From: Lacibacter sp. H375
GTDB taxonomy: Bacteria > Bacteroidota > Bacteroidia > Chitinophagales > Chitinophagaceae
Direction: 5' to 3'
NCBI RefSeq assembly: GCF_037892425.1
Contig: NZ_JBBKTT010000001.1
Coordinates: 2,790,001 to 2,854,000, forward strand
Length of the DNA: 64,000 nt
Shown: positions 1-64,000 of the stretch, piece by piece
How positions within the stretch are numbered: position 1 is the first letter of the stretch
How the letters are laid out: every line of letters begins with the position of its first letter
Position numbers and translations under genes: made by a program
The notes under the pieces: model-generated
Seen by the model: only the letters and a program-made list of their open reading frames with translations
Told to the model about the DNA's origin: nothing
The model's database searches: none

Positions 1-591
1 CTCCGGCTGATGCTGGAAAGTTTTAAAGTGTATGATGTGGTTATTGAGGCGCTCAATGGAGAGGATTTAAAAACTAAAATGAAAACCAGTGGTACAATCC
101 CTGATTTAATGCTGATTGATGTAAACATGCCGGTAATGGATGGTATTGCCACCAGCAAATGGCTGAGCGAGCAATATCCGGCTATGAAGCTGATTGCACT
201 TTCTATGAACGATACTGATACAGCCATCATTGATATGATAAAAGCCGGTTGCTGTGCTTACCTGCTAAAAGATACGCACCCAAATGAACTAGAAAAAGCA
301 TTGCAGGAAGTAGCAGCAAAAGGTTATTACAATGCAGATGCAAGCAATATCAATTTCCGCAGACTTTTATTAAAGTCAAATGAGCCTCCAACCATTGTGT
401 TAACCGAAAAAGAAAAACAGTTTTTAAGTTATGCCTGCAGCGAACTCACGTACAAACAGGTAGCGGCTGAAATGAATTTAAGCGAACGTACCATTGATGG
501 TTACCGTGAAGCATTGTTTCAGAAGTTTCATGTGCAAAGCAGGGTTGGGCTTTGCCTGGAAGCTTTACGGAAAGGATTTGCAAAACTATAG
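1..591 (+). CDS. NarL/LuxR-family response regulator (5'-truncated)
   Basis: DNA-binding response regulator. The frame is open from the first base, and the first ATG (base 10) lies inside the receiver, so the true start is left of the window. What remains of the receiver shows the phospho-acceptor strand LMLIDVNMPVMDG and the conserved lysine in CAYLLKD. The C-terminus is a LuxR-type helix-turn-helix (LTEKEKQFL, YKQVAAEMNLSERTIDGY) that would bind DNA after phosphorylation. NarL regulators normally pair with HisKA_3 kinases; the receiver-kinase at 3759-4820 has such a domain, so a functional link is plausible but inferred. Confidence 0.93.
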   Translation, partial: LRLMLESFKVYDVVIEALNGEDLKTKMKTSGTIPDLMLIDVNMPVMDGIATSKWLSEQYPAMKLIALSMNDTDTAIIDMIKAGCCAYLLKDTHPNELEKALQEVAAKGYYNADASNINFRRLLLKSNEPPTIVLTEKEKQFLSYACSELTYKQVAAEMNLSERTIDGYREALFQKFHVQSRVGLCLEALRKGFAKL

Positions 592-753
592 TAGCAAAAA
601 AATAATCAAAGGAATAGATTGCTTCATACTTTGCAATGACGAAACAGCGCACAAAAGATTCGTTAATCAGTACTTACCTGTCTTATACTTCTTTTGAATC
701 CTACAAATCATGGTTCAGACAATCATCTGGGCAAAAGCCGAAGATAAATGCAC

Positions 754-783
754 AAAAAAAACGGATTCTTTTTACAGAATCCG
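754..783 (-). terminator. Intrinsic terminator of the CsbD gene
   Basis: Minus-strand hairpin: CGGATTC and GAATCCG arms (762-768 and 777-783) around an 8-nt loop, followed on the minus strand by a run of eight T. It lies 26 bases past the stop of the CsbD-like gene. Confidence 0.85.
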
Positions 784-809
784 CTTATTAAAATAGTTGA
801 GGCTCAATG

Positions 810-998
810 TTAACCAAGATCTTTTAACCACTTCACTAAATCATCTTTGGCCTTGCCGGTTTTTGTTTGAATTTTTCCCCACATCTCATCTTCTTTTCCA
901 TCTTCGTAAGTAAGATCATCATCAGTTAACTCAGCATATTGCTGTTTTAGTTTGCCTTTCCACTCATTCCATTTTCCTTTTAATTCTAACTTGTCCAT
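810..998 (-). CDS. CsbD family stress protein
   Basis: Small, highly charged 62-residue soluble protein. The N-terminus [20 protein letters not shown] and the later [13 protein letters not shown] match the CsbD family, general-stress proteins of unknown biochemical role that are often under sigma-B or ECF control. Length is typical. It is transcribed alone, away from the sensor kinase, and ends at a clear terminator. Assignment rests on motif recognition; function stays unknown. Confidence 0.85.
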
Positions 999-1484
999 AC
1001 AATCATTTTTAGGTGTTATAAATTGCGTACCCGCTTATACTGTAGGAAAACTGTGCCAGAAAAGAAGTTGTTTTCTTATCGCACAATATATGCGCATGTG
1101 CTTTTGCATGATTCTTATTGAATAGTGTGGACGTGCAGAAGTTCTTCTTTCTTTTCTTATGTGCTGGTGCGTCTTGATGATAAATAAATCGTTCGGGGCA
1201 GGTGGGGAAAAAATGCCCCAGGCATTACACTGCCGTTGTCTGTACCATTTCTTAATGCGTGTGTGTATACAATATTATGTAGCTTACAGCAGTTTATGAT
1301 TTAAGAAACACATCAGCATTAAGTTAAAAGAAGTTGCTTACAGCAACAGAACAATGCTTAATTACAATTAATCAGTTAAACAGTATAGGTGTTTCCACTT
1401 GTTTATTTCAAGTAATAACCGCTATGTGTTTTTTGCGTTCATAAAGCTAACTTGTTATTTCTTACAACCAACTTGCTTCGACTA
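999..1484. other. Long non-coding gap between CsbD gene and sensor kinase
   Basis: 486 bases separating two divergent genes, so promoters for both should lie here. I see no convincing open frame. A short inverted repeat GGGGCA/TGCCCC sits at 1195-1219. No perfect TAnnTTTG box close to either start was recognised. Confidence 0.5.
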
Positions 1485-3281
1485 ATGAAAACCATCGATC
1501 CTACATATGCTGCAACACTTCCATTGCTGAAACGGCAATCTATTCAACGGAAATTGCCTTTCCTCATTTTTATTTTATTACTTGTTATGATGCTGGCCTT
1601 TGGCTGGCTATCGTATCTCGGTATCAGCAAAACAGCAACAAGCGCTGCAAAAGAACGTTTACTTATTCTTTCGCAACAACTTGCAGGCATGTATGCACAA
1701 TCGGCCACACCTGTTATTAATGCAACAAGAACAGCGGCTGCAAGCCCTGCTGTAAAATCGTTTCTTCTTACCGGTGGCAGAGATTCTGCTGTTGCAGTGG
1801 ATCTGTTGTTACGTAAATTAAAACCTGATACCACATGGATTAATGTTGAGTTGCTTGATGCACAGCGGCAACAGGTAGTGGCAGTAGATCCGGGCAACGT
1901 GCACGACTCGTTGAAATTATCTTCCATCATTCCCGGTTATCCCACTGCAGGCGATACCGGCCTTGTAAGCAGGTTATACATAAAAGGCGAAGCGTTTTAT
2001 TATGCGTTGTGTGGGGCTGTTGTGCATGAAGGTAAAATCATAGGTTATCTTTTACGCTGGCGAAAAATGTATAACTCAAAAGCAAATATTGAACGAGTAA
2101 CGCAATTACTGGGGAATGAAGTGGCTTTATATGTTGGTAATGCCGATGGTAGTTTGTGGAGTGATTTGCGTACTGTGGTAAAAGGATTGCCGGCAACAAT
2201 TGAAACAGACAGTGCTCTTATTACTTATGCCAGAACGGGTGAAGATTTTATGGGAGCACAATCGCTGGTGCGCAATACAAAATGGAAAGTGATGGTTGCT
2301 ATGCCTCAACGAAAAGTGTTGCAGCCGGCGAAAGAGTTTTTACGCATCGCCATCAGTAGTGCTGTGCTGTTGTTGCTAATTGGCATTGTACTAACGTGGT
2401 TGCTTAGCCGCACTATTACAAGGCCACTTGAAAAGCTGGCGGTTGCTGCACGCCGTATTGCCAAAGGCGATTTTTCACAAACAGTTGAATTAAAACGTGC
2501 AGACGAATTAGGTGTACTGTCGCATGCGTTCAACGTCATGTCAAAGGAAGTGAACGACACACAGAAAAACCTGGAAGCGAACGTGGCTAAACGTACAGAA
2601 CAACTGGAAAAGGCGAACAAAGAACTGGAAGCTTTTTCTTATTCTGTATCACACGATTTACGTGCGCCATTGCGTGCTGTAAGTGGTTATGCATCGATGC
2701 TGAAAGAAGGGCATGCTGCTTCGCTTAACGAAGATGGTAAACGTATTGCTGATACCATTATAGCAAATGCCCGGATGATGGGCCAGCTGATCGATGATCT
2801 GATCGGTTTTTCACGCATCAACCGGAAAGAAACAGATATACAGGACGTAAATATGCAGGAGATGGTAGAACAGGTGATAGCTGAAGTGAAAACACAACAT
2901 ACTGAAAAGAATTATCATTTTGTAGTGCATGATTTGCCGGCGTGCAAAACGGATCCGCAATTGATAAAGCAGGTTTGGATAAACCTGGTTGATAATGCAA
3001 TGAAATATTCTTCTCTTGAACAGGAACCTTTCATCGAAATAGGTGCAACTCAATTGAATGGGAAAACAGAATACTATATAAAAGATAATGGTGTGGGATT
3101 TGATATGCAATACAGCGATAAACTGTTCGGTGTTTTTCAGCGTCTTCACGGTAACGATGAGTTTGAAGGAACAGGAATTGGTCTTGCGTTGGTAAAACGG
3201 ATCGTTGAACGACAAAATGGTTCCATACGTGCCGAGGGAAGTGTTGGCAACGGAGCAGTTTTTGCTTTCAGCCTTTCGTGA
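1485..3281 (+). CDS. HAMP sensor histidine kinase
   Basis: Inner-membrane histidine kinase of 598 residues. A TTG 33 bases upstream is in frame, but ATG at 1485 is preferred. Order of parts: TM1 about residues 24-44; a periplasmic sensor region to about 285; TM2 (VLLLLIGIVLTWLL); HAMP (ITRPLEKLAVAARRIAKGDF); a short coiled coil; HisKA with H390 in YSVSHDLRAPLRAV; and HATPase with N box NLVDNAMKYS, G1 DNGVGFD and G2 GTGIGLAL. All catalytic boxes are intact. The HisKA type resembles phytochrome-like kinases, which often use stand-alone Rcp1 receivers, and one follows 25 bases downstream. Signal unknown. Confidence 0.93.
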   Translation: MKTIDPTYAATLPLLKRQSIQRKLPFLIFILLLVMMLAFGWLSYLGISKTATSAAKERLLILSQQLAGMYAQSATPVINATRTAAASPAVKSFLLTGGRDSAVAVDLLLRKLKPDTTWINVELLDAQRQQVVAVDPGNVHDSLKLSSIIPGYPTAGDTGLVSRLYIKGEAFYYALCGAVVHEGKIIGYLLRWRKMYNSKANIERVTQLLGNEVALYVGNADGSLWSDLRTVVKGLPATIETDSALITYARTGEDFMGAQSLVRNTKWKVMVAMPQRKVLQPAKEFLRIAISSAVLLLLIGIVLTWLLSRTITRPLEKLAVAARRIAKGDFSQTVELKRADELGVLSHAFNVMSKEVNDTQKNLEANVAKRTEQLEKANKELEAFSYSVSHDLRAPLRAVSGYASMLKEGHAASLNEDGKRIADTIIANARMMGQLIDDLIGFSRINRKETDIQDVNMQEMVEQVIAEVKTQHTEKNYHFVVHDLPACKTDPQLIKQVWINLVDNAMKYSSLEQEPFIEIGATQLNGKTEYYIKDNGVGFDMQYSDKLFGVFQRLHGNDEFEGTGIGLALVKRIVERQNGSIRAEGSVGNGAVFAFSLS

Positions 3282-3306
3282 TTATTAATTTTTAAAACGA
3301 TGATTT

Positions 3307-3750
3307 ATGTTACAGGAAGTGGAAATATTACTGGTAGAAGATAATATGGCTGATGCAGAGTTAACCATCAGGGCACTTAATAGGGCTAAGATCGCAAACA
3401 GTATTCTGCATTTGAAAGACGGAGCAGAAGCGCTTGATTATTTCTTCGGGAAAGGTATTTATTCCGGAAGGGATCTTACTAAATTACCTAAGGTTATATT
3501 GCTGGATATAAAAATGCCAAAGGTTGATGGTATTGAAGTGCTGCGTCAACTCAAGGCCAGTGAGCACACGAAGTTTATTCCTGTTGTTATTATGACCTCC
3601 TCAAACGAAGAGAGCGATATTTTTTCAAGCTACCAGCTTGGTGTAAACAGCTATGTGGTAAAGCCGGTTGGGTTTGAAGATTTTGCAAAAGCGGTTGGAG
3701 AACTGGGGTTGTATTGGATGTTGTTGAATAAGTCGGTCAACAAGTTGTAA
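3307..3750 (+). CDS. Rcp1-like single-domain response regulator
   Basis: 147-residue stand-alone receiver. Acidic pocket LLVEDN near the N-terminus, phospho-acceptor D67 in [15 protein letters not shown] in VVIMTSS and lysine in YVVKPVGF are all present. The long loop before the Asp strand ([12 protein letters not shown]) is typical of Rcp1-type regulators that work with bacteriophytochrome-like kinases. It has no output domain, so it probably relays phosphate or binds a partner. It lies between the kinase at 1485 and the receiver-kinase at 3759, with 8 bases to the latter: likely one operon. Confidence 0.92.
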
Positions 3751-3758
3751 ATACAATT

Positions 3759-4820
3759 ATGAAAAAGGTATTGCACATTGCACACATTGAGGATCTTGAT
3801 TCTGATGCAGAATTGGTAGCGTATGTGTTGAAAAAAGGAGGCATTAATTGTGTAATAAGCAGGGCTATAAACCGGCAACAGTTTGAAGAATTGCTTGCCT
3901 ATAGCAGACCCGATCTTATTCTTAGTGATCATTCACTTCCATCGTTTAATTCGCAGGAAGCATTACAGATCTCGCAAAGGTTTGATGCTACCATTCCGTT
4001 TATTCTTATCACTTCAACTGTTTCAGAAGATTATGCGGTGCAGATCATGAAACAGGGTGCCTCTGATTATATTTTAAAAGACAGGATGCAGCGGTTACCC
4101 AATGCCGTTACAGCAGCCATGGACAAGTATGAAGCAGAAACAGCATTGGCCAGGCAACGTATTATACAGGAAAAACTGCTGGTACGCACAGGCATCAGGG
4201 CACAGGAAAAAGTACGGAATGAAATTGGTATTGAACTGCACGATAATATTAACCAGATACTGGCAGCTTCAAAACTTTTCCTTGATAAGGCACTGAAGCA
4301 AACCACTGAGCAGGAAGACTTGCTTGTGCGTTGCAAGGATCATCTTGTTAATGCCATTGAAGAGATCAGGCGTTTATCGCACCAGATCGTTACACCTTCG
4401 CTTGAAAGCATCAGCTTGTGCCAGATTATACGTGATCTTGTTGAAGATGTGCATCAAAGTTCGTCGCTGCAAATAAGTTTTACAGCCAATGATTTTGATG
4501 AAGAGCATGTAGGAAGGGATCTAAAACTAACTATCTATAGAATTGTGCAGGAACAGTTGAATAATATTCTGAAGCATAGCGAAGCTGGCAATGCGTACAT
4601 AAAAATTTATCCGGATGCAGAATCACTTATCCTGTTGATAGGTGATGATGGCAAAGGTGCTAACCTCGATGAAAAGGGGAGTGGTATTGGTCTCAATAAT
4701 ATTAAAAACAGGGTAGATTATTTTGATGGTGAACTGAATATTCAAACCTCTCCGGGCAAAGGGTTTACGTTGAAAGCAAAAATACCGGTTACTGAGCTGT
4801 CAGAATTGGCTGTGGAATAA
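3759..4820 (+). CDS. Receiver / HisKA_3 histidine kinase hybrid
   Basis: Cytosolic 353-residue hybrid. Residues 1-120 form a receiver with D57 in DLILSDHSLPSF and lysine in YILKDRM. A helical linker leads to a HisKA_3 (NarX-type) dimerisation domain with H161 in IGIELHDNINQILAAS, then HATPase (QEQLNNILKHS, GDDGKGA, GSGIGLNNIKNR). Having a receiver N-terminal to a kinase suggests phosphate input from the kinase at 1485 and output to a NarL-type regulator, perhaps the one at 1-591. No membrane segment. Eight bases downstream of the Rcp1-like gene. Confidence 0.93.
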   Translation: MKKVLHIAHIEDLDSDAELVAYVLKKGGINCVISRAINRQQFEELLAYSRPDLILSDHSLPSFNSQEALQISQRFDATIPFILITSTVSEDYAVQIMKQGASDYILKDRMQRLPNAVTAAMDKYEAETALARQRIIQEKLLVRTGIRAQEKVRNEIGIELHDNINQILAASKLFLDKALKQTTEQEDLLVRCKDHLVNAIEEIRRLSHQIVTPSLESISLCQIIRDLVEDVHQSSSLQISFTANDFDEEHVGRDLKLTIYRIVQEQLNNILKHSEAGNAYIKIYPDAESLILLIGDDGKGANLDEKGSGIGLNNIKNRVDYFDGELNIQTSPGKGFTLKAKIPVTELSELAVE

Positions 4821-5057
4821 AACTATTATTTCTTCTTTACATTTCTTAGTGTTCGGGATTGGCTCTACCCATATCAATCAGATACATTGTGATTAAAATA
4901 TACCAATACCGCTTACCAGATACAGGAATAGTTGATACAGGGCCTCAGTAGAAAACCCTAAATATGCAAACGAATGCCATCAAAACTGAGCGTTCAATAG
5001 TTTTTGCTATATATTCGAACTTGACTTTATTACCCAATATCCTGAATCTCCTTTTGT

Positions 5058-6260
5058 ATGAACAGCTCTTCATCCTTTGATGATGTTGTTAAGCACAACG
5101 TTTTAACCGGGTTCAACCGGTTTATTTATCTCGCACTTCTTGCCATAGGCATCAACATTGCAGATAGTGTGCAATCAGGCTACGGTGATTTTTATGATGT
5201 ATACGTCCTTTGTATTGCTGCTTGTTTTCTGATTTTTTCGTTGGTGCTTCATTACAGAAAATATACCTTATGGGCAAAGCTGGTTTCTGCATTAACATTT
5301 AATGTGGCATTCATGCTCATTGGGCTGCACATGGGTGTTAAAAGTGCAACCTACCTGTATTATTTTCCTCTTATCCTGGCTTACATTTATATGTTTCGAA
5401 CGGAACGTAAAAAACAGTATGTAATCATTTTTTCGGCTGTTACTATCTGTTTCCTGTTTGTATCATTGATCTTTTCAGATGATAATTTTCAATACCCGCC
5501 TGAACAGATCACTGAAGCGAAACGTACATTTTATCTTTCTTTTTTTATTTCCTTTTCATTAACCGTTTATTACTTTATTCTCATTTACAATTACCAGGAA
5601 AAACTGTATAGCCGCATTCTTTCACTTGAAGCCAGCAACAGGAAGCAGGAGTTGCGTTCTGTTATTGAAAAACAGGAAACAGCTAACCAGAATATTGTGT
5701 ATGAGTTAAGAGACAGTGTAAACCAAATGCTGGCAGCATCAAAAATGTACCTGGGTGAAGGAATTGCAAAAAACGGCGACAAAGAATTGCTTTCTAAAAG
5801 TTACTCGCTTACAAACGATGCCATTAATGCGGTAACCATGTTGTGTATTAAACTGCATCCCGCTGTTATTGCAGATATTGGTTTGGTTGATGGTACCCGT
5901 GAATATATTGTTGAGTTAAAAAAAGTAAACAACATTCATGTTCGGTTTGAGTATTGTGACCTTGCTGTTGAAACAATCAGCCAGAACGATAAGTTATCTG
6001 TTTTCAGAATTTTGCAGGATTATTTAGACATTGTGCTAAACAATTCTTCCGCCACAAAAGTTGTGCTAAATGTAATGTATAAACCTCCGCAGGTAACGCT
6101 TATGCTCAGCCAAAATGATCTTAAGTTTAATTTTGTAAAAGCCGTCAAAAACTCCACACAAAGCAGTATCAATAACCGCATAACTTACTTCAATGGGGTT
6201 GTTCATCAAAAGATCAGCGACGATTTTGAAACTTCCTTTATTGAGCTTTGTGTTGGGTAA
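5058..6260 (+). CDS. Degenerate membrane histidine kinase (pseudokinase)
   Basis: 400 residues. Five or six hydrophobic segments fill residues 21-178, a 7TM-like sensor layout, followed by a coiled coil. Residues 210-230 clearly match the HisKA_3 box of the gene at 3759 (VNQMLAASKMYL against INQILAASKLFL), but the phospho-accepting His is Arg218 (codon AGA at 5709-5711). The C-terminus keeps the fold (LSVFRILQDYLDIVLNNS) yet lacks the DxGxG and GxGxG nucleotide motifs. It cannot autophosphorylate by the usual route. It may act as a sensor or scaffold that pairs with an active kinase of this cluster. Confidence 0.88.
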   Translation: MNSSSSFDDVVKHNVLTGFNRFIYLALLAIGINIADSVQSGYGDFYDVYVLCIAACFLIFSLVLHYRKYTLWAKLVSALTFNVAFMLIGLHMGVKSATYLYYFPLILAYIYMFRTERKKQYVIIFSAVTICFLFVSLIFSDDNFQYPPEQITEAKRTFYLSFFISFSLTVYYFILIYNYQEKLYSRILSLEASNRKQELRSVIEKQETANQNIVYELRDSVNQMLAASKMYLGEGIAKNGDKELLSKSYSLTNDAINAVTMLCIKLHPAVIADIGLVDGTREYIVELKKVNNIHVRFEYCDLAVETISQNDKLSVFRILQDYLDIVLNNSSATKVVLNVMYKPPQVTLMLSQNDLKFNFVKAVKNSTQSSINNRITYFNGVVHQKISDDFETSFIELCVG

Positions 6261-6405
6261 CAGAAATAGCAGGTTGCTTACCTTCCTCACAGGGCATTAA
6301 AATACAGGTGGTTAACAAAAAATGGCATTGATGATATGCTTGTATTTTAGTAACAACTCTCAACTGGCCTCATATTTGAAATACTGTATGTATAAAACAT
6401 ACACT

Positions 6406-6615
6406 ATGGCACAAGAAAAAGAAATAAAAAAGAAAAAAGCAGATGAAAAAGCTCCTCCTATAAAACCCGATCCTGAAACACTGCATAAAACAGATCCACA
6501 GGATAATATGAAAGGGCCCATCTCTTCAATTGTGAATGGTGTTAAAGATGTGGTGGAAGAAAATGACCAGGAATCAAAAGAAGAAGCTACAAAGAAGAGA
6601 GATGAACATATGTAA
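6406..6615 (+). CDS. Small lysine/glutamate-rich hypothetical protein
   Basis: 69-residue soluble, highly charged protein. It opens with a Lys-rich stretch (KEIKKKKADEK), has a proline-containing middle and an acidic, probably helical C-terminus. An in-frame ATG at 6322 would add a hydrophobic leader without family support, so the start at 6406 (ATGGCACAAG) is chosen. I do not recognise a family. Convergent with the DUF1080 gene; a strong inverted repeat separates them. Confidence 0.6.
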   Translation: MAQEKEIKKKKADEKAPPIKPDPETLHKTDPQDNMKGPISSIVNGVKDVVEENDQESKEEATKKRDEHM

Positions 6616-6653
6616 AAGAGAGTTAAGAATATGTTCCAGGTTTTTAAGTTACG

Positions 6654-6692
6654 CCATTCCTTCTGGTAGTTATATGTAAACAGAAGGAATGG
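6654..6692. terminator. Inverted repeat between convergent genes
   Basis: Perfect 12-bp arms CCATTCCTTCTG and CAGAAGGAATGG (6654-6665, 6681-6692) with a 15-nt loop. It lies between the ends of the genes at 6615 and 6709. There is no clean T-tract on either side, so it may be an atypical bidirectional terminator or an mRNA-end stabiliser. Confidence 0.55.
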
Positions 6693-6708
6693 TATAGCTG
6701 TGTCTGTT

Positions 6709-7503
6709 TTATAATCTCCTGATCCAGATATTGCGGTATTGTGTTTTACAGCTATGATCCTGTAAAGCAATTACATCTTCACCATGCGCAGAGGGGTAAT
6801 TGTGTAAGCCAATATAATTAGTAAGTCCGGTGATCGTTACATTGTTCTGAACAAGGACACCATTGTGCAGCACGGTGATTCTTGCAGGAGCATCCAGGTC
6901 GCCATTTGCTTTGAAACGTGGCGCTGTATAAATGATATCGTAGGTATTCCATTCTGCAGGACTGCGCATTACATTCACCAACGGCGCATGATCTTTATAA
7001 ATACTTCCTGCCTGTCCGTTACGATATGTCCGATTGTTATAGGAGTCTAGTATCTGCAATTCATAACGGTTTTGGAAAAACACACCACTGTTGCCCCGGT
7101 TTTGTCCACCAGCTTCTACTTCGTCGGGTGCACTCCATTCAATGTGTAACTGGCAATCACCAAAAGGAAGTTTGGTTTCAATGCCACCGGTGCCGGGTAC
7201 TACTTCAAAGTAATCATTATTAATGATCTTCCATGCTGGTGCTTTTGTTTTATCCCGCTGGCTAACCCATTGATCAAGATTTTTGCCGTCAAACAAAACA
7301 ATTGCATCTGATGATGCTTCCCCGGCTTTTTTCCCCGGCGTAATTACTTTTACCTCGGGTTCCCAAATCTCTGTCATCTCTGGTCTCATAGGCATAGGCG
7401 ATGTGGGAGGTGGCGTACTTACATAAGGTTTTTGTTGTGCCACTGACACGGAAAAAGAAAAAAGAGAAACGGTCAACAGACCAATCATGCTAGTAGATTT
7501 CAT
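6709..7503 (-). CDS. DUF1080 (3-keto-disaccharide hydrolase-type) secreted protein
   Basis: 264 residues with a Sec signal peptide (about 1-22, ending SVSVAQQ). The mature part has the DUF1080 LamG-like beta-sandwich signature: IVLFDGKNLDQWVS, the DCQLHIEW strand, NSGVFFQNRYELQILDS and a C-terminal IALQDHSCKTQYRNIWIRRL. Family members are extracytoplasmic and several cleave 3-keto glycosides; substrate here is unknown. It has its own transcription unit, since a terminator separates it from the gene upstream on the same strand. Confidence 0.9.
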   Translation of the reverse strand: MKSTSMIGLLTVSLFSFSVSVAQQKPYVSTPPPTSPMPMRPEMTEIWEPEVKVITPGKKAGEASSDAIVLFDGKNLDQWVSQRDKTKAPAWKIINNDYFEVVPGTGGIETKLPFGDCQLHIEWSAPDEVEAGGQNRGNSGVFFQNRYELQILDSYNNRTYRNGQAGSIYKDHAPLVNVMRSPAEWNTYDIIYTAPRFKANGDLDAPARITVLHNGVLVQNNVTITGLTNYIGLHNYPSAHGEDVIALQDHSCKTQYRNIWIRRL

Positions 7504-7531
7504 TTGTAAGAATTATGCGATGTTGATGTAT

Positions 7532-7555
7532 AAAAAAAGGCAGCTGATTGCTGCC
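7532..7555 (-). terminator. Intrinsic terminator of the thioredoxin-MORN gene
   Basis: Minus-strand hairpin with GGCAGC and GCTGCC arms (7550-7555 and 7539-7544), 5-nt loop, then seven T (7532-7538 read on the minus strand). It lies 36 bases past the stop at 7591 and ahead of the DUF1080 gene. Confidence 0.87.
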
Positions 7556-7590
7556 CTTAAATTTATAGAAATATAGAGGAATGTGAAAAA

Positions 7591-9132
7591 CTATTCTTTT
7601 CCCTCATTCTTAATAGCGTCTTCAATAGCATAAATATTATCGGTAATGAGTTTTGTGTTGAGTCGTTCTCCTTTTCCTACTTTCAACACAGGATCAGGGA
7701 TCGAAGCAACTTTATTTCCCTGTTTATCGAAGTACTCTTTTGTATTGGTCGTGTAATCAAGTTTTTCTTTAGGGGTACCGTTCTCGTACCAGCTCATCGC
7801 TTTGCCACTTGGTTCATTGTTGAAAAAAGTTGCTTCAAACTTCTTCTGCCCGTTTTCATACCAGGCTATATATTTACCGTTAACCGTGCTCTCGTCTTTC
7901 ATTGTTGCCTTCATTAACAATTCTCCATTGCTGTAGAATTGAGTGAGCTCAAATAGATTTCCCGTTTCCTGCATTTCTAAAAACGGTATGCCCTTGGCAT
8001 CAATATACTTCACTGTCTTGTTGCCATCTGTCACTTTCGTTTCAATAGCCGATTTGCCATTTTCATGAAAATATTTGGGATCAACAGTGCTGCTCATTTC
8101 ACCATTTTCAAAAAGTGCTTCGAATTTAAGCTTGCCGTTTTCGTACCAACCTGTGCATTTGCCGTGCATTTTTCCGTTTGCCCAGTTTGTTTCTTTTCTT
8201 TTTTTACCTGATTCATAATAATGATAGAATATGCCTGTTGCAAAACCACCTGTATACGTGCCAACATTGGCAGTTTTTCCGTTTGCATGATATTTTGTCC
8301 ACTTACCTTCAAGTTTCCCGTAAGCATAAGTATACTCATACTGCAATTCGCCTGTATTGTAATAACCCAGTGTGCGGCCATTCAAAACATTTTCGCTGTA
8401 GTTCGACTCGCTTGATAGTTTGCCATCCTCGTAGTAGTATTGGTATTTTCCCCTGCGTACTAACGGAAAGGGAAGTGTTGCTTCTCCGCTCATCTGCAAA
8501 CGGCCATTTTTATAATAGTCGTTAACCACCCAGTTATTGTCGTCTTTCTTAGAAATAAGACGGTAATACAATGCATCTGCTTCTGCAGCAGGAAACCAGT
8601 CTTTATCATAAAATACTTTTTTTGCCTGTATTTCTTTTCGTTTGATTTGACCGGCCAGTTTGTATGCTTTCTTTATATCGAGAGTGTAAGCGGTATGTGT
8701 ATAGATCACCTGCTGGTTGTCATCCATAAAAAAGATCACCGGTGCTTTGGTGGTGTACATTGCCTGCATCAGTTGCTGCGATTTGTCGAATAATACTTCC
8801 ACATTTTTCCAACGGTTTGCTTTGGAGAATACTTCGCTTGAGGTTAAACTTTTATCAACATTCACCGCCACTATTTTTACGTTTGATGTTGTGCCAAGCG
8901 TGCTGTAATTATTATCAAGATCGGTAATAAGTTGTACGCAGGGCGTGCACCATGCTTCCGAATAGGTGAGTACAATAACAGGGTTGTCGAAATCTGAAAT
9001 AGAGGCTGTGCTTACACTGTTGCCTGTTTTATTTATCAATACAGCTTTGGGTAAACCTGTTGTTGATTGTGCCTGCAGTAATGTAATTGAAAAAGCGAGC
9101 AGGAGAGTAGGTACGAGTTTTCGGTACAACAT
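7591..9132 (-). CDS. Thioredoxin-like domain fused to MORN/YwqK repeats
   Basis: 513 residues with a signal peptide (cleavage near LLQAQ). Residues 25-165 are a TlpA/thioredoxin-like domain with the CxxC site in SEAWCTPCVQL, so it should act in periplasmic thiol-disulfide exchange. From about residue 200 to 480 run MORN-type repeats of the YwqK family (for example WYENGKLKFEALFENG and WYENGQKKFEATFFNN). Such repeats usually mediate protein or membrane contacts. Its own terminator follows. The combination is noted as a finding. Confidence 0.88.
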   Translation of the reverse strand: MLYRKLVPTLLLAFSITLLQAQSTTGLPKAVLINKTGNSVSTASISDFDNPVIVLTYSEAWCTPCVQLITDLDNNYSTLGTTSNVKIVAVNVDKSLTSSEVFSKANRWKNVEVLFDKSQQLMQAMYTTKAPVIFFMDDNQQVIYTHTAYTLDIKKAYKLAGQIKRKEIQAKKVFYDKDWFPAAEADALYYRLISKKDDNNWVVNDYYKNGRLQMSGEATLPFPLVRRGKYQYYYEDGKLSSESNYSENVLNGRTLGYYNTGELQYEYTYAYGKLEGKWTKYHANGKTANVGTYTGGFATGIFYHYYESGKKRKETNWANGKMHGKCTGWYENGKLKFEALFENGEMSSTVDPKYFHENGKSAIETKVTDGNKTVKYIDAKGIPFLEMQETGNLFELTQFYSNGELLMKATMKDESTVNGKYIAWYENGQKKFEATFFNNEPSGKAMSWYENGTPKEKLDYTTNTKEYFDKQGNKVASIPDPVLKVGKGERLNTKLITDNIYAIEDAIKNEGKE

Positions 9133-9321
9133 GAGAAATTTGGTTTGATTGAGCTTGGCAATGATACAAAAAAATATGCCTCAACTATTACCTTACAGCC
9201 TGTCGGAATTAAGGTTAATAAATGTGAGTGCATTGCTCAAAAATAAGCGCATTCTTTGTGAGCAACAATACTCCAAAAGGAGTACTGTATAAGTGTAAAT
9301 GTTTAGATTTTGTTGCAGGAA

Positions 9322-10149
9322 CTATCCCAGCGCTACATCCAGGATCATCATCACTAAAAATCCGCCAATGAAAGCAAGTGTTGAACGATCGGTGTATTTA
9401 TCACGTTGTGTTTCAGGAATCACTTCTTCAACTACAACAAAGATCATAGCACCTGCAGCAAAAGCCAAGGCGAATGGCAACACGGGCTGCATATAAATAA
9501 CTGCAAGTGCTCCAATAACACCTGCTACCGGTTCAACAATAGCAGATAATTGTCCGTACCAAAAACTGCGCAGGCGTGTAACACCTTGGCGCCGTAAAGG
9601 CATCGATACTGCCAGGCCCTCAGGGAAATTTTGTAAACCAATACCAATGGCCAGCGCAATGGCACCGGTGATGGATGTGTCTTCCATGCCCAGTGCAGCA
9701 GCTCCAAACAACACACCTACAGCTAATCCTTCCGGTATGTTGTGAAGAGTAATGGCGAGAATAAGTAATGTTGTTTTATGTAGTTTGGTGCGTATGCCTT
9801 CTGTTTCTGACAAACCAAAATTGAGATGCAGATGGGGTGTTACTTTGTCGAGGAAAAAAATAAAAAGTGCCCCGAGTAAAAAACCCACAGCAGCAGGCAT
9901 CCAGCTATAGCCGGGATAAAGTTTTTCAGAAATTTCAATGGCTGGATTAAGCAGACTCCAGAAGCTGGCGGCTACCATTACTCCTCCTGTAAAGCCAAGC
10001 ATTGGATCTAATACACCACGATCCAGCGTTTTGAAAAAGAAAACGAGAGATGCACCTGCGGCAGTTACCAACCATGTGAAAGTGGTAGCAATAAGGGCCG
10101 CCCACACCGGGTGTATCTCTGAGAAAAAATTTACAAGCGATTCCATCAT
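9322..10149 (-). CDS. ZIP family divalent metal transporter
   Basis: 275-residue inner-membrane protein with about eight hydrophobic segments. The metal-binding helices are evident: HNIPEGLAVGVLFGAA and GLQNFPEGLAVSMPL are the ZIP TM4/TM5 motifs with His, Asn and Glu ligands, and a His-containing loop (KVTPHLHLNFG) precedes them. ZIP proteins import Zn, Fe or Mn. The start ATG shares one base with the stop (TGATG) of the MntR-type regulator upstream, so the two are translationally coupled and the regulator likely sets its expression. Confidence 0.93.
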   Translation of the reverse strand: MMESLVNFFSEIHPVWAALIATTFTWLVTAAGASLVFFFKTLDRGVLDPMLGFTGGVMVAASFWSLLNPAIEISEKLYPGYSWMPAAVGFLLGALFIFFLDKVTPHLHLNFGLSETEGIRTKLHKTTLLILAITLHNIPEGLAVGVLFGAAALGMEDTSITGAIALAIGIGLQNFPEGLAVSMPLRRQGVTRLRSFWYGQLSAIVEPVAGVIGALAVIYMQPVLPFALAFAAGAMIFVVVEEVIPETQRDKYTDRSTLAFIGGFLVMMILDVALG

Positions 10150-10808
10150 CAGATTGTTTTTACGAATATATTTTTAGCTAATTGTTCGCTGAGATTGATC
10201 AAGGGCTGATTGCGTAATTTGATCTCTACTGAGCCATCAAATGCATGGCGTTGTTTTATTTCGAGTTTAGTTCCTATGCCTATGTTTTTTTGACGAAGCA
10301 GCTCCAACAAACTGCTGCTTTGATCGCCAACGCCTGTAACAATCGCCGGTTGTGATTCCGGTAATTGCTGCAGGTTCATATTGTTGATACTAGCCATGCG
10401 GCCTTTACTATCGGGAATGGGATCACCGTGAGGGTCAGCTTTCGGGAAGCCCAGGAATGCATCAAGGCGTTCAATGAGTTCAGGACTGCTCACATGCTCC
10501 AGTTCTTCGGCAATATCATGCACCGCATCCCAGTTGAATTGTAATTTTTCTACAAGAAAGAACTCCCACAGCCTGTGTTTACGGATGATATTGAGCGCAA
10601 GTTTTTTTCCATCGGCTGTAAGGGTAACACCATAATAAGGTGCGTAGTGAAGAAGTTTCTTTTCACTCAGGCGTTTCAGCATATCGGTTACAGAAGCCGG
10701 TTTTGTTTGCAATTCTGCCGCCAGTTCATTAGTGGTTACATTGGCATCGGATTGTTGCAGGCGCCAGATGGCTTTAATGTAATTCTCCTCGGCTGTCGAA
10801 AAGTTCAT
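10149..10808 (-). CDS. mntR: DtxR/MntR family metal-dependent regulator
   Basis: 219-residue iron- or manganese-dependent repressor. The N-terminal winged helix (EENYIKAIWRLQQ, TNELAAELQTKPASVTDMLKRL) is followed by the dimer and metal-binding domain (FFLVEKLQFNWDAVHDIAEE, HVSSPELIERLDAFLGFP) and a C-terminal SH3-like domain (about 150-219) that the short B. subtilis MntR lacks. It forms an operon with the ZIP gene. Expected role: metal-bound repression of uptake. Symbol follows family usage; Mn versus Fe cannot be told from sequence. Confidence 0.9.
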   Translation of the reverse strand: MNFSTAEENYIKAIWRLQQSDANVTTNELAAELQTKPASVTDMLKRLSEKKLLHYAPYYGVTLTADGKKLALNIIRKHRLWEFFLVEKLQFNWDAVHDIAEELEHVSSPELIERLDAFLGFPKADPHGDPIPDSKGRMASINNMNLQQLPESQPAIVTGVGDQSSSLLELLRQKNIGIGTKLEIKQRHAFDGSVEIKLRNQPLINLSEQLAKNIFVKTI

Positions 10809-10888
10809 TAGCTATGAAATTAAAATTTAGGCGAAACTAAATTATTTTCTTGAGACAGGTTAAAATAATTTCTGATGCAAGGTTTAGG

Positions 10889-10971
10889 AATTGGGAATTA
10901 GGATTTTGTAATTTGGGATTTTGGTTTTGGATTTTTCTTGTCCCTTGTGTCTTGTGCCTTGTTCCTTGTTG
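10889..10971 (+). repeat. Heptamer array upstream of lipoprotein gene
   Basis: 83 bases with strict 7-nt periodicity: about seven A/T/G-rich units (such as AATTGGG, AATTAGG, GATTTTG), then five units of consensus CTTGTNN at 10937-10971. The array ends 34 bases before the lipoprotein ATG, with the T-rich strand as the coding strand. Other arrays of this type are listed separately. Confidence 0.85.
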
Positions 10972-10988
10972 CAAAACCACTATTTTTA
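10959..10988 (+). promoter_or_regulatory. Bacteroidota-type promoter partly built from the heptamer array
   Basis: TTG at 10959-10961, a 19-base spacer and TATTTTTA at 10981-10988, one base off the TAnnTTTG consensus. The TTG lies inside a CTTGTNN unit, so the repeat array supplies the -33 element for the lipoprotein gene at 11006. Confidence 0.55.
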
Positions 10989-11005
10989 GATTTATAACTA
11001 CTGAT

Positions 11006-11959
11006 ATGAAGTATTCTGTATTCGCCTGCTTGTTTTTCCTGTTTATACTCACGGCATGCAAAAACAAGAAGCCAAAGGAAATAAAGGACGAAGACCTTAC
11101 TACAGCTGATTTTATTATGCTGGCGAAACAATTGAGCTATCCCATTTTGGTAAACGACAGTTTGCTGAATGCGAAAGAAAAAGATTCTGTTCTCATCAAC
11201 CAGGAGACGTTCAAGACATTCTTGCCTGATACTGTTTATTCCAAGCTTTATCCTAAAACAAAAAATCTGAAGTTATACCTTGTTGGAAAATCTGTTGACG
11301 GTGAAAAAGGCAATTATGTGTTGATAAAATCAGTCATCGGGAAAGAGCGTGGAGCACAGTTACTTTACTTCAACAATAAATCGCAATACCTCGGTTCACT
11401 GAATATTGGTGCATTGATGCCGAAAGGGAAAGCTACCAGTTATTGTAAGATCGATAGCAAACATACCATCACCTTCATCCAGGAACGCAAAACACCTACG
11501 GGTGAATTGTGGACGAATGAAACCATCTACTTCATGGATGAAACCGGAAAGTTCATCATTGCCATGACCAACAGCACAGAAGATTTGAGCGATCTCATCA
11601 TGGGAAATCCTATTGACAGTTTATCACGCAAACAGAAATATGCAGCTGATTATACAACTGATAAAAAGAATCTTGTTTCTATTCGTGATGGTGCTACTGA
11701 TAAAACATTTGAATTCTTTATTCATTTCAGCAAACAGAATGGCGATTGTGTGGGCGAAGTAAAAGGTACAGGCGAATGGGTGAGTAAAACCAAAGGCGTG
11801 TTTCGTGATGGCAGCAGCGATTGTACTATTACATTTGATTTTACTACATCATCAGTACGTATCTCCGAACAAAACTGCGGGCTCTATCGTGATATCACTT
11901 GTTTCTTTGAAGGCAGTTATCCAAAGAAGAAAGAAGCGGTAAAGAAAAAGAAGAAGTGA
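11006..11959 (+). CDS. Hypothetical lipoprotein
   Basis: 317-residue predicted lipoprotein. The start at 11006 gives a clean lipobox leader (MKYSVFACLFFLFILTACKN, Cys at residue 18). An earlier in-frame ATG at 10850 would only translate the heptamer array. The mature part is lysine-rich with no family I recognise. A C-terminal beta-rich stretch contains paired cysteines (NGDCVGE, SSDCTITFDF, EQNCGLYRDITC) that could form disulfides, and it ends in a lysine run. Probably anchored in the outer membrane facing the periplasm. Confidence 0.75.
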   Translation: MKYSVFACLFFLFILTACKNKKPKEIKDEDLTTADFIMLAKQLSYPILVNDSLLNAKEKDSVLINQETFKTFLPDTVYSKLYPKTKNLKLYLVGKSVDGEKGNYVLIKSVIGKERGAQLLYFNNKSQYLGSLNIGALMPKGKATSYCKIDSKHTITFIQERKTPTGELWTNETIYFMDETGKFIIAMTNSTEDLSDLIMGNPIDSLSRKQKYAADYTTDKKNLVSIRDGATDKTFEFFIHFSKQNGDCVGEVKGTGEWVSKTKGVFRDGSSDCTITFDFTTSSVRISEQNCGLYRDITCFFEGSYPKKKEAVKKKKK

Positions 11960-11991
11960 GTAGTTAGTGGTGGGAGGTGAGTCGGTGGAGT
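11957..11991 (+). repeat. Short heptamer array left of the DUF559 element
   Basis: Five 7-nt units (TGAGTAG, TTAGTGG, TGGGAGG, TGAGTCG, GTGGAGT). It starts at the stop codon of the lipoprotein gene and ends three bases before the left inverted repeat of the DUF559 element. A second array continues on the far side, so the element may have inserted into a single array. Confidence 0.65.
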
Positions 11992-11993
11992 GC

Positions 11994-12533
11994 TTATCCC
12001 CTCCATGGAGGGGTGGCAGTGACCAGCACATAAACAATAACTGACTGGGGTGGGTAAAATGAAACGCACAATCATTCCATACACACAACAAGCATTAGAG
12101 TATGCAAAACGCCTCCGGCAAAGCATGACATACTCAGAAGTGAAGTTGTGGATGGAATTAAGAAACGGCAGTATGATGGGTTATGATTTTGACAGGCAAA
12201 AGCCCATGCTGAATTATATTGTTGATTTTTATTGTAAAGACCTAATGCTGGTAATTGAAGTGGATGGGATAACTCATGAACATGAAAAAATATTGTTGAA
12301 GGATCCGGTTCGACAGGATGAAATAGAAATGTATGGAGTTTCATTTCTTCGGTTTAATGCGTTGGATGTTGTTCACGACTTGAAAAACGTAGTAAGAACG
12401 ATTGAGAACTGGATATTTGAGTTTGAGGAAAAGAACGGGGTGATTGAAATAGTTAAACGCAAACGAAATAATTTGGAGCATCCCAAAAACAGAAAGCGTG
12501 ATAACCCACCCCAACCCCTCCGGGAGGGGATAA
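11994..12533 (+). mobile_element. DUF559 gene flanked by inverted palindromic repeats
   Basis: Ends are inverted copies beginning TTATCCCCTCC (11994) and finishing GGAGGGGATAA (12533). Each end contains its own palindrome: CCCCTCCATGGAGGGG (11998-12013) and CCCCTCCGGGAGGGG (12515-12529). Each is followed inward by GGGGTGGGT or its complement (12047-12055; inverted near 12504-12512). The palindrome plus conserved GGGGTGGGT is one repeat family facing both ways around a single endonuclease-like gene. That architecture recalls REP/RAYT elements. Mobility is inferred, not shown. Confidence 0.6.
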
Positions 12534-12601
12534 CCCGACAGTTGAATGAGCTGCAACAGTTGTTCTTTTGTTTCAGCAACAAGCAAGGATCATCAAAATA
12601 A
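12059..12601 (+). CDS. DUF559 endonuclease-domain protein
   Basis: 180 residues from ATG 12059 (GTG 12050 is also in frame). Residues 1-125 match DUF559, a PD-(D/E)XK-like fold related to Vsr: AKRLRQSMTYSEVKLWMELR, GYDFDRQKPMLNYIVDFYC, LVIEVDGITHEHE and VSFLRFNALDV. Candidate catalytic residues are the Asp of IVDFY and the Glu-x-Asp of IEVDG. The tail from about residue 145 is translated through the right-hand palindrome (PPQPLREG), so the C-terminus is probably a by-product of the repeat. A role in moving or copying the flanking repeats is a hypothesis. Confidence 0.85.
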   Translation: MKRTIIPYTQQALEYAKRLRQSMTYSEVKLWMELRNGSMMGYDFDRQKPMLNYIVDFYCKDLMLVIEVDGITHEHEKILLKDPVRQDEIEMYGVSFLRFNALDVVHDLKNVVRTIENWIFEFEEKNGVIEIVKRKRNNLEHPKNRKRDNPPQPLREGITRQLNELQQLFFCFSNKQGSSK

Positions 12602-12610
12602 AATAGACGG

Positions 12611-12689
12611 GTAATGAATAATGAGTTTTTTAAGTTCTGAGTTATTTTGTCCTTTGTTTATTGTCCATCGCCAATTGATCATTTAAATT
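12611..12689 (+). repeat. Heptamer array upstream of ridA
   Basis: Units GTAATGA and ATAATGA, a 9-base break, then a continuous 7-nt register from 12634 (GTTCTGA, GTTATTT, TGTCCTT, TGTTTAT, TGTCCAT and on) to 12689. The array ends 6 bases before the RidA start codon, in the same orientation to the gene as the other arrays. Confidence 0.75.
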
Positions 12690-12695
12690 CAGAAT

Positions 12696-13085
12696 ATGCA
12701 TCGTCAGTTAATTAGTTCCGGTTCCCCCTGGGAAGATGTAGTAGGTTATTCAAGAGCAGTGCGTGTGGGTAGTGTAGTTGAAGTGGCGGGCACAACTGCT
12801 ATGGACGGAGATAAGTTGGTGGGATTGGGTAGTGTTTACCTCCAAACAAAATACATTTTTCAAAAAATAGAGAAAGCCCTGGCTGAAGCTGGTGCTTCGC
12901 TCAACGATGTTGTTCGCACCCGAATGTTTATAACTGATATATCCAAATGGGAAGAAGCAGGCAAAGCACATGGCGAAGTATTTGCTGCCATAAAACCGGC
13001 TTCTACAATGGTGGAAGTGTCCGCTTTGATCGATGAGCGCCTGCTGATTGAAATAGAAGTAACCGCCGTAATACCAACCGTTTGA
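12696..13085 (+). CDS. RidA family protein (YjgF/YER057c/UK114)
   Basis: 129-residue RidA-like protein, normal length. Recognisable segments: SGSPWEDVVGYSRAVRVG, VEVAGTTAMDG, a central YLQTKYIFQKIEKALAEAGA and the signature VVRTRMFITDISKWEEAGKAHGE, with the conserved Arg that binds carboxylates in deaminating members. Family members hydrolyse reactive enamine/imine intermediates made by PLP enzymes; substrate here is unknown. Single-gene unit preceded by a heptamer array. Confidence 0.92.
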   Translation: MHRQLISSGSPWEDVVGYSRAVRVGSVVEVAGTTAMDGDKLVGLGSVYLQTKYIFQKIEKALAEAGASLNDVVRTRMFITDISKWEEAGKAHGEVFAAIKPASTMVEVSALIDERLLIEIEVTAVIPTV

Positions 13086-13170
13086 TGTTAATAACCCCGT
13101 TCGTCAAAAAGGGCCGTTTTGGATTTTTCCCGTTATATTGCGCACCCAAAAGCAAACGAACAACTGTATT

Positions 13171-14829
13171 ATGACGTTTAATCATTTCAAGGTTCCTTAC
13201 GCCACAGAAAATGCTTACACAAAAAAAGTGGCTTACTTCTCAATGGAATTTGCGGTACATCAGCCTTTAAAAATTTATAGTGGTGGTTTGGGATTTCTCG
13301 CAGGTTCGCACATGCGCAGCGCATACGAACTGAAGCAGAATCTTGTTGGCATCGGTATTCTATGGAAGTATGGTTACTACGACCAGGCACGTAACCAGGA
13401 CCAAACACTTCAGGTTCAATGGAACGAAAAGATCTATAATTTTTTAGAAGATACGGGTATCAAGTTTCAGATCAATATTCATGAACATCCAGTTTGGGTG
13501 AAAGCATGGTACCTGAATCCAGAAACATTCAAGAGTGCGCCGATGTTTTTGTTGAGCACTGATCTTCCTGAGAACGATTATGTGTCACAAACTATTTGTC
13601 ACCGTTTGTATGATGCAAACGTTGCTACTAAAGTTGCCCAGTTTATTTTGTTGGGTGTTGGTGGCGCAAAGCTCATTGATGAATTAGGATTTAAACCTGA
13701 TGTTTATCATTTAAATGAAGCACATGCTATTTCATCGGCATTTTATCTCTACAATAAATTCGGATCTGTTGAAGAAGTGAAAAAGCGTTTGGTGTTTACC
13801 ACGCATACTCCTGAAGAAGCAGGTAACGAAAAACATGATATTTACCTCTGTGAGAAGATGAGCTATTTCTGCGGTATACCGTTGAATGAAGTGCGTAAGC
13901 TCACAGGTATTTATGACGATCAGTTCAATCATTCGCTGGCCGCATTGCGTTTTGCACGTCATTCAAATGGTGTAAGTGCTTTGCATGGTGAAGTGAGTCG
14001 CAAGATGTGGAGTCATTATGAAGGTATTGCCCCGATTACCCATGTAACCAATGCACAAAACTGGCGTTACTGGGCCGATAAGCAATTGTATTTCTCAATG
14101 GATGAAGGAAACGAGGAGCGCTTTGATGATCGAAAGACTTATCTGAAGCGTCGTGCATTTGATCTTGTTGCTGATCAAACAGGAAAATTATTTGACCCTA
14201 ATGTGTTGACGATCGTATGGGCTCGTCGTTTTGCAGGTTACAAACGTGCAGAATTGATTACACGTGATCTTGATCGTTTCAATGCATTACTCAGCAATAA
14301 AAAATACCCGGTACAGATCATCTGGGCCGGTAAACCTTACCCGGTTGATTATCCTGCTATCAGCGATTTTAATAATCTTGTTCACCTGAGTAAGAATTAT
14401 AAAAACGTTGCTGTGTGTACGGGTTATGAACTTGCATTGAGCAAGCGTTTGAAACAAGCGGCAGATGTTTGGTTAAACAACCCACGTGTGCCACGTGAAG
14501 CGAGTGGAACAAGTGGTATGACTGCTGCCATGAATGGCGCTGTTAACTTCAGCACATTTGATGGATGGATTTGCGAATTTGCTAACCATGGTAACAACAG
14601 TTTTATCGTACCGCCTGTTGATTATACTGCAATGCATGTACATGAGCAGGATCAATACGATCTTGATCAGATGTATGAAATTCTTGAACGCCAGATCTTG
14701 CCTTTGTACTACGACAATTTCCCTGTGTGGCGCCAGATCACTCAGAATGGTATGCGTGACGTACGTTTCCAGTTCGACAGTAACCGTATGGCACATGAAT
14801 ACTACGAACTGATGTACAACAAAAAGTGA
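13171..14829 (+). CDS. glgP: Alpha-glucan phosphorylase-like (GT35) protein, PLP lysine replaced
   Basis: 552 residues from ATG 13171, the short phosphorylase type. N-terminal motif VAYFSMEFAVHQPLKIYSGG and VYHLNEAHAISS, FTTHTPEEAGNEKH, WARRFAGYKRAELI, IIWAGKPYP match GT35 phosphorylases, which release glucose-1-phosphate from glycogen. The PLP-binding segment reads EASGTSGMTAAMNGAVNF; the residue that is the Schiff-base lysine in the family (SGMK) is Thr451. Normal PLP chemistry is therefore doubtful. The rest is well conserved, arguing against decay. Gene symbol is by family only. Confidence 0.85.
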   Translation: MTFNHFKVPYATENAYTKKVAYFSMEFAVHQPLKIYSGGLGFLAGSHMRSAYELKQNLVGIGILWKYGYYDQARNQDQTLQVQWNEKIYNFLEDTGIKFQINIHEHPVWVKAWYLNPETFKSAPMFLLSTDLPENDYVSQTICHRLYDANVATKVAQFILLGVGGAKLIDELGFKPDVYHLNEAHAISSAFYLYNKFGSVEEVKKRLVFTTHTPEEAGNEKHDIYLCEKMSYFCGIPLNEVRKLTGIYDDQFNHSLAALRFARHSNGVSALHGEVSRKMWSHYEGIAPITHVTNAQNWRYWADKQLYFSMDEGNEERFDDRKTYLKRRAFDLVADQTGKLFDPNVLTIVWARRFAGYKRAELITRDLDRFNALLSNKKYPVQIIWAGKPYPVDYPAISDFNNLVHLSKNYKNVAVCTGYELALSKRLKQAADVWLNNPRVPREASGTSGMTAAMNGAVNFSTFDGWICEFANHGNNSFIVPPVDYTAMHVHEQDQYDLDQMYEILERQILPLYYDNFPVWRQITQNGMRDVRFQFDSNRMAHEYYELMYNKK

Positions 14830-14894
14830 TTTATTTATCCTGATGATACGAAGCCCTTGCGATGAGCCGGGGTTTTTGTTTTTTGAAAATACAT

Positions 14895-15012
14895 GTTCCA
14901 AGTTCTGAAGTTCTAAGTTGTCTGTTCACAATTGACAATTGCTTTGGTTCTTGTACCTTGGATTTTCCTTCTTGTGCCTTGTACCTTGAACCTTGTTCCT
15001 TGGTTCTTGTTT
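14895..15012 (+). repeat. Long heptamer array upstream of thioesterase gene
   Basis: 118 bases in 7-nt register. Seven mixed units (GTTCCAA, GTTCTGA, AGTTCTA, AATTGAC and others), one 6-base unit, then nine units at 14950-15012 mostly of form CTTGNNN (CTTGTAC, CTTGTGC, CTTGTTC). The array stops 16 bases before the ATG at 15029, pyrimidine-rich strand as coding strand. Confidence 0.88.
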
Positions 15013-15028
15013 TCCTTAACTTCAACCC

Positions 15029-15463
15029 ATGAACGAATACAGTAAAACATTCGAACTCCGTTGGGCTGATGTGGATGCCAATCAACATGTAATGCATTCG
15101 AAGTATTATGAATTAGGTGCACATACACGTATGAGTTTTTTTATTACACATGGTTGCACATTGGAGGTGATGAATGAATTAAATATCGGTCCTATACTTT
15201 TTCGTGAGGAATGTATTTTCAGAAGAGAGATCAATGCTGGTGATATTGTAACCGTAAACCTGTTGCTCACAAAATGCAAGCGTGATGGCTCGAGATGGAG
15301 TGCAAAACATGAAATGAAAAAAGCCGATGGAACATTGGCCGCAACTCTATATGCTGATCTTGCATGGCTTGATACAAGTATACGTAAACTCACTGCACCA
15401 GCCATTGCTGTAAGTATCGTTGAACAAATGCCGAAGTCTGATGATTTTGAATATACTGATTAG
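15029..15463 (+). CDS. Acyl-CoA thioesterase (hotdog fold)
   Basis: 144-residue single hotdog domain of the 4-hydroxybenzoyl-CoA thioesterase/YbgC group. The N-terminal FELRWADVDANQHVMHSKYYE carries the active-site Asp and the N-x-H-V pattern. Later IGPILFREECIFRREINAGDIVTV and SAKHEMKKADGTLAATLYADLAWLD fit the central helix and sheet. Hydrolyses acyl-CoA thioesters in the cytoplasm; chain specificity cannot be read. Isolated gene, convergent with the ABC-F gene. Confidence 0.9.
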   Translation: MNEYSKTFELRWADVDANQHVMHSKYYELGAHTRMSFFITHGCTLEVMNELNIGPILFREECIFRREINAGDIVTVNLLLTKCKRDGSRWSAKHEMKKADGTLAATLYADLAWLDTSIRKLTAPAIAVSIVEQMPKSDDFEYTD

Positions 15464-15477
15464 TTGACGTGTTTTAG

Positions 15478-15533
15478 TTTGTCACAAGTAGAACACATCA
15501 TAAATCCTGGATCATAAATCAAACATCCTAATC
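15478..15533. repeat. Heptamer array between convergent genes
   Basis: Eight 7-nt units (including CATAAAT twice, CAAACAT, CCTAATC) filling the gap between the thioesterase stop (15463) and the ABC-F stop (15528-15530), which lies inside the last unit. Minus-strand words such as ATTTATG resemble those in the array at 37678-37754. Confidence 0.65.
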
Positions 15534-17450
15534 TACATACTCACTCAACTCCAGCCAGCGGAATTCTTTTTCATCCAGCAAATTTGTTACCTCACCAATA
15601 CGATTGCTGAGTTGTTGTAATTCATCAAACGGAAGATTGCCACTGTTGAGTTTGGCTGTGATGGTTTCTTTCTCAGCTGTAAGCTGTTCAATTTCTTTCT
15701 GCAATAATTCAAACTCACGTTTTTCTTTAAAGCTGAAACGTTTTTTTTCTACAGTCGTTGTTGGCATCTCAACAGAAGGATGTGCCGAAGCTACTGATGA
15801 CAGTTCGCTCTTACTTTCTTTAACTCCCGACTCTTTACTATCGGCTTCCAACTTTTCTTTCTCTTTTTGCCACAAACGCAATTGTGCATAATTGCCGGGG
15901 AAATCGGTGATTACGCCATCGCCTTCAAACACAAATAAATGATCAACCAGTCGATCCATAAAATAACGATCATGGCTCACGATGAGTAAACAGCCTGGAT
16001 ACTCTGATAAGAAATTTTCAAGTACAGCCAATGTTGGAAGATCAAGATCATTCGTTGGTTCATCCAGCATCAGGAAATTCGGGTTACGGAAAAGAATGGA
16101 GAGCAAATGCAATCTTCTTTTTTCGCCACCGCTCAGTTTTGAAATGTACGTGTACTGTTTATCCGGATCAAACAAAAACAATTGCAGGAACTGTGCAGCA
16201 CTCAAAGAGCCACCGTTTGCTAACGGAAAATTCTCCGCAATGTTTTTTACATATTCAATCACACGCAGGTCTTCTTTTATTTCTAAACCCGTTTGCGAAT
16301 AGTTGCCAAACACGATCGTGTCGCCTACGTTTATCTTTCCACTGTCTGGTTGCTGAATGCCCTGTATGATATCAATGAAAGTTGATTTACCTGCACCGTT
16401 CTTTCCAACCACACCAACTCGTTCGCCTTTTTTGAATGTATAATCAAAGCCTTTTAAGATTTGTTTATCGCCAAAACTCTTGTACACTTTTTTCATCTCC
16501 ACCACTTTGCCACCAAGCCTGTTCATCTTCATACTCAATTGTACCTGCTGATCTTCGATGCGTTGTTTGGCTTTTGCTTCTACTTCGTAGAAATTATCCT
16601 GTCGTGATTTGCTTTTTGTTGTACGTGCCTTTGGTTGCTTACGCATCCATTCCAATTCCTTCCGATAAGTATTCTTTGCTTTATCAATGCTTGCAAGATC
16701 ACTTTCAATACGTGCCGTTTTCTTTTCTAAATAATTCTGGTAGTCGCCTTTGTATTCGACCAATGTACTTCCATCAAGTTCCCAAACTTCATTACAAACG
16801 GTATCGAGGAAATAACGATCATGCGTTACAAGTAAGAGTGTAATGTTTTCTTTGCTGAGATAATGTTCCAGCCATTCCACCATCTCCACATCAAGATGGT
16901 TGGTAGGTTCATCCATGATGAGTAGTACATGCTTGTGATCAAAGCCAATATCAATCAATGTTCTTGCAAGTGCCACACGTTTACGCTGACCACCTGATAA
17001 TGTTCCTACTGATTGTTGCAGATGGTGAATGTTCAGCTTGCCAAGAATCTGTTTCACTTTTGCATCAAAATCCCAGGCACCCAGCTCATCCATTTTTACA
17101 ATGGCTGCACCGAGTTTATCGGTATCGTTTTCTTCACTTATTAGTTCGTATTCTTTAATGGCATTGATCACCGGGTGATTGTGCTGAAAAATATTATCAA
17201 GTATCGTTTTGCTTTGGTCAAAATCGGGTTCCTGTTCAAACAAAGCAATATCCACGTCTTTGTTAATCCAGCATTTGCCGTCATCGGCCGTTTCTTTACC
17301 CGCCAGTATTTTCAATAAGGTGGATTTGCCCGAACCATTCCTGGCCACCAAGGCTATTTTATCGCCTTCTTCAATATGAAAAGTAATATTCGAAAACAGG
17401 GGAGTAATACCGTAACTCTTCGTTAAACCTTCAACAGAAACGTAATGCAT
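15528..17450 (-). CDS. ABC-F family ATPase, Uup-like
   Basis: 640 residues from ATG 17450; the longer in-frame extension would translate the heptamer array and is rejected. Two ABC domains: first Walker A GRNGSGKSTLLKIL-type (ALVARNGSGKSTLLKILAG), signature LSGGQRKRVALAR, Walker B LLIMDEPTNHLD; second VVGKNGAGKSTFID, LSGGEKRRLHL and MLDEPTNDLD. A charged linker (about 245-320) and C-terminal coiled coil (about 560-635) place it near Uup. No membrane domain, so it is a soluble ribosome- or DNA-associated ATPase rather than a transporter. Confidence 0.93.
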   Translation of the reverse strand: MHYVSVEGLTKSYGITPLFSNITFHIEEGDKIALVARNGSGKSTLLKILAGKETADDGKCWINKDVDIALFEQEPDFDQSKTILDNIFQHNHPVINAIKEYELISEENDTDKLGAAIVKMDELGAWDFDAKVKQILGKLNIHHLQQSVGTLSGGQRKRVALARTLIDIGFDHKHVLLIMDEPTNHLDVEMVEWLEHYLSKENITLLLVTHDRYFLDTVCNEVWELDGSTLVEYKGDYQNYLEKKTARIESDLASIDKAKNTYRKELEWMRKQPKARTTKSKSRQDNFYEVEAKAKQRIEDQQVQLSMKMNRLGGKVVEMKKVYKSFGDKQILKGFDYTFKKGERVGVVGKNGAGKSTFIDIIQGIQQPDSGKINVGDTIVFGNYSQTGLEIKEDLRVIEYVKNIAENFPLANGGSLSAAQFLQLFLFDPDKQYTYISKLSGGEKRRLHLLSILFRNPNFLMLDEPTNDLDLPTLAVLENFLSEYPGCLLIVSHDRYFMDRLVDHLFVFEGDGVITDFPGNYAQLRLWQKEKEKLEADSKESGVKESKSELSSVASAHPSVEMPTTTVEKKRFSFKEKREFELLQKEIEQLTAEKETITAKLNSGNLPFDELQQLSNRIGEVTNLLDEKEFRWLELSEYVD

Positions 17451-17454
17451 GCTG

Positions 17455-17462
17455 CAAAGATA
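17455..17462 (-). promoter_or_regulatory. -7 promoter element of the ABC-F gene
   Basis: Minus-strand TATCTTTG, a perfect TAnnTTTG, ending five bases before the start codon. Transcription would start at or next to the ATG, giving an almost leaderless mRNA. The heptamer array begins four bases upstream, so it spans the -33 region. Confidence 0.6.
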
Positions 17463-17466
17463 ACTG

Positions 17467-17536
17467 TATGAAGGCACAAGCGGAAAGGCACAAGGGACAA
17501 GAAGGACAATCCAAAAAACAAAAGACAAGGCACAAG
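17467..17536 (-). repeat. Heptamer array upstream of the ABC-F gene
   Basis: Ten unbroken 7-nt units on the minus strand, several exactly CTTGTGC, others CTTGTCC, CTTGTCT, TTTGGAT. A further partial copy (CTTGGAT) lies at about 17542-17548. Same sequence family and same orientation to the downstream start codon as the arrays at 10937 and 14950. Confidence 0.88.
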
Positions 17537-17574
17537 AAAGAATCCAAGGCTCAGGAAGAATAATTCACCAAAAC

Positions 17575-17607
17575 AAAAATTGCTCCCCTTTCGGGAAGCA
17601 ATTTTTT
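17575..17607 (-). terminator. Intrinsic terminator of the fasciclin gene
   Basis: Minus-strand stem AATTGCT...AGCAATT with extra G/C pairs round a short loop, flanked by T-runs on both strands, 23 bases past the stop at 17630. It may also stop plus-strand transcription. Confidence 0.8.
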
Positions 17608-17629
17608 ATAGAATGAAAAAGGGTACTGC

Positions 17630-18190
17630 TTATTTTTTAGGCATTACCACTGCATCCAATACATGCACAACGCCGTTACCGGCTGTAAGATCAGCAGCAG
17701 TTACGTTTGCGCCATCGATCATTACTTTGCCATCTTTAATTGAAACAGTTAACTCAGCACCGTTTACTGTTTTCAATTTCTGACCATCTTTCAGATCAGC
17801 AGCTTTTAAAGCTCCTGCTACAACATGGTAAGTTAAAATACCTGTAAGATCAGTTTTGTTTTCAGGCTTCAATAGATTGTCAAGAGCACCGGCAGGTAAT
17901 GCGGCAAACGCTGCGTTTGTTGGTGCAAATACTGTGAAAGGACCGGCACCACTTAATGTTTCAACTAAACCTGCAGCTGTAACAGCAGCAACCAAAGTTG
18001 AATGATCAGGAGAACCAACAGCAATTGCAACAACAGTTGCAGGTGCAGCAGGGGCCATTGTATCAGCAGCAGCAGTTGTTTCTGCAGCTACAGTATCTTT
18101 TGTTGCGTCCGCTGATTCGCCACTACCACAGGCAGTCATTACTACTGCAATGGCAGCAGTTGTCATTAAAGAGAAAAATGTCTTCTTCAT
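17630..18190 (-). CDS. Fasciclin (FAS1) domain lipoprotein
   Basis: 186 residues. Lipobox leader (IAVVMTACGSG, Cys about residue 21), an Ala/Thr/Asp-rich linker, then one FAS1 domain from about residue 53: DHSTLVAAVTAAGLVETLSG, GPFTVFAPTNAAFAALPAG, ILTYHVVAGALKAADL and a closing GNGVVHVLDAVVMPK. FAS1 lipoproteins are surface or periplasmic adhesion modules. Monocistronic, own terminator. Confidence 0.93.
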   Translation of the reverse strand: MKKTFFSLMTTAAIAVVMTACGSGESADATKDTVAAETTAAADTMAPAAPATVVAIAVGSPDHSTLVAAVTAAGLVETLSGAGPFTVFAPTNAAFAALPAGALDNLLKPENKTDLTGILTYHVVAGALKAADLKDGQKLKTVNGAELTVSIKDGKVMIDGANVTAADLTAGNGVVHVLDAVVMPKK

Positions 18191-18307
18191 AAAAATTTTT
18201 TGTTTGGAAAGAGAACATTGTTTTCAAACAATAGTTCTGCCATTCATCACAATAATTTTTTGTGTGAAAAGAAAGGACTGTTTAACGAGGAGATCATTCA
18301 ACAAACT

Positions 18308-18952
18308 TCAACGTCCCATAAAATAAATAAGAAGACACAGTAAAAGAGTTAGCAGGAAAACAAACAATCCATTGAACTTGCCCCAGTTTTCTTTTTTTCT
18401 TTTTTGTTCAACGGTAATATCGATGTGTTGTAAAAGCCGGGGTTGATCTTTTGCCAGTTTGCGGAGTTGATCAGCAACCAGCTTTGTTTCTTTATAAGGA
18501 AAGTGTTTTGTTGTGTTAAGCAAACTATGGACGATAGCCTGTTGTACTTCAATTTCTTTTTGTAACAGCAGCTCATCGATCGTTGAATTATTGATGAGGG
18601 CAAGGATACGATCGACCATTCCACCGTAGCTCATACGGTAAACATCCATTGCAGCAATCTGTTTGTTGAGTTCCAGGCTTTTAATAAGGATGTTGGGAGC
18701 CGTTACCATTTTTTCGCCGATCGCATGACCAGAAGCTTTTTTCAGCCAGCGTTCCTGCAGGTACATTTCTTTTTTACCGGGGTTCATCAGCACTTCATAA
18801 GCTTCTTTAATTTCATTGAAGCGGGCTAATGCATACGGATCATCGTTGTTCTTATCGGGATGATAGATCATCACCAGCTTACGGTAGGCCTGTTTAATTT
18901 CAGGTACCGTAGCCGTTAAAGGCACATCGAGTATGGCGTAATAATCTTTCAG
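18308..18952 (-). CDS. J-domain protein with C-terminal membrane anchor, probable CTG start
   Basis: 214 residues if translation begins at CTG (minus-strand codon 18952-18950), giving MKDYYAILDVPLTA, the expected J-domain opening. The first standard codon in frame is GTG at 18925, which would remove helix I; an in-frame stop lies upstream and there is no ATG between. The HPD motif is present in LVMIYHPDKNN, then NEIKEAYEVLMNP. A long helical middle leads to a C-terminal membrane helix (LFVFLLTLLLCLLIYFM). It should recruit DnaK to the inner membrane; clients unknown. Confidence 0.82.
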   Translation of the reverse strand: MKDYYAILDVPLTATVPEIKQAYRKLVMIYHPDKNNDDPYALARFNEIKEAYEVLMNPGKKEMYLQERWLKKASGHAIGEKMVTAPNILIKSLELNKQIAAMDVYRMSYGGMVDRILALINNSTIDELLLQKEIEVQQAIVHSLLNTTKHFPYKETKLVADQLRKLAKDQPRLLQHIDITVEQKRKKENWGKFNGLFVFLLTLLLCLLIYFMGR

Positions 18953-19004
18953 AGCCGCAAAACTAAGCCGACAGGCGAAACGAAGTGCAGAATGAGAAAA
19001 ATGT

Positions 19005-19012
19005 TATTTTTG
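19005..19012 (+). promoter_or_regulatory. -7 promoter element, near-leaderless gene
   Basis: TATTTTTG, perfect TAnnTTTG, ends 8 bases before the ATG at 19021, so the transcript start falls within a few bases of the start codon. I see no clear TTG at the expected -33 distance. Confidence 0.45.
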
Positions 19013-19020
19013 AACTCTCG

Positions 19021-19578
19021 ATGAAGAATTGCTATCTCCTCCTCTTATTGTTTGTTCCTTCCCTGCTTGTTGCCGGCGATTCTGCTACTATTCAAATTAC
19101 AAAGCAAAAAAAGTTGCGGGGATATCGTCAATTGTTTTACAAAGTGGTATCGCTGCATCCTAAATTAAACTCGCCTTTCGAAAAAGAACTGTTGCAACAT
19201 TACCTGTTGGGTAGTGGTGACACATTTGTTGTTTCTGATTCTGATTTTAAAAGGTTGCAACAAACAGTTCCGTTGTACATAAAGGACAGCGATTGTAAAC
19301 CTGCGGAAGCTAATCAGCCCGGTTATTGCACAAAGTATGTGAACCTGCACGATGATAATTATTTCGGTTGGGGAGTTGGTAACCTCACTGTTATTTATCA
19401 AACAAATGATCAAACACTTGTTTCTTTGGTTGATTACTATGATTTTGATAAAAAGAGAAAAGGCCAACGCAGAGTGAAAAACGAATTTAGTACACGTATG
19501 TTCCGGTTCTTTGCACCTGCGTCTGCACGTTCATTTGTGATTACTTACAATGCTGATGCTTATTTCGTGAAGCCTTAG
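19021..19578 (+). CDS. Hypothetical secreted protein
   Basis: 185 residues from ATG 19021 with a Sec signal peptide (MKNCYLLLLLFVPSLLVAGD). An earlier ATG at 18985 would put 12 extra residues before the signal. The mature part is basic and holds a Cys pair (SDCKPAEANQPGYC) likely to form a disulfide, and aromatic-rich strands. No family recognised. Its end overlaps that of the convergent dehydrogenase-like gene by 4 bases; it diverges from the J-domain gene. Confidence 0.75.
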   Translation: MKNCYLLLLLFVPSLLVAGDSATIQITKQKKLRGYRQLFYKVVSLHPKLNSPFEKELLQHYLLGSGDTFVVSDSDFKRLQQTVPLYIKDSDCKPAEANQPGYCTKYVNLHDDNYFGWGVGNLTVIYQTNDQTLVSLVDYYDFDKKRKGQRRVKNEFSTRMFRFFAPASARSFVITYNADAYFVKP

Positions 19579-20630
19579 CTGATACGTGTACTCTTCGGAA
19601 TCTCCAGTATAAGATTTTTGCCGTAACAGGAAGCAGGTGTTTGATATCCGGCTTTAAAATCTCCGTTCAATATTTTTTGTGTGATGAGTAAGCAGCCCCA
19701 TGCTGTTACACTATAGCCATCGGCACATTGCAATACACTTATTTTTTCTTCACCTTTTGCATTCCACACTTTACCCCAAATGGTTGTTGATGCATTTGCA
19801 CGTTGCTCATCTGTTGGTCCCGCAGGGCGCTGATTTATTTTTTGCTGAATACGATTACGAATAAATTGTTTGCGTAATAGCCAGTTGAACAGAAATTGAA
19901 ATTTCAATAAACGGTAAACTGTCGGCTTCATTCCTGTGTACACTTCCACATTAGCAATACCTGTTGTATGATGAGCTGTGGAAATATCGCCCCATGGTAA
20001 GGTCATCACAAATAAATGTTTACCATTTACATCTAGCCACATGCCTTTATGACCTAAGGGTTTTCTTACCAGCTTTCCGTTTTCTCTTGCAGTGCCACCT
20101 TCGCCCAAACGACTTGCCATGGTTGTGGCCGTGCCATGACTTACCTGTCCGCCTTTTGGAATAAATGCTAATTGCAAATGTGTAGCATCAGGTAATTGTT
20201 CTTTCAAATGCAATGCGGTACAATCAGTAGGAATTACATCAAAGCCTGCACCCGGCATCAACATCACATTTGCCTGTTTTGCAGCAGCATCATATTTTTT
20301 GATAAGTTCAAAAACAGAAATATCGCCATTGATGTCGATATAATGTGTATGTGTTGCAATGCAGGCTTCCACCATTTGTTTGGCGGTATTGGCAAACGGA
20401 CCTGCTGCATGAATCACTAGCTGTACATCTGATAATTGGTGCTGCAATTCATTCGCATCGTCTAACGAAAAAATGCGGTAAGTAAGTTGTAAACGTTGGG
20501 CTAATGAGCTGATGATTTTTTCATTCCTTCCTGCAAGAACAGGAGTGAGGTTATAATCCTTTGCATAACGGGCAATCAGTTCACCTGTGTATCCATTAGC
20601 TCCGTAAAGCAGCACCTTGTCTTTTTGCAT
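19575..20630 (-). CDS. Saccharopine dehydrogenase-like NAD(P)-binding protein
   Basis: 351 residues. N-terminal Rossmann fold: VLLYGANGYTGELIARYAKD dinucleotide loop, then VLAGRNEKI. Next LVIHAAGPFANTAKQMVEAC and HYIDINGDISVFE match the saccharopine-dehydrogenase NADP-binding family, of the trans-acting enoyl reductase-like branch. GAGFDVIPTDCTALHL is a conserved follow-on. True lysine-pathway activity is unlikely; substrate unknown. It starts 9 bases after the fRMsr stop on the same strand, so they may be co-transcribed. Confidence 0.88.
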   Translation of the reverse strand: MQKDKVLLYGANGYTGELIARYAKDYNLTPVLAGRNEKIISSLAQRLQLTYRIFSLDDANELQHQLSDVQLVIHAAGPFANTAKQMVEACIATHTHYIDINGDISVFELIKKYDAAAKQANVMLMPGAGFDVIPTDCTALHLKEQLPDATHLQLAFIPKGGQVSHGTATTMASRLGEGGTARENGKLVRKPLGHKGMWLDVNGKHLFVMTLPWGDISTAHHTTGIANVEVYTGMKPTVYRLLKFQFLFNWLLRKQFIRNRIQQKINQRPAGPTDEQRANASTTIWGKVWNAKGEEKISVLQCADGYSVTAWGCLLITQKILNGDFKAGYQTPASCYGKNLILEIPKSTRIS

Positions 20631-20639
20631 TATGCGGAT

Positions 20640-21143
20640 TTAGAATTCGATCAACGCAATAATTTCTTCGAGGTATTGCTGATCTGTTTCGTCGAATGTA
20701 TCCAAATCGGCACTGTCAACATCAAGTACCGCCAACACTTTGTTGTTGCGGATAACCGGCACTACAATTTCTGATTTGCTTAAACTACTGCAGGCAATAT
20801 GACCGGGGAATTTTTCTACGTCGGGAACGATCAGTGTTTTTGCTTCAAGCCATGAACTGCCGCAGACACCTTTTCCTTTGCGGATTCGGGTGCAGGCAAC
20901 AGGTCCCTGGAATGGCCCGAGAACCAACTCTTCACTCTTCTCTGAAAATGCTTTGGCTGAGCTGGGCTTCACCAAATAGAATCCCACCCATAGCCAACCA
21001 AATTGTTCTTTCAAAGCAGCACACACATTAGCAAGATTAGCTGTAAGATCAGGCTCGCCTTCAAGCAAACCTTTGATCTGTGGAATGAGTTCAGCGTATT
21101 GCTCTTCTTTTGTTCCCTGGATGATGTGGAGATCTTCCGCCAT
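20640..21143 (-). CDS. msrC: Free methionine-(R)-sulfoxide reductase (GAF domain)
   Basis: 167-residue single GAF domain. The fRMsr signature is complete: GPVACTRIRKGKGVCG, VPDVEKFPGHIACSSLSKSE and VLDVDSADLDTFDE, with the three cysteines used for catalysis and disulfide relay. It reduces free methionine-R-sulfoxide with thioredoxin. Length is normal. Preceded by a perfect -7 box and a heptamer array; likely in one transcript with the dehydrogenase-like gene downstream. Confidence 0.93.
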   Translation of the reverse strand: MAEDLHIIQGTKEEQYAELIPQIKGLLEGEPDLTANLANVCAALKEQFGWLWVGFYLVKPSSAKAFSEKSEELVLGPFQGPVACTRIRKGKGVCGSSWLEAKTLIVPDVEKFPGHIACSSLSKSEIVVPVIRNNKVLAVLDVDSADLDTFDETDQQYLEEIIALIEF

Positions 21144-21157
21144 AATAAATGTTTATG

Positions 21158-21165
21158 CAAAGGTA
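21158..21165 (-). promoter_or_regulatory. -7 promoter element of msrC
   Basis: Minus-strand TACCTTTG, perfect TAnnTTTG, 14 bases before the start codon. The heptamer array abuts it directly upstream. Confidence 0.6.
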
Positions 21166-21276
21166 GGTGAATGAAGAATAGGCAGTAATCAATAAGCAAT
21201 TGGTGAACCGTATAGTTAATGGACCCCCGGACGACTGTCGACGGACCACCACTACCAACTTGCCACAATCCACTAA
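21165..21276 (-). repeat. Heptamer array upstream of msrC
   Basis: Sixteen 7-nt units in one register. Minus-strand words include TTGCTTA and TTGATTA, and a G/C-rich set (TCGACAG, TCGTCCG, GGGGTCC). It fills almost all of the gap between the GHL10 stop (21280) and the msrC -7 element. Confidence 0.75.
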
Positions 21277-21279
21277 CTA

Positions 21280-23166
21280 TTATTTTGTTACCACCACCTT
21301 TAATGTTTTCTCAATGTTTTCGATCTGCAATTTTACCAGATATGTACCTGCAAGTAAGTTACTGGTATTAAACCGAACTAATTGTTTGCCGGTTGATTGA
21401 ATGCCATCCACCAGTTTCATAATTTCTCTTCCATCGCTATCAACCACAAAGAGTAAAACCGCAGTTCGTTTAGGCAAAGAATAGTTGATGATCGTATACG
21501 CTGTGGAAGGGTTAGGATTAGCGATCATTTCAATATCAGCAGCCGGGCTTGTTACTTGGGGCTGAGGTTTTTCAACTACAGGTTTAGGCTTTTCAACAGG
21601 AGGTGGCGGTGTAACTGCATTAGTTATCGGCAGAAGCGAAACTTCTCTTACATTACTTGCTGCACTTTCGTTATGGAAACGATCAAGACTTGTTACTACA
21701 TAGTAGTAAACCGAGGGAGCAAGGTTGCTGTCAATAAAGCTCGTTGCTTCATTGTTGGCTGTAACATACTGTATTGCTTCTGCATCTTCTAAATTAACAG
21801 TTGCGTTGTTAAAACGGTAAACCACAAACTGTCTTACTTTGTCCAGTTCATTTGTTGTGGCTACAGGTTTGGTCCAGCTGAGTTGCACATGATTGTTGAT
21901 GACTTGTGCCGTTACATTACTTACCGGTTGTGGAACAGTGTTATCACGCCAGGGCATGGTAGGTAACAATGCGGGTGTAATGTAAAGATGCTCTTGCAAT
22001 GAATCTCTGAATTGTAAAGGGTTAATAACAAAATAACGGGTGCGGAAAAAGGTGCTGCCCAAAACATTATTGTATTTCCTGTTAAGCCTTATCTGGTTAT
22101 TGATCTGCGAAGGATTGTTCCATCTTGCATCATTGTCTAATTCTGCTTTTATTTTATAAATTGCCTGCCCGCTGTAAATGTGCCGGCCATTTGCAATACT
22201 GTTCCACCATGGTACAAGTACAGCATAATCTGCAGTAGGAAAGCCAATGCTCCAGTAAATTTGTGGAGTAACATAGTCAACCCAACCTTCCTGTAACCAT
22301 TTTTTTGTATCAGCATAAATGTCACTGTAACTCTGCAAGCCGCTTGTTACCGATCCTGTTGCATCATTGCTTTTATTGCGCCAGATGCCAAAAGGAGATA
22401 CGCCAAATTTTACCCAGGGCTTTACTGTTTTAATACTATCGTAGCTGCGTTGAATTAAGAGATTGATGTTATCCCTTCGCCAATCACTTTGATTACTGAA
22501 ACCTCTTGCGTAAGCAGCAAAGCTTGCATCATCATTAAACCGTGCAGTTGTTCCGCCTGCTCCGGGGTAGGGATAGAAATAATCATCGTAATGAATACCA
22601 TCAACGTCATAACGTCGTAACACATCCATTACAATTGAAAGAACATAGTCACGCACGGCAGGGATACCGGGGTTTAGAATGCGTAAAGAGCCTTGTGCAA
22701 TCAGCCATTCAGGATGTTTGTTGGCAACATGACTTGAGGCATAGCTGCCGATAAGGTTATAATTATTGACTGCACGGTAAGGATTGAACCATGCATGTAT
22801 CTCAATGCCACGCTTGCGACATTCATCGATCATGAATTGTAACGGATCAAAACCGGCAGCAGGTGCAATGCCTTGCTTGCCTGTTACAGAAGCACTCCAA
22901 GGTTCTAATGCACTTTGGTAAACCGCATCGCATTCATTTCTTACCTGGAAATAAATGGCATTGATGCCGGTTTGCTGATGCATATTGAGCAAGCTGATCA
23001 CAGAATCTTTTACTTCCTGCACCGTTCGTACAGATGTGCTGGGCCAATCAAGATTTAAAAAAGTAGATAACCATGCAGATCTTAATTCTCTTTTAGGCGG
23101 AGTTTGCGCATTGGTAATCGAAATAAAAATAAACAGGCTTAGGAAGCAAATGATCAGTCGATTCAT
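21280..23166 (-). CDS. Secreted GHL10-family glycoside hydrolase with T9SS signal
   Basis: 628 residues from ATG 23166, chosen because the Sec signal peptide starts there (MNRLIICFLSLFIFISITNA). Residues 25-370 are the glycosyl-hydrolase-like 10 domain (YngK type): RSAWLSTFLNLDWPS, VDGIHYDDYFYPYPG, WVKFGVSPFGIWRNK and VDYVTPQIYWSIGF. A fibronectin-III-like domain follows (about 420-515), then a Pro-rich linker (PPPPVEKPKPVVEKPQP) and a C-terminal type IX secretion domain (IANPNPSTAYTIINYSLPK, LLAGTYLVKL). Probably an exported, surface-attached glycan hydrolase; substrate not readable. Confidence 0.9.
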   Translation of the reverse strand: MNRLIICFLSLFIFISITNAQTPPKRELRSAWLSTFLNLDWPSTSVRTVQEVKDSVISLLNMHQQTGINAIYFQVRNECDAVYQSALEPWSASVTGKQGIAPAAGFDPLQFMIDECRKRGIEIHAWFNPYRAVNNYNLIGSYASSHVANKHPEWLIAQGSLRILNPGIPAVRDYVLSIVMDVLRRYDVDGIHYDDYFYPYPGAGGTTARFNDDASFAAYARGFSNQSDWRRDNINLLIQRSYDSIKTVKPWVKFGVSPFGIWRNKSNDATGSVTSGLQSYSDIYADTKKWLQEGWVDYVTPQIYWSIGFPTADYAVLVPWWNSIANGRHIYSGQAIYKIKAELDNDARWNNPSQINNQIRLNRKYNNVLGSTFFRTRYFVINPLQFRDSLQEHLYITPALLPTMPWRDNTVPQPVSNVTAQVINNHVQLSWTKPVATTNELDKVRQFVVYRFNNATVNLEDAEAIQYVTANNEATSFIDSNLAPSVYYYVVTSLDRFHNESAASNVREVSLLPITNAVTPPPPVEKPKPVVEKPQPQVTSPAADIEMIANPNPSTAYTIINYSLPKRTAVLLFVVDSDGREIMKLVDGIQSTGKQLVRFNTSNLLAGTYLVKLQIENIEKTLKVVVTK

Positions 23167-23232
23167 AAGATGTTGACAGGTGTTCAAAACAGGAATTTTA
23201 TAAAATAGTTGTTGCACGTCTGCTAATTATCA

Positions 23233-23257
23233 AAAAGGAAGCCAATGGCTTCCTTTT
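23233..23257. terminator. Bidirectional intrinsic terminator
   Basis: AAAAGGAAGCC/GGCTTCCTTTT, 11-bp perfect arms with a 3-nt loop and T-runs on both strands, 27 bases after the stop of the dienelactone hydrolase-like gene (minus strand). Confidence 0.87.
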
Positions 23258-23283
23258 GCAAATATGGGGCATAAGAAATTCTG

Positions 23284-24141
23284 TTATGCTAAATATTTTT
23301 TGAAAAAATCGATGGTGCGTTGCCATGCAAGTTTAGCAGCGGCTTCATTGTAACGTGTAGGAGCTGTATCATTATGGAATGCATGATTCACATCAGGATA
23401 CATGTACAATTCATAGGTTATCTTGTTATCTTTTAATGCCTGTTCGTAAGCGGGTGCTCCTGCATTTACACGCTCATCTAAAGAAGCATAATGCAATTGC
23501 ACCGCTGCTTTAATTTTTGGTACATCGGCAACAGCAGCTTGTCTGCCATAAAATGCAACTGCAGCTTTTAACTCGGGAACATTCACCGCTAAAGTATTTG
23601 CCATACCACCTCCCCAACAAAAACCAACACATCCGAATTTTCCACTACTGTCTTTTCTTGTTTTGAGATAATTGAAAATATTGATGAAGTTGGTTTGTGT
23701 TTCCTGTTGATTGAGTTTAGTGAAGAGTGTTCTTGCTTCATCTTCATTAGCAGGAGTGCCACCCAGCGGAGCTAATGCATTTGGTGCAATGGCTAAGAAA
23801 CCTGCTGTTGCAGCACGACGTGCAACATCTTCAATATGCGCATTCAATCCACGGTTTTCATGTATCACCACAACTGTTCCGTACTTCGCTTCTTTTTTGG
23901 GGCGTGCCACATACGCTTTCATTTCTCCGGTTACGCCTGGGTAAGTGATGTATTCGGTAAACAGATCGTCATCGGGTGTAACTGCTGCTTTAGCATAATT
24001 ACCTTCCAAAAATGGAAGAATAGCAACTGCTGCAGCAGTGCTGCCGGTTAAAATTGCAAGGCGCTTCATGAAATCTTTGCGTGGAAGTGGCTTGTGCGTG
24101 TACTCGTCGTAGAGATTAATAATTTGCTGATCCATCTGCAT
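23284..24141 (-). CDS. Dienelactone hydrolase family protein
   Basis: 285 residues; the second ATG (24135) is an equal start. An N-terminal helical segment (MKRLAILTGSTAAAVAILPF) looks like a membrane or export leader. The alpha/beta hydrolase core has the cysteine nucleophile elbow GFCWGGGMAN, a candidate Asp in YASLDERVN and His in DVNHAFHND, the DLH catalytic set. VVVIHENRGLNAHIEDVARR is the usual start of the fold. Hydrolyses carboxylic esters or lactones; substrate unknown. Monocistronic. Confidence 0.9.
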   Translation of the reverse strand: MQMDQQIINLYDEYTHKPLPRKDFMKRLAILTGSTAAAVAILPFLEGNYAKAAVTPDDDLFTEYITYPGVTGEMKAYVARPKKEAKYGTVVVIHENRGLNAHIEDVARRAATAGFLAIAPNALAPLGGTPANEDEARTLFTKLNQQETQTNFINIFNYLKTRKDSSGKFGCVGFCWGGGMANTLAVNVPELKAAVAFYGRQAAVADVPKIKAAVQLHYASLDERVNAGAPAYEQALKDNKITYELYMYPDVNHAFHNDTAPTRYNEAAAKLAWQRTIDFFKKYLA

Positions 24142-24218
24142 GTTGATTTAGGAGGATAAGTTACAACCTTTCAACAGCATATGTTTTGCCGTTCATCGAA
24201 ATGATAGAGGAAAAAAAA

Positions 24219-24767
24219 TCAGAAATGAAATCCTAGTTTAACCGAAGCTTCAGGATTCAACAGCGGAAGTGTGTACTGTTTCATATCAACAGTAACATTT
24301 TTATCTCCCCCGGTTCTTATACTCAAACCGACCCAAGGCGAGACGTAAATATTTTTATGTAAGCGGATGTTATAGCCAACACTTCCGTTCAGTAAGAAAT
24401 TTTCAAAGCCGGCTGTTTGTAAATGAGCATCTGTCTGGATGCTGCTTTTCCAGTATACCAATCCGGCACCTGCCCACCAGCCATTCCAGTTTTCTTTCAG
24501 AAAATAATCTGCTACCACGGCATAAGAGCTGATATGATGATTGCTAAATCCATTGCGTGTGATGAACTCCGGCATATTTACGCCGGCAGTTAATAGTCGC
24601 ACACGTACATGAGCTTTCCCGATCCATGCTGCTCCAAAATATCCACCGGTAACATAGGGAAGTGCGTCGAGTTCAATACCCGCCTGCACGGCTTTTTGGC
24701 CTGTTTGTGCCTGAGATGAAACTGCGATCAATAGTAATACGCAAATGGTTGTAATGAATTGTTTCAT
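24219..24767 (-). CDS. Hypothetical outer-membrane beta-barrel protein
   Basis: 182 residues with a signal peptide (ITTICVLLLIAVSSQAQ). The rest alternates aromatic and polar residues in strands (GGYFGAAWIGKAHVRVRLL, NGSVGYNIRLHKNIYVSPWVGLS) and ends in Phe (KLGFHF), as expected for a small outer-membrane barrel. No specific family recognised. Confidence 0.72.
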   Translation of the reverse strand: MKQFITTICVLLLIAVSSQAQTGQKAVQAGIELDALPYVTGGYFGAAWIGKAHVRVRLLTAGVNMPEFITRNGFSNHHISSYAVVADYFLKENWNGWWAGAGLVYWKSSIQTDAHLQTAGFENFLLNGSVGYNIRLHKNIYVSPWVGLSIRTGGDKNVTVDMKQYTLPLLNPEASVKLGFHF

Positions 24768-24995
24768 TGAACAAAACTAGTTTGCCGCATAACAGTTGCT
24801 GATGAGGAACTGCAGCAGATGACCTGATTTTTATCATCCTTGAAAAGCATCAAAGTTGTCCGTGCGCTCACATTTGTCGCAAGTAGCCATGATGTTTGTC
24901 GCAGTGGCACAGGCAGAGTTTCTGTTGTGTGGGGTAGTTTTGTTTCTGTTACGAAGAGTATTTGTTATTTTAACGCTAAACAATCATCAATCAAT

Positions 24996-25373
24996 ATGAA
25001 ACCAAAAACAATCAACATTCTCTATTGGGTATTTACAATTTTATTCGGTGCTCTAATGATCTTTTCATCTGTGGGCGGTATTGGCCCAAATGAGCAGACA
25101 ATTGAAATCTTTCATAAGTTCCTGGGTTATCCCATTTATTTTATTCAGTTCATCAGCTGGGCAAAAATTATTGGCGTGATTGCGCTGCTTCTGCCAATTG
25201 ACCGAACAATGAAAGAGTGGGCCTATGCAGGTTTGTTTTTTGATTTGGCAGCTGCTGTTTATTCCGGTATTGCCGCAAGTGGCAAGTTTGATCCGCAAAT
25301 GCTGGGTATGTTAATGTGGATCGTACCGGGTATACTTTCTTATTATTTCTGGAAGAAGAAGATATCAGCGTGA
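24996..25373 (+). CDS. DoxX-like membrane protein
   Basis: 125 residues from ATG 24996; an ATG at 24840 would add an unsupported extension. Four membrane helices with the DoxX-like pattern: ILYWVFTILFGALMIFSSVGG, the loop HKFLGYPIYFIQFISWAKIIG, WAYAGLFFDLAAAVYSG and a C-terminal basic end. The family sits in the inner membrane and has no firmly known activity here. A strong terminator follows. Confidence 0.87.
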   Translation: MKPKTINILYWVFTILFGALMIFSSVGGIGPNEQTIEIFHKFLGYPIYFIQFISWAKIIGVIALLLPIDRTMKEWAYAGLFFDLAAAVYSGIAASGKFDPQMLGMLMWIVPGILSYYFWKKKISA

Positions 25374-25397
25374 TCAGTTCAATAGATCATTTTTTAT

Positions 25398-25430
25398 AAA
25401 AGCATGTTGAGAAAATCAACATGCTTTTTT
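25398..25430 (+). terminator. Intrinsic terminator of the DoxX-like gene
   Basis: GCATGTTGA/TCAACATGC, perfect 9-bp arms (25402-25410, 25416-25424), loop GAAAA, six T after and four A before. Confidence 0.93.
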
Positions 25431-25546
25431 GTATAAAATTTGACCAGTAAAGTACGCTTCATTGAATAATTAACACACTTCAGCAGAAAAAATCTGATCA
25501 ACTGTAACGTTTAAAATAGCTTTATCGTCACACGCAAAACGTTTAT

Positions 25547-26350
25547 ATGAAACAGCTATTTATTCTTTGCCTATTATGTTCATTCGTGGCAATTGCAGGC
25601 AATGCACAACAAAAGAAAACCAAAGTATTGTTGCTGGGAAGTTTTCATTTTGATAACCCGGGACTGGATGTGGCGAAATTTGAAAACGCTAATATCCTGT
25701 CGGCCAAACGACAGGCAGAGGTTCTGGAAGTAGTTGAAAAAATCAAACAATTCCGACCGGATAAAATTTTTATTGAGATGCCTGTTGAACGTCAACCAAA
25801 ACTCGACAGCAGTTTTAATAAATACAAGTCAGGTGAACTAAAACTAGCTGCATCGGAAACTCATCAAATTGCTTATCGTGTAGCCAAAGAGCTAAATCAT
25901 ACAGGCTTGTATGCTGTGGATTATACTGAAGCGGATTTTGCGTTCGATAGTTTGATGAAGTCTGCGACTGCGGCAAAGCAATTCGAGTTCCTGGAAATGA
26001 TCAAGCAGACGATTGGCGCTATTGAAAAAGATTTTAATGAATCACTGAAAACAAAAACAGTTAAAGAGATTTTATTACACCATAACTCGCCTGAGTCTGT
26101 TAAGACGGCGGTAGGGATTTATTATGAATTTCTTATTGCGGGTGAAAAAGGTAATCATGTTGGTTCGTATGTAACAAGTGAGTGGTGGAGAAGGAACATG
26201 ATTATTTATGAAAATGTTCTGAAACGTTTAGATGGTAAAGAAGAACGCATCTTAATCTTATTCGGTTCGGGACATACGGCTTTATTACATGAAATGATGA
26301 AGTATAATCCAAAACTGGAATTAGTACCGTTGGCAGATGTATTGAAATAA
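25547..26350 (+). CDS. DUF5694 domain secreted protein
   Basis: 267 residues with a Sec signal peptide (ILCLLCSFVAIAGNAQQ). Characteristic segments: VLLLGSFHFDNPG, the helix SAKRQAEVLEVVEKIKQFRPDK, KIFIEMPVERQPKLDS, and a closing ILILFGSGHTALLHEM. These match DUF5694, which resembles the TraB/Tiki protease-like fold with a GxxH start and GSGH near the end. Activity is unknown. It shares a bidirectional terminator with gcvP. Confidence 0.8.
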   Translation: MKQLFILCLLCSFVAIAGNAQQKKTKVLLLGSFHFDNPGLDVAKFENANILSAKRQAEVLEVVEKIKQFRPDKIFIEMPVERQPKLDSSFNKYKSGELKLAASETHQIAYRVAKELNHTGLYAVDYTEADFAFDSLMKSATAAKQFEFLEMIKQTIGAIEKDFNESLKTKTVKEILLHHNSPESVKTAVGIYYEFLIAGEKGNHVGSYVTSEWWRRNMIIYENVLKRLDGKEERILILFGSGHTALLHEMMKYNPKLELVPLADVLK

Positions 26351-26354
26351 AATA

Positions 26355-26385
26355 AAAACGTCCCGCTCACATAGCGGGACGTTTT
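26355..26385. terminator. Bidirectional terminator between DUF5694 gene and gcvP
   Basis: AAAACGTCCCGCT/AGCGGGACGTTTT, 13-bp arms and 5-nt loop with T-runs on both strands, between converging stops at 26350 and 26408. Confidence 0.95.
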
Positions 26386-26407
26386 ATTTTGTCTATTACC
26401 AATTGAA

Positions 26408-29272
26408 TTACGCTTCTTCTTCTGCATAACTGCTCACCGGCTCGCAAGTACAGATGAGATTGCGATCACCATATGTATTATTAATGCGGCTTACGCTTGG
26501 CCAGAATTTATTCAGCGTTACATAATAAAGAGGAAAGGCGGCCTGTTGTCTTGTGTAAGCATGATTCCATTCATCAGCTGTGACCACATGTTGAGTATGT
26601 GGAGCATTCTTTAAAGGGTTATCTGCTTTGTCGGCTCTACCTTCTTCAATATCACGGATCTCCTGGCGAATGCTCAGCATTGCATCGCAGAAACGATCCA
26701 ACTCTGCTTTGTCTTCACTTTCTGTTGGTTCGATCATGATCGTACCTGGTACAGGGAAACTCATTGTTGGTGCATGGAAACCATAATCCATCAAACGTTT
26801 TGCTACATCTTCTGCTTCAATGCCTGCTGTGTTTTTAAACGGACGCAGATCAACAATAAATTCATGTGCACAGGTGCCGTTCTCATCGGTATAAAGAATA
26901 TCAAAATCTTTATCCAGTCTTGCCTTCATATAGTTGGCATTGAGGATGGCATATTCAGTTGCACGTTTCACGCCTTCTGCTCCAAGCAAGCGGATATAGG
27001 CATAACTGATGAGCAGGATCGAAGCAGAGCCATAAGGCGCTGCACTAACTGCACCAGTTGTATTTTGATTTACATGGCCAGGCAGATAAGGCCCAAGATG
27101 TGCTTTCACACAAATTGGTCCCATGCCGGGGCCGCCGCCGCCGTGCGGAATAGCAAATGTTTTATGCAGATTGAGATGACAAACATCAGCACCAATTAAC
27201 CCCGGTGATGTTAAACCAACCTGTGCATTCATATTAGCTCCATCCATGTAAACCTGTCCACCGTGTTGATGAACGATCTCGCAAATTTCTTTTACAGTTT
27301 CTTCAAAAATGCCGTAGGTACTTGGGTAAGTGATCATCACACCTGCAAGGTTTGCACTGTGTTGTTCAGCTTTTGCTTTAAAGTCGGCAACATCAATATA
27401 ACCGTTCTCTAATGCTTTCACCACTACCACTTTCATTCCTGCCATCACCGCACTAGCAGGATTTGTACCATGTGCAGAAATAGGGATGAGGATGATGTTG
27501 CGGTTTGCATGTCCGTTGGCTAAATGATAATCACGGATTGCTAACAAACCTGCATATTCACCTTGTGCACCACTGTTTGGTTGCAAACTACATGCATCAA
27601 AACCTGTGATCACATTTAAATATTGTGATAACTCATCGAGGATCTGTTGATAGCCTTTTGTTTGATCTGCTGCTGCAAACGGATGAATCTTGCTCCAGTG
27701 TGCCCAGCTCAACGGCATCATTTGCGTTGCTGCGTTCAGCTTCATGGTGCAACTTCCCAAAGAGATCATCGAAGTATTCAACGAAAGATCTTTGTTCTCC
27801 AGTTGTTTCATATAACGCATCATCTGGCTTTCACTGTTATGCGTATTGAAGTTTGGATGAGTTAAAAACGCACTTGTTCTTGTTAATGTAGATGGAATAT
27901 GTTTGAGAACAACTTCCTCTTCAACAGAAAAATGAACAGGATCAACATCATTTACAAAACAATTGATCAGATCATACAAATCTTCCAATGTTGTTGTTTC
28001 ATCAATTGAAATACCAATTGTTGAGGCATCAACATAACGAAGGTTGATCTCCTGCTTTTCAGCTTTTGCTTTTATTACAGAAAGGTCTTTTACTTTCACA
28101 GCAATTGTATCGAAAAAGAAATTGCTCACTAATTCAAAACCTCTTTCTGTTAATCCATCAGCAACTGTTTGTGCAAGTAATGCCACACGTGTTGCAATGT
28201 TGATCAATCCCTGCGGACCATGATACACAGCATACATTGCTGCCATGTTCGCTAACAAAGCCTGTGCTGTACAAATATTCGATGTTGCTTTTTCACGTTT
28301 AATGTGTTGCTCTCTTGTTTGCAACGCCATCCGCAATGCACGGTTGTTTTGTGCATCAATACTTACTCCAATGATACGCCCCGGGATAGAACGTTTAAAT
28401 TCATCTTTGGTGGTGAAGAACGCCGCATGCGGTCCGCCATAACCAAGAGGCACACCAAAACGCTGAGCTGAACCAAAGGCAACATCTGCACCCAACTCAC
28501 CAGGAGGGGTTAATAAAGTGAGAGCTAACAGATCAGTTGCCATGGCCACAAAACCACCAACAGCTTGTACCTGTTGAATAAACTGGCGGTAATCTTCAAC
28601 CGAACCAATATTGTTTGGGTATTGAACTAAAGCTCCAAAATATGTTTTGTCGATCGATGCTTCTTTATAATCGCCAAACACCAATTCAATACCCAATGGA
28701 GTACCACGGGTAACAAGCAAATCTTTTGTTTGAGGGAACACTTCGTTGTCAACAAAAAATTTCGGTGCATTAATAACATCGGTGCGGTTTACATGATGAA
28801 ACAACATGTTCATTGCTTCAGCTGCAGCAGTTGCTTCATCTAGTAAAGATGCATTTGCAATAGGAAGACCTGTCAGGTCGCTTACCATTGTCTGAAAATT
28901 TAATAAGCTTTCCAAACGACCTTGTGAAATTTCAGCCTGGTAAGGAGTGTATTGTGTGTACCAGCCCGGGTTTTCAAAAACGTTACGCAAGATCACCGAA
29001 GGAGTGATGGTATCGTAATAACCTTGACCAATGTAATTTTTAAACAATTTGTTGTTGAGTGAAATGTCTTTGAGGTGTTTCAGCAGATCAGCTTCGCTCA
29101 TAGCATCCGGAATAGCCAGTTTATCGTGGTTACGGATGGAGGCGGGTACTGTTTTACTGATGAGTTCTTCCATGCTGCTTACACCAACCGTTTTCAGAAG
29201 ACTTGCTTCTGCACCTGTGGTTCCAATGTGGCGACGGGAAAATTCGTTTTGTTGCGCTTCAAAAAGGTTCAT
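26408..29272 (-). CDS. gcvP: Glycine dehydrogenase (decarboxylating), P-protein
   Basis: 954 residues from ATG 29272, standard for the single-chain P-protein. An in-frame ATG at 29368 is rejected because it overlaps the promoter. N-terminal half: [43 protein letters not shown] and the Gly-rich [12 protein letters not shown]-terminal half: [12 protein letters not shown], the PLP lysine in [18 protein letters not shown], and [20 protein letters not shown]. It decarboxylates glycine and passes aminomethyl to H-protein in the glycine cleavage system. gcvT and gcvH are not in this window. Confidence 0.97.
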
Positions 29273-29314
29273 GTGATGTCGTACGTTTATTCTGATCTGT
29301 AAATGGAAAAGTAA

Positions 29315-29373
29315 CTGCCGGGCAGCTGTCTTTAATCTCATGTTTTCCAAAAAATTAAAGACGGGCAAAGTTA
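29315..29373 (-). promoter_or_regulatory. gcvP promoter box and structured leader
   Basis: Minus-strand TAACTTTG (29373-29366) is a perfect TAnnTTTG about 95 bases before the start codon. Immediately downstream, GTCTTTAAT and ATTAAAGAC form 9-bp arms (29354-29362 and 29328-29336), followed by CTGCCCGGCAG (29325-29315). The leader is thus likely folded. I do not see glycine riboswitch core motifs. Confidence 0.45.
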
Positions 29374-29498
29374 CGGGCAGAATCGATTCAAATAAACAGC
29401 TGTTAGCAGGTGGGGAAAGTCTGTGAAATCGGTTGCGCAGCGGAAAGAATTCAGCTCACGTTTCTTAATAGATCGTTTGAAGCCTGTATACGTTAAAC

Positions 29499-29527
29499 AA
29501 AAAGGAAGCAAAATTCTTTCTGCTTCC
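29499..29527 (-). terminator. Intrinsic terminator of the AHSA1 operon
   Basis: Minus-strand GGAAGCA/TGCTTCC arms (29521-29527, 29504-29510) with a 10-nt loop and a T-run TTTTTG after, 32 bases past the stop at 29559. Confidence 0.85.
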
Positions 29528-29558
29528 ATTTTAAGTAAGATGAGACAATATTAGTTGT

Positions 29559-30059
29559 TCAGATCTTGTTGTTCTTAAACAATTCTTCTAACTGATCAAA
29601 GCAGATGGAAATACCTTGTTCAAAACCCATATCAACAATTGTTTGCAGGGCTGCTTCTGTAGGATAAAGCATTCTAAATTCTACTCTTGTGCCTCCGGGT
29701 ATTTCGGTAAACGAGTTGTTACCTGTTGAAACAGGAAGTTCATTATTCACCACACCATTTTCATCACAAAAAGCATCTTCTATGTCAAAGTTTTTATGAT
29801 GGTTGATGGTAATATAATTCATACGTGCCCAATGCCGCTGATCTTCAGGGCCAACCATTGCATATAGCCAAAAGCCGCCGGGCCTGAAGTCTTGCGATTT
29901 TGTTTCAGCACGCCAGGGCGAAGGTCCCCACCACTGATCAAGCAATTCGCTCTCAGTAAATGCACGCCATACATCTGTAAGCGGTGCGTTAAATTCTCTT
30001 GACACAACAATTGATTTTTCCTGAAAATCTTTTGCAACCTTTGTTTTATTCGTACTCAT
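29559..30059 (-). CDS. AHSA1-type SRPBCC protein
   Basis: 166 residues from ATG 30059. SRPBCC/AHSA1 fold: [19 protein letters not shown], the helix [26 protein letters not shown], and a C-terminal helix [20 protein letters not shown]. Hydrophobic-ligand-binding cavity; no catalytic residues predictable. The start overlaps the stop of the ArsR regulator by 4 bases (ATGA), a regulator/AHSA1 pairing that is common in bacteria and implies joint control. Confidence 0.9.
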
Positions 30060-30376
30060 TTTTTGTTGTTTTTTAAGTTTGATAATACGTTGTCTAATTG
30101 GTTGAACTTCGTTTCCCACATTTGCCTGAATGGCTCAATAAAGTCGGCTACTTCTTTCATTTTTTTTGCGTTCAGTTGATAATAGATCTCCCTCCCGGTT
30201 TGTTCCTGTTTCACCAGTTGGCATTCAGTGAGAATGCGTAGGTGTTTCGATATTGCCTGACGGCTGGTATCAAAACGTTCCGCAAGTGCGTTGGGTGTCA
30301 TCGATTGCGTTGCGATGAGAACGATTATGGCACGTCTGGTGGGGTCTGCAATGGCTTGAAATACGTCTCTTCTCAT
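30056..30376 (-). CDS. ArsR family winged-helix regulator
   Basis: 106 residues from ATG 30376, where the standard [17 protein letters not shown] begins; upstream in-frame ATGs add nothing recognisable. Winged helix: [24 protein letters not shown] and wing GREIYYQLN. It lacks the CxC metal site of ArsR proper, and fits the metal-independent subgroup that controls AHSA1 genes. ATGA overlap with the AHSA1 gene downstream; probably represses its own operon. Confidence 0.92.
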
Positions 30377-30509
30377 TATTTGTAACACGGCTTTATGAAA
30401 CCGTTCGGTTGCAAATATACATGCAACCATTCGGTTTCGCAAATTTTCTACCTGTTTTTTTATTGGTGCACTAGTGGAGGTGGTTTCTTTCTTCGGCTGT
30501 TCAAATAGC

Positions 30510-30538
30510 TTGCCGTTTTCACCTAACGATTACATTTG
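30510..30538 (+). promoter_or_regulatory. Bacteroidota promoter of the cysteine-cluster gene
   Basis: TTG at 30510-30512, 18-base spacer, perfect TACATTTG at 30531-30538. The ATG at 30543 follows by 4 bases, so the mRNA is probably leaderless or nearly so. Confidence 0.75.
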
Positions 30539-30542
30539 CAGC

Positions 30543-31028
30543 ATGGCGGACGATCTACTTCAAAATTGGGAAAAGAAAGCTGAGGAACACCAAAAGGAAT
30601 ATGGACGTTTTTTGAAGCGTGCCGATAAGAATAAAGTGTTGAAACAATTACCCGATCTGCATGAAGAGGCTTTTGAAAAAATTGATTGTCTGCAATGTGC
30701 CAACTGTTGTAAAAATTATTCACCCCGATTTAAGACACCGGATATCAAACGTATCAGTAAACATCTCCGCATGAAGGAGAGCGATTTTATTGAAACCTAT
30801 CTCTATCTCGATAACGAAGGTGACTATGTGGTGAAATCAAAACCTTGTCCTTTTCTAGGTGCTGATAATTATTGTGGTATTTATGAGGTTCGTCCGTCTG
30901 ATTGTGAACGTTTTCCTTATACCGATGAAGATGTGATCTTAAAACGACCACAGCTAACCCTAAAGAACAGCACGTTTTGTCCAATCACTTATTTTGTGTT
31001 GGAGAAACTGATGGAGCAGAAAAAATAA
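30543..31028 (+). CDS. YkgJ family cysteine cluster protein
   Basis: 161 residues from ATG 30543. The family's metal-binding pattern is present: CLQCANCCKNYSP, then KPCPFLGADNYCGIYEVRPSDCERFPY, giving about seven cysteines for a zinc or iron-sulfur site. An N-terminal coiled helix (QNWEKKAEEHQKEYGRF) precedes it. YkgJ proteins have no established role. Single gene with a leaderless-type promoter. Confidence 0.88.
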   Translation: MADDLLQNWEKKAEEHQKEYGRFLKRADKNKVLKQLPDLHEEAFEKIDCLQCANCCKNYSPRFKTPDIKRISKHLRMKESDFIETYLYLDNEGDYVVKSKPCPFLGADNYCGIYEVRPSDCERFPYTDEDVILKRPQLTLKNSTFCPITYFVLEKLMEQKK

Positions 31029-31114
31029 GTAAGCTGTTAATTTTTTTGGTGCTAGTTGTAATTCTTTTGTTTAAAGAAATTAATCTTTACTTTCATTCAA
31101 CTTAACACTTACGT

Positions 31115-31549
31115 ATGAAAATTATGAAACAAAGTATCCTGTTGCTTTTAGTGGCTGTATCGTTTACAGCCTGTACAAAAGGGTTTTATATTGATGGGAA
31201 AAAAGCACAAGCGGTAACGATTACTGATATGGGCGAAATGTATTCAACTTATAATTTATCGCAGGCAGAGAAAACAGAAGTTAGCCGCCAGTTAAATGAT
31301 AAATCGCTTCTTGATGGTATTATACGATATACAAAAGAAGGTACATGGCCAGATGCTGTTAACACGTTGGACGACAGGTTGGCAAATCGTAAAACGATGG
31401 AGCGTTATAATTTTTACAAAGTGGCTTCTTTCGGAAACAAAACTATTGTGAGCGCACCGGCCGAAAAAAATCAACACATGCCGGCGGCTTATATTCCGCA
31501 AGGGCCGATGTATATTATTTTTTCAAGCTCTGTTGTAGCGAGTAAATAA
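31115..31549 (+). CDS. Hypothetical lipoprotein
   Basis: 144 residues; ATG at 31124 is an alternative start. Lipobox leader ILLLLVAVSFTACTKG (Cys about residue 21). The rest is short and mixed alpha/beta with a basic middle; no family recognised. Followed by a good intrinsic terminator and convergent with the small-RNA-like units. Confidence 0.75.
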   Translation: MKIMKQSILLLLVAVSFTACTKGFYIDGKKAQAVTITDMGEMYSTYNLSQAEKTEVSRQLNDKSLLDGIIRYTKEGTWPDAVNTLDDRLANRKTMERYNFYKVASFGNKTIVSAPAEKNQHMPAAYIPQGPMYIIFSSSVVASK

Positions 31550-31574
31550 GCAGCTAAAATATTTTTTCCAGTTT

Positions 31575-31600
31575 GGCTCAGCAATGAGCCTTTTTTATTT
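31575..31600 (+). terminator. Intrinsic terminator of the lipoprotein gene
   Basis: GGCTCA/TGAGCC arms (31575-31580, 31585-31590), loop GCAA, then TTTTTTATTT. Confidence 0.88.
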
Positions 31601-31612
31601 CTAAAATTTCAA

Positions 31613-31687
31613 CAAAAAAAATATCCCCACCTGGAAAGGAGGGGATATGGCTAATCAGTTACCATTAACCATTAAACCTTATCATCA
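31613..31687 (-). ncRNA. Candidate small RNA unit, copy 2
   Basis: Read on the minus strand: a 38-nt core (31687-31650) identical to copy 1, then a hairpin with ATATCCCC/GGGGATAT arms (31641-31648, 31621-31628) and inner CCT/AGG pairs, ending in eight T (31620-31613). An AT-rich AAAATATTC box lies 15-25 bases upstream, as in copy 1. The core holds two tiny overlapping frames, one reading MVNGN after an AAGG. No minus-strand gene follows, so it is not a leader. Transcription is inferred. Confidence 0.5.
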
Positions 31688-31784
31688 CACAAATAGACTG
31701 AATATTTTTTTTAAGAGTTGCATGGTTGTGTCATAATTCAGTAAGGAGCAGCAAAAACCGTTGGAGTTTATTTTTTGAAGGCAT

Positions 31785-31852
31785 AAAAAAACCTCTTCCG
31801 GTAAAGGAAGAGGCGCTAATCAGTTACCATTAACCATTAAACCTTATCATCA
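31785..31852 (-). ncRNA. Candidate small RNA unit, copy 1
   Basis: Minus strand: the same 38-nt core (31852-31815), then a hairpin CCTCTTCC/GGAAGAGG (31806-31813, 31792-31799) and seven T (31791-31785). The hairpin arms differ from copy 2 in sequence, yet shape and T-tract are kept, so the structure appears selected. It starts 46 bases after the thioredoxin-like stop (31898), with an AAAAAAATATTC box between. Could be a separate small transcript or a second 3' end of the thioredoxin mRNA. Confidence 0.5.
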
Positions 31853-31897
31853 ATGGCAAAATAGAATATTTTTTTGAATTATTGTTGAAACGTTAAA

Positions 31898-32431
31898 TTA
31901 TTTCCAGCTCGGTTTAAAATTTTTAGCATAGTCATCAAAGCTCACCTGGCCATACTTTCGCTCAGCAAAATACCTGGCCACCAGTTCCATTTCTTTTACC
32001 TCTAACATACCGGAAATAGGCTGAGGATCATCGTTTAACGAGGGAATGATCACAGTTGTGGGATAAGCTAACTCGCCATTCGTCAGCATTAAAGCAACCT
32101 CATTGGTTTTATAAGACGGGTTAAACTTATAGGTATTACCTTTCCATTTTACTTCCGACCTGGTTTCAGCATTTAATTTTACCGTATAAAAATTTGTGTT
32201 GAGGTATTTAATGAGGTCCTGGCTCGTGTACGTTTTGCGGTCCATCACCTTGCACCAGCCACACCAATCGGTATAAAGATCAATGAGGATAGGGCGGGGT
32301 TCGGTTTTCATTTTAAGTTCAGCTTCTTCCAGTGATATCCAATTCATTTTTTCTTTTGCATTCTTTTGCTGAAAAGAACTGATGCTGATGAACAGAAAGA
32401 AGAGGGCGGAGTAAAAACAAAACTTTTGCAT
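31898..32431 (-). CDS. Periplasmic thioredoxin-family protein
   Basis: 177 residues with a signal peptide (FYSALFFLFISISSFQQ). Thioredoxin fold with the active site DWCGWCKVMDRKTY, a DsbD-gamma/DUF255-like CGWC form. YTVKLNAETRSEVKW and YPTTVIIPSLND (cis-Pro region) complete the domain. Likely reduces or isomerises disulfides in the periplasm. Divergent from the UbiX-like gene. Confidence 0.9.
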   Translation of the reverse strand: MQKFCFYSALFFLFISISSFQQKNAKEKMNWISLEEAELKMKTEPRPILIDLYTDWCGWCKVMDRKTYTSQDLIKYLNTNFYTVKLNAETRSEVKWKGNTYKFNPSYKTNEVALMLTNGELAYPTTVIIPSLNDDPQPISGMLEVKEMELVARYFAERKYGQVSFDDYAKNFKPSWK

Positions 32432-32469
32432 AGTATTTTTGTTACTGTTACAAATTTAAACGCTTTCAC

Positions 32470-33045
32470 GTGCATAAAATTGTTATTTCTGTTACCGGCG
32501 CCAGTGGATCGATCTATGCGAAACTCTTATTGCAGAAGCTTTTGGCAGCCAAAGATCAGTGGCAGGAAGTGGCAGTTGTTATGACAGAGAATGCAAAAGA
32601 AGTGTGGCGCACTGAATTGCAGGATAAGGAGTATGAAAATCTGCCTTTCAAAATTTATTCAACAACCGATTTTACTGCTCCATTTGCATCGGGCTCAGGG
32701 CAGTTCAACACAATGATCATTATTCCCTGTAGCATGGGTACGCTCGGCCGCATTGCAACAGGTGTATCAAATGATTTGATTACACGTGCTGCTGATGTGG
32801 TGTTGAAAGAAAGAAGAAAACTGATCTGCGTTGTAAGAGACACCCCTTACAATCTTATTCATATCCGCAATATGGAAACGGTTACGCTGGCCGGTGGAAT
32901 TATTTGTCCGGCTACTCCAAGTTTTTACAGCGTGCCGAAAACAATTGAAGAAGTTGCAGCAACTGTTGTTGATCGTGTGCTTGATTTAGCAGGGATTGAT
33001 GTGAAGACGTTTCGCTGGGGGAAGAGAGAAATGAAAGATGAGTGA
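32470..33045 (+). CDS. ubiX: UbiX family flavin prenyltransferase
   Basis: 191 residues. N-terminal KIVISVTGASGSIYAKLLLQ binds FMN phosphate; later FASGSGQFNTMIIIPCSMGTLGRIATG, the ERRKLICVVRDTPYN loop and GGIICPATPSFYS are diagnostic. UbiX makes the prenylated FMN cofactor for UbiD-type decarboxylases; no ubiD gene is in the window. Length is normal. The last codons lie in a heptamer array. Confidence 0.93.
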   Translation: MHKIVISVTGASGSIYAKLLLQKLLAAKDQWQEVAVVMTENAKEVWRTELQDKEYENLPFKIYSTTDFTAPFASGSGQFNTMIIIPCSMGTLGRIATGVSNDLITRAADVVLKERRKLICVVRDTPYNLIHIRNMETVTLAGGIICPATPSFYSVPKTIEEVAATVVDRVLDLAGIDVKTFRWGKREMKDE

Positions 33046-33085
33046 TCAGTGATCAGTGCAATAACTCATCACTGATCAATCACCT
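33037..33085. repeat. Heptamer array between ubiX and the MBL-fold gene
   Basis: Seven 7-nt units (GATGAGT, GATCAGT twice, then CTCATCA, CTGATCA and others). Because the words are near-complementary, they form an 11-bp inverted repeat (TGATCAGTGAT 33043-33053, complement 33068-33078) that may serve as a terminator. The ubiX stop codon lies inside. Confidence 0.65.
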
Positions 33086-33096
33086 CCCCTTACTGT

Positions 33097-33993
33097 TTAC
33101 TGTGTTGTCAGCTCTTCATACACCGCAGTTAATGATCGTTGAATACCATCGCCGATCCATTCTGTAACTCCGGGTATCGATTTGTTCTTCAGAAAATCTT
33201 CTTTACTTGTTCCGGCTTTTATTTCTGATTCAGCAAATGCAACAAGCTTTTCAAAATAATTTTGCATGGCTTTTATATCATCAACCTTGCCATACACTTC
33301 AAAACCCTGTGATGCGTGGCCGTAAACAAATGTTGTTTTCTTATTGAATTTCTTTGTGGTTTGTTCCAGCACCTTTATCCAGTTTCTAACCGAAGCACCT
33401 GCCGTACGATCAATAAACGGATAACGACGGTTGTTGATCAGATCACCCATATGCACAATATCTGCATGTTCAAAATGAATGAGTGCATCACCATCTGTAT
33501 GAGCTGCACCAAAATAATGCAGTGTGATCTTTTCATTGCCAATCTTCTGACTCCATGTTTTTCCAAATGTCTGATCAGGATACAATTGTTTATCTTCTGT
33601 CTTTGCTTGTTTGGCTACTCGCTCCTGGTTGGTCTTTGAATTTTCATGAGCCAGCACATGTTCTACGATTCCTTTGAATGAAATGTTACCACTGCTGTGA
33701 TCGCCATGGTGATGTGTGTTGATGAGTAATTTGAATGGCTTCTCAGAACGTTTCTTCAATTCATCGATCAGATGTTTACTCTGGTCAGGGAATTGGGTAT
33801 CCACCACCACAATGCCTTCTTTGCTCAGGTAGAATAAAATTGTTCCGCCACGCTCGGTAAACACTCCAATATCATCCGTGAGCATTTTGATGTTCCATGC
33901 TTCCTGCTGAAACAGTTGTGCCAATAACGATTGTTGAAAAGCAAGAGCGCCAACAGTGAGTGATGATGCCCAGAGAAATGATTTGCGGTTCAT
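33097..33993 (-). CDS. Secreted MBL-fold metallo-hydrolase
   Basis: 298 residues from ATG 33993, where an export leader starts (MNRKSFLWASSLTVGALAFQ). Metallo-beta-lactamase fold with zinc ligands in INTHHHGDHSSGN, the third His in YFGAAHTDGDALIHF, Asp in IVHMGDLIN and His in FVYGHASQG. Upstream TERGGTILFYLSKEGIVVVDTQ is the typical first sheet. Hydrolase of unknown substrate, exported. Same strand and 91 bases downstream of the MFS gene, maybe the end of that operon. Confidence 0.9.
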   Translation of the reverse strand: MNRKSFLWASSLTVGALAFQQSLLAQLFQQEAWNIKMLTDDIGVFTERGGTILFYLSKEGIVVVDTQFPDQSKHLIDELKKRSEKPFKLLINTHHHGDHSSGNISFKGIVEHVLAHENSKTNQERVAKQAKTEDKQLYPDQTFGKTWSQKIGNEKITLHYFGAAHTDGDALIHFEHADIVHMGDLINNRRYPFIDRTAGASVRNWIKVLEQTTKKFNKKTTFVYGHASQGFEVYGKVDDIKAMQNYFEKLVAFAESEIKAGTSKEDFLKNKSIPGVTEWIGDGIQRSLTAVYEELTTQ

Positions 33994-34084
33994 ACAGAAT
34001 TGTTTATTACTGTAAAATAAACAATCTCCTGTTTTGTTTACAAGCAAGACGAATATTCTGCATTAATATGGATGAATGGCAAAC

Positions 34085-35320
34085 TCAGTACTCGAGTTTG
34101 CGAAGGGTTGGCGCTTTAAACCAGGTGATGGTTACAACAATAAGTGTCATGCAACCTCCAAAGATCACGGAAGGAACAGTGCCCATGATGGAAGCAGCAG
34201 TGCCACTTTCAAATTGACCAAGCTCATTGCTGCTGTTGATGAAGATCGAACTTACACTGCTTACACGTCCTCGCATTTCATCGGGAACAAATAACTGCAG
34301 CACAGTACCTCGTATGATCACACTTACACCATCAAACAAGCCGCTCACGAAAAGTGCTGCAAAACTCAACCAGAAATTTTGTGACAAGGCGAATATCAAA
34401 ATACAAATACCAAACCCACCAATTACATAAAATAGTTTTTGCCCCTGCTTGTTTTTCATCGGCTTCCATGTTAAGGCAGCAATGGCGATAAAATTGCCGA
34501 GATACGTTGCTGCTGTTAACCAGCCCAAACCCTCGGGACCAACATGTAAAATATCTTTTGCAAACACTGGCAGCAAGGCTGTAACACCCCCAAACAAAAC
34601 GGCAAACATGTCTAAGGTCATAGAACCAAGCAATGCCTTTTGTGTAAGAATAAAATTGATCCCTTCTTTTACACTTTCCCATGTGCGTGCGTTACCCGGT
34701 TTAAACAACACAGGTTTTTGTTTTACATTCTGCATGCAGAAAACTGCAATGAGCACAAGTGATGATACAACCGTGAAAGCCACTGTTACATTGGTATAAC
34801 CCATCAACAAACCTGCGACACCCGGACCAATAACTGCCGCAAGTAACCACGCCATACTGTTAATAGATGTTGCTCTTACTAGCTGTGTTGGTAAAACCAT
34901 CTGTGAAAGAAATGCGTTGAATGCCGGACTGCTGAAAGCTCTCATCGCACCGGTTGCTGCTACCAATCCATAAATGCTCCATTGAACAACTGATGTGGAA
35001 TTTGATTTGATAAAATAATCGGATGTAATGAAAAGCATGCCGATCATAATTGCAAAATACAAGAGCATGCAAATGCTGATGAGTCGTTGTTTATTACTAC
35101 GGTCGATCTTTACACCTGCCGGCAATGCCAATAAAATAGCCGGGATCACTTCCGATAAACCAAGCACACCTAATGAAAGTTTACTGCCTGTTACTTCGTA
35201 TAATTTCCAACCCAATAAAACCGGCGTCATACGTAAACCTGCCAGGAAAATCAAACGTGCGGTAACATACCATGCAAATTCTTTGTTAAGTAAAAAGGGT
35301 TGTTTGGCAGGTTGGTTCAT
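34085..35320 (-). CDS. MFS transporter
   Basis: 411 residues, 10-12 membrane helices. MFS_3/EntS-like features: LAGLRMTPVLLGWKLYEVTGS, VIPAILLALPAGVKIDRSNKQR (the loop 2-3 motif) and DGVSVIIRGTVLQLFVPDEMRGRVSSV, which this exporter branch shares. Presumably a proton-driven exporter; substrate unknown. Start ATG overlaps the stop of the nucleoside kinase gene by 4 bases (ATGA), so the two are coupled, though no functional tie is obvious. Confidence 0.92.
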   Translation of the reverse strand: MNQPAKQPFLLNKEFAWYVTARLIFLAGLRMTPVLLGWKLYEVTGSKLSLGVLGLSEVIPAILLALPAGVKIDRSNKQRLISICMLLYFAIMIGMLFITSDYFIKSNSTSVVQWSIYGLVAATGAMRAFSSPAFNAFLSQMVLPTQLVRATSINSMAWLLAAVIGPGVAGLLMGYTNVTVAFTVVSSLVLIAVFCMQNVKQKPVLFKPGNARTWESVKEGINFILTQKALLGSMTLDMFAVLFGGVTALLPVFAKDILHVGPEGLGWLTAATYLGNFIAIAALTWKPMKNKQGQKLFYVIGGFGICILIFALSQNFWLSFAALFVSGLFDGVSVIIRGTVLQLFVPDEMRGRVSSVSSIFINSSNELGQFESGTAASIMGTVPSVIFGGCMTLIVVTITWFKAPTLRKLEY

Positions 35321-35949
35321 GGCAGTGTAAGATAATGTTGCCCCTGTTCGTATTCTTTATCCAATGCATCAATGATCACTTGCAGGTGTGCTTTGTTGCC
35401 GAGAAAATCGGCATTGCTTGCGTCTACAAATAACGTTTTTACATTATGCTGTTTAATATACTGCGTGTAGGTTTCTTGTATGCTGAATAAATAATCATCA
35501 GCTATCTGTTGCTCGTAACTGCGGTTACGTTTGCGGATGTTCTGCTGTAAACGGGAAACAGGTGAGTGAAGATAAATGAGTATTTCTGGTTGAATGAGTT
35601 GTTGATGAATGATATCAAACAGGCTTTGATATAACCTGAATTCATCGGCCGGCAGATTCACTTTTGCAAACAACAAACACTTCGTAAACAAATAATCGGA
35701 AATAGTGATGGAGTTGAACATGTCCTGCGTGTGCAACAGATCTTTCAGCTGTTTGTAACGCTCAGCCATAAAAAACAGTTCTAGCGGAAAGGCAAACTGT
35801 TTTGGGTTTTCGTAAAACTTTGGGAGAAAAGGATTGTCTGCAAATTCTTCCAAAATTAAACGGGCATTGTAATGTTTGCTCAGCATATGTGCCAGTGTTG
35901 TTTTACCGGCACCAATATTCCCTTCTATTGTTACAAAATGATATTTCAT
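35317..35949 (-). CDS. Deoxynucleoside kinase
   Basis: 210 residues. P-loop in VTIEGNIGAGKTTLAHML, substrate-site EEFADNPFL and FAFPLELFFMAERYKQ, and SDYLFTKCLLFAKVNLP; the arginine-rich lid is RLQQNIRKRNRSYEQQI. Matches the dNK/dGK family that phosphorylates deoxynucleosides with ATP for salvage. Base specificity not readable. Between folK (65 bases upstream) and the MFS gene, all on one strand. Confidence 0.92.
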   Translation of the reverse strand: MKYHFVTIEGNIGAGKTTLAHMLSKHYNARLILEEFADNPFLPKFYENPKQFAFPLELFFMAERYKQLKDLLHTQDMFNSITISDYLFTKCLLFAKVNLPADEFRLYQSLFDIIHQQLIQPEILIYLHSPVSRLQQNIRKRNRSYEQQIADDYLFSIQETYTQYIKQHNVKTLFVDASNADFLGNKAHLQVIIDALDKEYEQGQHYLTLP

Positions 35950-36014
35950 CCGTCGGCAAATTAAAGCATGCGGGCAAATCGTGGAATGAACTTATACAGT
36001 TTGTGGAAAAGTAC

Positions 36015-36503
36015 TTAACCAAGCTTCTTCACAGCCAGTTGATCGGCACATTCTTTCAGCAGAGTAGAAATAGTCCTTTTGTAAACGGGATGCACTTTAC
36101 GGGGTGAAAGCTCAGCAAGTGGTATCAACACGAATCGTCTGTCCTGAATAGCAGGGTGGGGAAGGGTAACAATAGCCGAATGATAAATGAGATCATCATA
36201 AAACAAGATATCCAGATCGATAGTGCGTGGCCCATATTTTTCAGTACGGATACGCCCGAGTTCCTGCTCGATTTGCAACAGGGTTTTCATGAGTTCATCG
36301 GCAGATAGACTTGTTTGTAATACGATGACTTTGTTTAAGAAAGCTGCCTGTTTGGTTTGTCCCCATGCCGCTGTTTCGTAGATCGATGATTCTTTGCTGA
36401 TGCTGCCGCAGCGCTCCTGCATCAATCTGATCGCTTTTTGCAAGTATTGTTTTCGTTGCCCCTGGTTGCTGCCCAATAAAATGTAAACCTTGTGTAGCGA
36501 CAT
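36015..36503 (-). CDS. folK: HPPK, 2-amino-4-hydroxy-6-hydroxymethyldihydropteridine diphosphokinase
   Basis: 162 residues from ATG 36503. HPPK hallmarks: VYILLGSNQGQRKQYLQKA, SSIYETAAWGQTKQAAFLN, the catalytic PRTIDLDILFYDD with its magnesium-binding Asp pair, and LPHPAIQDRRFVLIPLAEL. Transfers pyrophosphate from ATP to the pterin in folate synthesis. Other folate genes are not nearby; it heads a folK-dNK-MFS run. Confidence 0.95.
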   Translation of the reverse strand: MSLHKVYILLGSNQGQRKQYLQKAIRLMQERCGSISKESSIYETAAWGQTKQAAFLNKVIVLQTSLSADELMKTLLQIEQELGRIRTEKYGPRTIDLDILFYDDLIYHSAIVTLPHPAIQDRRFVLIPLAELSPRKVHPVYKRTISTLLKECADQLAVKKLG

Positions 36504-36565
36504 GCTGTAAAAATAGGGATGAAAAAGTTTTTCGGGCAACAGCATAAACAAATAGCTTTGCGCCC

Positions 36566-37672
36566 ATGAGTCAACCTTACAGCCAGTGGAAAGCGATGCT
36601 GGCTATTTCCAGGGCAAGTTTCCGGGCTATTTTCCGCAGTCCATCGGCTGTGATCTTCAGTTTTGCTTTTCCGCTCATTTTTATATTGGTGTTTGGTTTT
36701 ATTGGTGGTGGAAGTCCAACCGTTCGTATCGGTTTTACAAAAGGCACAGATACTTCGCAGAACAATGCAGTCTATCAACAACTGTTGAAATACAAAACCA
36801 TTCGGGTGATGGAGAAAAACGAAGAAGAATTAAAAAGTGATCTGTCGAAAGGGCGCATTACTGCTATTCTCGATATGAAGCCAAACGGCACTGATACGTT
36901 CCCGTTATACAACATCAGTATTCAAACCTCCACTGCAAGTGTTGATCGTTTGGCGATTCTTCAATCAACCTTAAAAGATATTATTGTAGACCTTGATCGA
37001 AGAAAAGCGCCTAATGCACCAACTTATGCAAGCATTGATCTGCCCCCGCCAATGCCTGGACGCATTTATAAAACCATCGATTTTATTTTGCCCGGCCAAC
37101 TAGGTTTTTCATTGTTGAGTGCCGGTGTGTTCGGTGTAGCATTTTTGTTTTTCAATCTGCGTCAGCAATTGGTATTGAAACGTTTTTTTGCTACACCCAT
37201 TAAGCGTGGTTATATTTTATTTGGTGAAGGGATCAGCCGGGTTGCATTTCAATTGATCACTGCAATTGTGATTTTATTGATCGGGCGTTTTGTATTTGGT
37301 TTCACTTTAGTTCATGGTTGGGTAACATTTATTGAATTATTGTTGCTGAGTTTGGTTGGATTAATTGTGTTCATGGGCTTTGGTTTTATTGTAAGTGGGT
37401 TGGCAAAAAATGAAAGTACCATTCCTCCATTCGCCAACATGTTCACCTTGCCACAGTTTTTATTGGCAGGAACTTTTTTCTCAATCGATACATTTCCAAA
37501 ATGGCTGCAACCAATTTGTAAGGTTTTGCCTTTAACCCACTTGAATGATGCAATGCGCAACATTGCTTTTGAAGGAAGTCATTTGGTTGATTGCGGAAAG
37601 CAACTTGGCATACTTGGTTTGTGGGGAGTAGGATTGTATGCAATCGCAATTAAAGTTTTTAAATGGGAATAA
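36566..37672 (+). CDS. ABC-2 type transporter permease
   Basis: 368 residues. One N-terminal membrane helix (IFSFAFPLIFILVFGFIGG), a large extracytoplasmic domain (about 50-180), then five helices with the ABC-2 signature in FATPIKRGYILFGEGISRVAFQ and NESTIPPFANMFTLPQFLLAGTFFSIDTFP. Typical for ABC-2 drug or polysaccharide exporters. No ATP-binding subunit gene lies beside it, so its partner must be elsewhere. Divergent from folK. Confidence 0.9.
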   Translation: MSQPYSQWKAMLAISRASFRAIFRSPSAVIFSFAFPLIFILVFGFIGGGSPTVRIGFTKGTDTSQNNAVYQQLLKYKTIRVMEKNEEELKSDLSKGRITAILDMKPNGTDTFPLYNISIQTSTASVDRLAILQSTLKDIIVDLDRRKAPNAPTYASIDLPPPMPGRIYKTIDFILPGQLGFSLLSAGVFGVAFLFFNLRQQLVLKRFFATPIKRGYILFGEGISRVAFQLITAIVILLIGRFVFGFTLVHGWVTFIELLLLSLVGLIVFMGFGFIVSGLAKNESTIPPFANMFTLPQFLLAGTFFSIDTFPKWLQPICKVLPLTHLNDAMRNIAFEGSHLVDCGKQLGILGLWGVGLYAIAIKVFKWE

Positions 37673-37677
37673 AACAG

Positions 37678-37754
37678 GATGTCTGATTTGTGATGTCGGA
37701 TTTATGATAGGTTCAGTTACGATGAACTGTCAACTATTAACTATCAACTTTTCT
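37678..37754 (+). repeat. Heptamer array upstream of an SRPBCC gene
   Basis: Eleven unbroken 7-nt units (GATTTGT, GATGTCG, GATTTAT, then CTGTCAA, CTATTAA, CTATCAA), ending 1 base before the ATG at 37756. It starts 5 bases after the permease stop and fills the entire gap. Confidence 0.82.
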
Positions 37755-37755
37755 T

Positions 37756-38331
37756 ATGCGTTTAATAAAAATGTTTTTGTTTGTGCTGCTTGGATTGTTT
37801 GCTGTCATTACAATCATCGGGTTGTTTATTCCGTCGAGTGTAAAAATTTCACGTGGCATTATTGTAACTGCCGACAGCAGCAAAGTGTTCAAAGAATTAA
37901 GTGATGTAAAGAACTGGAACAAATGGTTGCCATGGATCACAGCCGATAGTGGAGCGATTGTTCAACTCTCAGCAGTTACTGATCAACCGGGTTCTTACTT
38001 CCGTTGGAAAGGTGTGAAAGTCAACAGTGCAGGAACTATGACCATTCAGTCAATCAAACAAAACGAAATTTTAGTATTGCATGAACTAAAGGATATGAAC
38101 AAAGCCGAAGGCGGTTTTCGCATCCGCAGCACAGGTGCAAACAATAAGGTAACCGAAGTGCTCTGGTATATGGAATACAAATTGAAATGGTATCCCTGGG
38201 AGCGCTTCTTTGGCATCTTTACCGACCAGATCATTGGCTCAGCTTTCGATAAAGGATTGGAACAATTCAAAAATTATATTGAACTCACTGATGAAAATAA
38301 TACATCAGCTTCCATCACCATGGGAAACTGA
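37756..38331 (+). CDS. Membrane-anchored SRPBCC protein
   Basis: 191 residues. N-terminal hydrophobic helix (KMFLFVLLGLFAVITIIGLF) as signal anchor, then an SRPBCC/polyketide-cyclase-like domain: SRGIIVTADSSKVFKELSDV, NWNKWLPWI and a C-terminal helix IIGSAFDKGLEQFKNYIEL. Binds a hydrophobic ligand in this fold; no activity known. Its 3' end overlaps that of anmK by 17 bases in opposite orientation. Confidence 0.85.
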   Translation: MRLIKMFLFVLLGLFAVITIIGLFIPSSVKISRGIIVTADSSKVFKELSDVKNWNKWLPWITADSGAIVQLSAVTDQPGSYFRWKGVKVNSAGTMTIQSIKQNEILVLHELKDMNKAEGGFRIRSTGANNKVTEVLWYMEYKLKWYPWERFFGIFTDQIIGSAFDKGLEQFKNYIELTDENNTSASITMGN

Positions 38332-39517
38332 TCTTCCCCATTGTTACAGATGGAATTCCTTTTAACTCATTGCTGAATTGCACATTGCCACCTGCAATAC
38401 ATTCGTTGGCGAGTATGGCAAACAACACCGCTTCTTTTGCATCAGGATTTATGCCCAGCTCACTTGTTAAATGAATAGGAACATTAGGTAGTAATCGTTT
38501 TATCTGCTCCATCAATAATGGATTGTGCATACCGCCACCACTTGCGTATAAATGAAAAGTATTATTCTGCGGCATTGTTTTGATGATAGCTTCAGCGATA
38601 GTTTGAGCCGAAAATGCATTCAATGTTGCCATTGTATCATACACGTTCAAATCAGTTGTGCCCGATTTTTCTTTTGCAGTTTGTAAATAATGCAGATTAA
38701 ACAATTCAGGTCCCGTTGTTTTAGGAAATGATTGTTGAAAGAACGAATGATCTTTTAATGCGTTTAGTAATGATGCATTGATCGTTCCTTTTTTTGCAAC
38801 TGCTGCATCTTCATCAAAATATTTACCCGGGAAATATTGCTGCATCAATGCATCCATTAATGTATTGCCCGTTCCGGTATCGGTACTGAAAATTTTATTA
38901 GCATCCATTGAACCGGGAAGAAAAGTAAAGTTGGCAATGCCACCCATGTTAAGCATAATGCGGTCTTCGCCTTTCTTCGAAAAAATAAAATAATCACCGT
39001 ACACAGCAAGTGGTGCACCTTCGCCACCGGCAGCAATATGCTTCTGACGAAAATCACTGATAGTAATGATGCCTGTTTCAACAGCCATATGATCGCCATC
39101 GCCTATTTGCAAAGTAGCATTGCTGAATTTTTCCTGTTGATGCAAAGCCTTTGGTGCATGATACACCGTTTGTCCATGGCTTGCAATCAAATCAACTTCT
39201 TCTTTGTTGATATTGTTCTTTTGCAGAAAAGAATTGATCATCGCTGCCTGCTGTTGTGCAACCCAGGGATTAAGTAAGCATAATTTTTCAAAGTCAACCT
39301 CTTTTTTAGAAAAGACAGATTTGATCTCTGCTTTAAAATCAGGATCATAAGCAATGGTCTCAAACGCAGTCAATTCAATTTTGGTATCATGCCCTTCGCC
39401 TGAAATTGTGCAATAGGCAATATCCAAACCGTCAACTGAGGTGCCGCTCATTAAGCCAATAATGCGGCGTTGCTTTTTCTGCGCAATGGCAGTTAATTGT
39501 TGCATATTCCTGTTCAT
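38315..39517 (-). CDS. anmK: Anhydro-N-acetylmuramic acid kinase
   Basis: 400 residues. ASKHA-fold kinase with GLMSGTSVDGLDIAYC at the N-terminus, VDLIASHGQTVYH, RLMLNMGGIANFTFLPG-type segment (MLNMGGIANFTFL), SFFQQSFPKTTGPELFN and YASGGGMHNPLLM. It converts anhMurNAc to MurNAc-6-phosphate in peptidoglycan recycling. Full length and intact. The DeoR-type regulator and SusC/D genes that follow on the other strand could relate to sugar uptake, but this is only a neighbourhood hint. Confidence 0.96.
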   Translation of the reverse strand: MNRNMQQLTAIAQKKQRRIIGLMSGTSVDGLDIAYCTISGEGHDTKIELTAFETIAYDPDFKAEIKSVFSKKEVDFEKLCLLNPWVAQQQAAMINSFLQKNNINKEEVDLIASHGQTVYHAPKALHQQEKFSNATLQIGDGDHMAVETGIITISDFRQKHIAAGGEGAPLAVYGDYFIFSKKGEDRIMLNMGGIANFTFLPGSMDANKIFSTDTGTGNTLMDALMQQYFPGKYFDEDAAVAKKGTINASLLNALKDHSFFQQSFPKTTGPELFNLHYLQTAKEKSGTTDLNVYDTMATLNAFSAQTIAEAIIKTMPQNNTFHLYASGGGMHNPLLMEQIKRLLPNVPIHLTSELGINPDAKEAVLFAILANECIAGGNVQFSNELKGIPSVTMGKISFPW

Positions 39518-39673
39518 GGAATAAATATAAGAAATGCCCGAATTTGCACCCGGTTTGATTTTTTATGCTGTTTTGTGCCGTTCATGTAGAAAGAGCTTGC
39601 ATTTTTTTGCGGGTTTTAAAAACTTTTGTACTTTTCCTTTCTCTTATTTCTAACGATTAACAGCCAAACCAAC

Positions 39674-40420
39674 ATGCTAAAGCAGGAAAGACAAGCTTTT
39701 ATTGTACACCAGGTGAACCTGCACAACCGTGTGTTGTCATCTGACCTTAGTACGCAGATCAGTGTATCAGAAGATACCATCCGCCGTGATCTGCAGGAAC
39801 TAGCTGACAAAGGCAAGATCATTAAAGTGCATGGCGGTGCGTTATCAAAATCATTCAGCAGCTCTATCAATTCCTCAAGTGTCTATAGTATTGATGCTAA
39901 AAAGACGATCGCTCAAAAAGCTGCATCACTTATTAAGGATGGGATGTTTGTGATGAGTACCGGTGGTACTACCATCATCGAAATGGCCAAAGCATTGCCG
40001 GAGAATTTGCGTGCAACATTTATAACGGGTAGCCTGCCCGCAGCATTGGAATACATTCATCACCCAAACATTGAAGTGATCTTTATTGGTGATAAATTAT
40101 CGAAGAGTTCACAGATCTCCATTGGTGCAGAAGCCATTCTTAAGATCAGGCAATTTAAAGTGGATCTGTGTTTTCTCGGCATCAATGCACTTGATCTTGA
40201 ACATGGTTTAACTGATAATGATTACGATGTAGTGCAAGTAAAGAAAGCCATGCGTGAATCAGCATCAAAAGTAGTTGCGTTATCCATCTCTGAAAAAATA
40301 AATACCGTTCAAAATATCCAGGTGTGCAAAGCAAATGAACTGGATATGTTAGTAACCGAATTATCACCTGACAGCAACATCTTCGACCCTTACAAAGAAG
40401 CCGGCATCAGCATTCTTTAA
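39674..40420 (+). CDS. DeoR/GlpR family regulator
   Basis: 248 residues from ATG 39674. N-terminal DeoR helix-turn-helix (ERQAFIVHQVNLHNRVLSS, VSEDTIRRDLQELADKGKII, VHGGALS) and a C-terminal sugar-phosphate sensor domain of the ribose-5-phosphate isomerase type (DGMFVMSTGGTTIIEMAKAL, VDLCFLGINALDLEHGLTDN). Expected to repress sugar genes until a sugar phosphate binds. It ends 36 bases before the SusC gene on the same strand, so it is the probable local regulator of that locus. Confidence 0.94.
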   Translation: MLKQERQAFIVHQVNLHNRVLSSDLSTQISVSEDTIRRDLQELADKGKIIKVHGGALSKSFSSSINSSSVYSIDAKKTIAQKAASLIKDGMFVMSTGGTTIIEMAKALPENLRATFITGSLPAALEYIHHPNIEVIFIGDKLSKSSQISIGAEAILKIRQFKVDLCFLGINALDLEHGLTDNDYDVVQVKKAMRESASKVVALSISEKINTVQNIQVCKANELDMLVTELSPDSNIFDPYKEAGISIL

Positions 40421-40456
40421 TGCTCCACATTGATTATTCAAACTAAAAACTGCAAA

Positions 40457-43400
40457 ATGAAACGAAACTTAAAAAAGCAAAAAAGCAGATGGGTTCAAGT
40501 GCCCTTATTTCTGCTCTTGTTAATGCTCTGTTCAATGGTACAGGCACAAGTAACAATTTCCGGTAAGGTAACCGCTTCGGGTAATGCAGCAGCATCCAAC
40601 GTCTCGGTAGTGGTGCGTAATACAAATTTTGGTACATCAACCGATGCAACCGGAGCGTATAGTTTTTCTGCTACTCTGAAACCGGGTAAGTATGTATTGG
40701 AGTTCTCAGGTGTTGGATATAAAACAGCAACAAAAAATATATCCATTGAAAGTGGCACAAACAGTTACACAAGCGATATTGAGTTAGAGGATGACGTATT
40801 AGGTCTTGATGAAGTTGTTGTAACAGGTACAGGTGTTGCCACTAAGAAAAAACAATTGGGTAATGCTATTGCAACAGTATCGGGCAGAGAGTTAACAAGA
40901 GGTGGCGCAACATCTATTGATATGGGTTTGCAGGGAAAAGTTGCAGGTGCACAGGTTACACAAAACAGTGGAAACCCTGCCGGTGGTATTACTGTTCGTT
41001 TACGTGGACCAAGTACCATTGTTGGTTCTTCTGATCCTTTATATATTGTTGATGGAGTCATTGTCAATAACGATTCCCGGCAGTTGATCGATCTTGGTGG
41101 TTATGCACAAAACAGGTTGGTTGATATTAACCCTGCTGATATCGATCGTATTGAAATTATTAAAGGTGCAGCTGCAGCAGCTATCTATGGTTCAAGAGCT
41201 AATAACGGTGTAGTACAGATATTTACAAAGAAAGGTCGTGAAGGCAAACCCCAATTCAGTTTCTCTACACAGTTGCGCAGCAGTTCACTCCGTAAAAAAA
41301 TGGAGTATAATCAGGTGCCATTCCGTTTTACAAATTTTGTAGCAAGCGATCTTACTACCGTTCCTGTACAGCGTTATGATTTCCAGGATAAAATTTTTCA
41401 AAATGCTATTGGCACAGAGAATGTGTTGTCAGTTTCGGGAGGCACTGTTAATACAAAATATTATGCGTCGGTTTCAAACCTTTATAACGAAGGCATTGTA
41501 CGCAATACCAATTTTATGCGGAATGGTTTTCGTTTAAACCTTCAGCAAAAGCTGAATAAAACAATGACGCTTAATTTCAATACTGCTTATACATACAGCA
41601 CCAGTAAGGAAATTCCCAATGGTGGTATCAATGAAGCATATGGTGCTTTGACCGGTTTTATTTTTGGCAATAACTATGTTAATCCGGATAAAGATCCTGC
41701 AACGGGTATTTATCCATCTGTAAATGCAACAGCTATTGTTGCACGTACAAACCCATTGGAAGCAATTGAGCGTTTCGATTTCCGCCAAAAGACAAGCCGT
41801 ATTGTATCAAGTGCACAGTTAACCATTAAGCCGGTTACAGGATTGAATATTGAGTTTACTTCAGGGATCGATAACTACACGCAAACAGCAACTGCCTATA
41901 TTCCTCCACGTAATACAACGCCTTCTTATAACGGTGGTTTTATACGTCGTGCAGATGCGACTGTTATGCAGTTGAATAATGATCTTACAGCTACCTATCA
42001 AAAAGAAATTGCAAATGAACTGCAGTCAACAACATCATTGGGTGGAACACTACAATACGATCGTACGTTGACTTTTTCTGCAAATGCAACACAGTTGGGT
42101 GCATTTGGTCAAACCATTAACAACGGAACCATTGCTGCTGGTGAGTTTAGAGGCGAGCGTGTAATTATGGGTGCTTTCCTGCAACAAACATTTGGATTTA
42201 AAAACAGATACTTTGTTACAGGCGCAGCACGTGTTGATGCATCGTCTGTGTATGGCATTGATAACCGTTGGCAGTTCTTCCCCAAAGTGAGCGGAACATA
42301 TATTGTATCAAATGAAAAATTCTGGACTGATGGTCTGGCAAAAGCAGTAAGCAGTTTAAAACTGCGTGCAGCATATGGACAGAGTGGTAACTTAACTGCC
42401 ATTGGTCAATACGACCGTTTTACAAATTTCTCACCAGTAGTTTATGGCGGGCAGGCTGGCTATATTGCCCCATCTACATTGGGTAATTTCACAGTGAAAC
42501 CAGAACGCCAAACGGAAGTTGAAGTTGGTTTCGACCTTGGCTTGTTAAATGATGCCATCAGTGTTGAATTCAGCTATTTCAATAAAGATGTAAAAGATCT
42601 TATTCTCAACCGCACACTTGCTCCAACAACTGGTTATAACAATCGCTTTGTAAACATTGGTACCATGACCAACAAAGGATTTGAATTCCTTGTTCGTGCA
42701 GTTATTCTTAATAAGAATAAGTTGCGCTGGGTATCAAGCTTGTCTTATCTCAATAATAAGAATGTAGTAAATGGTGTGGAAGGTAACGGCGTATTGCCGT
42801 TTGCCGGTGGCTTTGGACAGGTTGCCGCAGTGAATGGTTATCCGTTAGGTGCATATTACAGTACCTTCTTTGCACGAAATCCTGATGGAACTTTGCTGCG
42901 TGATTTGAATGGATTGCCACAACGTGAAAGAGGAATACAATTGGCTAATGGTAACTACACAGTTCAACGTGGTGCAAATGGTCAACCAACCGGTACATTG
43001 CTGAGTAAGGTAATTGGTCAGCCAAATCCTAAACATGTCATTTCTAAAATTGACGAACTCGATTTCGGCAAATTTAATTTCCGTATGCAGTGGGATGCAA
43101 TGTTGGGTTATGATGTATTCAACTTTACCAAGCGTGTAGGTGATCGTGATTTTTATGGCGGATTGAAAGGATACGAACCTGAGTTGCGTGGAGAAGTACC
43201 TAAAGGTACAAGCGCTGCTCTCTTCAGCATTTTTGAAAACTGGATCGAAGATGGATCGTTTGTAAAGCTTCGTGAAGTATCAGTAGCTTATAATATGAAG
43301 CCGAAGTTTTTAAAAGGCAACAGTATGCGTTTGAGTGTAATTGGACGTAACCTGCTTTCATTTGATAAATACAGCGGATGGGATCCGGAAGTAAATGCTG

Positions 43401-43489
43401 CAGGACAGGATAATGCGGTGCGTGGTTTCGATTTTGTGGAAGTACCGATCCCAAGAATGATCATGTTTGCAGTAAACATTAATTTCTAA
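40457..43489 (+). CDS. SusC/RagA TonB-linked outer-membrane protein
   Basis: 1010 residues from ATG 40457. Signal peptide ends near SMVQAQ. A carboxypeptidase-D-like domain (about 30-110) precedes the TonB box and plug: LDEVVVTGTGVATKKKQLGN, LRGPSTIVGSSDPLYIVDGV, ADIDRIEIIKGAAAAAIYGS. The barrel follows, ending IPRMIMFAVNINF with a terminal Phe. With SusD it imports an oligosaccharide or peptide across the outer membrane; ligand unknown. No glycosidase genes adjoin, so this is not a complete polysaccharide-utilisation locus. Confidence 0.95.
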   Translation: MKRNLKKQKSRWVQVPLFLLLLMLCSMVQAQVTISGKVTASGNAAASNVSVVVRNTNFGTSTDATGAYSFSATLKPGKYVLEFSGVGYKTATKNISIESGTNSYTSDIELEDDVLGLDEVVVTGTGVATKKKQLGNAIATVSGRELTRGGATSIDMGLQGKVAGAQVTQNSGNPAGGITVRLRGPSTIVGSSDPLYIVDGVIVNNDSRQLIDLGGYAQNRLVDINPADIDRIEIIKGAAAAAIYGSRANNGVVQIFTKKGREGKPQFSFSTQLRSSSLRKKMEYNQVPFRFTNFVASDLTTVPVQRYDFQDKIFQNAIGTENVLSVSGGTVNTKYYASVSNLYNEGIVRNTNFMRNGFRLNLQQKLNKTMTLNFNTAYTYSTSKEIPNGGINEAYGALTGFIFGNNYVNPDKDPATGIYPSVNATAIVARTNPLEAIERFDFRQKTSRIVSSAQLTIKPVTGLNIEFTSGIDNYTQTATAYIPPRNTTPSYNGGFIRRADATVMQLNNDLTATYQKEIANELQSTTSLGGTLQYDRTLTFSANATQLGAFGQTINNGTIAAGEFRGERVIMGAFLQQTFGFKNRYFVTGAARVDASSVYGIDNRWQFFPKVSGTYIVSNEKFWTDGLAKAVSSLKLRAAYGQSGNLTAIGQYDRFTNFSPVVYGGQAGYIAPSTLGNFTVKPERQTEVEVGFDLGLLNDAISVEFSYFNKDVKDLILNRTLAPTTGYNNRFVNIGTMTNKGFEFLVRAVILNKNKLRWVSSLSYLNNKNVVNGVEGNGVLPFAGGFGQVAAVNGYPLGAYYSTFFARNPDGTLLRDLNGLPQRERGIQLANGNYTVQRGANGQPTGTLLSKVIGQPNPKHVISKIDELDFGKFNFRMQWDAMLGYDVFNFTKRVGDRDFYGGLKGYEPELRGEVPKGTSAALFSIFENWIEDGSFVKLREVSVAYNMKPKFLKGNSMRLSVIGRNLLSFDKYSGWDPEVNAAGQDNAVRGFDFVEVPIPRMIMFAVNINF

Positions 43490-43508
43490 TTGAAAAAAAT
43501 TTAATGAT

Positions 43509-44834
43509 ATGAAAAAGATATTCGTCTGTTCTGTATCCCTCATTGCATTTGCATTCAGCAGTTGCAAGATGGATATTGTAAATCCGAATGGTCCTACTGA
43601 TGCGCAGGTTGTCTCTACACGTGAGGGATTGATCACTTACAGTATTGGTATGAAACAAAACTATGCTGCTTCTGCTTTTGAATCGCTGGCAATAACAACC
43701 GGTGGCACAACACGTGAAGTAAAAGGTATAGCCACATTTACGAACGTACTTGAAATTGAAGCAGGCGGTTCTGCATTGCCAACATTTAATGGAAATGTAT
43801 TGGGTGTTTGGTTGCGTATGAATCGTGTAATGGGTATGGCGGATGATATTATTGAAAATGCGCCAACTGTTCTTGCAACAGATAACGCCATGCGTTCAGG
43901 TGTGGTAGCACATGCACATTTATTTAAAGCCATGGCGATTGGGGGATTGGCAACAGCGTTTGAACAAGTACCTGTTGCAACCAATAAAGCAGGTGGCGTA
44001 ACATTTGTTACCCGTCAGAATGGTTTATTAAAAGCAATTGAGTTGCTCGAACAGGCTGCAGCATTAATTGCTGCAACTGCACCATCAGCCGAATTTAATA
44101 CAAGAGTAGCGGGTGCAAATTTTAACCTGTTGAATTGTATCAATGCATACCTGGCAAGATATAACCTGATGGCAGGCCGTCATGCACAGGCAATTGCTGC
44201 TGCTAATCTTGTTCCATTAAATTCAGCTTCACAGTTTGCATATGATGGTGCACAAACTGTAAACCCTATTTTTAATCAATTACGTGTGGTAAACAGTTTT
44301 TCTCCACGTGATAATTTTGGTCTACCGGCAGGTATGTTCGATCCTGCTGATGGGCGCATTGCTTTTTATTTCCAGGGAGCACAAGTAACTAGCGGTCCTG
44401 ATGTGTTGCGCACTATTCGTGGTTTTGCACAAACAAACAGCAGCCCTATTCCCGTTTATTTACCCGATGAAATGCGTTTGATCAAAGCTGAAGCTATTCT
44501 GCGTTCCGGCGGTACAGTAGCAGACGCAATTACAGAGATCAATGCCGTGCGTCAACAATCAACCGGTGATGTTTTTGGCGTGCATGCTAACCTACCGGCA
44601 TATTCAGGTTCAACTACAGTAAATGATCTGCTAATCGAAGTTTACCGGCAGCGTTGTGCTGAGTTGTATTTAAGCGGACTGCGCTTAGAAGACAGTCGTC
44701 GCTTTGGCCGTACAGCTCCTCCTGCAAATGTAAATCCCGTTCCTGTAACATTTGAACGCAACAGGAATTTCTATCCTTATCCTGACCAGGAACGATTAAA
44801 TAATCCAAATACACCCGCCGATCCGGCGATATAA
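43509..44834 (+). CDS. RagB/SusD family surface lipoprotein
   Basis: 441 residues, 19 bases after SusC. Lipobox leader SLIAFAFSSCKMD (Cys about residue 19). SusD-type alpha-helical TPR-like fold is implied by HAHLFKAMAIGGLATAFEQVP, LLNCINAYLARYNLMAGR and the C-terminal LIEVYRQRCAELYLSGLRLEDSRRF-type segment (ELYLSGLRLEDSRRFG). It caps the SusC barrel and captures ligand on the cell surface. The operon ends at the terminator at 44869. Confidence 0.94.
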   Translation: MKKIFVCSVSLIAFAFSSCKMDIVNPNGPTDAQVVSTREGLITYSIGMKQNYAASAFESLAITTGGTTREVKGIATFTNVLEIEAGGSALPTFNGNVLGVWLRMNRVMGMADDIIENAPTVLATDNAMRSGVVAHAHLFKAMAIGGLATAFEQVPVATNKAGGVTFVTRQNGLLKAIELLEQAAALIAATAPSAEFNTRVAGANFNLLNCINAYLARYNLMAGRHAQAIAAANLVPLNSASQFAYDGAQTVNPIFNQLRVVNSFSPRDNFGLPAGMFDPADGRIAFYFQGAQVTSGPDVLRTIRGFAQTNSSPIPVYLPDEMRLIKAEAILRSGGTVADAITEINAVRQQSTGDVFGVHANLPAYSGSTTVNDLLIEVYRQRCAELYLSGLRLEDSRRFGRTAPPANVNPVPVTFERNRNFYPYPDQERLNNPNTPADPAI

Positions 44835-44868
44835 ATATTTTATCAGTAGTTATGTTTTAAGTGTAACA

Positions 44869-44896
44869 GCCCCGTTTTCTAACGGGGCTTCTTTTT
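44869..44896 (+). terminator. Intrinsic terminator of the SusC/SusD operon
   Basis: GCCCCGTT/AACGGGGC, perfect 8-bp arms (44869-44876, 44881-44888) around TTCT, then TTCTTTTT. Confidence 0.93.
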
Positions 44897-44934
44897 GTAA
44901 AAAATTTTTAACAGAGGAGCAACGAATGGTGAAA

Positions 44935-44942
44935 TAGCTTTG
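44935..44942 (+). promoter_or_regulatory. -7 promoter element of the ECF sigma operon
   Basis: TAGCTTTG, perfect TAnnTTTG, 21 bases before the ATG at 44964. No well-spaced TTG was found upstream, so this may be a weak or regulated promoter. Confidence 0.5.
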
Positions 44943-44963
44943 TCAACCCTTTACAAAACCTGA

Positions 44964-45533
44964 ATGATCGATCAGCGGCAACTAATAAAAGACTGTTTGC
45001 GTGGCAATGCCATGGCTCAAAAGCAACTCTATGATGCTTTTGCTGAAACCATGCTTGGTATTTGTTACCGTTATACCAAATCCCTGGCCGATGCGGAAGA
45101 TGTATTGCAGGAAGGTTTTGTAAAAGTGTTTCGTAACCTTCATACTTACCGAAGTGAAGGAGAATTGGGAGGCTGGATACGCACCATTATGGTGAACACT
45201 GCTTTGAACTATTTAAAAAAGAAAAAGGAATACCAATACGATATGTCGTTCCTGAGTGAGCCGTTACATCCTGTAAGTAATGATAACCCTGAAGTGTTAC
45301 TACGAACCAAACAACTGGCTGAATTGATAAGACAACTCCCCACCGGTTATCAAACGATCTTTAACCTGCATGCAGTGGAAGGCTTCACACATGTAGAGAT
45401 CGGAAAGATGCTCGGCATCAGCGAAGGCACCAGCCGCAGCCAGTATATGCGAGCAAGAAACCTGTTGATCACCTGGATTGAAAAATATAATTCCGAACCC
45501 CAAAAGCAAGTGTATGGCGGATCATCAATTTGA
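44964..45533 (+). CDS. ECF RNA polymerase sigma factor
   Basis: 189 residues. Region 2: LYDAFAETMLGICYRYTKSL, ADAEDVLQEGFVKVFRNL and GELGGWIRTIMVNTALNYLKK. Region 4: LPTGYQTIFNLHAVEGFTHVEIGKM... read as HVEIGKMLGISEGTSRSQY. A standard group IV sigma factor of the Bacteroidota type. The next gene begins 20 bases before its stop and has an anti-sigma-like layout, so the pair likely senses an envelope signal. The two later genes share the operon. Confidence 0.94.
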   Translation: MIDQRQLIKDCLRGNAMAQKQLYDAFAETMLGICYRYTKSLADAEDVLQEGFVKVFRNLHTYRSEGELGGWIRTIMVNTALNYLKKKKEYQYDMSFLSEPLHPVSNDNPEVLLRTKQLAELIRQLPTGYQTIFNLHAVEGFTHVEIGKMLGISEGTSRSQYMRARNLLITWIEKYNSEPQKQVYGGSSI

Positions 45534-46968
45534 ACAAAAGGTAAGCCAGCAGCTGTCCGACTTCAAACTGAAGCCATCGGCAGAAGTGTGGCAACAAGTG
45601 GAGATACAATTGGAAGAAGATAGAAAACGCAGGAGATGGTTTTTCTATTTACCCATTGCAGCACTTTTAATTGGAGGGTTGCTCTATGCTGTATGGCCTG
45701 CGGAAGAACCTGCGAAAGCTGATGTAGCTGTGCAGACAAACTCAGATAAATCAAATACAACATTAACCAGAGAAAATAATTCAATTGAATCGCCATTAAC
45801 CAAAACCGAATCATCGACAACTGTAAACGAAACAACAGCTTCTAAAAAAGAGACTGAAGAAAAAATCTTAGGTCTGAAAAAGGAAACATCAACACCGGTT
45901 AAACAGAATACAATTGTAAAACCAGTGAATATTCAGAAGATAAAAACGGGAAACAGGCAAATAGTTGCAGTAACAACTCAAAAGCAAAAAAGTAAAGATG
46001 AAGTTGCTCTTGTTACTGATAAAGTAACAGTGCAAAAAGAAGCATCCGTTGATCAAACGATTGTTTCTGTTGAAACAAAACAACCTGAACAAAAAACAGA
46101 TAGTCCTGCTGTTAACCTATCCGCAGTAATTAAAACAGATACAGCACAAACAACTGCATCAACTTCCACTGTTGATACAAATGCTGTTGCGCTTGCAGAA
46201 CCCGCACCAACAATTACAAAAAAGAAATGGCAGTTGGGTTTACATGTAAGTACAGGAATAGCTGATATCAGGGGAAGTCTGTTCCCGGGATCAGGATTTA
46301 AATCTTTCTCTCTTTCCGATCGATTTTATTCTCCCACTGGAATTGGCAATGGTGGACAGGGTGGGGCTACACGAATTGTTCAATATGACTATGCCATAAA
46401 ACCTGCTGCTCAATTAGGCGTTGGTGTTTTGTTACGCAAACCATTTAAGAAAAGACATTCGTTTGTAACAGGTCTGCAATATCAATACAGCAGCTACTCT
46501 GTTACACAACGCCAGCGTATCGATTCATTTTTGACGCCCACGAATATGTTCAGCAATATTTCAACAAAAGAAAAAACTGAACAATTTCGCATGCATACTT
46601 TGAATGTGCCGCTTGAACTGGAATTTAAAATTGCTGATATTAAAAAAGGTAAATTATTATTCAGTGCCGGTGTACATAACTGGTTTGTAGTATCCTCAAC
46701 ACAAACTGATACGCTGTCTGCATTTCGTTATGCAGCTGAAAGTTACCGCAGCACTGCTTATAATGGTAGCACAGTTATAAAAGAAACAAAAGCAACCACA
46801 TATCAGCCACAACTATATATATCACCATCATTTGAATGGAGAGGTAAAAAAACAAGCTCACAGTTAGGATTGTACCTCGATTATGGATTGCGTCCGGCCT
46901 ATAAGAGCACATCAAAGGATTACTGGTGGCAAACAGGTATCCGTTACCGTATCTTTTTTAATCGCTGA
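45514..46968 (+). CDS. Putative anti-sigma/envelope-spanning protein with C-terminal barrel-like domain
   Basis: 484 residues from ATG 45514, overlapping the sigma gene by 20 bases. Residues 1-42 are a charged cytoplasmic segment (FEQKVSQQLSDFKLKPSAEV); one membrane helix follows (FFYLPIAALLIGGLLYAVWP). Residues 65-235 are a long Lys/Thr/Gln-rich, probably disordered periplasmic linker. The rest (KKWQLGLHVSTGIADIRGSL to the closing GIRYRIFFNR) has alternating beta strands like an outer-membrane PorT-type barrel. No ZAS zinc motif seen. Anti-sigma role is inferred from position. Confidence 0.75.
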   Translation: MADHQFEQKVSQQLSDFKLKPSAEVWQQVEIQLEEDRKRRRWFFYLPIAALLIGGLLYAVWPAEEPAKADVAVQTNSDKSNTTLTRENNSIESPLTKTESSTTVNETTASKKETEEKILGLKKETSTPVKQNTIVKPVNIQKIKTGNRQIVAVTTQKQKSKDEVALVTDKVTVQKEASVDQTIVSVETKQPEQKTDSPAVNLSAVIKTDTAQTTASTSTVDTNAVALAEPAPTITKKKWQLGLHVSTGIADIRGSLFPGSGFKSFSLSDRFYSPTGIGNGGQGGATRIVQYDYAIKPAAQLGVGVLLRKPFKKRHSFVTGLQYQYSSYSVTQRQRIDSFLTPTNMFSNISTKEKTEQFRMHTLNVPLELEFKIADIKKGKLLFSAGVHNWFVVSSTQTDTLSAFRYAAESYRSTAYNGSTVIKETKATTYQPQLYISPSFEWRGKKTSSQLGLYLDYGLRPAYKSTSKDYWWQTGIRYRIFFNR

Positions 46969-47036
46969 AAATAAATAGAAGCAACGCAACGGTTTTAAAA
47001 CAGGCAGTGTCAACCTTCTAAACAAACTGCTGTAAT

Positions 47037-48299
47037 ATGAAACAAAGAAATTTCAAAACCTTTGCGTTACTGCTTGTAACTGTTTCTTTATTGCAAAGCT
47101 GTCTTAAAGACAAGTGCACACAAACCTATACGCTGCTTCGTCCGGTTTATAAAACCAAGCAGGAAGTATGGAGTGAAATAAAAAGTAAACCTGCGAAAGC
47201 AATCATTAATCCCGGTAAAATTTCACTCTTCGGCAATACTATTTTTCTCAATGAAATTGACAAAGGCATACATGTGATCGATAACAGTAATCCATCACAG
47301 CCAAAAAACATTGGCTTTATAGAAGTGCCCGGCAATATTGATCTTGCGATAAATGGAAACAGGTTGTATGCCGATCTCTTCAACGATCTTATTACAATTG
47401 ATATCAGTAATCCTCAACAGGTAAAAGTTTTGAACATTAAAGAAAAAGTGTTTCCGCACCGTTTATTCAGCAATGGTTTTTCGGCTGATACAAATCTGGT
47501 GATCGTTGACTGGCTACGAAAAGATACAACGGTAACCGTAAGTTGCAGTAATGGACAAAGGCAAGGGCCTTTTCTGTGGGACAGAGGTTTTCTTGCGGTA
47601 GCACAAAACTTTTCTTCATCAGGTGCCGCTGCAGTTACAAAAGGGATAAATGGGTCCATGGCAAGATTTGCCTTGAAGAATGATTATCTCTACACCGTTT
47701 CAAACAACGATCTGAAAGTATTTGGTTTGCAAAATGCAGATCAACCGCAACACTTGAACACAGTAGCGGTAGGTTGGGGAATTGAAACCATCTATCCCTT
47801 CAAAGAACAATTATTTATTGGTTCGAACAATGGTATGTTCATCTTTAGTGTGCAAAATCCTGCAGTACCTCAAAAAACAGGAAGTTTTCAACATGCATTT
47901 GCCTGCGATCCTGTGATTGCTGATGATACACATGCTTATGTAACTCTGCGCAGCGGCACCACATGCCGTGGAGCAATTGCAAATCAACTTGACGTTATCA
48001 ATATTACAAACCTGCAAGCACCTTCATTACTTAAAACCTATCCGCTGACAAATCCGCATGGTTTATCTAAAGATGGCAACCTGTTGTTTGTGTGCGATGG
48101 TAAAGATGGTTTGCGTATTTACAATGCAGCAAACCCGGGCAGTTTAAGCTTGGTGAAACATATTAAAGGATTTGAAGCCTATGATGTAATTGCCTGGAAC
48201 GGTAACGCATTGGTTGTAACAAAAACAGCGTTGTTGCAATTTGATTACAGCAATCAAACAAATATCAGTCAACGTAGCAGTATCACTATTCAAAGATAA
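47037..48299 (+). CDS. LVIVD-repeat lipoprotein
   Basis: 420 residues. Lipobox leader LLVTVSLLQSCLKD (Cys about residue 22). Repeated beta-propeller blades of the LVIVD type: GIHVIDNSNPSQPKNIGFIE, LITIDISNPQQVKVLNI, LKVFGLQNADQPQHLNTV, MFIFSVQNPAVPQKTGSF and LRIYNAANPGSLSLVKHI. Surface or periplasmic protein without known ligand. Third gene of the ECF sigma operon; 4 bases separate it from the next gene. Confidence 0.88.
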   Translation: MKQRNFKTFALLLVTVSLLQSCLKDKCTQTYTLLRPVYKTKQEVWSEIKSKPAKAIINPGKISLFGNTIFLNEIDKGIHVIDNSNPSQPKNIGFIEVPGNIDLAINGNRLYADLFNDLITIDISNPQQVKVLNIKEKVFPHRLFSNGFSADTNLVIVDWLRKDTTVTVSCSNGQRQGPFLWDRGFLAVAQNFSSSGAAAVTKGINGSMARFALKNDYLYTVSNNDLKVFGLQNADQPQHLNTVAVGWGIETIYPFKEQLFIGSNNGMFIFSVQNPAVPQKTGSFQHAFACDPVIADDTHAYVTLRSGTTCRGAIANQLDVINITNLQAPSLLKTYPLTNPHGLSKDGNLLFVCDGKDGLRIYNAANPGSLSLVKHIKGFEAYDVIAWNGNALVVTKTALLQFDYSNQTNISQRSSITIQR

Positions 48300-48303
48300 T
48301 CGT

Positions 48304-48876
48304 ATGAGGAGTACTCTTATTTCACTGTTTAGTTTAATGGTAAGCTGTTTGTTTGCACAAGAGAAAATGAAAACTGGAAATGAAAAGCCGTTAAAATTTC
48401 AAACGATCATCCAGGGAGGATTACTGGCCGGAAGCTCAGCAGAATCGTTTGCAATACAAACGATCAATGGATTTCGTTTTGGCAACTGGTATGCTGGTGT
48501 AGGAACGGGTCTTGATTTCTACATGCAGCGAGGTGTGCCTCTTTTTGCAGATGTGCGTTATCATTTTTCTAATCAACGCAAATCATTTTTTATTTATACC
48601 GATGCGGGCGCTCATGTTCCCTGGATCAAAAACAAAGATCAACGCAATATCATCTCGCAGAGTACAGGCTTGTACACCGATGCAGGTGTAGGATTTCGTT
48701 TGGCAACAAAAAAGGGAGATGGGTTTTTGTTTAGTGCAGGTTATTCTTACAAACATGTGCCTGAAAAACAACAGGGCTTCAGCTGGCAATCGTGGCCGCA
48801 ACCCAATGGAGAAAACGTTCTGAATTATAATTATCGCTTCAACCGTGTAGTGGTGAAATTTGGATTGATGTTCTAA
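48304..48876 (+). CDS. Hypothetical outer-membrane protein
   Basis: 190 residues from ATG 48304. Signal peptide (LISLFSLMVSCLFAQ), then short amphipathic strands (FRFGNWYAGVGTGLDFYM, GVGFRLATKKGDGFLFSAG) and a C-terminal VVKFGLMF, fitting a small outer-membrane barrel. No family name can be given. Last gene of the ECF sigma operon. Confidence 0.75.
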   Translation: MRSTLISLFSLMVSCLFAQEKMKTGNEKPLKFQTIIQGGLLAGSSAESFAIQTINGFRFGNWYAGVGTGLDFYMQRGVPLFADVRYHFSNQRKSFFIYTDAGAHVPWIKNKDQRNIISQSTGLYTDAGVGFRLATKKGDGFLFSAGYSYKHVPEKQQGFSWQSWPQPNGENVLNYNYRFNRVVVKFGLMF

Positions 48877-48922
48877 GCAACTTGTTCATTATTGTTGAAT
48901 ATGCAACCGGGATACACCTATC

Positions 48923-48950
48923 AAAGAGGCTTTGTGCCTCTTTCTTTTTT
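48923..48950 (+). terminator. Intrinsic terminator of the ECF sigma operon
   Basis: AAAGAGGC/GCCTCTTT arms (48923-48930, 48936-48943), 5-nt loop, then CTTTTTT. Its tail overlaps the end of queG, which converges from the right. Confidence 0.92.
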
Positions 48951-49881
48951 AAGCGGACTGAATGAATTTTAAGTTGCGTTGAATACCGGCAAACTTTGTT
49001 CGTTTGAGGGGAGAATTTTTAAATAATTGCTTAAATGTTTCTTCACTCATTTCTTCCCATTCTTTATTTGATAGATTTAATATTTCGGGAATAGGCGTAA
49101 ATTTTTGTTCTGTTGTTGGTTTGCTGAAACGGTTCCATGGACAAACATCCTGGCAAACATCGCAACCAAACATCCAATTTTTGAATTTGCCTTTCATGTT
49201 TTCATCGATCAATGCATCTTTTAATTCGATGGTGAAGTAGGAGATGCATTTGCTGCCATCAATTACTTTGTCTGGAAGGATAGCATCCGTAGGGCAACTG
49301 TCAATACATTTTGTGCAGCTGCCGCAAAAATCTTTTGCAAAAGGCGAATCATATTCCAGTTCTAGATCGCAGATGAGAGTTGCAAGAAAAAAGAACGAAC
49401 CACTTTGTTTACTGATGAGGTTTCCATTCTTGCCGATCCAACCCAAACCACTTCGTTGGGCCCAACTTCTTTCTAATACAGGTGCACTATCAACAAAACC
49501 CCTGCCGTTTACTTTACCAATGTTTGTATTGATCAATGCTAATAGTTCTTTCAGTTTGTTGCGGATCACTTCATGGTAATCATTTCCAAAAGCATACTTC
49601 GAAATCTTGGGAGCGTTTTCTTTTTGTGTAGCTGATGGAAAATAATTCATCATTAATGTGATCACACTCTTTGCCCCGGGTACAAGTTGTGTAGGATCAA
49701 CACGCATGTCGAAATGATTTTCCATGTATTGCATGCTGCCATGCATGCCCTTGTTCAGCCAGGCTTCAAGTTTTTTTGCATCATCATCAAGCCGTTGGGC
49801 TTTGGCAATACCACAATAGCTGAAACCAAGCGATGCAGCTGTTTGTTTTATGAAGGCGGTATGTGCTGATGTGTTTAGCAG
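48949..49881 (-). CDS. queG: Epoxyqueuosine reductase, probable CTG start
   Basis: 310 residues if it starts at CTG (minus-strand codon 49881-49879), the normal QueG length. The N-terminal stretch ([20 protein letters not shown], then [14 protein letters not shown]) is conserved but has no ATG, GTG or TTG before residue 46; an in-frame stop lies just upstream. Core: [14 protein letters not shown], first cluster [16 protein letters not shown], second [11 protein letters not shown], and CISYFTIE. Uses cobalamin and 4Fe-4S clusters to reduce epoxyqueuosine in tRNA. Two other genes upstream share its strand. Confidence 0.9.
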
Positions 49882-49934
49882 GGAAAATTGTTAAGGCTGT
49901 AAAAATACAGCCTGTGTTTGGAAGATGCTCTGCT

Positions 49935-50276
49935 TTATTTGTCTTCCACATGCAACCTGTGCATGATACGGTGAATAGCGGGCGCTAGTATAAGCCCGAT
50001 GTTTGTAATAAAAACTACACCGCTGAAGAGCGCATAAAAAGAAGCAAACCATTTTCCGGCCGGTTGCGTAATAGTATCAACCGGTCCCATGCCGCTGAGG
50101 ATCATCGATGCATTCAATAGCGCATCGAGCCAATCCATACCTGTAGTGTAGTGATAGCCTACGATGCCGATCAATAAACTGATAAATAAAACCACGAGTG
50201 CAAGCAAAAGGCTTCTGCCTATTCGTTGATAATACTTTTTCGTTGAAGCAAGAGGTTGCCTTTTATGTTCATACAT
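49935..50276 (-). CDS. Small two-helix membrane protein, ion-channel-like layout
   Basis: 113 residues. A basic N-terminus, TM1 (LLLALVVLFISLLIGIVGYH), a re-entrant-looking loop (MDWLDALLNASMILSGMGPVD) and TM2 (FYALFSGVVFITNIGLIL). The TM-loop-TM form recalls two-helix potassium channels, but the selectivity sequence TVGYG is absent and replaced by SGMGP. Family otherwise unnamed; function unknown. It lies 53 bases upstream of queG. Confidence 0.75.
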   Translation of the reverse strand: MYEHKRQPLASTKKYYQRIGRSLLLALVVLFISLLIGIVGYHYTTGMDWLDALLNASMILSGMGPVDTITQPAGKWFASFYALFSGVVFITNIGLILAPAIHRIMHRLHVEDK

Positions 50277-50315
50277 GGGTAAACGTTTCTGTACTCAAAT
50301 TAGAAAGAATGGTAT

Positions 50316-51332
50316 TTATTTGCAAGTGCTTGTGATCTGTGCATCAATAGCTGCTTTCAGTTGATCATACAATTCACGTTTTAATCCATCCCTTTCCTTT
50401 TTGGCCAAGAGAATACAACTGTAGCCACGGCAATAGTCGATCCATACAAACGGGCTGTTTTGTGATACACAGTTCACAACTTTACCATCACTTGTTTCTC
50501 GCCATGTGCCGAGGCCATAACTAAAGCCATTCATAAAAGGCGGTGTGTATTTATTCAGCGCAGTGCCTGTTTGCAGTTTCATTATTTCTGCAATGGATGC
50601 TTCCGTTAAAATTTGTTTCCCATTAAACATGCCTTTATTCAATAACATGCTTAAGAAATTTGTGTATTCAACGGCTGACGATTTTGCACCATCAAACGGA
50701 CTGATAGCAGATGTGTAATTACTAAAACTTGTGATGCGCATGTTCAGCGGACGAAATAATTTCTCCTGTATCAATCGGTCAAATTTTTTCTTTGTCACTA
50801 CTTCCAATACACGTCCTGCAATGGAAGGGCCGATCTGATCATACTGAAACCAATTGCCGGGATTATTGGCGATAGCTCTTTTCTCAGCATAATAATTCAC
50901 TTCTTCTTCAAGCGATGAAAAACTCTTTCGTTGAAATAATTTGCCTGCTCCTTGTTTATCTGTTTCAATACCTGTTGTGTGGCTGAGGCAATGACGGATG
51001 GTGATGTAACCCTTCATCCACTTTGGGAAAATGGGCAGGTATTTTCCAACGTTATCATCCAGTGAAATTTTTCCTTCCTGCACCATGATCATGACCATTG
51101 CTGCGGTAAGCCATTGACTGCTTTCGCCAATCGGTGCCTGTATGTTTGGCCTGAAATCGCCCAGCATTTTCTGGTACAATGCTTTGCCATCTTTGTAAAT
51201 AATGAGAGCCTGGTCATCGCCCAACTGTTTCTGGTTGTTGAGCATGATCTGTTCTACTTCTGTAAAACTTTGAGCATTTGAGGTACTGAATAAAAAAGCG
51301 CTGAAAAGAAAAAGCAGCATTTGTTTCATCAC
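50316..51332 (-). CDS. Degenerate serine beta-lactamase-like secreted protein
   Basis: 338 residues with a Sec signal peptide (LLFLFSAFLFSTSNAQ). The overall beta-lactamase/penicillin-binding fold is plain: QALIIYKDGKALYQKMLG, IRHCLSHTTGIETD, KLFRPLNMRITSF. However, the SxxK site aligns to ESSQ (residues 70-73 in PIGESSQWLTAAM), the YxN to YDQ, and the C-terminal HxG-type motif to SQN. With Ser and Lys both lost, hydrolysis by the usual route is unlikely. Possibly a binding protein. Confidence 0.85.
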   Translation of the reverse strand: MMKQMLLFLFSAFLFSTSNAQSFTEVEQIMLNNQKQLGDDQALIIYKDGKALYQKMLGDFRPNIQAPIGESSQWLTAAMVMIMVQEGKISLDDNVGKYLPIFPKWMKGYITIRHCLSHTTGIETDKQGAGKLFQRKSFSSLEEEVNYYAEKRAIANNPGNWFQYDQIGPSIAGRVLEVVTKKKFDRLIQEKLFRPLNMRITSFSNYTSAISPFDGAKSSAVEYTNFLSMLLNKGMFNGKQILTEASIAEIMKLQTGTALNKYTPPFMNGFSYGLGTWRETSDGKVVNCVSQNSPFVWIDYCRGYSCILLAKKERDGLKRELYDQLKAAIDAQITSTCK

Positions 51333-51406
51333 TGAAATTTTATGCTGCTAAAGATAATTGGAAACAGGATGCAGCCAAGCATCCTGTTTAAGATTAACAA
51401 ACTTTG

Positions 51407-51823
51407 TTATGGGTGAGGTTCTTCGTAATTGAACGACCAGTATTTGCCATACTTATCGATCAGCGAACCATAATAACCACCCCAGAACATTTTGGCTAAT
51501 GGTTCCGTGACTATACCTCCTTGCTCAAGGTGTGCAAAGAAACGTTTCACTTCTTCTTCGCTGCTGCATTGCAGGCAAAGTTGTGAACCATTGCCATCGT
51601 TCAGTTTTTCCCGGTTCATATCCGAAGCCATGATTACGATCGATCCGCTGATCAATTGCGAATGCATAATTGCATCCTGCAGGTTGGGAGGTAACTGACT
51701 TGCCATGGGCGATTCGGCAACTGTTTGCATGGTTAGTTCGCCACCGAAGCAATCCTTATAAAAATTCATTGCTTCTTTACAATTGCCGTTAAAGATGAGA
51801 TAAGGGTTTAGTATTGTTGGCAT
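51407..51823 (-). CDS. VOC family protein, PhnB-like
   Basis: 138 residues. VOC fold start ILNPYLIFNGNCKEAMNFYKDCFGG, central IVMASDMNR and C-terminal GGYYGSLIDKYGKYWSFNYE match PhnB/DUF1338-free glyoxalase-like proteins. The usual metal ligands are only partly conserved. Function unknown. Last gene of a tight seven-gene operon on the minus strand. Confidence 0.9.
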   Translation of the reverse strand: MPTILNPYLIFNGNCKEAMNFYKDCFGGELTMQTVAESPMASQLPPNLQDAIMHSQLISGSIVIMASDMNREKLNDGNGSQLCLQCSSEEEVKRFFAHLEQGGIVTEPLAKMFWGGYYGSLIDKYGKYWSFNYEEPHP

Positions 51824-51850
51824 GATCCGAAATTTTTAATGATGATAATG

Positions 51851-52261
51851 TCAGGAAGGAATTTGCGACGCATCGGTGTACATTACTTCCCATTGATGTC
51901 CATCAGGGTCTGCAAAAGAATCGTAATACATCCATCCATGATCGGCCGACTCACGATAGCGACTGCCGCCATTAGAAAGTGCCGCCTTTATTATTTCATC
52001 AACTCTTTCCCTGCTTTCAACTTCTATGGCGATCAATACCTGTGTAGTGGTTCCGTCTGCAATAGAACGGTTCGTGAACGTAGAAAAGAATTCATGTGTA
52101 ATAAGCATGGAATACATTGTTCCTTCGTTCAATACAAGACACACAGCTTTATCATCACTGAATTGCTCATTAAAGCTGAATCCTAAAGTTGCCCAGAATG
52201 CCTTTGTTACGGCAAGGTCCTTAACAGGCAAATTGATGTAGATCGATTTTATTGTTGCCAT
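51851..52261 (-). CDS. VOC family protein
   Basis: 136 residues. IYINLPVKDLAVTKAFWATLGF at the N-terminus and DPDGHQWEVMYTDASQIP at the end are typical glyoxalase/bleomycin-resistance-like features, with ALVLNEGTMYSMLIT-type middle (CLVLNEGTMYSMLITHEFF). Metal site residues His and Glu are partly visible. Function unknown. Operon gene six, 3 bases after the SRPBCC gene. Confidence 0.9.
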   Translation of the reverse strand: MATIKSIYINLPVKDLAVTKAFWATLGFSFNEQFSDDKAVCLVLNEGTMYSMLITHEFFSTFTNRSIADGTTTQVLIAIEVESRERVDEIIKAALSNGGSRYRESADHGWMYYDSFADPDGHQWEVMYTDASQIPS

Positions 52262-52264
52262 TGT

Positions 52265-52708
52265 TTAGTTGTTTGATTCAGCCAATGTTTTAATTGATTC
52301 AATAGCCTGGGGCCAGGTCTTTTCAAAATAATCTTTAAAGTCGGAAGTAATAGCCATGTCAACCTCAAGCTTTGTACCGCCATTGTTTTCTGTAAGCGTA
52401 TAATTTTCTGTAGCTCCTTGCCACTGCTTTACTTTTTCACTTGTGGTATCTTCCACGCCATCTTTTAATTCGCCGAGATGTTCGAACGACATGTACTCGT
52501 TTGGTTTGTTTGCGGCTATTTTACTTACCATGCCACTTCCTTTGCCATCAGTAAATAAAACTTTACTACCTTCTTTCCAATCGGTTTCCACGGTGGAGCC
52601 TTCGCTGAAGACTGCTGTCCATGTTTCATATTTTCCTTTTGCCCAAAGAGTATCCCATACTTTTTCTTTTGGTGCGTTGATGTCTACTGAGAAATGAAGA
52701 TGTTCCAT
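52265..52708 (-). CDS. SRPBCC (AHSA1-like) protein
   Basis: 147 residues. HFSVDINAPKEKVWDTLWAK opens an AHSA1-like SRPBCC domain; FSEGSTVETDWKEGSKVLFTD and MSFEHLGELKDGVED follow, with a C-terminal helix YFEKTWPQAIESIKTLA. A ligand-binding fold without defined activity. Within the seven-gene operon: 17 bases after the DUF1801 gene and 3 before the VOC gene. Confidence 0.9.
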   Translation of the reverse strand: MEHLHFSVDINAPKEKVWDTLWAKGKYETWTAVFSEGSTVETDWKEGSKVLFTDGKGSGMVSKIAANKPNEYMSFEHLGELKDGVEDTTSEKVKQWQGATENYTLTENNGGTKLEVDMAITSDFKDYFEKTWPQAIESIKTLAESNN

Positions 52709-52725
52709 AACATTTGTTTTAAGGT

Positions 52726-53103
52726 TTAATTAATTAACTGCACCGATTCGTTAATGATCCGTTGCAATTCTTTTTTATTTGCTTTTACAGCTTTCATGTC
52801 GGGCAGGTATAACATACGTCGGTCTTTGTAATCGCCTTCGAGTAATGCCGATTTTATTTTTACGATTGTAGGATGATGGAAAATGAGATGCACATGTTCA
52901 GTGGCACGGTGATTAAACGTTACAATATCTTCTTTGCTGTAATAACTGGGCGCATTCCATTTAATACGTTCATGAATGTTCTTGTTACTGTCTTTAATGA
53001 TCTTACGAACAGCATCTATTTCGGCTTTCAACGGATGCTCCAGTGTATTCATCCAGTCGTTCACCAGTTCTTCATCAGTTGGTTTAATTTTCTTTGTAGC
53101 CAT
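52726..53103 (-). CDS. DUF1801 domain protein
   Basis: 125 residues. DUF1801 motifs: NTLEHPLKAEIDAVRKIIKD, IHERIKWNAPSYYSKEDIVTF and RRMLYLPDMKAVKANKKEL. The family is frataxin/YdhG-like in fold and of uncertain role. Starts 8 bases after the SRPBCC gene upstream in the operon. Confidence 0.9.
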   Translation of the reverse strand: MATKKIKPTDEELVNDWMNTLEHPLKAEIDAVRKIIKDSNKNIHERIKWNAPSYYSKEDIVTFNHRATEHVHLIFHHPTIVKIKSALLEGDYKDRRMLYLPDMKAVKANKKELQRIINESVQLIN

Positions 53104-53111
53104 GGATGCGT

Positions 53112-53645
53112 TTATTTCTCCAGGTTTGTTTTCATGTTGTTTAGATTTGTTTCCATGTCTTTACCAAGGACCATGTTCATGAACAGGTTCATAAAATTCA
53201 TGGGCCATTCGGATTTGCCAGAAAAAGTGGTGGTAACTTTTGTCTGGTTGTCGTTTACCGATGTAAATGTATTTGTAGCATAATTCGTGCCTTCAAATGG
53301 TTCTTTAAAACGCAATTCCACTTTCATGCTTTCGGCTTCCTTCAGTTCAATGATCTGCTGTTCACCCACACCCACATTCTTGTCTTCACTTTCCCAGGCC
53401 GATTGTGCGCCAACTGTGCCATCGGTACCGCTGTACACAATTTTGATGTTGGGATCTTTCATAACCCATACGCTGTATTGTTCCTGGTTTTTAATAAGTT
53501 TCACATAATCGAAAACCTGTTGCTTAGGTTTGTTGACGATGATTTCTTTAGATAAAGAAAATTCTTTGTCGATGAATAAGGCAAAGACGAGAATAATGAC
53601 AATGATACCGAGAACAGCAAGGAGGATTCGTTTTAAAATTTTCAT
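53112..53645 (-). CDS. Membrane-anchored SRPBCC protein
   Basis: 177 residues. N-terminal membrane helix (ILLAVLGIIVIILVFALFI), then an SRPBCC domain: FSLSKEIIVNKPKQQVFDYV, QYSVWVMKDPNIKIVYSGTD and a terminal helix MNLFMNMVLGKDMETNLNNM. A close type is also seen at 37756-38331. Third gene of the seven-gene operon; a short AT-rich heptamer-like stretch lies just before its start. Confidence 0.9.
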   Translation of the reverse strand: MKILKRILLAVLGIIVIILVFALFIDKEFSLSKEIIVNKPKQQVFDYVKLIKNQEQYSVWVMKDPNIKIVYSGTDGTVGAQSAWESEDKNVGVGEQQIIELKEAESMKVELRFKEPFEGTNYATNTFTSVNDNQTKVTTTFSGKSEWPMNFMNLFMNMVLGKDMETNLNNMKTNLEK

Positions 53646-53688
53646 CTGTTTTCTTTTTTGTAGATATGGTTAATGGTTAAGAGTTTTA

Positions 53689-53898
53689 TTAATCCAGCTC
53701 GCTGCAGTGAAACCCTTTTTCACGCACCAGCTGTTTCACTGTTTCCGTTTGCACATTTATTCCTTCGAGCCTCAATACTTTATCACAATCATGCAGGTCG
53801 ATGGTGATACGGCAGTTGGGAAAGAACTGCGCCAGAAAATGGATGAGACATTCCTTTGCGTTAATATCAGTCACATTTGTTTTAAACAGTTCGATCAT
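53689..53898 (-). CDS. Small hypothetical protein, HMA-like fold
   Basis: 69 residues. The predicted beta-alpha-beta-beta-alpha-beta order (IELFKTNV, AKECLIHFLAQFF, CRITIDLHDCDKVLRLEG, ETVKQLVREKGFHCSEL) recalls the heavy-metal-associated fold, but the CxxC metal site is missing. Three cysteines are present. No named family. Second gene of the seven-gene operon, 12 bases after DinB. Confidence 0.75.
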   Translation of the reverse strand: MIELFKTNVTDINAKECLIHFLAQFFPNCRITIDLHDCDKVLRLEGINVQTETVKQLVREKGFHCSELD

Positions 53899-53910
53899 GT
53901 TGTTACTGTT

Positions 53911-54426
53911 TTACAAGTTTGCAGCGATCTCTTTTATCTGCCGCAAATGCCGTTGTGTATGATACAAAACAAAATGCAGGATCTCAAATTTGCTGATGTT
54001 GCCAAATGCCGGGTGATGGATCATTTCATCAAGGTCGTCTTCATACATCCGTTCCCTGATGCGTTGTATCGATTCCTGCAATTCTTTCAACAACAATTCA
54101 GGGTCGTAAATATTTTTTGTTGGTACGATAAAATCAGGGGATTGGTATTTTTTCTGAAAATCAAGAAAGATCTTCTTCAGTTCGTCGATCCGTTCACCTG
54201 GGTTACGGTCTACTGGGTTTCCCTTCAACGCCAGAGCTTTTGCCACTGAGTTATTGGAGAGCCTGATATGATCGGCCACCTGTGCAATACTCCATTTATC
54301 TGCTCCGGGCCTTTGATTAAAAAACGGCTCTTCAATTGCTTGCAGTAATTGCACCAGTGTGCCGGTAACCTGTTCAATATGATTGATGAGTGATGCTATT
54401 TGTACTGTGCCTGTTATCATATGCAT
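53911..54426 (-). CDS. DinB family protein
   Basis: 171 residues (ATG at 54420 also possible). Four-helix DinB fold with the metal-site histidines in IAQVADHIRLSNNS, FNIFEILHFVLYHTQRHLRQI-type end (LHFVLYHTQRHLRQIKEIA) and an ERMYEDDLDEMIHHP loop. DinB-like proteins bind a divalent metal and some are thiol-transferases. First gene of the seven-gene operon, divergent from the GlxA-type regulator. Confidence 0.9.
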   Translation of the reverse strand: MHMITGTVQIASLINHIEQVTGTLVQLLQAIEEPFFNQRPGADKWSIAQVADHIRLSNNSVAKALALKGNPVDRNPGERIDELKKIFLDFQKKYQSPDFIVPTKNIYDPELLLKELQESIQRIRERMYEDDLDEMIHHPAFGNISKFEILHFVLYHTQRHLRQIKEIAANL

Positions 54427-54492
54427 GATTCTTGCACAAACCTAAAAACAGTTTTTTTTACATGAAGGGTGCAAATGCGGCTTTATCTGGGG

Positions 54493-54523
54493 TTGATTGC
54501 GACAAATGCATTCCTTACATTTG
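54493..54523 (+). promoter_or_regulatory. Promoter of the GlxA-type regulator
   Basis: TTG at 54493-54495, 20-base spacer and perfect TACATTTG at 54516-54523, about 43 bases before the ATG at 54567. Confidence 0.7.
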
Positions 54524-54566
54524 ATAACTCTTAACCAAACGATCTGCTTTATTAAACGACCAATAG

Positions 54567-55550
54567 ATGAAACACATTTCAATTTTAGTTCCGCTGGGGC
54601 ACACCAGTTTGCCAAACATTGATGGTACACATCAGATATTAAACGAAGTAAATAATATTCGTGTAGCAATGGGAGAGGAGCCATTGTTCAGGATTCAACT
54701 GGTTGGGTTAGAAAAAAATATTGAGCAACGTAATGGCCTGTACACGATCCAACCCGATGTATTGATCTCTGATGTGAAACAAACTAATATCATCATTATC
54801 CCAGCAATGCATGGCGATCTTCCAAAAGCAATGGAAAGTAATGCTGCATTCCTTCCATGGATGGTGGAGCAATATCATAAAGGGTCAGAAATAGTGAGCT
54901 TTTGTATTGGCTCTTTCTTTTTAGCAGCTACCGGTTTGCTCAAAGGAAAGAAATGTGCCACACATTGGATCGCCGCAAATGATTTCCGCAGAATGTTTCC
55001 TGATGTAGAACTGGTTGATGATCGCATCATGACAGAAGAAGATGGTTTGTACACCAGTGGTGGTGCCTATTCTTTTTTAAACCTGTTGGCTTATATTATT
55101 GAAAAACATGCAGGCCGTGAAATTGCAGTGCGTATTGCCAAAACATTTATGATCGATATTGATCGTGAAAGTCAAAGTCCGTTCATTATTTTCAACGGAC
55201 AAAAAGCGCATGAAGATGAATCGATCAAAAAAGCACAGGAATATATTGAACGCAACTACCAGGATCGTATAACGGTAGATCACCTGGCGGATATGTTGGC
55301 GCTTGGAAGACGTAACCTTGAACGTCGTTTCAAAAAAGCAACAGCTAATACTGTTGTTGAATATATTCAACGGGTGAAAATAGAGGCAGCAAAGAAACAA
55401 TTGGAAAGCGGACGTAAGAATGTAAACGAGGTGATGTACGACACTGGTTATTCTGACGAAAAAGCATTCCGTACAGTATTTCGCAAGATCACGGGATTAT
55501 CGCCACTGGCGTATCGGAATAAGTATAACAAAGAGATGGTGGCGGTGTAG
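54567..55550 (+). CDS. GlxA family AraC-type regulator (DJ-1/PfpI domain)
   Basis: 327 residues. Residues 1-205 form a DJ-1/PfpI-like domain (ISILVPLGHTSLPNIDGTHQ, EIVSFCIGSFFLAATGLLKG with the elbow Cys). Residues 215-322 are an AraC/XylS double helix-turn-helix: ITVDHLADMLALGRRNLERR, ANTVVEYIQRVKIEAAKKQL and the closing VFRKITGLSPLAYRNKY. Transcription activator with an unknown ligand. It is divergent from the seven-gene operon and is its most likely regulator. Confidence 0.94.
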   Translation: MKHISILVPLGHTSLPNIDGTHQILNEVNNIRVAMGEEPLFRIQLVGLEKNIEQRNGLYTIQPDVLISDVKQTNIIIIPAMHGDLPKAMESNAAFLPWMVEQYHKGSEIVSFCIGSFFLAATGLLKGKKCATHWIAANDFRRMFPDVELVDDRIMTEEDGLYTSGGAYSFLNLLAYIIEKHAGREIAVRIAKTFMIDIDRESQSPFIIFNGQKAHEDESIKKAQEYIERNYQDRITVDHLADMLALGRRNLERRFKKATANTVVEYIQRVKIEAAKKQLESGRKNVNEVMYDTGYSDEKAFRTVFRKITGLSPLAYRNKYNKEMVAV

Positions 55551-55580
55551 ATTTTTATTTAACAGTTTAATTTACTCAAC

Positions 55581-55952
55581 ATGAATTCGGCAAAACCTGA
55601 AACAATTCAAGAATACATTGCTGCCTTTCCTGCTGCTACACAGAAAATATTAAAGGAAGTTCATAACTGTATTAAGAAAGCTGCTCCCCAGGCAGAGGAA
55701 ACAATTGGCTATGGCATTCCAACGTATAAACTTAATGGCAATCTTGTTCATTTCGGAGGGTACAAACAGCATGTTGGTTTTTATCCTGCACCCGCAGGTA
55801 TAAAGGCATTTGAAAAAGAATTATCTGCGTACAAAAGTTCAAAAGGGGCAGTCCAGTTTCCGCTTGGTGAACCAATGCCTTTAACACTCATTACAAAAAT
55901 TGTAAAGTTCAGGGTAAAACAAAATATGGAGAAACCTGTAAATAAAAAGTAA
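55581..55952 (+). CDS. DUF1801 (YdhG-type) protein
   Basis: 123 residues. Opening ETIQEYIAAFPAATQKILKE, then KAAPQAEETIGYGIPTYKLNG, HFGGYKQHVGFYPAP and AVQFPLGEPMPLTLITKIV are the YdhG/DUF1801 consensus. Some relatives were proposed as iron chaperones. It follows the GlxA-type regulator by 30 bases and is probably in its transcript; a second DUF1801 gene lies in the divergent operon. Confidence 0.9.
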   Translation: MNSAKPETIQEYIAAFPAATQKILKEVHNCIKKAAPQAEETIGYGIPTYKLNGNLVHFGGYKQHVGFYPAPAGIKAFEKELSAYKSSKGAVQFPLGEPMPLTLITKIVKFRVKQNMEKPVNKK

Positions 55953-56112
55953 GGATGAATTGGTTTGTGCAATTCTATTGCGATGTGTCCTCTGTTGCAG
56001 CTTAAACAGTAAAAATTGGTTCTTGATTTTTCCACATACATAATGAGTTGGTATAAAAATTGTTATTGAGATAGAGTGCTTCTATTTTCAATTCATTTAA
56101 AAATTGTCATGT

Positions 56113-56799
56113 ATGAAACCCGGATTCATTTGCATATTTGCTATTGCTTTGTTCTCAATGTTAGTGGGTTGTAAAAAAGAAAGTAATCAGTCGGGTGTAA
56201 ATATGAAAATAAAAACCACCGGAGGTTCAAGGGCAGGTGGAAGAATTTCATCAGGAGAAATAGCGGGACGCACTACAGGTAGTATAACATGGACGAGTGG
56301 TTTTGCATCGGTAAATGAAATTGAATTTGAAGCAGAAAAGGAAGGAGATGAAAATGAAACCGAATTCAAATCAAAAGCAGCACAGCGTATTGATTTATTT
56401 TCACCACTTGAATCTCTTGGTTTTATAAATGTGCCGCCAGGCATGTATGAAGAAGTAGAATTTGAAGTTCATCTTGCCGCAACAAGTGCTGCCCCTGCCC
56501 TTGAATTAAGAGGAACTTATAATGCAACACCCATTGTGTTTCGAATCAATGATTCCTTTGAAGTAGAGGCAGAGTTTGAAGATTTTTCGATTCCACCTAA
56601 TGCAGATATCAACGCTATTGTCAGTCTTAATCTTGATTTGCTTACAAGCGGAATTACTGATGCTGCTTTGAATGCGGCCACTTTAACAAATGGGGAGATT
56701 GTTATTTCTGCAAATTCAAATGTGGCATTGTATAATATCATACGAGCCAACTTTAATAAAATTGATGATGTTGAGGTAGATGATGACAATGATGATTAA
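56113..56799 (+). CDS. Hypothetical lipoprotein, acidic C-terminus
   Basis: 228 residues from ATG 56113; ATG 56104 also in frame. Lipobox leader AIALFSMLVGCKKESN (Cys about residue 20), a Gly/Arg/Ser-rich linker (GGSRAGGRISSGEIAGRT), then beta-rich sequence with GFINVPPGMYEEVEFEVHL, reminiscent of DUF4382-type carbohydrate-binding lipoproteins. It ends in an Asp-rich tail (DDVEVDDDNDD). Family call is tentative. Confidence 0.75.
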   Translation: MKPGFICIFAIALFSMLVGCKKESNQSGVNMKIKTTGGSRAGGRISSGEIAGRTTGSITWTSGFASVNEIEFEAEKEGDENETEFKSKAAQRIDLFSPLESLGFINVPPGMYEEVEFEVHLAATSAAPALELRGTYNATPIVFRINDSFEVEAEFEDFSIPPNADINAIVSLNLDLLTSGITDAALNAATLTNGEIVISANSNVALYNIIRANFNKIDDVEVDDDNDD

Positions 56800-56830
56800 C
56801 TTATTCAGGTCTCTTAAGTAAAATGTGAGT

Positions 56831-56858
56831 ATTCCCCGTTGTCCAGCGGGGAATTTTG
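56831..56858 (+). terminator. Intrinsic terminator of the lipoprotein gene
   Basis: ATTCCCCG/CGGGGAAT arms (56831-56838, 56847-56854) with an 8-nt loop, then TTTTGTTT. Confidence 0.87.
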
Positions 56859-56881
56859 TTTAAAAATTTGTTTTCAGAACT

Positions 56882-57415
56882 ATGATCAACGACAAGACAT
56901 ATACCGCAATGCCCAAACGATTCATATGGGCTGTTGATATGCTCGATTTGCAACCGTGGCACCGTGTGTTGGAAATTGGATGTGGTGTTGGGTTGATGGC
57001 GGAAGTGATCTGCAACAAACTACAAGATGGAAAACTGGTTGCCATCGATAAATCTTCTTTCATGATCGAAAAAGCAAAGCTGAGAAATAAATCATTTATT
57101 GCAGGTGGAGTTGCCTCATTCGTAACTGCAGATTTCCTGAAAGCAGATCTGCAACGGTCAACATTCGATGTAATCACTGCTTTCAATCTTAATTTTTTCC
57201 GGAAAGATCCTGCTAAAGTATTGCAACGGGTGAAACAGTTTTTAAAACCTGGTGGTAAGCTGTTTATCTTTTTCCAGGATCCGTATGAAATAACCATCAG
57301 TGCAGCAGATCTTATAGCTGAAAAATTATCAGCCCATGGATTTACTGTGCTCGATACGAAACTAAAAGAACTTTCTCCAACATCAGCAATTTGTGTTGTA
57401 GCAGTGCCGGTATGA
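56882..57415 (+). CDS. Class I SAM-dependent methyltransferase
   Basis: 177 residues. Rossmann-like methyltransferase: motif I VLEIGCGVGLMAEVICNKL, acidic strand-2 end LVAIDKSSFMIEKAK, motif II-like FDVITAFNLNFFRKD and LQRVKQFLKPGGKLFIFFQD. Soluble; methyl acceptor unknown. Single gene, convergent with the OmpA-family gene with only 10 bases between stops. Confidence 0.9.
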   Translation: MINDKTYTAMPKRFIWAVDMLDLQPWHRVLEIGCGVGLMAEVICNKLQDGKLVAIDKSSFMIEKAKLRNKSFIAGGVASFVTADFLKADLQRSTFDVITAFNLNFFRKDPAKVLQRVKQFLKPGGKLFIFFQDPYEITISAADLIAEKLSAHGFTVLDTKLKELSPTSAICVVAVPV

Positions 57416-57425
57416 TCGTGTAAGT

Positions 57426-59042
57426 TTAGTTTGATAATATTTTAAATTCTACTCTTCGGTTAAGCTGTCTTCCTTCATCTGTATCATTTGTTGCCACAGG
57501 TACTGTTTCGCCATAACCTTTAAAGCTCACCCGTTCAGGCGCAATACCCTTCGATAAAATATATTGCATCGCCGAGTTTGCACGGTTATGACTGAGTTTA
57601 ATATTGTATTCATCAGAACCCTTGGCGTCAGTATGTGCTCCCAATTCAATGCTGATCGCCGGGTTATCATTAAGCATTTTCACCACACGGTTCAACTCGA
57701 TAAAAGAAACAGGGCGGAGATCCCATTTATCAAAATCGAAGAACACATTGTTCAACCGAACGATCTGTCCGATCTCGATGGGAACAAGATAAAGGTCTTT
57801 GTGAATTTCTTTATAACCTGCACGGATCAATGAGTCAAGATTAAGGTTTTCTGATTGTGCAAAGAAATGATCGGCAGATGCACGGATAAGATAATTTTTA
57901 TCATATGGCAATACGATCTGGAATGCACCATCACCGGGACTTGATAACCCATTACCTGCAATTACACCATCGGGTAATGTTTCATACACAAGACTTGCAC
58001 TCAACGGTTGTTTTGTTTTTGCATTATACACATTGCCGCTTACCAACACAACGGGATCAGGTTTTTCGATCTCCAATAATTTCACTCTTACGATATCACT
58101 TTTACCCAGCGATTGAAAACTGCTTGTGAGATAAGCATATTCACCACCGGCATCTAAAGTAAAGAACGCATCAAAGTTAGCCGTGTTGATTGGTTCCCCG
58201 AGATTTACAGGCTCACTCCACTTTAACCATGTATCATCTAATCGTTTTGTTTTCCAGATATCCTGGTCGCCAATACCGCCGGGCCGGTCGCTGCTGAAAT
58301 AAAGTGTAACAGCATCCGATGCGAGGTAAGGCGTCATTTGATTATAACCTGGCAGATTTATTTTTTTGCCGATACTTTTTGGTTCGCTCCATGTGCCATC
58401 TTCTTGAAGGAAACATGCATAAATTTTATTGATGCGGCTTTTGCTTTCTTCACTCATGTAGAGTAGCAACACCTGTCCATCACTAGACATACTTGCACCC
58501 GATTGAAACCCACGATCATACTTGTGATAGTTTTTTATTTTGAGCATATTGGGTTTGCTCCATCGTCCGTCTTTCTGCACTTCGCTCATGCTTACACCAT
58601 TGCCGTAATAATCACCATCAACAAATGCATTGCGAAGAAGAATCCTGTTTTTATCAGGCGATATCCAATACACCGCATTGTAATGTGCAGTGTTAAAGGG
58701 AGGTCCTAAATGAATAGCATCCGTCCATTTGCCTGTTGCAGTATCACGGATCGAATACCAGATATCCTGCGAGTTGCGCACTTCATGTGCATGATTGTTT
58801 TCAGGATGACTTTCACAAATGAAAAATAAAAGATTTCCATCAGCAGAAATAGTAGGACGTAACTCAGGTAATTCAGAATTTACACGAAAGCCGAGATTCT
58901 CAATTTTAATGATGGTTGTTTCCGTGATGATCTTTTCTTTTTGCTCGATCATTTTGCCAACAGTATCAACAAGCGGCTGGGTAAAGCCAATAGAAACAAA
59001 AATGAAACAAAGAAGAGCGGATACAGATCGTTTCACGGGCAA
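57426..59042 (-). CDS. OmpA-family protein with PD40 propeller
   Basis: 538 residues with a signal peptide (VSALLCFIFVSIGFTQ). Residues 55-320 hold WD40-like PD40 repeats (GFRVNSELPELRPTISADGN, YFSSDRPGGIGDQDIWK, EPINTANFDAFFTLDAGG). A carboxypeptidase-regulatory-like domain follows (VSGNVYNAKTKQPLSASLVY, about 335-410). The C-terminal OmpA domain (FDFDKWDLRPVSFIELNRVV, ELGAHTDAKGSDEYN, RVSFKGYGETVP) binds peptidoglycan. The architecture is shared with PorE-type components near type IX secretion, but role here is not established. Confidence 0.92.
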   Translation of the reverse strand: MPVKRSVSALLCFIFVSIGFTQPLVDTVGKMIEQKEKIITETTIIKIENLGFRVNSELPELRPTISADGNLLFFICESHPENNHAHEVRNSQDIWYSIRDTATGKWTDAIHLGPPFNTAHYNAVYWISPDKNRILLRNAFVDGDYYGNGVSMSEVQKDGRWSKPNMLKIKNYHKYDRGFQSGASMSSDGQVLLLYMSEESKSRINKIYACFLQEDGTWSEPKSIGKKINLPGYNQMTPYLASDAVTLYFSSDRPGGIGDQDIWKTKRLDDTWLKWSEPVNLGEPINTANFDAFFTLDAGGEYAYLTSSFQSLGKSDIVRVKLLEIEKPDPVVLVSGNVYNAKTKQPLSASLVYETLPDGVIAGNGLSSPGDGAFQIVLPYDKNYLIRASADHFFAQSENLNLDSLIRAGYKEIHKDLYLVPIEIGQIVRLNNVFFDFDKWDLRPVSFIELNRVVKMLNDNPAISIELGAHTDAKGSDEYNIKLSHNRANSAMQYILSKGIAPERVSFKGYGETVPVATNDTDEGRQLNRRVEFKILSN

Positions 59043-59204
59043 GGGATTTGTTGCTAAACTACAGCAAACCCATCAGGTAAAGAATAGTAGAATAACGATT
59101 TGGGTATAGTAGATTATGAAATTTGTTGATAACAGAGAAGGCCTTTTATTGCGGGTGTGGGTTTAGGGCCTGGCGATGGTGGGCAATAGAATTATGTCAG
59201 CCAG

Positions 59205-59284
59205 TCCTAACACAAAAGCTAAATTGCTATACTGAACCTGAGCCTATGTTCGTCAGCCCCACGATTGCCAAACCCTTGTTGGCG
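59205..59284 (-). repeat. attC-like site A
   Basis: Read on the minus strand downstream of the NTF2-like gene: CGCCAAC (59284-59278) to GTTAGGA (59211-59205), 80 bases. The first box is a loose match to RYYYAAC, the second matches GTTRRRY at six of seven. Same direction as sites B and C. Confidence 0.4.
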
Positions 59285-59319
59285 TAGTGCTTAATCAAGC
59301 AATTCCTTCGGGTCTATTT

Positions 59320-59685
59320 TTATTTTGCGTCCAAAAATAAATACAATGATTTAATTAAATCGTTTTCTGTAATGGCTATATCGATTCCCGTTGCAACTGG
59401 TGTGGCTCCCTTTGGTCCAAGGTTCCAGGAAATAATTTGTGTTGTATGATTTATTTGCGATGGTTTGTTTAGTTCAAACTGAAATTCAATTGGCCATTCA
59501 CTCTGCAATTTTGAAATAAGTTCATTTATTGCCTGATGTCCAACGATTGCATTTCCCGCATTGCTCTCATAAAACTGAATGTCTGGAGCATAAGTTTTCT
59601 TCATTGTTTCCAAACGCTTGTCCGAATCTCGATCGTTCCAAATTTCCAGTAAACTGTCCTCTAATAATTTCGCTGTTGTCGCCAT
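59320..59685 (-). CDS. NTF2-like (SnoaL-type) protein
   Basis: 121 residues. NTF2/SnoaL-like fold: LLEDSLLEIWNDRDSDKRLE, YAPDIQFYESNAGNAIVGHQ and ITENDLIKSLYLFLDAK. Small cone-shaped proteins of this class are isomerases or binding proteins; no catalytic residue can be assigned. It is AT-rich and forms a single-gene cassette between attC-like sites A and B. Confidence 0.87.
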   Translation of the reverse strand: MATTAKLLEDSLLEIWNDRDSDKRLETMKKTYAPDIQFYESNAGNAIVGHQAINELISKLQSEWPIEFQFELNKPSQINHTTQIISWNLGPKGATPVATGIDIAITENDLIKSLYLFLDAK

Positions 59686-59773
59686 TTTTTTTTGCTTAAA
59701 TTACTTATTTGCTTTCAATATTTAGTTTATACTCACTCTGAATTCGGTCTTGGCTGTGTTGCCACTGCATTAC

Positions 59774-59904
59774 CGCTAACGCTTTGGGGATTTCTTTAGG
59801 GCGGGTTTCGGAGCTCAAAACTGTGCGCCAGCACTGAATTTGAATTGAAGCCCCAAGCTCCAAGTTTGCATGTCACCCCGCCTGACGAAAAACCGGTGTT
59901 AGGC
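59774..59904 (-). repeat. attC-like site B
   Basis: 131-base imperfect fold-back. Minus strand from GCCTAAC (59904-59898, perfect RYYYAAC) to GTTAGCG (59780-59774). Nested complementary pairs lie inside: GGGCGGG with CCCGCC and GGAGCT with AGCTCC. The end continues as GTTAGCGGTAATG, repeated at site C. It follows the DoxX-like gene and its terminator, as an attC follows a cassette gene. Confidence 0.5.
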
Positions 59905-59935
59905 GTATATTCTTATTTTTCACCGTCCTAAATTA

Positions 59936-59966
59936 TAAAAAGTCGGAACATAATATGTCCCGACTT
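59936..59966 (-). terminator. Intrinsic terminator of the Crp-YCII-DoxX cassette
   Basis: Minus-strand AAGTCGG/CCGACTT arms (59960-59966, 59940-59946) with further ACAT/ATGT pairing inside, then TTTTTA. It lies 23 bases after the stop at 59989, before attC-like site B. Confidence 0.87.
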
Positions 59967-59988
59967 GAAAAATTAGATTGCGAATTGC

Positions 59989-60405
59989 TTATCCGATTAC
60001 TCTGTTGTCTTTAGCTACAAACTTTGCGAAGGCCAACAATGCACCTGTCACCATTATGTTTCTAAAAAAGTTTATCATTTCCAATTCCTTTTCTCTCATT
60101 AAGTCAGTGGTCATATTTTCTGTTCCTAATTCGTCTCCCATTGCTCTTGGCAAATGTACCAATACAGCCATTAAGATTGCATACAATGCCATGAATGAAT
60201 AGGCTAACTTATCATATTTTCCTATTAATGCACTAACTATGAAAAGCAGGATACAAACCAAAGTAAAGTAATTCCAAAAGTATGGGAACGGCATATAATC
60301 TGGAACCAGTGAAGCCCCAACTTCTGGTTTGCCCAAATGCAAGCCCACATAAAGCAAAAACGAAAGCGGAAAAATATATTTTCCAAGAGTTAAAATTTTA
60401 TCCAT
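59989..60405 (-). CDS. DoxX-like membrane protein
   Basis: 138 residues, four membrane helices (ILTLGKYIFPLSFLLYVGLH, FTLVCILLFIVSALIG, LAYSFMALYAILMAVLVHLP, NIMVTGALLAFAKFVAK). DoxX-like layout, with the helix-3/loop HLPRAMG. No activity assigned. Last gene of a three-gene set (Crp-type regulator, YCII-like, DoxX-like) between attC-like sites C and B. Confidence 0.85.
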   Translation of the reverse strand: MDKILTLGKYIFPLSFLLYVGLHLGKPEVGASLVPDYMPFPYFWNYFTLVCILLFIVSALIGKYDKLAYSFMALYAILMAVLVHLPRAMGDELGTENMTTDLMREKELEMINFFRNIMVTGALLAFAKFVAKDNRVIG

Positions 60406-60416
60406 TGTTGTAAGTG

Positions 60417-60770
60417 TTAGTTTGTTGGAAAAGGAATGAGTGGCCTGATTTCAACCGAACTGTTTGGATATTTTAAAATAGGGCAAGTCTTGCTCCATTC
60501 TTGCACTTCTTCCAAATTGTCTGATTTGCAAATAAGAAATCCTGAAACTAAAACACTGTCTGTTTCTTTGTGAGGTCCAACAGTAATTTCATTATTGCTT
60601 ACTATTGTTGCGTCATAGCGAATGGGTGCGGTATGAACTAATTTGCCTTGCATTGCAATATTGCCAATCCACGATTGCCACTTAGGCATATCTTCAGCCA
60701 TATCTTGTGATGTTGCGAAGTAGCCATTTTCGGCACTTGCGTTGCGAAATAATAATAAATACTCTGTCAT
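60417..60770 (-). CDS. YCII-related protein
   Basis: 117 residues. YCII-type ferredoxin-like fold: EYLLLFRNASAENGYF at the start and SVLVSGFLICKSDNLEEVQE with ILKYPNSSVEIRPL at the end, similar to PhzB/DGPF-like YCII proteins. No catalytic assignment. Eleven bases upstream of the DoxX-like gene. Confidence 0.88.
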   Translation of the reverse strand: MTEYLLLFRNASAENGYFATSQDMAEDMPKWQSWIGNIAMQGKLVHTAPIRYDATIVSNNEITVGPHKETDSVLVSGFLICKSDNLEEVQEWSKTCPILKYPNSSVEIRPLIPFPTN

Positions 60771-60850
60771 TGTTTTGAAATTTGAATTGTGAATGATGAG
60801 GTAAAATTCAACAATTAAATTTCCGTGAATGATGACAAAAGTCTACAATT

Positions 60851-61420
60851 TCAAAGCTGTGCTTTTAGTCGGCTAAAGACATCTTTATTGATGCCCAAGT
60901 AAGACGCTATAAGTTTACTTGATAGTCTTGTCATAAGAGTTGGTCGGTATTCCATTAACCACTTAATTCTGTCCAAAGCAGATAGGGCAACGAATGTGTT
61001 TATGCGATAAACGGAATTGGCGTAGGAAGCTTCAAGAATTTGTTTATACACTTTGTCAAACTGTGGAACTGTTTCCATCATTGTTTGAAATGATTCTCTG
61101 TCGATGAAAAAAAGGTCACACGGCTCAACAGTCCTAATATTTTCAGTCGCAGGTTTGCCACTCCCAAAACTTAAAAGTTCTGAACACCAATTATCTTCAA
61201 TTACAATGTCACGTGTTGTTTCATTAAAGTCTTTGTCGTAAACATAGACTTGTAAACAGCCTTTGGCTACGAAGTAAACGTATTTACAAATGTCGCCTTG
61301 CTGTAAAAGCTGTTCGTTTCGTTTAGTCGTAATAAGCTTAAAATTAAAAAGAACCTTATCCAAATTATCAAGGTCATTTCCGAGTCGTGTAGTTATATGA
61401 TTGCGTAAAATTTCTATCAT
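60851..61420 (-). CDS. Crp/Fnr family regulator
   Basis: 189 residues. Cyclic-nucleotide-binding-like domain (LLQQGDICKYVYFVAKGCLQ, DNWCSELLSFGSGKPA) and a C-terminal helix-turn-helix (LSSKLIASYLGINKDVFSRL) in the short Bacteroidota form. The classic cAMP residues are not evident, so the ligand is unknown. It probably regulates the YCII and DoxX-like genes that follow. Confidence 0.9.
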   Translation of the reverse strand: MIEILRNHITTRLGNDLDNLDKVLFNFKLITTKRNEQLLQQGDICKYVYFVAKGCLQVYVYDKDFNETTRDIVIEDNWCSELLSFGSGKPATENIRTVEPCDLFFIDRESFQTMMETVPQFDKVYKQILEASYANSVYRINTFVALSALDRIKWLMEYRPTLMTRLSSKLIASYLGINKDVFSRLKAQL

Positions 61421-61464
61421 TTATTCACCGTCGTTGATGTTTGTAGGGTCGCTTGTATCATTAC

Positions 61465-61537
61465 CGCTAACACAAATATATAGGATATTAGATGTGCTGT
61501 GTTTAAAATTTAGAAATTGAAAGCCAGACATTTAGCG
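61465..61537 (-). repeat. attC-like site C
   Basis: 73 bases, minus strand from a CGCTAA box (61537-61532) to GTTAGCG (61471-61465), mutually complementary ends. The exit sequence GTTAGCGGTAATG is the same 13-mer as at site B. It sits upstream of the Crp-type gene, at the expected left edge of the cassette. Confidence 0.45.
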
Positions 61538-61654
61538 TTCTGCTTTTTGTAATTTTGTTAAGACAATCCGATTTGAAAATAAACGTCTGCTACATTCATT
61601 AAATCGTTTAATGGACTTAATGTATTTGCCAATTTCTTTTTTTACATTTTCCTC

Positions 61655-63316
61655 TTACATCTCCTGCAAATACTTTCTCACAAAACGAATAGCCATCGAG
61701 CCTTCACCTACAGCAGCTGAGATTCCTGTCATGGCACCAAAGCGTACATCACCTGAAGCAAAAATACCCGGTACACTTGTTTCAGAAAGAAAAGGTTCAC
61801 GGTCTAATTTCCATAAGGAAGCAAATGATTTGTCTTTCATTAATTCACTGCCGCTGAGAATAAATCCTTTTTCATCTTTTAATACAAGGTCATCTAACCA
61901 ACCCGTGCCGGGTCTTGTGCCGATATAAATGAACAATGCTTTTGCAGGAACAGTTTTCTCTTCGCCTGTAACAGCGTCTTTTAGTGTAATGGTTTCAAGA
62001 ATGGTTGAGCCCGTACATGCAATTACGTCTGTATGCGGAATCACATGAATGTTCGGCGTGTTGCTGACATTTTCTACTAAATAATTTGCAGCCACCTGCG
62101 ACAGTTTATCTTTCCGGATAAGAATGTTTACTTCTTTGGCGAACTTGCTCATATACATAGCTGCCTGGCAAGCTGAGTTGCCACCACCAACAATATAAAT
62201 ACTTTCATTACGGCATGCTTGTGCTTCAACTGCTGCTGCGCCATAATACACACCTGCACCTGTAAACGAATCCAATCCTTCCACTTCTAATTTTTTATAA
62301 GCCACACCTGTTGCAATGACGATTGCTTTACTATGTATCTGTGAACCATCCATCAACTCTGTGATCTTATAACCATCTTTTATCGTGATGGCTTTTACTT
62401 CCTGCGGTGTAAGAATTTCTGTTCCAAAACGAAGTGTTTGTGTAATGGCTCTTCTGCTTAACTCTGCTCCGGATAAACCTGTTGGAAAACCTAGATAATT
62501 TTCAATACGTGCACTGCTGCTTGCTTGTCCACCGGGATTACTACGTTCGATCAGCAATGTTTTTAATCCTTCGCATGAACCATACACGGATGCTGCAAGT
62601 CCTGCAGGTCCTGCACCAATGATGAGTACATCATACATTTCTTTGGTTGCTTTTTGTTGCAGGCCAACACGCTCAGCAAGTACAGGTAGAGTGGGGTCTG
62701 AAATGAATGATCCATCTTTTAAGATCACCAATGGCAGATCTGATCTTGACGCATTGGCACTGATCAGATATTTTTCTGCTTCTTCATCACTCTCCACATC
62801 CATCCAGATATAAGGAACCAAATTGCCGGAAAGAAATTCTTTGAGTTGATGACTTTTGGGCGACCATTGAAAACCGATGATCCTTGTTGCTTCATGATCG
62901 GGCTTGTATAACGCCTGCCATTCATCTAACAGATCATTTACTACAGGAAATAATTTTTCTTCAGGAGGATGCCAGGGCTTTAATAAATAGTAATCAAGCT
63001 TTACATTGTTGATAGCACGAATAGCTGCTTCAATATCGGAATAAGCAGTAAGCAATACTTTCTTCGCTTCAGGAAAAACTTCATTGGCCAATTCAAGAAA
63101 AGCAATGCCTTCCATTTCAGGCATACGTTGATCGGAAATAAATAAAGCAACTACTTCGTTTTTCAACTTCAACTCTTTGATGAGCTCCAATGCTTCCGTT
63201 GCTGATTCGGTTGCTGCAATTTTATAATCATCACGGTATTGATTCCGGATATCACGCTGAATAGCACGAAGCACCTGTACATCGTCGTCAATTAAAATGA
63301 TATAAGGAAGTTTCAT
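61655..63316 (-). CDS. Receiver / glutaredoxin-like / TrxR-like flavoprotein fusion
   Basis: 553 residues from ATG 63316. Residues 1-130: a complete receiver (YIILIDDD, D62 in LFISDQRMPEMEG, TAYSD, LLKPW). Residues 150-225: a thioredoxin/glutaredoxin-like domain in which the site is WSPKSH, without cysteine. Residues 235-553: a TrxR-like flavoprotein (VLIIGAGPAGLAASVYG, IYIVGGGNSACQAAMYMSKF, GIFASGDVRFGAMTGIS). The usual CxxC is absent: YYGAAAVEAQAC stands in that place. Acts with the kinase upstream; output is unknown. Confidence 0.92.
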   Translation of the reverse strand: MKLPYIILIDDDVQVLRAIQRDIRNQYRDDYKIAATESATEALELIKELKLKNEVVALFISDQRMPEMEGIAFLELANEVFPEAKKVLLTAYSDIEAAIRAINNVKLDYYLLKPWHPPEEKLFPVVNDLLDEWQALYKPDHEATRIIGFQWSPKSHQLKEFLSGNLVPYIWMDVESDEEAEKYLISANASRSDLPLVILKDGSFISDPTLPVLAERVGLQQKATKEMYDVLIIGAGPAGLAASVYGSCEGLKTLLIERSNPGGQASSSARIENYLGFPTGLSGAELSRRAITQTLRFGTEILTPQEVKAITIKDGYKITELMDGSQIHSKAIVIATGVAYKKLEVEGLDSFTGAGVYYGAAAVEAQACRNESIYIVGGGNSACQAAMYMSKFAKEVNILIRKDKLSQVAANYLVENVSNTPNIHVIPHTDVIACTGSTILETITLKDAVTGEEKTVPAKALFIYIGTRPGTGWLDDLVLKDEKGFILSGSELMKDKSFASLWKLDREPFLSETSVPGIFASGDVRFGAMTGISAAVGEGSMAIRFVRKYLQEM

Positions 63317-63428
63317 GTGTTTCTTTTTTGTTTGATTTTTGGCCACATGTTATTCGCCATAAAAATTAACATCGCTGTATGTTATAAATTGCTCGTTAAT
63401 TTTTATGGCTCATTTCATCTGTTTTGGT

Positions 63429-64000
63429 TTATGGCTCCTGGTTATGTGATATGATTTGTTGCGACAATGGGATACAAACTTTAAAAACTGTTCTGCCCGT
63501 AGTTGATTCAACTTTAATATCGCCGTTATGACGTTTGATAATTCTGTTGACAATGTCTAACCCAATCCCTGTTCCTTCGCCAACTTTCTTCGTTGTGAAG
63601 AAAGGATCAAAAATGCGGGTGATGATTTCTTTGGGGATACCTTTTCCGTTATCAATAATGGCAACTGTTACGTCTTTTGTTGTACAGGTTGTTTCAATGG
63701 TTAGTATGCCGTTTTGATCCAACGCCGAAATGGCGTTGTCAATTAAGTTGGTCCACACCTGGTTTAGTTCGCCTACATAAGCAGGCACTACCGGCATATC
63801 GGCACAAAACTTTTTCACTACGTCAATATTCTTCCCACGCAATTTAAAACCCAGCAGCGTTAAAGTGTTTTCAATATCAATGTGAACATTGGTTGTTTGC
63901 AGATCGTTTGTACGATCCATGTGCACATGACTTTTTATAGATGCAACTAGTTTAGAAATACGGTCTGACGCATCGCCCAGATCTTTGATCATTTTTTGTG
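63429..64000 (-). CDS. Sensor histidine kinase ATPase domain (N-terminus outside window)
   Basis: Only the C-terminal kinase region is in view; the frame stays open to the window edge, and the internal ATG at 63992 is not a credible start. Boxes: N in LNQVWTNLIDNAISALDQNG, G1 IIDNGKGIPKE, F box RIFDPFFTTKK and G2 GEGTGIGLDIVNRI. Its phospho-His lies beyond the edge. It sits 112 bases upstream of the receiver flavoprotein on the same strand, so it is the probable kinase for that receiver. Confidence 0.9.
   Translation of the reverse strand, partial: QKMIKDLGDASDRISKLVASIKSHVHMDRTNDLQTTNVHIDIENTLTLLGFKLRGKNIDVVKKFCADMPVVPAYVGELNQVWTNLIDNAISALDQNGILTIETTCTTKDVTVAIIDNGKGIPKEIITRIFDPFFTTKKVGEGTGIGLDIVNRIIKRHNGDIKVESTTGRTVFKVCIPLSQQIISHNQEP

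Follow-up and report, generated by a model that had tools for sequence, protein, structure and literature searches.

Two short units in tandem on the minus strand, identical over a core of 38 nt and followed by hairpins of unrelated sequence, raise the question of what kind of element has been doubled at this locus of Lacibacter sp. H375. We think it likely that they are tandem trans-acting small RNAs of about 75 nt, forming part of a Chitinophagaceae sister branch of FopS/GibS, which would block the initiation of translation of their target genes. At the level of sequence, this reading is supported by a family of related units, a seed-terminator layout, a shared neighbourhood, an excess of matching sites before the starts of own genes and sites of 16 to 23 nt in other genera.

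Two tandem units with an identical core

The window is the whole stretch of 64,000 nt that was analysed. On its minus strand, the 38-nt core TGATGATAAGGTTTAATGGTTAATGGTAACTGATTAGC occurs in identical form at 31852-31815 and 31687-31650, as the initial annotation had reported. Copy 1 continues into a stem (CCTCTTCC/GGAAGAGG, 31813-31792) followed by 7 T, and copy 2 into a stem (ATATCCCC/GGGGATAT, 31648-31621) with an 8-T tract (counted from the last base of the stem). The stem arms of the two copies are unrelated in sequence, while stem and T-run are kept, which bears out the earlier observation of completely different arms in a preserved arrangement. The terminator hairpin is part of the predicted fold of both units (z -4.9 and -2.6). 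With up to 3 mismatches, a 33-mer of the core has two occurrences in the window, both the known copies, and none in 100 shuffles; Rfam at gathering scores gave no match on the window. The features of the locus are:

31785..31858, minus strand: putative sRNA copy 1, core plus terminator, about 70-75 nt, with extent and 5' end taken from the family layout
31815..31852, minus strand: core (predicted seed) of copy 1, 38 nt, from sequence, family scan and shuffle control
31785..31813, minus strand: terminator hairpin and 7-T run of copy 1, from sequence and predicted fold
31614..31690, minus strand: putative sRNA copy 2, core plus terminator, extent likewise taken from the layout
31650..31687, minus strand: core (predicted seed) of copy 2, 38 nt, from sequence, family scan and shuffle control
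31614..31648, minus strand: terminator hairpin and T tract of copy 2, from sequence and predicted fold
31898..32431, minus strand: gene of a thioredoxin-like protein, one of two recurrent upstream neighbours of the family
32470..33045, plus strand: gene of a PF02441 flavoprotein, which we take to be UbiX-like, the other recurrent upstream neighbour

The seed of copy 2 and those of two relatives are mostly open in predicted folds. For copy 1, a partly folded seed is predicted if the RNA starts at 31858 (-11.7 kcal/mol), with GCCATTGAT pairing to its own core, and this self-pairing may weaken or tune copy 1.

The A-rich box noted initially, AAAATATTC, is indeed present at both window copies, but it is absent from the pair in L. 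cauensis (L132) and thus looks like ordinary A-rich upstream DNA. The ORF after the units (31115-31549) lies on the plus strand, in line with the earlier statement that no minus-strand gene follows and that neither unit is a leader. It is small and lipoprotein-like, with a match to PF08941 (USP8_interact) of 39.3 bits, over the cut-off; the name of that family points to eukaryotic proteins.

A family of fixed cores and variable terminators

The possibility, raised with the initial annotation, that the core occurs nowhere else was dispelled by a scan of Chitinophagaceae: at 3 mismatches or fewer, the 33-nt core was found in 87 of 294 genomes and 34 of 101 genera, and the reversed pattern in none. 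All 6 Lacibacter genomes sampled hold a pair of core matches, and other positive genomes hold 1 to 6. An exact 22-mer scan of named genomes returned at least 119 stretches, with Niastella, Terrimonas, Puia, Flavihumibacter, Niabella, Longitalea and Lacibacter among the matches listed. Conservation within the 22-mer is partly due to selection by the scan itself; in the mismatch-tolerant 33-nt scan, the matches listed are nearly unchanged in the first 22 nt too. Judged by its sequence, the core is a genuine RNA family. Over 247 genomes of the phylum there were 12 matches outside Chitinophagaceae against 16 of the reversed pattern, and those fetched did not have the sRNA layout. A locus in a genome of another family (L184:1500-1560) is an array of TGGATAATGGTTAATGG-type repeats, which looks like a simple repeat and not an sRNA. 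Genomes are called core-negative here when no 33-mer match is found at 3 mismatches, a class in which G022, G027 and G034 are known to hold diverged copies. The count of 112 of 294 family genomes obtained with model R1 is an upper bound, since R1 scores antisense target sites as well; its match in G065 may be such a site.

The family consensus reads TTTTCATAG-GATAAGGTTTAATGGTTAATGG-TNTT-TGATTAG-hairpin-T-run. The core is followed by a T-run and a hairpin of 4 or more G-C pairs in 147 of 160 instances, which take in a few near-matches that are not sRNAs, compared with 16 of 400 random stretches. RNAalifold found no pairs on alignment A1 because the hairpins do not align, and the conservation of the terminator therefore rests on these counts. 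In L002, L003 and L004, from another genus, there are also two copies, at a distance of about 270-290 nt, and their spacers before TGATTAG differ in length. At L046:2942-3048 and L182, the core has no clear terminator and is accompanied by a degenerate second copy, which may point to an sRNA array in decay.

CATAG precedes the core in 113 of 134 chromosomal copies. An exact TAnnTTTG box, the pattern of the sigmaABfr-type promoter that belongs to the traits of FopS, lies within 30 nt upstream in 49 of the 134, in 46 of them at one distance (control 1.35%). Lacibacter departs from this arrangement: the CATAGG part is replaced, the exact TAnnTTTG box is not present at the window copies, and the unit is doubled. 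As the upstream regions of the two Lacibacter copies differ, the doubling may raise the dose or give two differently controlled copies. Among 158 instances, the upstream proteins form one cluster of 45 with a UbiX-like representative and one of 43 with a thioredoxin-like representative, and such recurrent neighbours suggest one old locus with later extra copies. The downstream ORF is convergent in 120 of these instances and codirectional in 25, while 13 gave no such ORF. With 120 of the 145 ORFs found being convergent, a role as leader is unlikely.

Antisense sites before start codons of the own genome

What the core could act on was read from a sample of the own genome (60 stretches, 1.2 of 5.08 Mb). 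The start region was defined as the 45 nt that precede the first ATG of an ORF, and 892 ORFs of 100 aa or more were covered. Ranking behind the promoter word TATCTTTGC, the most over-represented 9-mers in these start regions are all antisense to the core: CATTAAACC (10 observed, 0.41 expected), ATTAAACCT (11 and 0.61) and TTAAACCTT (11 and 0.89). At 65-110 nt upstream the same words, in this order, occur 1, 0 and 0 times, inside genes not at all, and downstream 0, 1 and 1 times. Perfect antisense to the core reaches at least 9 nt in 22 and at least 10 nt in 17 of the 892 start regions, and no shuffled seed attained either value in 400 dinucleotide and 400 mononucleotide shuffles. The longest site in the own genome measures 19 nt, and one of the 17 genes with at least 10 nt encodes a SusC protein. 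With a 36-nt version of the core, matches of 9 nt or more precede 24 of 900 genes, and 19 of these matches begin 11-31 nt before the ATG.

Some of the sites are clustered. L308 carries them before a DUF3455 lipoprotein gene (19 nt), a methyltransferase gene (10 nt) and the gene of a secreted 151-aa protein (13 nt); in L315 there are four within 8 kb, one at a hemerythrin-domain gene (15 nt); and L304 has two sites of 13 nt each, one at a PspC-domain gene and the other at a DUF4440 gene. Starts resembling signal peptides were found by a crude predictor in 16 of the 24 site-bearing genes and in 317 of the 876 others (p 0.004). Ribosomal RNA gave no comparable target: in the stretch that holds the own rRNA operon, antisense to the core extends over 8 nt at most. 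As the core matches the sequence before the starts of many own genes, the sRNAs probably tune those genes.

In a genome-wide energy scan of 1401 start windows, copy 1 reached -24 kcal/mol or lower in 24, the reversed seed in 6 and three shuffles in 14, 8 and 3, which is only modestly above the controls. The case for targets draws its strength from the long perfect matches and not from energies. Two core-like matches, L061:238-290 and L176:1490-1513, have their other strand just before an ATG (of a 369-aa ORF in L061) and may themselves be target sites.

The own genome has 47 SusC matches above the cut-off. One of these genes, at G000:C1:3575923, carries AAACCTTATCATTC-ATG and has a predicted pairing with copy 1 of -26.5 kcal/mol. 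Its site is kept in two of three Lacibacter orthologues (G292, and G213, whose leader is otherwise diverged) and altered in G083. Taken as a class, the 47 start regions are predicted to pair weakly better with the seed than with shuffled ones: z is -1.8 and -2.4 for copy 1 (two runs), -1.3 for copy 2 and -2.8 for the family-consensus seed (0 of 60 shuffles); shifted windows gave weaker values. A SusC/RagA-family gene of the window itself (40553-43486, plus strand, located by conversion of genome coordinates) has its start region among those 47.

The initial annotation had left the choice between an sRNA and a micropeptide. The terminators found in 147 of 160 instances support the former half, and the latter fared poorly. 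A tiny mRNA that encodes MVNGx or MVFD appears highly improbable to us, even though 140 of 148 copies keep the 5-codon frame MVNGx intact and another frame, of 4 codons, is common: those 148 copies were chosen by a 22-mer that encodes most of the MVNGx frame, its last position can hold I, F, N, T, L, Y or V, and among the copies with a changed core (L172-L174, L177-L179, L181, L188) the frame is broken in 7 of 8 and kept in L178. Besides, complementarity to start regions accounts for the same conserved bases without a peptide.

Sites in other genomes

The antisense sites could have a meaning of their own if the start element CATTAAACCTT were a general signal of translation or of leaders, which the core resembles in complement for another reason. 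The element recurs in the own genome, as such a signal would, and the pattern CCATTAAACCTT-N6-15-ATG is also present in core-negative genomes. Leaving sRNA genes aside, 60 of its matches fall in the 87 genomes with the core and 39 in the other 207, compared with 10 and 29 for the reversed pattern (Fisher p 2.8e-4), so that core-bearing genomes take a larger share of the matches than they do of those to the reversed pattern. For this tally, we took out by hand 34 matches that are sRNA genes, recognised from their place or from the CCTTATCCTAT signature, and merged two duplicates that overlapped; the reversed pattern was likewise counted by hand per genome group, and many of the matches have no long ORF after them (30 loci read). 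A further point for a general signal is a 23-nt site in G065, which has no 33-mer core match at 3 mismatches or fewer. Against it, start regions with at least 10 nt of antisense show no excess in two core-free genomes, G070 of the same family (0 of 269) and G615 of another family (0 of 291), and the sites extend over 19-23 nt along the seed. Altogether, we regard a general start signal as very unlikely and a seed that pairs with its targets as the better account of these sites.

The core-bearing G272 has no general excess of antisense sites per start region, with at least 9 nt in 4 and at least 10 nt in 2 of 308, numbers equalled by 82 and 50 of 400 shuffles. It does hold one site of about 21-22 nt ahead of a lipoprotein gene that resembles PAP2/haloperoxidase (with Pfam PAP2 under its cut-off), and its k-mer totals look strong because one 21-nt site yields many overlapping words. 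In G263, an 18-nt site precedes a haloperoxidase-like gene, 60% identical to the own L308:12152, and in G158 a 16-nt site precedes a methyltransferase gene, 51% identical to the own L308:13500. A secreted 202-aa protein common to three genomes of one genus has a 17-nt site. Among sister species, the hemerythrin site is kept in G160 and absent in two of the three, G083 and G213; for the DUF3455 gene, no homologue was found in the 3 sister genomes searched.

Relationship to FopS, GibS and GcvB

According to the FopS report, this sRNA combines a single-stranded 5' stretch with a terminator, has 14 copies in B. thetaiotaomicron, is conserved within Bacteroidaceae, is tied to gut glycan use and was seen in a phage; it represses SusC translation and is bound and opposed by RbpB (PMC11697453). 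The Chitinophagaceae family shares with it a C-poor 5' seed (predicted to be mostly open, except in copy 1), a Rho-independent terminator, several copies per genome (two in each of the 6 Lacibacter genomes, up to 6 matches elsewhere) and phage copies. FopS directs its seed at start-codon regions, those of SusC genes included; for the Chitinophagaceae seed such pairing is a prediction, with one SusC gene among the 17 start regions and a weak signal from SusC genes as a class. The 70% consensus of the FopS seed R1' given there is GTGTTTTTCATAGTATTAGATTTAAGGTTAACAAA (PMC11697453). Compared by eye with the Chitinophagaceae consensus, TTTTTCATAG is common to both and is followed by 15 of 18 matching bases with one extra base. 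However, the window copies lack TTTTTCATAG and the first ten bases of R1', and the second repeat TTAATGG and the TGATTAG box of the Chitinophagaceae family are absent from R1'.

The Rfam model of FopS (RF04319, gathering score 56 bits) matches in 12 of 20 relatives' loci at 26.6-36.4 bits (E 0.098-7.7), exactly on the sRNA and nowhere else in 59.7 kb, with 8 loci remaining without a match. On the window there was none even at E<=10, and the cut-off, reached in 7 of 8 FopS-type viral loci, was never reached by the relatives' copies (maximum 36.4). Each of these sequence matches is weak alone, but their placement taken together is hard to explain by chance. Antisense 10-mers before own-genome starts number 50 for the own seed (2.9 expected) and 7 for the FopS seed (3.8 expected). 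On the basis of sequence we call the Chitinophagaceae family a sister family of FopS, and not a member. The literature search found no report of this family outside Bacteroides. Of the suggestion of an undescribed sRNA family, the fixed core and the variable terminators stand, whereas the novelty is reduced by a layout and much of a seed that match the described FopS.

GibS (RF04182) has a long, open seed at its 5' end, which base-pairs across start codons (PMC7366714). The likeness lies in this open 5' seed aimed at start codons, which is a prediction for Chitinophagaceae. GibS differs from the units of about 75 nt described here in its length of 145 nt, its middle hairpins and its second seed, R2. 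The model RF04182 had no match on the window or on the 20 relatives' loci. GcvB-type multi-target sRNAs of enterobacteria also direct a C-poor open seed toward many start regions and are Hfq-dependent; they belong to another phylum and are likened here by their way of working alone.

In a different reading, the core, by its spaced GG motifs, would act as a decoy that sequesters an RNA-binding (e.g. RRM) protein, with pairing as a secondary matter. GG motifs recur every 6-8 nt along the core, five RRM_1 proteins are encoded in the own genome, and FopS is bound by RbpB (PMC11697453). Antisense sites before start codons, with lengths of up to 19-23 nt, are not expected of a decoy, and we hold such a role to be very unlikely next to a pairing seed.

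Copies on viral contigs

In IMG/VR, the core is present on 13 viral contigs in 14 instances (the second end of one contig is left out of the count). Five of the 14 have a tRNA gene upstream on the same strand:

L153:9784-9880: tRNA-linked viral core
L154:9618-9715: tRNA-linked viral core
L156:1571-1680: tRNA-linked viral core
L172:1169-1321: tRNA-linked viral core
L173:5129-5240: tRNA-linked viral core

AGGATAAGG starts at the base right after a tRNA predicted by ARAGORN in two instances, L153 (Leu) and the second L154 copy (Trp). It lies one base further on in L156 and L172, where the Rfam tRNA matches exceed the cut-off at 34.3 and 30.6 bits, though they are long and marginal, and 13 nt separate it from the tRNA in L173 (Ala). 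The sequence upstream in L159 and L174 is tRNA-like by eye and counts as a candidate only. No tRNA was found within 1.5 kb of any of the 158 non-viral instances among 170 (duplicates kept, some loci short). FopS-type seeds occur on 25 viral stretches, of which L201 and L219 seem tRNA-linked by eye, yet have no tRNA match upstream. Two stand-alone viral copies (L152:11000-11340, L154:700-990) lie beside a small helix-turn-helix gene on the opposite strand, and the two small proteins are related. GenBank phages and plasmids yielded no convincing copy, the best phage matches being by eye without hairpin and T-run.

From these arrangements we tentatively propose, at somewhat less than an even chance, that phages carry the host's seed sRNA and that some of them mature the seed RNA plus terminator from a tRNA via tRNA 3' processing. 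If so, a phage with a tRNA-matured seed would need no separate promoter to act on the host regulon. The presence of copies on 13 viral contigs, and of several per genome, would also fit an inert mobile or recombination element, such as a phage attachment sequence, with a terminator that it carries by chance. We judge this extremely improbable given a neighbourhood fixed in many genera, a promoter box at fixed distance in 46 of 134 copies and terminators that vary in sequence but keep their form.

Proposed mechanism and implications

In the mechanism that we favour, each unit would supply a C-poor 5' seed (GATGATAAGGTTTAATGGTTAATGG...) with its own terminator, and the seed would pair just before the target's start codon with 5'-...CCATTAACCATTAAACCTTATC...-AUG-3' or parts of it. 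Most likely as in FopS, pairing over the landing zone of the ribosome would keep ribosomes off and block initiation. The predicted targets include many secreted proteins or lipoproteins and at least one SusC transporter. We infer that the units are transcribed and pair in the cell, with repression rather than activation as the outcome, and that an RRM protein may have a part in it.

A relative of FopS at a locus shared by many Chitinophagaceae, with a seed that matches a recurrent element of start regions, suggests that start-directed sRNAs built of a seed plus terminator are an older and wider layer of regulation in Bacteroidota. In this context, the tRNA-linked copies on viral contigs point to a way in which phages may exploit the same regulon, and the antisense sites offer a concrete list of predicted targets in organisms with little sRNA knowledge.
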